From a virus: a stretch of DNA of 27,702 bases. The notes beneath the pieces were generated by a model that saw only the letters and a list, made by a program, of their open reading frames with translations, had not been told where the DNA came from and did not search any database. The stretch spans positions 1 through 27,702 of the IMG/VR virus record IMGVR_UViG_3300047557_001380. One strand, 5' to 3'. Each line of letters starts with the position of its first letter. Positions within the stretch are counted from its first letter, which is position 1. The position numbers and the translations under genes are program-made. Below, in pieces: positions 1 to 27,702 of this stretch.

Positions 1-29
1 AATAGGTTAACGAATAGGAGAATACGATC

Positions 30-440
30 ATGGCACTTCCTAATGGAACTTCTGGCTACCAAGTCGGCGCAGGCAACACCAGCGAACCGGTCTTGGTTGC
101 TCGCCCCGCTCCCGCAGCACTGACTGCGTCTGCAACGCTTACGTCTGCTCAATTGGTCAACGGCCTTATCCTTGGTAGCCCAGGCGGCTCTGCTGCTTCC
201 TACCAACTGCCGACCGTTGCCGATCTTGAAGCTGACATTAGCTCTGCTCGCGAAGGGCACACTTTTGACTTCTCTGTAATCAACGTTGATGGCACTGGCT
301 CTGGGGTTATCACCCTGACGACCAACACTGGTTGGACGCTGGTAGGCTTGATGACTGTTGTTGCAACTGCTGGTACTGCTCAAGCATTCCGCGCTCGCAA
401 GTCGGGCGATGGCGCTTGGTCGCTCTACCGCATTGGCTAA
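30..440 (+). CDS. Small beta-rich virion protein (probable capsid decoration or appendage)
   Basis: A 136-residue protein starting at ATG 30, with an AGGAG-type ribosome site (aataggagaatacgatc) just upstream. It has no signal peptide or membrane segment. It is rich in Ala, Gly, Thr, Ser and Val and alternates short strands with turns, as many phage decoration or fibre-type proteins do. The C-terminal half (TLTTNTGWTLVG, then FRARKSGDGAWSLYRIG) has the same overall plan as the C-terminal half of the next gene: strands ending in a Trp-containing closing strand. The two may be distant paralogues. It is the first gene in the window and precedes the tail-adaptor genes, which fits a head-decoration role. 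The exact function is an inference and I do not recognise a named family. Confidence 0.75.
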   Translation: MALPNGTSGYQVGAGNTSEPVLVARPAPAALTASATLTSAQLVNGLILGSPGGSAASYQLPTVADLEADISSAREGHTFDFSVINVDGTGSGVITLTTNTGWTLVGLMTVVATAGTAQAFRARKSGDGAWSLYRIG

Positions 441-447
441 TCTGATC

Positions 448-473
448 GGCCCTCGGAAACGGGGGCCTTTCTA
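448..473 (+). terminator. Terminator-like hairpin after the first structural gene
   Basis: GGCCCTC (448-454) can pair with GGGGGCC (461-467), with one G-U pair, around the loop ggaaac, followed by TTTCT. The U tract is short, so partial termination is more likely than a full stop. It lies 8 nt after the stop codon and before the ribosome site of the next gene. Confidence 0.5.
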
Positions 474-487
474 CAAGGAGATCAATC

Positions 488-919
488 ATGCCTAATACCA
501 AATCTATTGGTATCGCGTATGAAGACCAGCAACTGGTTGGCGCAACGATTGACAACACTGTCATCGGTGCAACCACTCCTGCTGCCGGTTCTTTCACTAC
601 GCTTTCGGCCACGCAACAGGTGTTGAACGCTCCGGTCACCAAGACCGCTTCGTTCACTTTGGGCGCTGCTGAAAACTTCGTAATTGCAAACGGTTCGGCT
701 GCCAATGTCACGGTGACGTTCCCGACTGCTTCGACCAGTGTTGGTCGCGTAGTCACGATCAAGAACCTGTCTGGCACTTACACTGTCATTTCTGCTGGCT
801 CCAACGTGAAGCCCTTGGCTTCTGGAACTGCTGGTACTGCCATTCTTGCTGCTACGGCTGGCAAGTGGGCTACGCTGGTATGTGACGGAACCGACTGGGT
901 TATCATGGCCGCTGGCTAA
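488..919 (+). CDS. Small beta-rich virion protein with a fibre-type motif
   Basis: A 143-residue protein with a good ribosome site (caaggagatcaatc) before ATG 488. Residues around 25-40 carry the motif IGATTPAAGSFTTL, which is common in phage tail-fibre and appendage proteins. The remainder is a Thr/Ser/Val-rich beta fold ending in WATLVCDGTDWVIMAAG. It sits between hairpins in front of and behind it, so it may be made from its own abundant transcript, as expected for a protein needed in many copies. It is a possible distant paralogue of the preceding gene. A structural role is likely; whether it sits on the capsid or the tail cannot be decided here. Confidence 0.75.
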   Translation: MPNTKSIGIAYEDQQLVGATIDNTVIGATTPAAGSFTTLSATQQVLNAPVTKTASFTLGAAENFVIANGSAANVTVTFPTASTSVGRVVTIKNLSGTYTVISAGSNVKPLASGTAGTAILAATAGKWATLVCDGTDWVIMAAG

Positions 920-923
920 GGAG

Positions 924-946
924 AAGGGGGTGTAACAGCCCCCTTT
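924..946 (+). terminator. Terminator-like hairpin after the second structural gene
   Basis: AAGGGGG (924-930) is perfectly complementary to CCCCCTT (939-945) around an 8-nt loop. Only a TTT tail follows. It begins 5 nt after the stop codon. Partial termination is likely because essential tail genes lie downstream. Confidence 0.5.
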
Positions 947-952
947 GACTAT

Positions 953-1144
953 ATGCACCATATCTATCTAAGACATCCAAGACACGGCACCAAGATCGCC
1001 ATCAGCGACATGGAGGCCGACCACGATGAGGGCTTCGGCTGGGTGCGCTATAATCCGGATGAGCCCGAGGCAGATGAAGAATACGAGGCCCCGGTAAACG
1101 CTCTCGGAGCCAAAAGACGGGGTAGACCACCCAAGCAGGGGTAA
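953..1144 (+). CDS. Small hypothetical protein with an AT-hook-like C-terminus
   Basis: A 63-residue protein with a very acidic middle (EADHDEG, then DEPEADEEYEAP at about 22-47) and a basic tail, KRRGRPPKQG. The core GRP flanked by basic residues matches the AT-hook minor-groove-binding motif. It starts at ATG 953, with only the hairpin AGGGGG-type sequence upstream as a possible ribosome site. It ends 3 nt before the gp4-like gene, so it is in the late operon. A DNA-contacting role during head filling or tail joining is possible but is inference. The function is not known to me. Confidence 0.65.
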   Translation: MHHIYLRHPRHGTKIAISDMEADHDEGFGWVRYNPDEPEADEEYEAPVNALGAKRRGRPPKQG

Positions 1145-1147
1145 GAC

Positions 1148-1876
1148 ATGACGCAGACAGCAACCGCTGGTGAACTGATCAATTCAGCTCTCAGGCTGAT
1201 AGGACAACTAGCGGAGGCGGAAGTCCCGTCTGCTGCTACGTCCCAAGACGCCCTCACCGCTCTCAACCAGATGATTGATTCGTGGAACACTGAGCGGCTG
1301 TCGGTGTTTTGTACCCAAGATCAGGTCTATACCTGGCCGGTCAACGAGATCAAACGAACCCTTGGGCCTAGCGGCGACATAAGTGTCAGCCCTCAGTTGC
1401 GACCCATCTTGGTTGATGACAGCACCTATTTCCGTGATCCGCAGACCAACGTGTCTTACGGCATCAAGATGATCAACCAGAGCCAGTACAACGGCATTGC
1501 GGTCAAGACGGTCACCTCGACCTACCCGCAGGTGATGTTCGTCAACATGACGTTCCCTGACATCGAGATGTACATCTACCCCAAGCCCACCCGGTCTTTG
1601 GAGTTCCATTTCATATCGGTTCAGCCGCTAACAGAGCCCACCGCATTAAACACCGTAATTGCCCTGCCTCCTGGCTATCTAAGGGCGTTGCGCTACAACC
1701 TTGCGATGGAGCTTGCCCCTGAGTTTGGTGTTGAGCCATCTCCGCAGGTGCAGCGTATCGCTATGACCAGCAAGCGCGATCTGAAGCGCATCAACAACCC
1801 AGACGACCTGATGACCCTGCCGTATGCCGTGGTTGCCAACCGTCAACGCTTCAACATCTATTCTGGGAACTACTGA
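1148..1876 (+). CDS. P22 gp4-like head-completion / tail adaptor protein
   Basis: A 242-residue protein resembling the P22 gp4 (packaged DNA stabilisation) family. It opens with TAGELINSALRLIGQLAEAE, then DALTALNQMIDSWNTERL, the usual helical N-terminus of this family. The C-terminus has ALPPGYLRALRYNLAMELAPE and then a helix. Family members bind below the portal ring after packaging and form the platform for the hub protein. The ribosome site (AGGGG) lies just before ATG 1148, and the stop overlaps the hub start by one base (TGATG). This gene order, gp4-like then gp10-like, is the one found in P22-type phages. Confidence 0.88.
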   Translation: MTQTATAGELINSALRLIGQLAEAEVPSAATSQDALTALNQMIDSWNTERLSVFCTQDQVYTWPVNEIKRTLGPSGDISVSPQLRPILVDDSTYFRDPQTNVSYGIKMINQSQYNGIAVKTVTSTYPQVMFVNMTFPDIEMYIYPKPTRSLEFHFISVQPLTEPTALNTVIALPPGYLRALRYNLAMELAPEFGVEPSPQVQRIAMTSKRDLKRINNPDDLMTLPYAVVANRQRFNIYSGNY

Positions 1877-4611
1877 TGAAGACGCCGATCCTTGGCAGTT
1901 CTTATGTCGCAAGGTCGGTCAATGCTGCCGACAACAAAATGGTCAACCTCTACCCGGAGGCTATCCCCGAGGGCGGCAAGGAAGCGGGTTACCTGAACCG
2001 TGCCCCTGGAAGCCGCTTGGTGACCTCCGTAGGCAACGGCCCTATCCGTGGGATGTGGTCGTTTGGCGGCTACCTGTACATTGCCTCTGGCACCCAACTG
2101 TACAAGCTGGATGAGAACCTGAACGGCTCTGTAATTGGCAGCATCACCGGCACTGGTCAGGTGTCGATGGCTGACAACGGCTATCAGTTGTTTATTGCCT
2201 GCAACCCTGACGGGTTCATATACAACGTCAGCACCAACGTGTTTGCCCAAATCACAGATGAAGACTTCCCAGGCTGTGTGCAAGTCACCTATATGTACGG
2301 CCTGTTCATCTTCAACGAACCCAACAGCCAGAAGTTTTGGATTACGGGTTACGACGGCACGCAGATTGATCCCCTGGAATTTGCCTTTGCTGAGATCAGT
2401 CCTGACCTGATCCAGTCGATCATTGCCAACCATACAGAGCTTTGGATATTCGGCTCCAACAGCATCGAGGTCTGGTACTACAGTGGCGATGTTGACTTCC
2501 CCTTTGCCCCTATTCAAGGCGCGTACAACGAGATTGGTTGTGCATCCGGGTTTTCGGTTGCCAAGCTCGACAACACCCTGTTTTGGTTGGGCCAAGATGC
2601 CCGTGGTAACGGGATCGTCTACCGGGCTGAGGGCTACAACGCTCGCAGGATCAGCACCCATGCCGTGGAATTTGCGATCCAGAGCTATCGCTACATCGAA
2701 GATGCGATTGCCTACACCTACCAGCAGGATGGCCACAGCTTCTATGTCCTGACGTTCCCGTCAGCAGACAAGACGTGGGTCTATGATGTGGCTACGGATG
2801 CCTGGCATGAACGGGCATCGTTCAGAAACGGTCAGTTCTACCGCCACCGCTCAAATTGCATGGCGAACTTTGAAAACCAAATCTTGGTCGGTGACTATCA
2901 AGACGGTCGGATTTACGCCCTTGATCTTGATTACTTCGCGGATGATGAGGAGAGGCAACGCTGGATACGCTCTTGGCGTGCGCTTCCAACGGGCTCCAAC
3001 AATCTTAACCGGACAGCGCATCATACACTTCAACTCGATCTGGAAACGGGTGGGCCTATCACTGCTCCGGCAGAGGAATACACCTATCTACGAGTAACAG
3101 TTAGTGACAACTGGGGAGGCACGCAAACCTCCATCAACAGCATAGCTGTTTACGACACCATCGGCGGCCCAAACATTGCCACAGGCGGCACACCGTTTGC
3201 CAGTAGCGGCAGTGCATCAGGCGTGTTTAGTGGCGGCGCTCCTTGGTTTGCCAACACATCATCAGGTGAATACGTTGGGTATCAATTTGCTGCTGGTGTT
3301 AAGCCGGTTCAGATCGCTATTGAAGGCGTTGGCACCGATGGCGTAAAGAACTTTGTAGTTCAGGTCAGCACTGACAACATCAACTATGTGCAGGTTGGTT
3401 CAGGACAAATTCCTTTTACCGCGAATGATGCGCCAAAAATAGGCGATCCAGATTTTGGCCTTCAAGATCAAGTAATTCCTCTTTCTGATAGATACGGCAC
3501 AGAAAGCGACGGCACATACATTTACAAAACTGTCATATCAACCCCTGCAAGCTGGAATGGAACAAACATTCCATATGTCACCACCAAGTATGACCTTGAT
3601 GGAAATGTTGTAGACACAGAAAGCGGGACATGGGCTGGTCAAGCTGCAAGCTTTACTATTGGAAACTCTAATTACGCCGGCATGATTTCAAACACCAAGG
3701 ATTACTGGTGGGCGTATGGATATTTTCTTGGCGGAACAGAGCGGTGTTTGGTTTTTTACAAAAACACATATTTGTTTGCTGTTGATCAAATTTACAACCC
3801 TGTTTATTCTTTTCAGTCTCCATCTTATTGGCCCAGCACATCTGTAAAAGTTGGAAACGCTTTTTACTGGGTAACCAAAGATTATTACAGGGTGTTCAAG
3901 TATGTTACCCCTGTTTCTCCAGGTATTGTTGCGCCTTCTGCTTATTATGTGCTTTCTACAACAGCATCAATTGCGTATGACGCTTTTAAAAACCACATAT
4001 GGGTTGTTGAGTTTGGAACTGGAAACACTATCAAGTTTGACGCTAACTTGAATTTGCTATCAACGCATCCAGGCGCTGTTGCTAGCGACGCATCAACAAA
4101 TTACCCAGCCCTGTGCATATACAACGGAATTGGCGCAATCATTGCGTCTCAAAGCGTTGGCTCATTGAACAACCGGTACTCCATCAGGGATTACACAATT
4201 GCTGATACGGTTGCTCCAACCGTCATAAGAAATGAAGTTGCAACGCCTCCAGTTTTTGGATATGCGCCATCTTCAGCCTCACTGGTAAATGGTTACGCTT
4301 ATTATGGCGAGGTGTTGATAGACCTTTTGGGTGTCGCCACTCCGCAAACCTTTAACCTTGTTCAGCCTTCCAACCCTGATTACGCAGACCCCAAGGTCAT
4401 GCTTCGATGGTCTGATGATGGCGGCCACACTTGGTCTAACTACCACGTTCGTTCGATGGGCAAGCTGGGCGAATACGGCAAGCGTGTGTTGTGGCGTCGC
4501 CTTGGCATGACCATGAAGCTCCGGGATCGCGTCTACGAAATTTCTGGCAACGATCCGGTCAAGATTGCCATTATGGGCGCAGAACTTGATGTATCCGGGA
4601 CTGACTCATGA
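1876..4611 (+). CDS. P22 gp10-like tail hub / DNA stabilisation protein with a large inserted segment
   Basis: A 911-residue protein. Residues 1-394 (from [20 protein letters not shown] to [11 protein letters not shown]) and about 826-911 ([38 protein letters not shown]) together look like a complete P22 gp10-type hub of about 480 residues, close to the usual length near 470. Between them lie about 430 extra residues (bases about 3058-4350). The first part of the insert (about 400-512) resembles a discoidin/F5-8C-like sugar-binding domain: [52 protein letters not shown]. The rest is rich in aromatic residues and strands. Much of the insert is visibly richer in A+T than its surroundings. The hub bridges the adaptor and the tail needle/fibre; the insert may add surface or glycan contact. 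Confidence 0.87.
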
Positions 4612-6035
4612 CAAGCAACGTCACTCGCATACCAGCATCTAGGGTGCCTCTCACTGAGGGGCAAAGCCCGATCATCTCAAGGGAGTGGTACAGGTTCTTC
4701 AACAACCTGTCCGTCCTGCTGGGCGGCGGCGAAAACGTACCGACAGTCCCGGAGCTGCAAGAAGAAATTAATGCCCTAGAAGCCCAGATTGCGCCTATAC
4801 AGGCCACGATTAATGACCTCGGCAGCATGGCCTTTCAGGAGAGCAACAACGTCGCCATCACAGGTGGTAATGCCACGTTGACCAACCTGACAACCACGGG
4901 CAACACGTTTCTTGGTGACGGCTCTCCAGACATCGTGACGATTGGTGCAGGCACCGGAGTCATCCAAAACAACTTCAACATCAACAGCGGTCTGATGTAT
5001 TTCAATGTGGGCAACAACCGCATCGGCATCAATGATAGCGCCCCATCAGAAGCTTTGGATGTCACCGGCAAGATTCGATCCTCTGCCGGGTTAATGGATG
5101 CCACGCTGACCTCTGGCCGGGTGGTCTATAGCACCACGGGTGGAGAGCTGATCGACAACGCCAACTTCACTTTCAACGGCACCACGGCAACGATCAATAC
5201 GCTGACCCTGACGGTGCCCTTGGACGAGACGGATGGCGGCACAGGCACTGACACCTACGCAACGGGTGACATCCTCTACGCTTCTGCCACCAACACGCTC
5301 AGCAAGCTCGCCAAGCCGTCTGCCAATGCGTTCTTGATCATGAATAGCTCTGGCGTGCCTTCTTGGAAGATCCCCGCTTATGGGGCTTTCTCAGACACAA
5401 CAACACAGAGCGCTAACTTAGCCGCCACCGCTTACCCGATGACTTTTGACACCGTGGACATTACGGACGGGGTTACTTGCGAAACAACTGCCGGGGTGGT
5501 GACCGCCAGCATTACCGGGACGACCCTGGACGTAACCGCCGTAACCTCTGGCGTCATCGACATAGGCCAGACCCTTACAGGCACGGGCGTTACAGCAGGC
5601 ACAAAGGTTGTGGCCTTTGGCACGGGTACGGGCGGCACAGGCACCTACACGGTGGACATCAGTCAGACCGTGGCAAGCACCACGATCAACGCCACCAAGT
5701 CCAGCCGGATCAAGGTGCCTTCTGCGGGCATCTACAACTTCCAGTTTTCGGCCCAGCTTGATAACACTTCTGGTGGCGCTCACCTTGTGTACATTTGGGC
5801 TAGGGTCAACGGCACCAACATAGCCAACTCAGCAGGCCAGGTACGTTTAAATGGCAACAATGATGAAATTGTAGCCTCCTGGAACTATCTGTTGAATCTG
5901 AACGCCAACGACTACTTTGAACTAATGTATGAAGTAGAAGATACCAGCGTAATAATCTTGGCTACTGGGGCTACATCACCCCACCCTGCCATTCCATCAG
6001 TCATACTTACCGTGAGTAACAACATAAGCGCATGA
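4608..6035 (+). CDS. Tail fibre / needle-like protein with a C1q-like C-terminal domain
   Basis: A 475-residue protein whose start overlaps the hub stop (ATGA). The N-terminus ([21 protein letters not shown]) is typical of phage fibre-associated proteins and is followed by a short coiled coil, about 47-72 ([20 protein letters not shown]). A repeat-rich shaft follows ([29 protein letters not shown]). The C-terminal domain, about 275-475, is jelly-roll-like ([41 protein letters not shown]), resembling C1q-like receptor-binding heads of phage fibres. A Gly/Thr-rich module at about 292-364 interrupts that head domain. The position directly after the hub fits a central needle or fibre. A receptor-binding role is an inference from the architecture. 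Confidence 0.78.
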
Positions 6036-6886
6036 ACGATCTGGTGACGGTGGGAACCAAGACCTTGATGGCTTACTCCTCTGCGGAGGAGGCTGAGATT
6101 GCGTGCCTGCCTTTGCCGCAGGCTGAGTGCCCGGTGGTTCATCACTTTGGCCCCGGCATCGCCATCAGGGAGGTGTTCATTCCTGCCGGTACGTTTGCCG
6201 TGGGCCACAAGCAGAAGTACGAACATCTCAACATCATGCTGACCGGGGAAATGCTATTGGTTCGGGATGGCGAGGTGCATCACTTGCGGGCTCCAATGCT
6301 GTTCACGGCCCCTCCCGGCAGGAAGGTTGCGTTTACCCTTGAGGACGTTACTTGGCAGAACATTTATGCCTGCGAACTCAAGGAAGGCTCTGCCGTTGAG
6401 GAAGTGTACATCGAGAAAAGTGAGGCATGGCAACAGGATGCGGCGGCAAGGTTCCACATGGAACAACTCAAGCGGGCCGTGGATGTTGAAGACTTCTTGA
6501 GATTTTTGGTGGATGCCGGGCTGGATTACAACGCTGTGGCGGCTTGGTTTTGCGATGACAACCAGCACACATGGTGGCCCAACGGGGTTACGCAGGTGTC
6601 TCCAAGCCCAATCCACGGGGAAGGCTTATTTTTGACCGCTAATATGGATGCAGGGGCTATGATATGCCCTGTGAAGGTTTCGGGCATGACGACCCAAGCA
6701 TGGAGGTATCTGAACCACTCCATGAATCCTAACTGTCATCTAGAACGCGATGGCAAGGGCGACATTATTTTGGTTACCAACAGGCCGCTGACAGGTTGCA
6801 AAGGCGGTCAACATGGTGAAGAACTCACAGTAAATTACAGAGATGCATGGCCCTTTCTTGGGCAGGAGGACGTATGTCAGGTTTAA
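6032..6886 (+). CDS. Cupin-SET domain fusion protein (putative lysine methyltransferase)
   Basis: A 284-residue protein; ATGA overlap with the previous stop. The cupin-like N-terminal half (about 35-130) contains [20 protein letters not shown] (H59, E64, H65), [13 protein letters not shown] and [12 protein letters not shown], as in small cupin proteins of many phages. The second cupin histidine motif is not clear, so metal binding is uncertain. The C-terminal half (about 190-270) carries SET-domain signatures in order: HGEGLF (195-200), [10 protein letters not shown] (225-234) and GEELTVNY (262-269). These correspond to the GxG, NHSxxPN and GEELTxxY motifs that bind S-adenosylmethionine and form the pseudoknot of protein lysine methyltransferases. 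Cys256 and the GG preceding GEE make a small loop. The substrate is unknown; candidates are a virion protein or a host protein. It lies in the tail block, not with replication genes. Confidence 0.85.
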
Positions 6887-7638
6887 CTGCGGCAGTAATT
6901 GTTGGTGGCAGCAGCCTTGCTAGCGGTTACATGGGAGCCCAGGCTTCCAAAGAAGCCGCCCGAGAACAACGCAGAGCAGCCCAGCAGCAGCTTGAGCTTC
7001 AGCGCCAGATGTACAACCAGCAGCGGGCTGACTTTGAGCCTTTCAGGGCGGCAGGCTCTCAAGCACAGAACGCTTTGATGCTTGGCCTTGGCTTGGGTGG
7101 CACTCCTGCTCAGGAAGGCTATGGTGCCCTTATGCGGGACTTTTCCATGGCTGACTATGAGGCTGACCCCGGTTACCAGTTCCGCCTACAGGAAGGGCTG
7201 AAAGCCCTTGATCGTCAGGCTGCTGCAAGGGGTGGCACCTTGTCTGGTTCCGCCCTCAAAGGGACACAACGCTATGCTCAGGATGTCGCGTCTCAGGAAT
7301 ATTCCAACGCTTTTAACCGATATATGGCAAATCGGGCGTCTAAGCTGGGGGCTCTTGGTGGCCTTGTTAGCACTGGTGCCGGTGCTGCTCAGGGGCTTGC
7401 CGGTGCTGCTGGTCAGTTTGGCCAACTTGGCGGCCAGACGCTGGCTGACATAGGTAATGCTCGCGCTTCGGGAATCATGGGGCCTGCCAACGCATACGCC
7501 GGGGCTCTTGGCGGAATAAGTAACGCTGCTATGGGCTACGGAATGATGAATGCTCTTGGTGGAACTGGCGGCAGAACTTCAAGCTATGAGCCAATGTATC
7601 AATCTCAGGCATCCAACAGATTTTCAATATTTGACTGA
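6874..7638 (+). CDS. DNA ejection / transfer protein (P22 gp7-like role)
   Basis: A 254-residue protein. I chose ATG 6874 over the in-frame ATG 6847 because AGGAGG lies just before it; this leaves a 13-nt overlap with the cupin-SET gene. The N-terminus has a small hydrophobic Ala/Gly stretch (3-22) then a coiled coil (ASKEAAREQRRAAQQQLEL). The middle contains DPGYQFRLQEGLKALDRQAA and GTLSGSALKGTQRYAQDVAS, hallmarks of phage proteins annotated as DNA transfer or ejection proteins. The tail is Gly/Ala rich. Such proteins are packed in the capsid and leave with the DNA to make a channel through the envelope. It is the first of three consecutive ejection-type genes. Confidence 0.82.
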   Translation: MSGLTAAVIVGGSSLASGYMGAQASKEAAREQRRAAQQQLELQRQMYNQQRADFEPFRAAGSQAQNALMLGLGLGGTPAQEGYGALMRDFSMADYEADPGYQFRLQEGLKALDRQAAARGGTLSGSALKGTQRYAQDVASQEYSNAFNRYMANRASKLGALGGLVSTGAGAAQGLAGAAGQFGQLGGQTLADIGNARASGIMGPANAYAGALGGISNAAMGYGMMNALGGTGGRTSSYEPMYQSQASNRFSIFD

Positions 7639-7654
7639 CGTTTAAGGTGACATC

Positions 7655-9226
7655 ATGGCTATCAACCCAAACATCGCCTTGAGCTTTCAAGCGCCAAAGT
7701 TTGATGATCCGCTCAACAAGCTCGCGCAAATGGAGCAGATCAAGGCGTACCGTCAGAACGCTTTGGCAAAGCAGATGGAAATGGATGCTGCTGTCAGAGA
7801 GCGCGAGATGACCAATGCGCTTCGTCAGCGACTAGCATCTGGCAAAGACCTTGGCCTTTCAGAAGCCGCCATGTTTGGCGCGCCAGGTATGGAGGTCTAC
7901 GGGGCGATGGCAGGCGCTAAAGCCAGCGACGCCACCAGGCAAGCCAAAGAACTGGAAATTGCCAGCAATCTTTACAAAAACGTTTATTTGTCAAAAGTAC
8001 CCTCGGTAAGAACCGCCGAAGACGCAAAAAACTGGGCGGCTTCAATCCAAAACGACCCTAGATTGAGCCCTATTACGTCCCAAGTAAGTCCAGAGCAAGC
8101 TATGGCCGGGCTTCCCAAGACAGACGCTGATGTTGCGGCATGGCAAGAACAATTACTGGTTCCGTTTGAGGACAGGTTCAGTGCCGAAAATGCGGCAGAG
8201 CTGGCACGAGAATCTCAAGCTGCTGCGATGGAAAGAGCACAACTTGGGGTGGCCGCAAGTGCAATTCAAGGTGGGCTGAATAGAGCAGCTACGGCGTCCA
8301 ATAGACAGCAATCTGATCGCTTAACGATAGCTCAGAAAATTATGCAAAATGCCTACAACATTGACAGTGTAACCGGCAATTACGTTAGAAACCCTGAAGT
8401 TTCTGATGAAATGTTGCGAGACGCTGTCAACGTTGTAAAAGGAGCAATTCCTCAAGTGCCGGATAGCACACTGGAGCAACCAGTTGATGCTGCCGCTAGT
8501 GGAGTTCCCGCTGGACGCACTCCTCCCCCTCCAGGTGCTCCTTCAATGACTGCAGCACCTGGAACGCTGCTTCCGGGACAAGTCTCGGGATCAAGAGCGC
8601 AAGCTGCCGAGGACAAAGAAATAACTAAACTTGAAGCTAAAATGAAGATCGAACAGCCTGAAATTGAAAAGGGCATTTTGTTAAGCGACCCTGTAACACT
8701 TAACGCAATTAACGAAATTGATAATATTTTTAATCACCCTGATCTTAAAGACGTTACCGGCAACCTTGAAGGATGGGCTAAAACGTTTAAGGGATTGATC
8801 GATCAAGGGGATTCCGACGTTAATGCAATAGTTAAATCTTTGAAGTCAAAAGCATGGCTTGGAAGCATACAGTCCTTTGGTAAAGGTAGCGGATTAACCC
8901 CAATCACTGACGCTGAAGGAGACAAACTAGAAGCCGCATACGCGCTATTAGACCAAACGATGGGGACACCTGCGTTTCAGAAAAATCTATTGGCATTTAG
9001 AGATCAACTGGAAGCGTCTCGCCGGGTTATCTACAACGCTTACAACGACAAGTACGGAAAACTCAACATAAAAGGCTGGCGGCCTTTGTCTGCCGTGTAC
9101 CAAGGCGCAGTACCACAAAAAGCAATTGACGCCCTGCTTGAAAACCCGTCGGAAAGGCGAATCAGACTTTTTGATAGAGCATTTGGCGAAGATGTCAGGG
9201 AATATTTACTCAAGGGTGCAAAATAA
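7655..9226 (+). CDS. Probable ejection (internal virion) protein
   Basis: A 523-residue protein, largely helical and charged, with an AAGGTGA ribosome site before ATG 7655. The N-terminal third is coiled-coil-like (LNKLAQMEQIKAYRQNALAK). A Pro-rich linker (AGRTPPPPGAPS at about 288-300) separates it from a helical C-terminal region (DPVTLNAINEIDNIFNHP, GTPAFQKNLLAFRDQLEASR). It has no signal peptide. Its place between two other ejection-type genes and its length fit the middle member of the three P22-type ejection proteins. Sequence identity to a named family is not clear to me. The stop overlaps the next start (TAATG), so translation is probably coupled. Confidence 0.7.
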   Translation: MAINPNIALSFQAPKFDDPLNKLAQMEQIKAYRQNALAKQMEMDAAVREREMTNALRQRLASGKDLGLSEAAMFGAPGMEVYGAMAGAKASDATRQAKELEIASNLYKNVYLSKVPSVRTAEDAKNWAASIQNDPRLSPITSQVSPEQAMAGLPKTDADVAAWQEQLLVPFEDRFSAENAAELARESQAAAMERAQLGVAASAIQGGLNRAATASNRQQSDRLTIAQKIMQNAYNIDSVTGNYVRNPEVSDEMLRDAVNVVKGAIPQVPDSTLEQPVDAAASGVPAGRTPPPPGAPSMTAAPGTLLPGQVSGSRAQAAEDKEITKLEAKMKIEQPEIEKGILLSDPVTLNAINEIDNIFNHPDLKDVTGNLEGWAKTFKGLIDQGDSDVNAIVKSLKSKAWLGSIQSFGKGSGLTPITDAEGDKLEAAYALLDQTMGTPAFQKNLLAFRDQLEASRRVIYNAYNDKYGKLNIKGWRPLSAVYQGAVPQKAIDALLENPSERRIRLFDRAFGEDVREYLLKGAK

Positions 9227-11211
9227 TGGCTGAAGACAACCCTTTTGCGGAATACACAAAGCCTCTGCGCCAAAGGCCGATGCTTCCTACGGAACAGAAA
9301 GCGTCGGGAACAGGCTTGTCTGCGGCCGATTTAGAAGACAACCCTTTTGCAGAATACACAAAGCCTCTGCGTCAGAGGCCAAGTGAAACAACAAAACCAC
9401 CCAAGCGATCCTATAAGTGGTCCGAGGTGCCTGGCGAAGCCCTCATGAACTTGGGGCCAAGTGCCGCTCAATTTTATGGCGACATATTTGAGGCAGTCAC
9501 ATCTCCAGTCGAGACGGCGACGGGCATCAAGAACCTGGCAGTCGACCTGACCAACTACGCTCGAGCTGACAGCCTGATGAAACAGGGTCGGACAGCGGAA
9601 GTTGAGCAAGCCAATCGGACCGTGAACTATTTAGCGCAAGCGTTCAAAGATAGATACGGCGGCGAAGAACAAATCAAACGTACAATTGCGGAAAAGCCAT
9701 TTGAAGTCTTTGTCGACATCAGCCCGTTGTTTACTGGCGGTGCAGGACTAGTAGCCAGGGCTGGTGGTCCGGCCAAAGTAGCGAATGCGCTCAAAACTGC
9801 AGGTGAGCTGCCAATGCTTCCTGTTTCGGCCGCCTTGGGAGTGGGCGGCAGAGCTCTGTCGAAACTGGGCCAGTACACAGCAGATGTCGCCGATCCCAAA
9901 TCAGCGGCTCTCTTGGAAGCAGCAGAAGGCCGGGGCGAGCAGATCTTGAATGCTCTGCAGGCTCCCACGCAATATGTGACTGGCAGCATGCCTACGGCGG
10001 CTCAAGCCGCAGTCCCTGCAGGGTCAACCAAGTTCGTGGCGTTCGCTGAGTCTGGTAAACGGGTACTTCCTACAGAGTACAATCAAAGAGCTGTCCAACA
10101 AGCGCAAGCGGCAAAAGAAGCGGTGCGTACAGTATCGGGCCAACCTGGGGAACTCGAGGGGTTAGAAGCCGCTCGCAAAGCACAAGCTGATGTAAATTAC
10201 CCCGCAGCGTTTCAGCAACAGATCCGTTCAAATCCTGAACTGGTAGCACTCCGCGAAGATCCTTACCTGGCTCCTGCGTTTGAACAGGCCGACAAACTGT
10301 TTACATCAATAGCAGGTTCTGAAGAAGCCGCGAAAACGCTGAAGAAAAGCGATCTGATAAAATACTTGCACAACGTCAAAGTATCTCTTGACCCTATGAT
10401 CTCCGCTGAAACAAATAAAGCGGCTCAATCGCAGATGCTCGCTAAGCGCGATCAGCTTTTAAATTGGTTGGAAACAAGATCTTCAGGGTATCAGAAAGCA
10501 CGCGAAGAATTTGCCGAAGCCAGTGGCCCTATCGATAAGATGAGAGTCGGCAAATACCTTGAGGACAAATTGCTTCCTGCGATCTACGAGGGTGAGGATG
10601 CTGCTGAAGCTATACGGACCGCAGACCTTCGAGTTAAAGAGTTTTCCAATGCTCTGAAAAATGCGCCAACGACTCTTAAAAAGTCCACGGGCTTCCAGCG
10701 TTATCAAAAGCTCACTGACGTTTTGACTGACGACCAAGTGAAGACTCTTGAAGGCGTTCGAGATGATATGGCTCGGGATCTTGTTTCAAGACACATGGCA
10801 GCTGTTGGTCGAGCAGGTGGCGCACCCGATTTGAGGACTTTTGTCAAAGATGTCACTGAAGAGCTCCGCGGTCCTCCTCTTGTGAAAATGAGCGTCACCG
10901 TGGTCAACGACATCCTTCGCCGGGTCAAAGGGCAGATGAGCGAAAAGATGGCAGTCGACTTGGCCACCGCTATGCTTAACCCCGAAACGGCAGCGGAAGC
11001 GTTGCAACGGGCCATGCGTCGTGAGCAAAAGCTCAAGAACCTGGTAGCGCCCCTCCAGAAGACCGGGAAAGCCGTTCAAACCGCGGTAAGGAAAACTCCA
11101 GCACCGTTGGCGAATTTGCTGGCACCGCCTGGCGAAGAGACATTGAACGAGATGAGAAAACAATGGCTACGAGAAGAACCTCTCATAACTGTTCGCAAAG
11201 GCGCGAAGTGA
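9226..11211 (+). CDS. Large ejection / internal virion protein with an N-terminal duplication
   Basis: A 661-residue protein. It begins with two copies of a 16-residue unit (EDNPFAEYTKPLRQRP) at 3-18 and 37-52. Next comes a segment typical of phage ejection proteins, EVPGEALMNLGPSAAQFYGD, then ETATGIKNLAVDLTNYA. The rest is long-helical, with Ala/Lys/Glu-rich stretches to the C-terminus (GEETLNEMRKQWLREEPL). NPF-E-Y-like N-terminal repeats are seen in other internal virion proteins, where they may serve packaging into the procapsid; that role is not shown here. It is the last of the three-gene ejection set and precedes the second tail-fibre gene. Confidence 0.75.
   Translation: MAEDNPFAEYTKPLRQRPMLPTEQKASGTGLSAADLEDNPFAEYTKPLRQRPSETTKPPKRSYKWSEVPGEALMNLGPSAAQFYGDIFEAVTSPVETATGIKNLAVDLTNYARADSLMKQGRTAEVEQANRTVNYLAQAFKDRYGGEEQIKRTIAEKPFEVFVDISPLFTGGAGLVARAGGPAKVANALKTAGELPMLPVSAALGVGGRALSKLGQYTADVADPKSAALLEAAEGRGEQILNALQAPTQYVTGSMPTAAQAAVPAGSTKFVAFAESGKRVLPTEYNQRAVQQAQAAKEAVRTVSGQPGELEGLEAARKAQADVNYPAAFQQQIRSNPELVALREDPYLAPAFEQADKLFTSIAGSEEAAKTLKKSDLIKYLHNVKVSLDPMISAETNKAAQSQMLAKRDQLLNWLETRSSGYQKAREEFAEASGPIDKMRVGKYLEDKLLPAIYEGEDAAEAIRTADLRVKEFSNALKNAPTTLKKSTGFQRYQKLTDVLTDDQVKTLEGVRDDMARDLVSRHMAAVGRAGGAPDLRTFVKDVTEELRGPPLVKMSVTVVNDILRRVKGQMSEKMAVDLATAMLNPETAAEALQRAMRREQKLKNLVAPLQKTGKAVQTAVRKTPAPLANLLAPPGEETLNEMRKQWLREEPLITVRKGAK
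9232..9381. repeat. In-frame direct repeat within the large ejection gene
   Basis: Bases 9232-9279 and 9334-9381 encode the same 16 residues. The two DNA copies differ at only about three positions, all silent (gcggaa/gcagaa, cgccaa/cgtcag). The offset is 102 bp. Such closeness suggests recent duplication or continuing gene conversion. Confidence 0.85.
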
Positions 11212-11222
11212 GGAACACATAA

Positions 11223-12170
11223 ATGGCAATTCTAACCCCCTTTCCGGTAATGCAGTTCTTCGACAACAACGGTGACCCGTTGTCCGGGGGCAAGCTCTAC
11301 ACCTTCGAAGCCGGTGGCCCCTCAATCCCCTTGGCGACCTACACCGACCAGGGGGGCGGAACTCCAAACGCCAACCCGGTCATCCTCGACAGTGCTGGCC
11401 GAGCAAACATCTGGCTGACCGATGCCCAGCTTTATTACTGGTCGCTGACCGATGCCAACGATGTGCAAATCTGGACGGCTGACAACATTGGGGTCGGTGC
11501 AGCCACAGGCGATGTCACAGGCCCCAACTCCTCTGCTGACAACGCTGTTGCACGCTTTGATGGCGTCACCGGCAAGATCATCCAGAATAGCACGGCAACT
11601 CTGAACGACACTGGCGACCTGACCGTCAACAGCGTCAGCCTGACGGTAGACCTGCCTGTTGCTATGGGTGGCACTGGTGCCTCGACGGCTGCCAATGCCC
11701 GCACAAACCTTGGCCTTGGCGTGCTTGCCACCAAAGGCGATGGGGACTACGGTGACATTACGGTGTCTGCCTCGGGAGCCACCTGGACGATCGACAACAG
11801 CGCGGTGACCAACGCCAAGCTGGCCAACGGATTGATTACTGCCTCCAAGCTGGATGGCGGTCAGGTCAACGGCTCTTGCGCCATCTATGCTGCTCGCGGA
11901 TATGCTTATGTCAGCAACGCAGGGGTTTTCTCTGCTCAGGCCAACATCGCCTCGATCAGCAACCTCGGCGGCGGTGTCATGCGGTTCACCACGGTATCGC
12001 CACTGCCTGGAAACTATGCGGTTTTGGTCAGCACCCGAAAGGATGTAAACCCTTTCCTGTATGATCCAAGCGTTACGGTGGTCAACTCAACGACTTTTGA
12101 TGTCCTGACGTATGAAAGCGGGTTTGGCGCTCAGGTTCCTGACTACTACCACGTTGCCATTTTTGGGTGA
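11223..12170 (+). CDS. Tail fibre protein with a virion-anchoring N-terminus
   Basis: A 315-residue protein with ribosome site GAGGA before ATG 11223. The first 90 residues (PFPVMQFFDNNGDPLSGGKL, AGRANIWLTDAQLYYW) are the conserved attachment domain of many podophage and siphophage fibres and tailspikes. The shaft contains DVTGPNSSADNAVARFDGVT, MGGTGASTAANARTNLGLG and YGDITVSASGATWTIDN, which are standard trimeric fibre repeats. The last 100 residues (GSCAIYAARGYAYVSNAG to PDYYHVAIFG) form a short beta-rich tip, the likely receptor-binding part. No enzymatic domain is visible. This is a second fibre in addition to the protein at 4608, so the particle may carry two kinds of appendage. Confidence 0.85.
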   Translation: MAILTPFPVMQFFDNNGDPLSGGKLYTFEAGGPSIPLATYTDQGGGTPNANPVILDSAGRANIWLTDAQLYYWSLTDANDVQIWTADNIGVGAATGDVTGPNSSADNAVARFDGVTGKIIQNSTATLNDTGDLTVNSVSLTVDLPVAMGGTGASTAANARTNLGLGVLATKGDGDYGDITVSASGATWTIDNSAVTNAKLANGLITASKLDGGQVNGSCAIYAARGYAYVSNAGVFSAQANIASISNLGGGVMRFTTVSPLPGNYAVLVSTRKDVNPFLYDPSVTVVNSTTFDVLTYESGFGAQVPDYYHVAIFG

Positions 12171-12173
12171 GAT

Positions 12174-12386
12174 ATGAAAATCATACTTTGGAAGACTGAC
12201 AAGAACGTGGTGGCGGTGACGTATCCGGCCCCTGGCTTAGACCTGCACGAAGCTGCCAAAAAGTCGGTAGCCAGCGGAAAGCCCTACTATATTGTGGACA
12301 AATCTTCGCTCCCTGACTTCGCGTTCCATGACGCTTGGGAGCTTGATGAGAGCGTAACGCCTGATGGTGTGGGAGAGACCCAGTGA
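12174..12386 (+). CDS. Small conserved phage protein next to the tail fibre
   Basis: A 70-residue soluble protein starting at ATG 12174, 3 nt after the fibre stop. It has KIILWKTDKNVVAVTYPAPG and then GKPYYIVDKSSLPDFAFHDA. Small proteins of this style, with the pattern KPY-IVD-S-LP-D--F--AW, often follow fibre genes in phages, and the AWELDES ending fits. Its function is unknown; fibre assembly is a possible role from position only. Its stop overlaps the next start (GTGATC: next start GTG 12383). Confidence 0.65.
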   Translation: MKIILWKTDKNVVAVTYPAPGLDLHEAAKKSVASGKPYYIVDKSSLPDFAFHDAWELDESVTPDGVGETQ

Positions 12387-12622
12387 TCAAGGTAAACCTA
12401 GAGAAGGCCCGCCAGATCGGGCACGACATCCGCCGCAAGGCCCGTGAAATTGAGTTTGGGCCGCATGATGCTCTGATCGCCAAGCAAGTCCCCGGCGCTG
12501 CTGAGGCTGCCGAGGCTGAAAGGCAGAAAATCCGGGAAAAGTATGCCATCATTCAATCGCAGATAGATTCTGCTCAGAATGTAGACAGCCTGTTGACCAT
12601 CGTGAAAGGTATGAAATCATGA
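12383..12622 (+). CDS. Small helical protein, possible tail-assembly partner
   Basis: A 79-residue protein beginning with GTG 12383, overlapping the previous stop in GTGA. It is strongly helical and charged: LEKARQIGHDIRRKAREIEF, then EAAEAERQKIREKYAIIQSQ. Many phages encode such a helical protein directly after a fibre gene and its small partner, sometimes called tail-assembly chaperones. I cannot name the family with certainty. The next small gene overlaps its end in ATGA. Confidence 0.65.
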   Translation: MIKVNLEKARQIGHDIRRKAREIEFGPHDALIAKQVPGAAEAAEAERQKIREKYAIIQSQIDSAQNVDSLLTIVKGMKS

Positions 12623-12711
12623 AAAACGGATGCGGTACCCGCAAAGCACCTTCCAAGGGCATGGAATACATGAAGCCCAAGAGCAAGCCCAAGTCGAAGC
12701 CCAAGAAGTAA
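12619..12711 (+). CDS. Very small lysine/proline-rich protein (30 aa)
   Basis: A 30-residue open frame, ATG 12619 to TAA 12711, with start and previous stop overlapping as ATGA. The sequence opens MKNGCGTRKAPSKGMEY and ends in repeated Lys-Pro-Lys-Ser units (KPKSKPKSKPKK). Short Lys/Pro-rich peptides of this kind occur in other phage late operons. The tight coupling and biased composition argue for a real gene. Nucleic-acid or membrane binding through its charge is possible; its function is unknown. Confidence 0.55.
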   Translation: MKNGCGTRKAPSKGMEYMKPKSKPKSKPKK

Positions 12712-12721
12712 GGGCGTTGCC

Positions 12722-12985
12722 GTGGACTACCAAGTGCTGTTTAACGTTGCTGGCGGCTTGGCTGCATTCCTCGGAGGCTGGTGGATGAAGGTGCTTCACG
12801 AGTCGATCAGGGATTTGCAGGACGGCGAAAAGAAGCTGGCCGAGAAGGTCTCCAGCATCGAGGTCTTGGTAGCCGGCAACTATGTGAAGCGCGATGACTT
12901 CGACAGGTCGGTCCAAGCTATTTTTCATAAGCTGGATCGCATCGAGGACAAGCTCGACGGCAAAGCCGATAAAGGTGGTCACTGA
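12722..12985 (+). CDS. Membrane-anchored coiled-coil protein of the lysis cassette
   Basis: An 87-residue protein starting with GTG 12722, with AGGG about 9 nt upstream. Residues 5-22 (VLFNVAGGLAAFLGGWWM) form one membrane segment, followed by a charged helix and coiled coil (IRDLQDGEKKLAEKVSSIEV, FHKLDRIEDKLDGK). Proteins of this plan lie beside holins in many phages and are sometimes called holin-like or spanin-like, without proof. The stop overlaps the holin start (ATGA). The GTG start is preferred because later starts would remove the membrane segment. Confidence 0.7.
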   Translation: MDYQVLFNVAGGLAAFLGGWWMKVLHESIRDLQDGEKKLAEKVSSIEVLVAGNYVKRDDFDRSVQAIFHKLDRIEDKLDGKADKGGH

Positions 12986-13167
12986 TGAACGATGAAGCAA
13001 AAGCCTACATCCGCGCCAGACTGCGTGAGCCTTCGACTTGGCGCGGCATCATTTTGATATTGACTGCGGTTGGAGTGCCCATAGCCCCTCAAATGGGTGA
13101 GGCTATCATCTGCGTAGGGTTGGCCTTGGCTGGCGGTGTTGGCGTAGTGACGCCGGACAAGAAGTGA
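12985..13167 (+). CDS. Putative holin (two membrane segments)
   Basis: A 60-residue protein with a basic N-terminus (AKAYIRARLREPSTWRG), two hydrophobic segments (about 20-35 and 39-56) and a short charged tail (TPDKK). This size and topology match class II-type holins, which open the inner membrane at a set time so that the lysozyme can reach peptidoglycan. It lies directly before the lysozyme gene, whose ATG overlaps its stop (TGATG). Confidence 0.75.
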   Translation: MNDEAKAYIRARLREPSTWRGIILILTAVGVPIAPQMGEAIICVGLALAGGVGVVTPDKK

Positions 13168-13643
13168 TGGACTTCGATACGGCTTTTGCTCAACTGCTTG
13201 AGCATGAAGGCGGCTACAGCAACCACGGCGCAGATCCGGGCGGTGAAACGATGTGGGGCGTCACTGTCGCTGTGGCCCGCCAGAACGGCTATCAAGGGCC
13301 TATGAAGGACATGCCTGTAGACGTGGCCAAGGCCATCTACCGCAAGCGATTCTGGACTCCAGCCAAGTGCGATCAGCTACCGCCAGCAGTGCGGTATCCG
13401 ATGTTTGATGCCGCTGTGAACTCTGGCCTCATGCAGGCCGTAAAATGGCTTCAGAGGGCCGCAAAAGTCGAAGATGATGGGGTTATAGGCGATCAGACAT
13501 TGCGGGCCGTGGCGCTGATTGACGGCAACCTGCTGGCCCGTCGAATGCTAGGCCAGCGACTGCGTTTCATGACTGACTTGAAAGTATGGGATGCGTTCGG
13601 GAAGGGTTGGGCAAGGCGTATAGCATCCCTGCTAAACGCTTAA
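13167..13643 (+). CDS. Endolysin: GH108-type lysozyme (N-acetylmuramidase)
   Basis: A 158-residue protein. I chose ATG 13167 rather than GTG 13164 because ATG overlaps the holin stop in TGATG. The N-terminal motif LLEHEGGYSNHGADPGGETM then WGVT (about 10-33) is the signature of glycoside hydrolase family 108, with the Glu of HEGGY (E14) as the likely catalytic residue. The C-terminal part (VNSGLMQAVKWLQRAAK, DDGVIGDQTLRAV) matches the peptidoglycan-binding region usual in this family. There is no signal peptide, so export would need the holin upstream. The gene ends 4 bp into the convergent small gene on the other strand. Confidence 0.9.
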   Translation: MDFDTAFAQLLEHEGGYSNHGADPGGETMWGVTVAVARQNGYQGPMKDMPVDVAKAIYRKRFWTPAKCDQLPPAVRYPMFDAAVNSGLMQAVKWLQRAAKVEDDGVIGDQTLRAVALIDGNLLARRMLGQRLRFMTDLKVWDAFGKGWARRIASLLNA

Positions 13644-13726
13644 CGATCGTTCGAGATGAGCCAGAAAAAGCCAACGATGGCGCAAAGCAGCACCAGACCG
13701 CTGGCCATAAGGTCGGTGTCGGTCAT
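13640..13726 (-). CDS. 28-aa single-membrane-segment peptide
   Basis: A short frame from ATG 13726 to TAA 13640 coding for MTDTDLMASGLVLLCAI..., with a hydrophobic stretch at about 7-23 and a polar tail (SNDR). Its start overlaps the previous stop in ATGA, continuing the chain of coupled small genes on this strand. Its last 4 bases overlap the lysozyme stop, and TTAA serves both strands. No strong ribosome site is visible, so it would depend on translational coupling. Function unknown; a membrane role is inferred. Confidence 0.5.
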   Translation of the reverse strand: MTDTDLMASGLVLLCAIVGFFWLISNDR

Positions 13727-13884
13727 AAGTCGAACAGCGTGTGTATCTCACGCCTAAGCCCACTGATGTCGATGTCAGGATGGCGCAAGGAAAGCAACTC
13801 CAAGTAGCGCAGTGCGCCTCTGGCTTGCTTGTGTGTCTGGCAGGAGTTGATGACTTTCCATGCCTTGTTAATCAGTTCGTTCAT
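13723..13884 (-). CDS. Small hypothetical protein (53 aa)
   Basis: A frame from ATG 13884 to TGA 13723 coding for MNELINKAWKVINSCQTHKQ and then ARGALRYLELLSLRHPDIDI. It is predicted to be helical and soluble. The start overlaps the previous stop and the stop overlaps the next start, both as ATGA. The helical pattern and the unbroken coupling support coding. It is unrecognised beyond resembling other small phage replication-operon proteins. Confidence 0.6.
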   Translation of the reverse strand: MNELINKAWKVINSCQTHKQARGALRYLELLSLRHPDIDISGLRREIHTLFDL

Positions 13885-14093
13885 TTCTGTCCCCTAACTT
13901 GAAAACCTTTCGGCAAATCAATTCTTACCGATTTACATATCTGTTCCCAATCATCATCATTTTTTATCCATTTTGGCCTTTTCAAATAAACCAAAGGCCA
14001 CCAATCATTAATCTCATTTTCAGCGCCAAATATTGCAGGGCCTTTAGTTATTGGCTTGCAACTCATTGACACAAAGTATTTTTCAATCTTCAC
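13881..14093 (-). CDS. Small hypothetical protein (70 aa)
   Basis: Starts at GTG 14093, overlapping the upstream stop in GTGA, and ends at 13881 in an ATGA overlap with the next gene. The 70 residues include MSCKPITKGPAIFGAENEIN and DWWPLVYLKRPKWIKNDDDW, rich in Trp, Lys and Asp, soluble and without a membrane segment. It is visibly richer in A+T than its neighbours, a hint of separate acquisition. Family and function are unknown to me. Confidence 0.6.
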   Translation of the reverse strand: MKIEKYFVSMSCKPITKGPAIFGAENEINDWWPLVYLKRPKWIKNDDDWEQICKSVRIDLPKGFQVRGQK

Positions 14094-14758
14094 CCCTGCC
14101 CCCTTGCCGTGTAATCTTTGAAAACCATACCCTTGCTCGCATCACCGACCTTGCAGTCCTTAACCCATATCCGTTTTCCAGTAGCTTTGTACGTCCGCCA
14201 ATGCCCACGACGATCGTGCAGCCGTGGGCTTGCGTGCGTGCCTCCCTGTCCTTCGCCTTTCAGGACAACCGGGCGTATATCAACAAGGTGCCAGTCAAAC
14301 GTCATTGCGGACTTGCCTTTTGCCTGACGCTTTTTGTTGATGAACGTATTTTGCACAGCACACCGATACCCTGCCGATGCTTGTGTCAGCCTTATAAGTA
14401 TCGCCACCACCATGCGAAAATAAGGCATGATGGTTTCTTTAGGTATTTCTTTGTTTTTCTGGTAATACTTCAGCCCGTCGTCCGTTTGAATATACGCAAA
14501 CGGCTTGAAGAACAAATGCGGCGGTTCAAGTGTGCAGCCTGCTACAACAACCGATGCGTCTCCTTGTGTAAGCCAAATGCTGAATGGCTTTCTTTCCTGA
14601 TCCAACCCGGCAATGCCAACCCTTGCAAAAGGCAAGCGCAACAACGTATCTATTGGCACTTGCTGATCCGATGCACGATCTAGCTGCCCGACATCAAACC
14701 ACATCGCCGTTTCCGGTTCTGGAGCCAGTTTTGCAGCACGTTGAATTAATGGAGTCAT
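14090..14758 (-). CDS. Hypothetical phage protein (222 aa)
   Basis: The start is set at ATG 14758 (MTPLIQRAAKLAPEPETAMW) because the strong ribosome site GGAGGAGG stands about 6 nt upstream; the frame is open for 27 more codons before it. The middle (LEPPHLFFKPFAYIQTDDGL) and the end (SPRLHDRRGHWRTYKATGKR, then IWVKDCKVGDASKG) are soluble. The C-terminal RRGHWR...GKR-WV pattern is one I associate with phage proteins of unknown role. The gene sits in the chain of coupled small genes after the helicase. Confidence 0.65.
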   Translation of the reverse strand: MTPLIQRAAKLAPEPETAMWFDVGQLDRASDQQVPIDTLLRLPFARVGIAGLDQERKPFSIWLTQGDASVVVAGCTLEPPHLFFKPFAYIQTDDGLKYYQKNKEIPKETIMPYFRMVVAILIRLTQASAGYRCAVQNTFINKKRQAKGKSAMTFDWHLVDIRPVVLKGEGQGGTHASPRLHDRRGHWRTYKATGKRIWVKDCKVGDASKGMVFKDYTARGQG

Positions 14759-14910
14759 TCTACCTCCTCCTTCAGCGGCTCGCTGACAATGCGACCGCAT
14801 ATCCTGCAATCGCGGTGATAGTACCCGTTGTATATCCAACCCTTTGCGCCGATGTGGCCTAATTTATCGCACAGCCACAGCCCAAGCCTGTACAGCCATG
14901 TTTGATTCAT
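14755..14910 (-). CDS. Small Cys-containing hypothetical protein (51 aa)
   Basis: A frame from ATG 14910 to TGA 14755, coding for MNQTWLYRLGLWLCDKLGHI, then YYHRDCRICGRIVSEPLKEE. The CRIC pair with nearby His and Cys could form a small metal site. Both ends overlap neighbouring genes as ATGA, and its last codons (AAG GAG GAG GTA) double as the ribosome site of the next gene. This dual use supports a real coding frame. Function unknown. Confidence 0.6.
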   Translation of the reverse strand: MNQTWLYRLGLWLCDKLGHIGAKGWIYNGYYHRDCRICGRIVSEPLKEEVE

Positions 14911-15203
14911 GTTTTATCCCTCGCCTTTGCGATTGCGTCGCGTGCTTTGCGTTTCGCCTCCGATGATGCAAGTGATTGCCAGCCCATCAATTCTTCCAAC
15001 GCCTCCAGCAACTCAGGCGCGGCGGCTATTAGTCGGGCGTTAGCCTCCCATTCATCTTTTTTGTTGCGTAAACCCTTCCCCACAATCGCAACTGTAATAT
15101 GGTCTGGCGTTGTACATGAGACTGAAAAATCGGATGCCTCAACATCACCTTCGTTAAGGCCTGAAAAATCGTGTGCAAACCACGGTCCCGGTGTGTGACT
15201 CAT
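14907..15203 (-). CDS. Conserved phage protein with EANARLIAAAPELLEAL motif
   Basis: A 98-residue protein. The start MSHTPGPWFAHDF and the motif EWEANARLIAAAPELLEALE (about 52-71) match a widespread small phage/prophage protein family whose function is not established. The C-terminus is a charged helix (SSEAKRKARDAIAKARDKT). The start overlaps the upstream stop (ATGA) and the stop overlaps the next start (ATGA). In other phages it lies among early accessory genes, as here. Confidence 0.78.
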   Translation of the reverse strand: MSHTPGPWFAHDFSGLNEGDVEASDFSVSCTTPDHITVAIVGKGLRNKKDEWEANARLIAAAPELLEALEELMGWQSLASSEAKRKARDAIAKARDKT

Positions 15204-15460
15204 GCTTCACTCTCCTCTATTAACAAATCTAACATTACTCGTGCTCGACGCAACACGTCGACATCCCCCAGCCAGTTTGCGTGGTAATCAACTATTATCT
15301 GGCCTTTGTAAACAGCAACTACGCGAACGTATGACTGGGACATCTCCGCATAATGTTCGCCAGTGTTGCCGTTGATACCAATCGCTTGGTTGCGTCGGCA
15401 CACGCCAGCGCATTCTCCTTCGGGGTAATTGCACCCAAACTCTGGGCATAGATTTGTCAT
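15200..15460 (-). CDS. Small Cys-rich hypothetical protein (86 aa)
   Basis: An 86-residue protein with an N-terminal cysteine cluster, MTNLCPEFGCNYPEGECAG then VC (C5, C10, C17, C21), spaced well for zinc binding. A mixed alpha/beta remainder follows, ending VDVLRRARVMLDLLIEESEA. It overlaps the helicase stop at its start and the 98-aa protein at its end, both as ATGA. The family is not recognised. Confidence 0.65.
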   Translation of the reverse strand: MTNLCPEFGCNYPEGECAGVCRRNQAIGINGNTGEHYAEMSQSYVRVVAVYKGQIIVDYHANWLGDVDVLRRARVMLDLLIEESEA

Positions 15461-16884
15461 TGTTGTTTCCTTGCTCTGTATTCTTTGACTGCGTTTCGCA
15501 ACGCGGATTGAGTGGAGGCTTTTTGATCCAGTGCCAGGGCCTGAGCCTGATCAAGCGTGTCCTGCATCAAGATCCTGTGGCAGATGACTGGCACTCCTTG
15601 CCCCTGACGGCGCACTCGAGCGTTGAACTGCTCATAAAGATCCAATGACCAGTTAAGCCCAAACCACACGAGAATGTGGCCGTTTTTTTGCAGCCCGTCG
15701 ATTCCGTGCCCCATGCTAGCAGGGTGTCCGATCATAAGCGGGCAGGTGCCTTCTTTCCAGCGCCGCATGGCGTTCTGCAGGGAGCTTTCAGACTTGCACT
15801 CCGTCAGGTTGATCGGGTCAAGATGCTTGAACTTCTCCATGATCCTCTGAGCGTCGCTACGGTAAGCGTAAGAGCAGAGGACGGGGCTACCCTGCGCCTC
15901 ATCGAGGATCTCTTCCAGGGCGTTCAATTTGATGTCGTGGATCGGCTCCCACAGCGGCATTCCTGCAATCGGATACATGGCACCGTTGCTGAACTGGAGG
16001 CACTTGTTTGTCAGCGCCGCCTGGTTGAACACCTCGATCTCACTCCCGCTGTCCAAGGTCAGGAAAAACTCCTTCTCGAGCTGTTCGTACTTAGCCCTGA
16101 GCTCATCCGGCAGCTCGATCTCGATGTCGTTCACCATCAGGTCTGGCAGCGGGTTATAGTCTTCAGCTGACATCTCGAGCGTCATGTCTGAGATCAACTG
16201 CTTGATCCCGGTCTCTGTGTCCCGGTACGGAATGTCCTTACGATTCTCAGCGTCCTTCTTGTACCACTGGGTCATGAAGGCCGTCTTGAACTTGCCCAGC
16301 CGTGCTCCTCCGTCGACCACTAGGTACTGACCGTGCAGATCCTTGTACCCGTTGCTGGCGGGTGTCCCGGTCAGCCCGGTGCGCCAGATGAACTGGTCAA
16401 GGACGTTCTCCTCCCGTCGGCCCGAGAACCAGGCATTGACCCGGTTGGTGGTGCTGTTCTTCATCTTGCTGACCTCGTCCCACACGAGGCCGTTGAAGGG
16501 GATGGGCTTGCCCTTGCTGATGAAATACGTCTGCAGCGTCTCTGCCAGCCACTTCATGTTCTCGTAGTTGATCAGATACACATGGGCTGGCCGCAAGAGC
16601 GCCCTGACCCGCTGATCACGAGTGCCGGTCACCATGCTGAACTGCAGGTGCTTGGTATGGGTCCACTTCTCGGCCTCCTGCCTCCACACCAGGCGGATGA
16701 CCCGGATGGGCGCTACGATGACCACACCTCGCAGGAAGCCGGTGTTGATCAGGTGCGCGATGCTGGTCAGGGTAATGACGGTCTTACCGAGACCCATGTC
16801 CAGCCAGAGCATCGAGTGCGGATGGCTGCACTGGAAGTTGACCGCTTTCTTTTGATAATCATGGAGCAGGTTGGGCGCTAACAT
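15457..16884 (-). CDS. SNF2-type superfamily 2 helicase
   Basis: A 475-residue DNA-dependent ATPase. Motif I (Walker A) is MLWLDMGLGKTVITL (K34), Ia is VVIVAPIRV (about 54-62), motif II is VWDEVSKMKN (DEVS 136-139, a DExx variant), and motif III is LTGTPASNG (171-179). The C-terminal lobe has PVLCSYAYRSDAQRIMEKF, then MIGHPASMGHGIDGLQ (motif V) and QFNARVRRQGQ (motif VI). Phage members of this family lie next to VRR-NUC nucleases and polymerases and are thought to remodel replication or recombination intermediates. The start overlaps the nuclease gene by 26 nt. Confidence 0.92.
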   Translation of the reverse strand: MLAPNLLHDYQKKAVNFQCSHPHSMLWLDMGLGKTVITLTSIAHLINTGFLRGVVIVAPIRVIRLVWRQEAEKWTHTKHLQFSMVTGTRDQRVRALLRPAHVYLINYENMKWLAETLQTYFISKGKPIPFNGLVWDEVSKMKNSTTNRVNAWFSGRREENVLDQFIWRTGLTGTPASNGYKDLHGQYLVVDGGARLGKFKTAFMTQWYKKDAENRKDIPYRDTETGIKQLISDMTLEMSAEDYNPLPDLMVNDIEIELPDELRAKYEQLEKEFFLTLDSGSEIEVFNQAALTNKCLQFSNGAMYPIAGMPLWEPIHDIKLNALEEILDEAQGSPVLCSYAYRSDAQRIMEKFKHLDPINLTECKSESSLQNAMRRWKEGTCPLMIGHPASMGHGIDGLQKNGHILVWFGLNWSLDLYEQFNARVRRQGQGVPVICHRILMQDTLDQAQALALDQKASTQSALRNAVKEYRARKQQ

Positions 16885-17164
16885 TTCGATTCACCATTAA
16901 ATCAATTACGAGTTTACCTTTTACGACATCGTCAATTACGAACACATCTACCTTTTGAGCCACCAATCGCTCGTGCTCTCGGGTTTGCATGGGGGTTGGC
17001 TTTTGTCCGGCTCTCTTGAACTCAATAAAAAACACCACGCCTTCACGAGTAATAAACAAACGATCAGGCACACCCATGCGGGAAGGACTAGTAAACTTGT
17101 ATACAAGTAACCCCTGTTCTTTTGCATAGTCGCACACCTTCTTTTCGATTTCTTTTTCTAGCAT
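16859..17164 (-). CDS. VRR-NUC domain nuclease
   Basis: A 101-residue single-domain nuclease of the PD-(D/E)XK superfamily. Catalytic residues appear in order: MGVPDRLFI (D34), VVFFIEFKRAG (E48, K50) and PTPMQ (Q60), with an N-terminal helix carrying Glu4. These are the standard VRR-NUC marks. Stand-alone phage members cut branched or junction DNA and typically precede an SNF2 helicase, as here. The start overlaps the polymerase stop (CTATGCTAG). Confidence 0.92.
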   Translation of the reverse strand: MLEKEIEKKVCDYAKEQGLLVYKFTSPSRMGVPDRLFITREGVVFFIEFKRAGQKPTPMQTREHERLVAQKVDVFVIDDVVKGKLVIDLMVNRNVSAQPAP

Positions 17165-18987
17165 AGTCCTAGCACCAGTTTCTCTACCTCTTTGATGTAA
17201 TACTCGTAGTCGATCGGCAGCGTGGCATCGTCGAGGTCATTGCACACCTGAACGTTCCATCCCGCCTCGACGGCGATCTTGCGCCATTCAGTCTTGTCCT
17301 TCAGCGGCGGCATCCACTTGGTCAGTGGCTTGCCTCCCTTGGCGATGTAATACCGGGTGATGTTCTGCACCTGGCGATCGCCCCACTGCAGGTAACTCGA
17401 GCGCGGCACCTTGGTACGCAGCATGAAATCCAGCTTGTCAGGCCAGTTCTCGACGGTCTTGCGGATCGGTGCACCATCGACCAGCACCTTCTCGGCCACC
17501 TTGGGGATCACCAAGCCGCCTGCGTTCTGGTGCCAGCTGGTGACGTACTCGTAGGCACCTTTGCGCTTGACGCCGCCGTCCTCACGCGCCGCGATGTAGT
17601 TGTTCACGTCCCGGATGAACATGGTCTTGTAGGTGACAGCCTCGAGCGTCAACTGGGTCTGTTCTTCCCACATGAAGGCAGCGAAATCCAATCGAGGTTT
17701 CTCAGTGCGCGGCAAGCGCACCGTCAGGCCGTCGGTGTTGATCTGAATGAGCTGCAGGCCGGGGATCTGCATCAGCTGCTCGGCCAACATACACAGCAAC
17801 AGCTGACCATTGAGCGTGATCTTCATGGTGAACAGCGGATCATAGAACACGCTGAATTTGTTGTTGCTGTCGCCGTACACACCATTGAGCGCCAGCTTCA
17901 GCATGGCGTTCTCGGCTGACTTCTTGTCGTACTGTTTGCGCTGCTCATACAGCGATTTGTAGATGGTGCAGAACGACTCGCCCAGGTGCTCCGGGTAGAA
18001 CCCGTTGGCGATGGCGAGGTTGGGGTAATAGGAGCTGACATCGAGGTCGATGATGACCCAGTCCTCGGTGGACTCGATGATGCGTGACTCAACAGAGCCG
18101 TGAATGCCCCCGGTGCCGAAGACGAACTCGAACCCGTCGATGGTGGCCGTGAGATCCTTGAACACCCCCTTGGTCTCGGTGATCGACTGTGACTTGAGCC
18201 ACTCGAGCACTCGGCGAAACTCAGGCTGTTTGAACTCGACCCACGGCAAAATCGCGTCTTTCAGATGGATCACTGACCGTTGGGTCTGCCTGGGGGTGCG
18301 GCCTGCGGACCCAAAATCATAACAAGACACCCCGGCCTCCTCGAGGCGCATGACGAAGTATTCTTTGCCGATCTTGGTGTCGTTGAAGTTGAGCCAGTCG
18401 CGACCCGAGTACATCGTGTTAAGTTTTTCCCGGAAAATTAACATCTCCCGAGTGTGATGGTAAAACGCCTTGGTCTGCGCCACGTCGTGCTGGTTGTATC
18501 GACGCAGCGTCTTGACCTGCTCTTGGGTCAGCACCGTGCCGGGTGGGAACGGCAGATCCTCGATGGTCTTGGAGCGCATATTGAACTCGAGCGCCTTCAG
18601 ACTGGTGGAACGAGCGTTATTGTCGAAGTGGTGGATCTTGAACAGGTCGATCTGGTGGATGTACCGATCACCTGCGTAAACCTGGTGCGCCCACTTGTCC
18701 TCGTCCTGCGCGTCGAACATAGACTGCACTTTTTGGTAAATGGTCTCCGGGGTCACCCGGTTCATCTTTATGACCATGTGCAGGATAGGGTAGTCGAACG
18801 ACAGGTTGTTGAACCCGATCAAGCGCCCGTTGTGCTGACGCAGCATATCGAGGAACTGCAGGAGAGCAGGCCCGTCATTGCGCCAAGGGCTGACTTCGTA
18901 CAGGAGGGTGATGGGGTATTCAACGTGCTCGAAACACGCCAGGAACACGTTGGGGTATGTTTCGATGTCGTAGATGTAGTCGCGCAT
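17158..18987 (-). CDS. Family-B-type DNA polymerase with 3'-5' exonuclease
   Basis: A 609-residue protein. I place the start at ATG 18987 (MRDYIYDIETYPNVF); an in-frame ATG at 19017 lies inside a terminator hairpin. Exonuclease motifs: YDIET (D7, E9), IGFNNLSFDYPIL (57-69) and RRYNQHDVAQ (Y164, D168). Polymerase motifs: GTGGIHGSV (291-299), motif A DLDVSSYYPNLA (D316), motif B LKLALNGVYG (K364) and motif C IQINTDGLTV (D419). In motif C the first aspartate of the usual DTD is Asn417, while the second, catalytic one is kept. The protein is short compared with cellular family-B enzymes and has no obvious terminal-protein regions. It is the main replicative polymerase of the block. Confidence 0.9.
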   Translation of the reverse strand: MRDYIYDIETYPNVFLACFEHVEYPITLLYEVSPWRNDGPALLQFLDMLRQHNGRLIGFNNLSFDYPILHMVIKMNRVTPETIYQKVQSMFDAQDEDKWAHQVYAGDRYIHQIDLFKIHHFDNNARSTSLKALEFNMRSKTIEDLPFPPGTVLTQEQVKTLRRYNQHDVAQTKAFYHHTREMLIFREKLNTMYSGRDWLNFNDTKIGKEYFVMRLEEAGVSCYDFGSAGRTPRQTQRSVIHLKDAILPWVEFKQPEFRRVLEWLKSQSITETKGVFKDLTATIDGFEFVFGTGGIHGSVESRIIESTEDWVIIDLDVSSYYPNLAIANGFYPEHLGESFCTIYKSLYEQRKQYDKKSAENAMLKLALNGVYGDSNNKFSVFYDPLFTMKITLNGQLLLCMLAEQLMQIPGLQLIQINTDGLTVRLPRTEKPRLDFAAFMWEEQTQLTLEAVTYKTMFIRDVNNYIAAREDGGVKRKGAYEYVTSWHQNAGGLVIPKVAEKVLVDGAPIRKTVENWPDKLDFMLRTKVPRSSYLQWGDRQVQNITRYYIAKGGKPLTKWMPPLKDKTEWRKIAVEAGWNVQVCNDLDDATLPIDYEYYIKEVEKLVLGLC

Positions 18988-19002
18988 AACAGTTACCCAT
19001 AA

Positions 19003-19033
19003 CAAAAAAGTGCCCATTTTTACGAGGATGGGC
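19003..19033 (-). terminator. Rho-independent terminator between SSB and DNA polymerase genes
   Basis: On the minus strand GCCCAT (19033-19028) pairs with ATGGGC (19017-19012) and is followed by AC and six T (19009-19004). It lies between the end of the SSB gene (19052) and the polymerase start (18987), so it would reduce transcription of polymerase, nuclease and helicase relative to SSB and the upstream genes. Confidence 0.7.
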
Positions 19034-19051
19034 GCCTCGAGGACTACCGCA

Positions 19052-19699
19052 TCAATTCATCAGAAAAGGCGGCAGCCCCGGAATGGTAGCTTGCGAAGGC
19101 GCAGGCGCAGCCGTCGCAGCCACCGGCTTGAAGATGGAGCTGACGTCCACAGCTGCCTCCCCAAACGCTTTGTCGTCCCGGCAGAACTGGATGGCAACCA
19201 AGTCGCAGCGAACGCCGCGGCCATGCTTGTTCTCCTGCAACCAGGGCTTGATCGCCACGTTGACGCGGCAACCACCGTACATACGGCGAGTGATGGCTTG
19301 ATAGGCCATCGTGTTCATCGGGTCCACAGGCGTGCCGTCGTCCTGGATCGCTTGCGGTGCGCTGTCGCGACCACAGGTGATGTAGACGTGACCCGCATAA
19401 CCGTCGTAGGGCTGGAAGGTTTTCTTGTTGACCTTCTCCTCGCCGCGACCGTAGCAACGCAGCTTGCGATCGTTTTGGATCAGCTGCATGACGTTCTGGG
19501 CGTGCTCACCCCACTTCGCCAGGGCCAGTTCACCGTAGCGCTTCATGAACTGCTGGAAGCTCGGGTGATCCTGGGACATCAGCAGCTCGCAGTTGTACGA
19601 GATGCGCTCCTGACCCGTGACTTCATTACGGTTGCGCTGGGGCTCAACCAGGTGGGGGAATGACAAACGGACATCCGACAAATAAATAACATCGCTCAT
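19052..19699 (-). CDS. Single-stranded DNA binding protein (DUF2815-type)
   Basis: A 215-residue protein with an OB-fold-like plan as in the DUF2815 / T7 gp2.5-like phage SSB group. It has YLSDVRLSFPHLVEP at the N-terminus, GYAGHVYITCGRD in the middle, then YGGCRVNVAIKPWLQENKHG and VAIQFCRDDKAFG, the family's conserved end. The final 30 residues are a Pro/Ala-rich flexible tail ending in FLMN; they are less acidic than usual for SSB tails. It lies between the DUF2800 nuclease and the polymerase, a common order in phage replication modules. A terminator follows the gene, consistent with higher expression. Confidence 0.88.
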   Translation of the reverse strand: MSDVIYLSDVRLSFPHLVEPQRNRNEVTGQERISYNCELLMSQDHPSFQQFMKRYGELALAKWGEHAQNVMQLIQNDRKLRCYGRGEEKVNKKTFQPYDGYAGHVYITCGRDSAPQAIQDDGTPVDPMNTMAYQAITRRMYGGCRVNVAIKPWLQENKHGRGVRCDLVAIQFCRDDKAFGEAAVDVSSIFKPVAATAAPAPSQATIPGLPPFLMN

Positions 19700-19709
19700 G
19701 ATATTAACC

Positions 19710-20990
19710 TCACTTTAACCACGCCGGGAGATCCGGCTCATTCACCGCACCGAACAACGATGCAGCATTTGTTACCACAGCAGGACGCGAATCCGACTCT
19801 GGTACAACGGTCAACTTCCCGGCCATCTTTGTGATGTACTCGTTCAGTCTTTCCAGTTGTTTCTTGCTGAGCTGACTTTTCGTACCATCGCGCTTTTCCC
19901 ATGTCAGCTTCTCGGCTTTCGCCGGGCTCACCAACTTGGTTTCATAAATGGCACCCTTGGGGATGCCCATCGCGAGTAGCTTCTCAGCCATCTCATCTTC
20001 ATTGTGTGCCCACACACGCGACCCGCGGCCATGCACCAGCTTCAGGCCAGGGATGGTCTGACCGGCCTGCAGGCGACGCATCGCTTCCTCTTCAACGCCC
20101 TCCATCATCTGGCGCAGCAGCGGAGCGGCCTCGAGGATCTGGCGCAACTGATCGTTGTCCATTGTGGTCGGACTCTTGTCAGCACTTTGCTGCACAAGAT
20201 CCATTGGCGATTGTGCCGTTGGAGAAAACATAACATTCACCTCTTTCATAACGCTTTCTGCGAGGGCCCTGCATCCACCTTTGGCCCTGCAATATTTACA
20301 CTGACTTTCGCCCGGCACCAGTGCGGCATCTGGTTGCTTCACAGCATAGGCTTCCGCCGCCAAACTGCCAACCACGTCATCCAGAAAATATTTAATGTCA
20401 GCAATATTTGTCGTGATTGGATTCAGCCCGCGAAATGCCAACTTGGGCTGAATGGTCGTCAGACGCACGCTGTGGTACGGATACATTAAATTTGCCGGGA
20501 TCCGCAGTTGCGACAGCACTCCTACAGCGTACTGCTCGAGCTGCAGCGTGGCGTCTACTGGCTGAATACCGTCTTTGTAGTCGATGATCTCAATGACTCC
20601 GTCACCGAAAATCTGCACATCGACGGTGCCTGCCATGTCACTGGTGCCGAGCAGGTATGACGGATCGACACGCTGTTCTGCAAGTACACGCGCACTGCCA
20701 TTGAAAGAATTAACGCGGTTGCGAATGTACTCGATAGCAACTTGCACACGCTCAGCGCGGTCTGCGTCGACGACAAATTTACCTTCGTGGTCTTCAAGCG
20801 TCACCCCCACACAGTCTCGAGGGCTGATCAGATCACCCTTGATACAGTGTTCTAGCAGAGTGTGGCTGTGCGTGCCATCGATCGCAGCGGGGCCAGATGG
20901 CCCCTCTGGATATTTCGACTCCTCGCGCACTGAGCCTGGGCACAGCTTGAAGCGGTGTCGCCGGGACGGACTCAGCTCAGCATGGCTCAT
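19710..20990 (-). CDS. DUF2800 Cas4/RecB-like nuclease
   Basis: A 426-residue protein. The nuclease core shows TSDMAGTVDVQIF (D124), VIEIIDYKDG (D137, K139) and LQLEQYAVG (Q150, Y154), the PD-(D/E)XK motifs II, III and the RecB-type QxxxY motif. One cysteine near the N-terminus (C17 in FKLCPGS) and three further on (C231, C234, C240 in QCKYCRAKGGCRALAE) suit an iron-sulphur cluster, as in Cas4 and AddB. The start overlaps the 151-aa gene (ATGA). It probably resects DNA ends for SSB-mediated annealing or recombination; this is inferred from family and position. Confidence 0.88.
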   Translation of the reverse strand: MSHAELSPSRRHRFKLCPGSVREESKYPEGPSGPAAIDGTHSHTLLEHCIKGDLISPRDCVGVTLEDHEGKFVVDADRAERVQVAIEYIRNRVNSFNGSARVLAEQRVDPSYLLGTSDMAGTVDVQIFGDGVIEIIDYKDGIQPVDATLQLEQYAVGVLSQLRIPANLMYPYHSVRLTTIQPKLAFRGLNPITTNIADIKYFLDDVVGSLAAEAYAVKQPDAALVPGESQCKYCRAKGGCRALAESVMKEVNVMFSPTAQSPMDLVQQSADKSPTTMDNDQLRQILEAAPLLRQMMEGVEEEAMRRLQAGQTIPGLKLVHGRGSRVWAHNEDEMAEKLLAMGIPKGAIYETKLVSPAKAEKLTWEKRDGTKSQLSKKQLERLNEYITKMAGKLTVVPESDSRPAVVTNAASLFGAVNEPDLPAWLK

Positions 20991-21442
20991 TTCAACGCCT
21001 CCACGCCCGCATACAACGCACCATACTGGTCAGGCATGATCTCGTTAAGGTGATGCACACCCAAGGACAGGATGACGTCCTGGATCTTGGCACCTCGCTC
21101 CGTCCCCATCGCCTTGTACGCCTCGGTGACGTACTGGATCATGCTCTTGGTGTCAGTGAACGGCACTATCGACACCAGGCTGGGCGTTTCTACCGGGGCG
21201 ACGAACGTCGGCAGCGGCGGCATCGCAGGGGCTGTGGGCTTGAAACCATCAGCGTCCATAGCCGCGGCCAGCTGGACGACGGCAGGCTTGATAACGCGCT
21301 CTGTTAAATCATCCAAAGCTGCCGTTTTTGTTGCAGGCGCTTCCACGGGCTGTGCTACAACTGAAGGGGCACGGTTGCCCAAGGCTGCAGTCAAAGCGGT
21401 GATGGCGGCGGTCAGAGCGTCAATTTTATGTTCGAGTGACAT
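20987..21442 (-). CDS. Conserved replication-module protein of unknown function
   Basis: A 151-residue protein with ribosome site AAGGA before ATG 21442. The N-terminus is a short coiled coil (KIDALTAAITALTAALG), followed by a Pro/Ala-rich linker. The C-terminal 60 residues (SMIQYVTEAYKAMGTERGAK, IQDVILSLGVHHLNEIMPDQ) form a compact helical domain. Similar proteins accompany DUF2800 and DUF2815 genes in other phages. The ending YGALYAGVEALK is one I recognise from those settings without a known role. It could be an adaptor for the nuclease/SSB pair. Confidence 0.7.
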   Translation of the reverse strand: MSLEHKIDALTAAITALTAALGNRAPSVVAQPVEAPATKTAALDDLTERVIKPAVVQLAAAMDADGFKPTAPAMPPLPTFVAPVETPSLVSIVPFTDTKSMIQYVTEAYKAMGTERGAKIQDVILSLGVHHLNEIMPDQYGALYAGVEALK

Positions 21443-21611
21443 ATAACGATTCCTTACTGGGGTTTGGTTTTATAACTAAACGATCATCGAGGAGAGCCTC
21501 GACGATTTCACGCAAGACCTCGGACGGCTTCCCGTACCGCACTGCCTTTGCCATGAACTGCTGGTGGGTGTCAGGCGACACTCGGACCGTGATGTATTTG
21601 TCTTTGATCAT
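21426..21611 (-). CDS. Ribbon-helix-helix (CopG/Arc-type) DNA-binding protein
   Basis: A 61-residue protein starting at ATG 21611, after a purine-rich GGGGGG stretch. Longer frames upstream would run through the promoter region. KYITVRVSPDTHQQFMAKAV (about 5-24) is a typical RHH strand-helix, and YGKPSEVLREIVEALLDDRL the second helix. RHH proteins bind DNA as dimers and often control their own operon. As the first gene of the minus operon, beside a divergent promoter pair, it may regulate both directions. The end overlaps the next gene by 17 nt. Confidence 0.75.
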   Translation of the reverse strand: MIKDKYITVRVSPDTHQQFMAKAVRYGKPSEVLREIVEALLDDRLVIKPNPSKESLYVTRT

Positions 21612-21632
21612 AGGTTTATCCCCCCGTTGCTT

Positions 21633-21661
21633 TTTGCATAGTACCACATCTATTATACAAT
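21633..21661 (+). promoter_or_regulatory. Putative sigma70 promoter for the primase operon
   Basis: TTTGCA (21633-21638), a 17-bp spacer, then TACAAT (21656-21661). A transcript starting about 7 nt downstream would omit ATG 21660, which supports the primase start at 21693. It overlaps the minus promoter at 21652-21680. Confidence 0.5.
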
Positions 21662-21680
21662 GCAACACAACGTCCAACAA
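21652..21680 (-). promoter_or_regulatory. Putative sigma70 promoter for the replication operon (minus strand)
   Basis: On the minus strand TTGTTG (21680-21675), a 17-bp spacer and a perfect TATAAT (21657-21652), about 40 bp before the RHH start at 21611. The -10 boxes of this and the opposing promoter overlap, so the two polymerases should exclude each other. Confidence 0.55.
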
Positions 21681-21692
21681 AACGAGAACAAC

Positions 21693-24170
21693 ATGAGCCT
21701 TCAGTCAGTGCAGCAGCACCCCGCGTCAGTGGACGCTTACATACGACATGGATGGAAGTTGGTACCGATCCCGCCAGGGACGAAGGGACCTCGAGCGGTG
21801 GGGTGGAACAAGCGAGAGGCAGCGCTGACCAGTCAGGCCGATCTGCCGACAGGCTACGGCATCGGACTTGCCCATGCTTACAGCGGCACGATGGCGTTCG
21901 ACATAGATAACTGGGACATGGCCTGCCAGATACTGAGCCAGCACAACATCGACCTGGCCACGCTCTACGCGGCTCCCGACGCGGTGATTGTAGATAGTGG
22001 TCGCGCCGGGCGAGGGAAACTGCTCTACCGGATGCCCGAGGGCTATATCCTGCCAAGCAGAAAACTGCTCCAGAACGGCGTGACCGTTTACGAAATTCGC
22101 TGTGCGACATCGACCATGCTCACTGTGCAAGATGTCTTACCTCCGAGCATCCACCCTGACACTCACCAGCCCTACCGCTGGGCAGGTAACGGCCACTGGA
22201 CCCGCCTGCCGATGATCCCCGACGCTCTCTTGGCCCTGTGGGAGGCGCAGCTGTCACAGGACAAGCAGAACGTCATCCCGGTCAAGGACACGTTCGACGC
22301 ATCGTGGGATGAGATCCGCCAGGCCATCGAGGCCATCGACCCCAGCTGCTCGTACCATGAGTGGATCACCGTGGGCATGGCGCTGCACTGGGCAGGCTCG
22401 CAGACCAACAATCTCGACCAAGCGCTGATGCTGTGGAACGAGTGGTCGCAGGGCAGCGACAAGTACCCCGGCGAGAAGGCCATCTTCAACCACTGGACGA
22501 GCTTCAAGCCTGATAAGGCCACCTCGGTCAAACTCGGCAGTCTCTTCCACATCGCCCGCAGACACGGCTGGACGCGCCCCACGCCCGATGTGAGCGGTCT
22601 CTTCAGCGCGGTCAACGCTGAGCACCCTGAGCGCCTCCTGCAGGCCTGGCGGCCTCCTATGCCCGCTGTGGACCTCTCCCTATGGCCAGAGGTGCTGGCG
22701 ACACGAGCGCGACAGGTGAGCGAATCTGTGGGCTGTGACCCACTGGTGCCCCTGTGGGCGGGCCTGTCGGCCATCTGCGGCGTAGTGGACGCCCGCATCC
22801 GCCTCGAGCTCATGCCGGGCTTCAAGGTGCCCCCTGTGCTGTGGCTGATGACGCTCGGCGATCCTGCTGACAAGAAGAGCCCCGGCTCGCGTCCCATGCT
22901 GACGGTGCTGAAGGAGCTCGAGCTCGAGGACCGTCCCAGATTCACTAAGGCCATGCTCGAGTGGGAGGGCAAGGAGGCAGCATACGGGGCGTCCAAGAAG
23001 GCGTTCCTCGAGTGGTCTGCCTCGACGGAGGCCATGCTGACTGACCAAGCACCCCTGGTGCCTGACCTGCCGCCAGCGCCTGTGCCGGTGAAGATCACGG
23101 TGAGTGACATCACCAGTCAGAAGCTCGTGCGGCACTGTGCTGAACGCCCCCGCGGGCTTTTGTGCTATTTCGACGAGATGAACGGCTGGGTACGCAAGAT
23201 GACCGACCGCAACAGCGGGGACGATCGTTCTGCTTGGGTGGTGTCCTACGAGTCGGAGCATTACGAGATGGACCGCGTGGGCAGCGGCTCGATCCACTGC
23301 GACAACCTCGCCGTCTCGATCTACGGCAACATCCAGCCTGCAGTGTTCTACAGCAGCGTAGCGGCCCTGGCGTCTGACGGTCTGCTGCAGCGGTTCATCC
23401 CCGCTGTGCTGAACCCTGAGCGCACCCGCCGTGGTGAGCCCGTCCCACCTGAGCTGACCAACCAGGGTGAGTGGGAGAACCTGGTGCGCCTCGTGTACTC
23501 CCTGCCTGTGCAGACTTACCGGCTGTCGTTCACCGCGTTCATGGCCTACCGGGAGTTCCAGAGCTGGTACGAGGAGGCCAAGGCACGCGAGCGGCTCCTG
23601 AACTCCGGGGATGTGTACATGACCGCCTTCGGCAAGCTCGAGGGCACCGCAGGGCGGTTGATCCTGCTGTTCCACCTGATGGAGGCACCGTTCTCGCCAG
23701 AGGTCGGCCTGAGCACCGTGGAGCGCGTGATCGAGATCATCCGAGGCTACGTTATCCCCGCGTATCGGTACACGTTCGGTGAGGCCAGTGGGTCGCTCAC
23801 GTTCGACCGCTGGGTGACGGACTACATCATCCAGTGGGCTGACAAGGCCACCATCACGCTCTCCGAGATCAAGCGCTCCGGCAGGCGGCCCCTCGAGGGC
23901 GTCAACGCCTGGACAGCAGACCAGTGGGTGCTCAACGCGATGTACAACCTCGAGCAGGTCAACTGGGTCAAGCGGATCGACGATGGCACGCAGGAGCATC
24001 GCTCGATGGCCCAGTGGGCGATCAACCCACGCCTCCTCGAGGAGTTCAAGGATTATCGTCGCCAGGTGATTGTTGCGAAACAGAAGATCTTTGACGACAT
24101 TTATAACCGGCAACCGGCGAACAAGCCGAGACCGTTAGCACATGGGGCTGGAGAGTTGAACGATGGCTAA
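21693..24170 (+). CDS. Primase-polymerase with PriCT and DUF3987-like domains
   Basis: A 825-residue protein from ATG 21693 (GAG upstream); an in-frame ATG at 21660 overlaps the promoter -10. Residues about 10-180 are a bifunctional primase-polymerase domain: IRHGWKLVPIPPGTKGPRAV, YGIGLAHAYSGTMAFDIDN (D70, D72), DSGRAGRGKLLYRMP and VYEIRCA. About 204-300 match a PriCT_2 domain (EIRQAIEAIDPS, EWITVGMALHWAG, LWNEWSQGSDKYPGE). The remainder is DUF3987-like, with a degenerate P-loop area (LGDPADKKSPGSRPM) and a Walker-B-like LLCYFDEMNGW. It probably primes, and perhaps unwinds, at the phage origin. The DNA here is noticeably G+C rich. Confidence 0.85.
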   Translation: MSLQSVQQHPASVDAYIRHGWKLVPIPPGTKGPRAVGWNKREAALTSQADLPTGYGIGLAHAYSGTMAFDIDNWDMACQILSQHNIDLATLYAAPDAVIVDSGRAGRGKLLYRMPEGYILPSRKLLQNGVTVYEIRCATSTMLTVQDVLPPSIHPDTHQPYRWAGNGHWTRLPMIPDALLALWEAQLSQDKQNVIPVKDTFDASWDEIRQAIEAIDPSCSYHEWITVGMALHWAGSQTNNLDQALMLWNEWSQGSDKYPGEKAIFNHWTSFKPDKATSVKLGSLFHIARRHGWTRPTPDVSGLFSAVNAEHPERLLQAWRPPMPAVDLSLWPEVLATRARQVSESVGCDPLVPLWAGLSAICGVVDARIRLELMPGFKVPPVLWLMTLGDPADKKSPGSRPMLTVLKELELEDRPRFTKAMLEWEGKEAAYGASKKAFLEWSASTEAMLTDQAPLVPDLPPAPVPVKITVSDITSQKLVRHCAERPRGLLCYFDEMNGWVRKMTDRNSGDDRSAWVVSYESEHYEMDRVGSGSIHCDNLAVSIYGNIQPAVFYSSVAALASDGLLQRFIPAVLNPERTRRGEPVPPELTNQGEWENLVRLVYSLPVQTYRLSFTAFMAYREFQSWYEEAKARERLLNSGDVYMTAFGKLEGTAGRLILLFHLMEAPFSPEVGLSTVERVIEIIRGYVIPAYRYTFGEASGSLTFDRWVTDYIIQWADKATITLSEIKRSGRRPLEGVNAWTADQWVLNAMYNLEQVNWVKRIDDGTQEHRSMAQWAINPRLLEEFKDYRRQVIVAKQKIFDDIYNRQPANKPRPLAHGAGELNDG

Positions 24171-24354
24171 ATGGAATTCAATGCAATCACCTTATGGAGA
24201 CAAGATCAGCTCCACGGGAAGTATGCTGAAGCAGAAGGATCTCGAAAGGGCCGAGATAGAGGAGCATATTGCGAAGTATCTGCAGGAAAATGAAATCACA
24301 AAGATTCCATATGGCGTGCGCGTGGATAAGCCTCGGGAACGTTACGGAGATTGA
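24163..24354 (+). CDS. Small hypothetical protein (63 aa) following the primase
   Basis: A 63-residue protein whose ATG 24163 overlaps the primase end by 8 nt. It is charged and helical in the middle (KDLERAEIEEHIAKYLQENE) and ends ITKIPYGVRVDKPRERYGD. The helix followed by a short PYGVR segment could be a small DNA- or protein-binding fold. It is the last gene before the structured intergenic region. Family unknown. Confidence 0.6.
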   Translation: MAKWNSMQSPYGDKISSTGSMLKQKDLERAEIEEHIAKYLQENEITKIPYGVRVDKPRERYGD

Positions 24355-24443
24355 ATTTCCAAAAGTGAAAAATTTCAAAATTCCAGCTGGTTCAAAAATT
24401 TCCAAAATTTTGGGGGATCCTCCGCAATATAAAAATTCTCTGA

Positions 24444-24479
24444 GCGATCCCTACCCCGGATATATAGGGTAGGGATCGC
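24444..24479. repeat. Perfect 13-bp inverted repeat (large hairpin)
   Basis: GCGATCCCTACCC (24444-24456) is exactly complementary to GGGTAGGGATCGC (24467-24479) around the loop cggatatata. The left flank (24355-24440) is very A+T rich with AAAATTT runs; the right flank is very G+C rich. No U tract follows directly on either strand, so it is not a standard terminator. Confidence 0.85.
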
Positions 24480-24517
24480 CCTTGGCGCGGCGGCGCGCGG
24501 CCGTGGTGGGGCTACCC

Positions 24518-24536
24518 GGACGGGACGAACCCGTCC
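24518..24536. repeat. Hairpin, 7-bp stem
   Basis: GGACGGG (24518-24524) pairs with CCCGTCC (24530-24536) around acgaa. It is the second of three hairpins between the convergent operons. Confidence 0.75.
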
Positions 24537-24554
24537 AGGTTCCCGCGGGATAGT

Positions 24555-24573
24555 GGGCCCCTTTTGGGGCCCC
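24555..24573 (-). terminator. GGGCCCC hairpin after the last minus-strand gene
   Basis: On the minus strand GGGGCCCC, an AAAA loop and GGGGCCC form a strong stem starting 5 nt after the stop at 24578. There is no T run, so termination may be weak or factor-assisted. The hairpin is almost the same as the one at 24826-24845. Confidence 0.45.
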
Positions 24574-24577
24574 CTGG

Positions 24578-24745
24578 TTAGTGGTGGATCCTGATTTCCA
24601 TTTCGCTGATTATCGCCTCATATGGGGTGCCGACCAGCTGGTCCAAAATATCGTCGATTCCATAATCCATATCGTCCATATCCTCAATTACCGCTACCGC
24701 TAATTCCGTGTCTTGCCATACCGCTTGCAGTGTGATCATGCTCAT
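24578..24745 (-). CDS. Small acidic protein (55 aa)
   Basis: A frame from ATG 24745 (CGGAGT upstream) to TAA 24578: MSMITLQAVWQDTELAVAVI, then EDMDDMDYGIDDILDQLVGT and an ending in MEIRIHH. It is strongly acidic in the middle and soluble. It has its own strong promoter about 25 bp upstream and a hairpin after it, so it forms a one-gene unit. Very acidic small early phage proteins sometimes mimic DNA or bind host enzymes; that is speculation here. An alternative start is ATG 24739. Confidence 0.65.
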   Translation of the reverse strand: MSMITLQAVWQDTELAVAVIEDMDDMDYGIDDILDQLVGTPYEAIISEMEIRIHH

Positions 24746-24774
24746 TACTCCGTGTTGTTTACCTTACGAGAATA

Positions 24775-24803
24775 AGTGTATAACGGCCGTTGCACACTGT
24801 CAA
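24775..24803 (-). promoter_or_regulatory. Strong sigma70 promoter with shared operator-like sequence
   Basis: On the minus strand a perfect TTGACA (24803-24798), a 17-bp spacer (GTGTGCAACGGCCGTTA) and TACACT (24780-24775). TTGACAGTGTGCAACG is identical to the sequence in the plus promoter at 27397 and similar to the one at 27052-27080. Confidence 0.8.
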
Positions 24804-24814
24804 CACAATTATGC

Positions 24815-24845
24815 AAAAAAATTAAGGGGCCCCTTTTGAGGCCCC
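24815..24845 (-). terminator. Rho-independent terminator
   Basis: On the minus strand GGGGCCTC, loop AAAA, GGGGCCCC (one G-U pair), then TTAA and a run of seven T (24821-24815). It follows the 21-aa gene that ends at 24850 and lies just before the promoter at 24775-24803. Confidence 0.8.
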
Positions 24846-24849
24846 CTGG

Positions 24850-24915
24850 TTAATCCCGTCCGAGAATGTCACACAATACCGCGGCGATAATAATCGCCAG
24901 GATAAACGCTACCAT
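24850..24915 (-). CDS. 21-aa membrane peptide
   Basis: A frame from ATG 24915 to TAA 24850 coding for MVAFILAIIIAAVLCDILGR and a final Asp: nearly all hydrophobic with a polar end, a single membrane segment. GGAG lies about 7 nt before the ATG, and the start overlaps the preceding stop. A terminator follows directly. The composition, ribosome site and position support translation. Function unknown. Confidence 0.5.
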   Translation of the reverse strand: MVAFILAIIIAAVLCDILGRD

Positions 24916-25124
24916 ACTGGGGGCTCCGTCAATTCTAAATTACTAGTCAGGGCCTTTCCGTGTGTTCCATCGTTCCAGTGTATGCTGGCAATGCACGGAC
25001 CGTTTGGGCGTACGGGATCGCCCAGGGATAGTATCGTTCCGACCAGGAACGGTATGGGGCCCATTATGTTACCGGTGTTTCGGCACCATTGTGCGCTATA
25101 GCGTACGTTATCGCCTACTTTCAT
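24909..25124 (-). CDS. Small SH3/KOW-like fold protein (71 aa)
   Basis: The start is ATG 25124, with GGAGG 7 nt upstream; an in-frame TTG two codons earlier is less likely. MKVGDNVRYSAQWCRNTG, FLVGTILSLGDP and CIASIHWNDGTHGKALTSNL suggest a small beta-barrel of SH3/KOW type: VGD-VRY, then G-I, then a WNDG turn. Such folds bind nucleic acid or protein. The start overlaps the upstream stop (ATGA). Not a named family to me. Confidence 0.65.
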   Translation of the reverse strand: MKVGDNVRYSAQWCRNTGNIMGPIPFLVGTILSLGDPVRPNGPCIASIHWNDGTHGKALTSNLELTEPPVW

Positions 25125-25270
25125 TGGCAATCCTCCGCGCTGAATTGTGCGATAGCGTCGCGCTTTGTCCTGCCGAATTGTCGGCCAGCGTACACGTTAT
25201 TAATGCGACGCGTGCAAAACCAGCCAGATATTCCGTTATAGGTAACGCGCTCAAATGAATAACTAATCAC
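25121..25270 (-). CDS. Small basic protein (49 aa)
   Basis: A frame from GTG 25270 to TGA 25121. GTGA overlaps the upstream stop and ATGA joins it to the next gene. The sequence (VISYSFERVTYNGISGWFCT, then AGRQFGRTKRDAIAQFSAED) looks like a short beta-hairpin plus an amphipathic helix, with net positive charge. Coupling at both ends, and use of its last codons (GCG GAG GAT) as the next ribosome site, support it. Function unknown. Confidence 0.55.
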   Translation of the reverse strand: MISYSFERVTYNGISGWFCTRRINNVYAGRQFGRTKRDAIAQFSAEDCQ

Positions 25271-25953
25271 GCGGCTTCCCCCCTGAAAAATACCGTTTCG
25301 ACCTTACGTTTAGCCGCGCCATGCGCGCGAAACCCAACAATGACTGTCCTATCCTGGCGCTGGCATAGTCCACACGATGCACACGTTACCCCCTCCCTGG
25401 ATTGTGCGGGACAAACGATAACGGTACGTCCTGCGGGAGTCTCGAGCTTCTCCGGACTATTTTCCGGTAGTACCGTGACTACTGGCGCTATCTCAAGGTC
25501 CGATAGCGCATCCGCGTCCGCCAGGGAATCAGCGCTCAAATTGATAGTGAATCCGTGACGATTGGCCCAATAGACTGCGGCCTGATTGCGTGCATTACCT
25601 AATACCGGTTTATGTGTATACGTGAATCCACGTTTACGCTTGTTTGCTCTCACAAGCTTCTGCAAACGTGGAAAGTCTATATCGTGGTTTATACCCGGCA
25701 AATCCCCGGCCTGAGCGTGTCGCCACAATTGTTCATCTTCCAGCATGCTCACCCGCTCACAATATTCTTGCCAAGATATCCCGCGGATCCCCGCGGTAAC
25801 TTTGCGCCAGTGCCATGATAGGGGGCCGTTGCCAGCATAACAGCCGTTCCCTTTGAACGGACAATCGTCCGAACAGGTTTCAGCGCTCATCGTGCTAACA
25901 GGAATAGGTCCTGTTTTCTCGTTTTTCGAGACCAGGGAAAAATGGACTAACAT
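25267..25953 (-). CDS. Cys-rich conserved phage protein of unknown function (228 aa)
   Basis: Starts at ATG 25953 with AAAGGTAAT upstream. It has an N-terminal cluster, TCSDDCPFKGNGCYA (C27, C31, C38), and a C-terminal cluster, CPAQSREGVTCASCGLCQ (C181, C191, C194, C197). Between them are GPLSWHWRKV and a long helical region with INHDIDFPRLQKLV and THKPVLGNARNQAAVYWANR. I recognise the CP-KG-GCYA and CPAQ...C--CGLC...VIVGF-AHG pattern from proteins of many phages, but its role is not known to me. Seven cysteines in two groups suggest a zinc or iron-sulphur site. It is the first gene of its unit, behind a tandem repeat. Confidence 0.75.
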   Translation of the reverse strand: MLVHFSLVSKNEKTGPIPVSTMSAETCSDDCPFKGNGCYAGNGPLSWHWRKVTAGIRGISWQEYCERVSMLEDEQLWRHAQAGDLPGINHDIDFPRLQKLVRANKRKRGFTYTHKPVLGNARNQAAVYWANRHGFTINLSADSLADADALSDLEIAPVVTVLPENSPEKLETPAGRTVIVCPAQSREGVTCASCGLCQRQDRTVIVGFRAHGAAKRKVETVFFRGEAA

Positions 25954-25964
25954 TGCAGATTACC

Positions 25965-25989
25965 TTTACAGTTACAGTTTACAGTTACA
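25965..25989. repeat. Tandem 12-bp direct repeat upstream of the 228-aa gene
   Basis: TTTACAGTTACA occurs at 25965-25976 and again at 25978-25989, a 13-bp period. It lies 12-36 bp before ATG 25953 and just after a terminator. A related single copy (AGTTACAGTTAACG) lies at 26876-26889. Possibly a promoter/operator for this unit, but no good -10/-35 pair is visible. Confidence 0.65.
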
Positions 25990-25994
25990 ACGAC

Positions 25995-26017
25995 AAAAGG
26001 GCCCACAATGGGGCCCC
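25995..26017 (-). terminator. GGGCCC hairpin terminator
   Basis: On the minus strand GGGCCC (26016-26011), loop cattgt, GGGCCC (26004-25999), then TTTTGT. It follows the zinc-ribbon gene that stops at 26034. The T run is only four long. Confidence 0.6.
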
Positions 26018-26033
26018 ACACTCACGAACATAC

Positions 26034-26261
26034 TTACCAGCATACGCCCATCAAAACTAATTCCTCCCGGCCGTAGACTTTCCTCTCCCCGCATGACGGG
26101 CATTCATATCCCCGTCCGTCCGGTTCGATCCCGTCCGTATCCTCGCCGCAAGCGAGGCAGAATCCGCCGTAATCACCCAATGCCATCAGTAGCTTCATTG
26201 ACGGCATATATTGTTTTTTACCGGCTTTGGTCCGGTACTCTTTCACTTCCCGCTTGATCAT
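26034..26261 (-). CDS. Small zinc-ribbon protein (75 aa)
   Basis: The start is set at ATG 26261 because GGGGGC stands just upstream; the frame stays open for 46 more codons but these overlap the neighbouring gene. GFCLACGEDTDG (C35, C38) and YECPSCGERKVYG (C54, C57) form a classic two-CxxC zinc ribbon. The N-terminus (IKREVKEYRTKAGKKQYMPS) is basic. Phage zinc ribbons of this size can bind host polymerase or DNA; the target is unknown. It is the last gene of a four-gene unit. Confidence 0.72.
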   Translation of the reverse strand: MIKREVKEYRTKAGKKQYMPSMKLLMALGDYGGFCLACGEDTDGIEPDGRGYECPSCGERKVYGREELVLMGVCW

Positions 26262-26277
26262 TATTTCGCCCCCTTTT

Positions 26278-26550
26278 TTACATGCCGTGCGCCGACAACC
26301 AAGCCGGATTGGTTGTCGGCTTATCGTTCGATACAAACCACAATTGTGATACCGGCTTGGATCGAGTAAAGCTTTCCCCTTGCCATACTTGCCAAGCAAG
26401 GTAGCCGCGTTTTTTACACTCGATTGCGGATATTTCGCCCATTGTTTGCTTTGATAGTCTACCGTCCAGGGTAATCACGGATCGATCCCCACACGCTTCG
26501 ATAATTTCATCACTTATTGCAGACTTATGGAAAAATTGAGCGAAATACAT
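26278..26550 (-). CDS. Hypothetical protein (90 aa)
   Basis: ATG 26550 overlaps the upstream stop (TAATG), with GGGGGC just upstream, the same ribosome-site style as the gene at 26261. The sequence includes MYFAQFFHKSAISDEIIEAC, SVITLDGRLSKQTMGEISAI and YLAWQVWQGESFTRSKPVSQ: a soluble, mixed alpha/beta protein. Its last 20 codons contain a perfect 10-bp inverted repeat. Family not recognised. Confidence 0.65.
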   Translation of the reverse strand: MYFAQFFHKSAISDEIIEACGDRSVITLDGRLSKQTMGEISAIECKKRGYLAWQVWQGESFTRSKPVSQLWFVSNDKPTTNPAWLSAHGM

Positions 26551-26849
26551 TATTTGGCCCCCTTCCTGGCGCTGACCCGCACTACATGAAACGGACTACC
26601 GTATGTAGTGTGTGCCGTGATCAGTTGGCGCGACGGATTGAAACGCTCAGCGATTGTCTGCCAGTCGATCTTTTCGCGTCCCTGGCAATAAGAGACACTG
26701 GCGCGCGCCAGGATCCCTTCGATTGTCGATTCCCCGGTTGCCACTAAACAATCCTTTAGCTCTTTTTCCCGCGTTTCGAGCTCCGCCAGTTGGGCCTTGA
26801 CTGACAACAGCTGGTCCACGAGATCACCCAGGTTAATCACGCTATTCAT
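26550..26849 (-). CDS. Conserved phage protein with N-terminal coiled coil (99 aa)
   Basis: ATG 26849 has GAGGTAATT upstream. Residues 8-38 form a coiled coil (LVDQLLSVKAQLAELETREK, ELKDCLVATG). The rest has IEGILARASVSYCQGREKID, WQTIAERFNPSRQLITAHTT and VVRVSARKGAK. The pattern IDW-TIAE--NPSRQLI-AHT with a basic RV-AR-G end resembles a small-protein family seen in early regions of several phages, function unknown. It is translationally coupled to the next gene. Confidence 0.72.
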   Translation of the reverse strand: MNSVINLGDLVDQLLSVKAQLAELETREKELKDCLVATGESTIEGILARASVSYCQGREKIDWQTIAERFNPSRQLITAHTTYGSPFHVVRVSARKGAK

Positions 26850-26873
26850 AATTACCTCACATTTACTATGGTT

Positions 26874-27020
26874 TTAGTTACAGTTAACGTCATCACGATA
26901 CGCCGGCCAGTGACCAGCGCTCACCATCGAACAATACTCCCGCTCTTGCCTTGATTGCTCTTCCACGTCCATCCCGCCAACGATTGCCAGTCCGACCAGG
27001 ACTACCATTAAAGCTTTCAT
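26874..27020 (-). CDS. Small secreted or membrane-anchored protein (48 aa)
   Basis: A frame from ATG 27020 to TAA 26874. MKALMVVLVGLAIVGGMDVE is a signal-anchor-like segment, followed by a charged helix and EYCSMVSAGHWPAYRDDVNC. The YC-MV ... WP-Y ... C pattern is seen in other small phage proteins with an N-terminal membrane segment. It is the first gene after a strong promoter (27052-27080), with a leader of about 25 nt. Two cysteines after the anchor could form a disulphide outside the cytoplasm. Function unknown. Confidence 0.65.
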   Translation of the reverse strand: MKALMVVLVGLAIVGGMDVEEQSRQEREYCSMVSAGHWPAYRDDVNCN

Positions 27021-27051
27021 GTGATCCCCTTTGTTTGCGGCTTACAGGGTA

Positions 27052-27080
27052 AGCGTATAACGTATGTTACACAGTGTCAA
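27052..27080 (-). promoter_or_regulatory. Strong sigma70 promoter of the small early-gene unit
   Basis: On the minus strand a perfect TTGACA (27080-27075), a 17-bp spacer (CTGTGTAACATACGTTA) and TACGCT (27057-27052). The TGTTGACA-TGTG-AAC core and the GTTATAC before the -10 are shared with the promoter at 24775-24803. Confidence 0.78.
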
Positions 27081-27103
27081 CACATAATGGGTGCTTTTTT
27101 GCT

Positions 27104-27326
27104 AGTGTGACAAAAGAACTGAATTTCGGGATATGCAATCGTGGAAAATCGGATTGTCTGGCAATCAGAAAAAAATGAATAAACTAATGTCTCCCCGGAC
27201 GTGCGCTTTTGTCACACTCGAGTGATTCCGGAACAAATTTGCCATTCCTGGCGCTTCCCCGCGGCTTCCCAGGATCACGCAACTGCGACAGTGTGACACT
27301 ATTCTATGTAGTGTGACAGTGTGACA
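27104..27326. repeat. AGTGTGACA repeat cluster (five copies)
   Basis: AGTGTGACA occurs at 27104-27112, 27290-27298, 27310-27318 and 27318-27326, and in reverse at 27210-27218. The first and the reversed copy extend to a perfect 13-bp inverted repeat, AGTGTGACAAAAG at 27104-27116 and CTTTTGTCACACT at 27206-27218. It lies between two divergent promoters. Likely a protein-binding array. Confidence 0.8.
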
Positions 27327-27396
27327 GGATCCCGCAATTTTCCCGTTTTCCGGTTCCTGGATTCCCCCGGATTCCAAAAAAATCCCTGGAATTGTG

Positions 27397-27425
27397 TTGA
27401 CAGTGTGCAACGACTGGCATACAAT
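27397..27425 (+). promoter_or_regulatory. Strong sigma70 promoter reading towards the window end
   Basis: A perfect TTGACA (27397-27402), a 17-bp spacer (GTGTGCAACGACTGGCA) and TACAAT (27420-27425). Its first 16 bases are identical to the minus promoter at 24803. It drives transcription into the structured leader beyond 27432, so the next gene is probably outside the window. Confidence 0.8.
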
Positions 27426-27488
27426 TAACTCATGCAAACAACAACGGGGAAACAAAAGGGTCAGCGACACGCTCGCCACCAACAACAC

Positions 27489-27571
27489 GCGGATCACCAT
27501 TCCCGGTGATCACGGGATGCTACCGCTCGAGCTCAATCCGCCGCGGATCACCAAGGCCAGTGATCACGGGC
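27489..27571. repeat. Two copies of a 28-bp dyad element
   Basis: Copies of the pattern GCGGATCACC, six to eight variable bases, GTGATCACGGG start at about 27489 and 27543, offset by 54 bp. Each is a dyad: GATCACC/GGTGATC at 27492-27511 (perfect 7-bp arms) and GATCAC/GTGATC at 27546-27565. They lie just downstream of the plus promoter. Confidence 0.8.
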
Positions 27572-27702
27572 GCCGTGGGAAATCCCCAGGCTCCCCCGGC
27601 CCCCAGGGGCCGACGGCCGACGTGTGTATGGGTATATCCCCCCAGAAACAATTTTTATTTTTTTCAAAAAACCCTTTTTCAAAATACTCCCTTCTCCCCT
27701 TC

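Follow-up and report, generated by a model that had tools for sequence, protein, structure and literature searches.

A Phage Cupin–SET Fusion Encoded Directly before the Ejection Genes, a Candidate Lysine Methyltransferase of Virion Assembly

Introduction

The stretch of short-tailed phage DNA analyzed here (27,702 nucleotides, hereafter the window) encodes a protein of 284 residues in which a cupin-fold half is joined to a SET half, and its gene lies directly before the genes for the ejection proteins. The fusion represents a widespread phage family, PHROG 34170, to which no function has been assigned. The favored reading, with an estimated probability of roughly 0.42, is that the protein is a late, assembly-stage SAM-dependent lysine methyltransferase that acts on ejection proteins. 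The parts of this reading differ in strength: the SET identity of the C-terminal half is strongly supported, the protein is probably an active enzyme, and the assignment of the ejection proteins as its substrate is tentative.

The SET fold is that of histone methyltransferases, and the domain is best known from chromatin. Ejection proteins must be kept in the capsid, travel down a narrow tail and, once refolded, form a channel through the envelope; to our knowledge, what prepares them for delivery is not settled.

The Fusion Gene and Its Domains

An initial annotation of the window proposed a cupin–SET fusion at 6032–6886. The open reading frame occupies exactly this interval and contains every motif that was quoted for it. 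It overlaps with both neighbors, its start with the stop of the preceding frame (4608–6035) and its end with the start of the following one (6847–7638). The features of the gene are as follows:

6032–6886, + strand: cupin–SET fusion gene, 284 aa, ATG start; PHROG 34170 match; AlphaFold2 mean pLDDT 89
6095–6415, + strand: cupin-fold (RmlC-like) domain, residues ~22–128; VIA-align Z ~9; matches to phrog_12032 and phrog_24280
6416–6574, + strand: helical linker, residues 129–181; DSSP helices 131–147, 149–161 and 166–173; D151 and D154 invariant
6575–6862, + strand: SET domain without SET-I insert, residues ~182–277; Pfam PF00856 and VIA-align fold matches
6617–6625, + strand: SET motif GxG (G196, G198); 65/65 and 27/27 clusters
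6713–6733, + strand: SET motif NHSxxPN (N228–N234); N228, H229 and N234 in 27/27 clusters
6815–6838, + strand: SET motif GEExTxxY (G262–Y269); E264 and Y269 in 65/65 clusters

The PHROG 34170 profile covers residues 3–282 of the 284 (E = 8e-65). The SET motifs of the protein read HGEGLF (195–200), a ten-residue stretch at 225–234 that includes NHSxxPN, and GEELTVNY (262–269). Pfam SET (PF00856) matches with 27.6 bits (E = 4.2e-6), above its curated cut-off of 22.4. A phmmer search of the PDB retrieved MLL1 at 6e-6, and a profile built from the SET half of the family retrieved MLL1 at 1.1e-9 and the viral protein vSET at 5e-5. Since the Pfam, PHROG 34170 and MLL1 profile matches coincide with a model that folds as SET, the motifs are far beyond what chance would produce. 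For the N-terminal half, Pfam Cupin_2 scored 16.5 bits, under its cut-off of 27.2. The same half matches phrog_12032 (E = 1.7e-21), whose name 'short tail fiber' is taken from annotation only, and phrog_24280 (tail fiber adhesin).

Predicted Structure and Absence of the SET-I Insert

An AlphaFold2 model was built on an alignment of 30 homologues and reached a mean pLDDT of 89 and a pTM of 0.77. VIA-align matched its SET part (residues ~174–278) to EZH2 (4mi0; Z 10.0, 83 aligned residues, 1.9 Å), MLL1 (7u5v; Z 9.7) and vSET (3kma; Z 8.8), so that residues 190–270, on which the SET reading of the initial annotation depended, do match SET folds. The cupin part matched known cupins with Z up to 9.3 over residues ~29–121 (31–115 at Z 9.3; an RmlC-like double-stranded beta-helix), and the best PDB matches in a Foldseek search were cupins. 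The cupin half is thus borne out by the predicted fold, but not by Pfam Cupin_2.

The first cupin metal motif is GHxQxxxH (H59, Q/H61, H65), while the second is without its histidine and is indeed incomplete, as first described. JmjC demethylases are cupin-fold enzymes, and it had been suggested that the cupin might demethylate. A catalytic cupin of this kind, opposing the SET half, would fit the conservation of H59 and H65, but the HxD/E...H triad is absent and the second metal motif is degenerate. The demethylase role was rejected on these motif grounds, and an enzymatic cupin half is now very improbable.

Two results go beyond the initial annotation: the identity of the slot with that of P22 gene 14 (see below) and the absence of the SET-I insert. 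At the place of SET-I the family has seven profile positions against 41 residues in MLL1, which makes it 34 shorter. In known SET enzymes this insert contributes to the substrate channel, so without it the domain may lack activity or use an atypical site. For the same reason, the protein is not classed as a canonical histone SET methyltransferase of the MLL/EZH2 type; the length of SET-I varies within the SET family and was not treated as a defining feature. A conserved GCxGG loop (window 6794–6817) precedes the GEExTxxY motif, and MLL1 has no such loop. The loop might compensate for the absent insert.

Conservation of the Two Halves

Neither 34 non-redundant full-length homologues nor 65 clusters (80% identity) show any change at G196, G198, E264 or Y269; at N228 and H229, variation is confined to one masked row. 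Because some of these loci had been fetched with SET patterns, the count was repeated on loci retrieved with cupin patterns only. Here G196, G198, N228, H229, N234, G262, E264, T266 and Y269 were each present in 27 of 27 clusters, and position 230 was serine in 22 clusters and alanine in five. The NHxxPN and GEExTxxY motifs are therefore conserved in homologues, as expected from the SET reading. Across the divergent clusters (65 and 27), no residues of the SET half are better conserved than those at SAM-binding and catalytic positions, a pattern that, taken with the Pfam score and the modeled fold, upholds this half as a genuine SET domain. The median dN/dS over 491 pairs was 0.028 for the cupin and 0.071 for the SET half, and both halves are under purifying selection. 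The linker residues D151 and D154 are invariant in the homologue alignment.

These data bear on the alternative that the fusion is a cupin-based virion or assembly protein in which the SET half has a structural role and no catalytic activity. The missing SET-I insert is compatible with this, as are the annotation of the cupin families as short tail fibre or tail adhesin and the many phages in which the cupin alone suffices. Loss of the SAM-binding and catalytic-position residues would be expected in an inactive module, and it is these that are conserved most; a dead SET half is accordingly unlikely.

The Gene Slot before the Ejection Genes

The neighbors of the fusion gene in the window are as follows:

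1148–1876, + strand: head-tail adaptor Ad3 (P22 gp4 position); phrog_637, E = 3e-10
1876–4611, + strand: head closure Hc3 (P22 gp10 type) with a long C-terminal extension; phrog_578, E = 2e-125, residues 3–428
4608–6035, + strand: tail-fibre-like protein; phrog_38233, E = 1.6e-18
6847–7638, + strand: ejection protein (P22 gp7 type); phrog_598, E = 5e-40
7655–9226, + strand: ejection protein (P22 gp20 type); phrog_2534, E = 4e-10
9226–11211, + strand: gene in gp16 position, 661 aa, placed by position only, with no PHROG match

The place among tail and ejection genes that was first assigned to the fusion is confirmed by this context, with a fibre-like gene upstream and gp7 and gp20-like genes downstream. 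The order of the window (Ad3, Hc3, fibre-like, cupin–SET, gp7, gp20-like, gp16 position) is that of P22 genes 4-10-26-14-7-20-16. The head-closure protein is 911 residues long, and its extension beyond residues 3–428 has a weak match near the C-terminus.

Among distinct fusion frames with enough downstream DNA, 110 of 118 are followed within 400 bp by the start of a gp7-like frame. In the phages P26218 and PH1 the fusion gene is directly upstream of an ejection gene. The slot is occupied by a cupin-only gene in VvAW1, BA3, X14, 234P9 and Nahant phage 1.067.O. A cupin alone is also flanked by the tail tubular gene and the gene of the first internal virion protein in the T7-like Sphaerotilus phage R1 (L241:3396–3827) and in Variovorax phage VAC_51 (L245:3420–3929), a position equal to that of T7 gene 13. 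One exception was found in Alteromonas H4/4, where the cupin adjoins an RNA polymerase gene. In gp7, no lysine specific to SET-bearing phages was found; the lysine of the SGxxxK segment does not discriminate, because the cupin-only phages VvAW1 and BA3 also have it.

In P22 the slot between the needle and gp7 holds gene 14 (L149:8911–9366), a DUF2824 protein (phrog_651, 'head morphogenesis'). Homology of the cupin–SET protein to gp14 was considered and rejected, as hhalign gave no match; the two are linked by position only. A model of DUF2824 was made from the Sodalis phage phiSG1 member (L337:1501–1968) and 20 relatives, including P22-identical sequences (pLDDT 88, pTM 0.83). It has the fold of a GNAT acetyltransferase (Z 16.1, 141 aligned residues, 2.7 Å; Foldseek 5e-9). 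The P22 branch is only ~24% identical to the modeled protein. R74-G75 is invariant in the DUF2824 alignment, but a deletion falls at this place in the P22 branch. On the basis of this model, P22 gene 14 and its family are predicted to have a GNAT fold, with acetyltransferase activity as a candidate function only. Each of the 160 DUF2824 loci has a gp7-like frame close by, and cupin and SET genes are absent from all of them; conversely, the DUF2824 profile has no match in the cupin/SET loci. As the flanks extend 1.5 kb, this mutual exclusion applies to the slot and not to whole genomes. In sequence searches of the PDB, neither the gp14 nor the T7 gp13 family obtained a convincing match, the GNAT hint for gp13 being non-significant (E = 0.39). 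A GenBank note on a relative describes gp13 as required for the incorporation of gp6.7 into the virion.

Architecture in Relatives and on Integrative Elements

It was asked in the initial annotation whether the two domains are always fused and always lie between fibre and ejection genes. In phages they are fused in nearly every case and stand nearly always immediately before gp7; the exceptions are loci with the cupin or the SET domain alone, or with the two as separate genes. All 80 viral loci from a SET scan are cupin–SET fusions, a set that consists of the best 80 of 588 and in which near relatives are therefore over-represented. The fetched loci together comprise 208 fusions, 20 cupin-only loci, 10 SET-only loci and three rows with separate genes; these counts include contigs that were fetched repeatedly, several cupin-only cases are cut by contig ends, and the three separate-gene rows are one locus seen three times. 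The cupin tree, from a short alignment with a weak root, calls for two or more transitions between the fused and the unfused state, with the fusions of PH1 (L054) and L143 clustering with the cupin-only genes of VvAW1 and BA3. In Paraburkholderia ferrariae (L145:5090–6537) the cupin and SET are two genes with a 4-base overlap, on an integrative element beside a tmRNA gene. That they are kept together here as overlapping genes was counted in favor of the methyltransferase reading.

The near-permanent fusion in phages, and the adjacency of the halves where they are split, would also suit a SET half that methylates its own protein or its cupin partner as an assembly switch. Lys98 and Lys129 are conserved in the homologue alignment, but nothing links either of them to methylation, and SET-only elements exist. 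Self-methylation is considered improbable.

Few bacterial genomes contain the SET module (2/369, including the query genome itself), which is found partly on small elements. The clearest case is a Rhodocyclales genome (G005:C3:255118–264728, L166), in which 50-bp direct repeats at a tRNA-Met gene delimit an element of 9,561 bp. An integrase, a primase/helicase, an SSB and a free-standing SET protein are encoded in it, and none of its genes was recognized as a capsid gene. The element of Paraburkholderia FW106_bin.8 has an integrase, replication genes and a cupin–SET gene next to a gp7-like gene (phrog_598, 1e-28), again with no recognized capsid genes. At least one SET-only element has no recognizable ejection gene.

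Besides the Rhodocyclales element, three small elements in all combine integrase and replication genes with cupin–SET or SET:

L141: G001:C12, ~358–367 kb
L142: G002:C45, ~14.4–27 kb
L145: G004:C83, ~101–114 kb

One of the three has a gp7-like gene, and two seem to encode small proteins that look like small terminase subunits (judged by eye only). No direct repeats of at least 14 bp beside a tRNA or tmRNA gene were found in them. By their gene content, the SET-bearing elements look like phage satellites. A paper on helper–satellite systems (PMC4936722) makes no mention of SET, cupin or ejection genes.

The elements bear on a further alternative, in which an active SET methyltransferase, either expressed late or packaged in the particle and delivered together with gp7, gp20 and gp16, modifies a host protein for takeover or counter-defence. 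The intact SET motifs agree with it, and the retention of SET on mobile elements with no recognized capsid genes, one of them without a recognized ejection gene, fits a role in the cell. In nearly all phages, though, the gene stands in the late virion block and not with early genes, and no defence-linked context was seen. A host target is considered unlikely, about as much so as a dead SET half.

Proposed Role and Significance

For the favored reading, methylation of ejection proteins, the following course may be envisaged. From its position, the fusion gene would be expressed late in infection, at the same time as its tail and ejection neighbors. The cupin barrel, probably the older, structural half, resides in a conserved accessory slot just before the ejection cassette and would most likely dock on ejection proteins or help to load them at assembly. 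The SET half would then methylate lysines of ejection proteins of the gp7, gp20 and gp16 types, and such methylation may tune their packing, their ejection or their refolding into the DNA channel. In its favor stand the SET score and fold, the invariant motifs, the low dN/dS, the gp7-like gene that follows most fusions, the cupin-only relatives in the slot of both P22-like and T7-like phages, the GNAT fold of the P22 slot protein with its exclusion of cupin/SET, the GenBank note on gp13 and gp6.7, and the two elements in which cupin and SET overlap as separate genes or adjoin gp7. Counted against this reading are the missing SET-I insert, the lack of a SET-specific lysine in gp7 and the SET-only element without an ejection gene.

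Given the GNAT-fold protein at the corresponding place in P22, the slot may be used for group-transfer enzymes that can replace one another. As the fusion sits before the genes of injected proteins where P22 has an acetyltransferase-like protein, these phages may modify their own injection machinery. The wider notion that short-tailed phages keep a dedicated pre-ejection slot for interchangeable protein-modifying enzymes (GNAT in P22, SET here), which tune the DNA-injected proteins post-translationally, is rather doubtful at present. If it is true, a phage DNA-injection machine would have a histone-type modification system.

If a neighboring SET or GNAT enzyme modifies the ejection proteins, this preparation step can be tested in the cultivated phages P26218, PH1 and P22, and phage SET proteins, which form a widespread family, would gain a clear role. 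Already known are SET-annotated phage proteins, as the initial annotation stated, and the protein family itself, catalogued as PHROG 34170 without a function, which agrees with the statement that no function is established for such a fusion. New here are the fixed slot of the cupin–SET gene, its correspondence to the place of gene 14 in P22, the GNAT fold of DUF2824 and the integrative elements. In the literature searched, which covered few subscription journals, no paper on phage cupin–SET proteins was found, nor any description of this correspondence with P22, of the DUF2824 GNAT fold or of SET-bearing integrative elements.

Comparison with Known Systems

The closest counterparts are the PHROG 34170 members Rhodoferax phage P26218 gp30 (YP_009222580.1) and Pseudoalteromonas phage PH1 gp49, which have the same full-length cupin–SET architecture and the same downstream neighbor; they are annotated as hypothetical or as 'similar to putative tail fiber protein'. 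The phage cupin families phrog_12032 and phrog_24280 (VvAW1, BA3, Shewanella X14) share the cupin half and the slot but have no SET domain. MLL1, EZH2 and PBCV-1 vSET share the fold and the GxG, NHxxPN and ExTxxY motifs with the window protein, which differs from them in having no SET-I, in its GCxGG loop, in its fusion to a cupin and in being phage-encoded within a virion gene block. T7 gp13 (PF11090, probable scaffold protein) occupies the same slot, between tail tubular protein B and the internal virion protein gp14, but is unrelated in sequence. The P22 gene 14 protein likewise occupies the slot and has a predicted group-transfer fold; this fold is GNAT, however, and both its sequence and its chemistry are unrelated to those of the cupin–SET protein.
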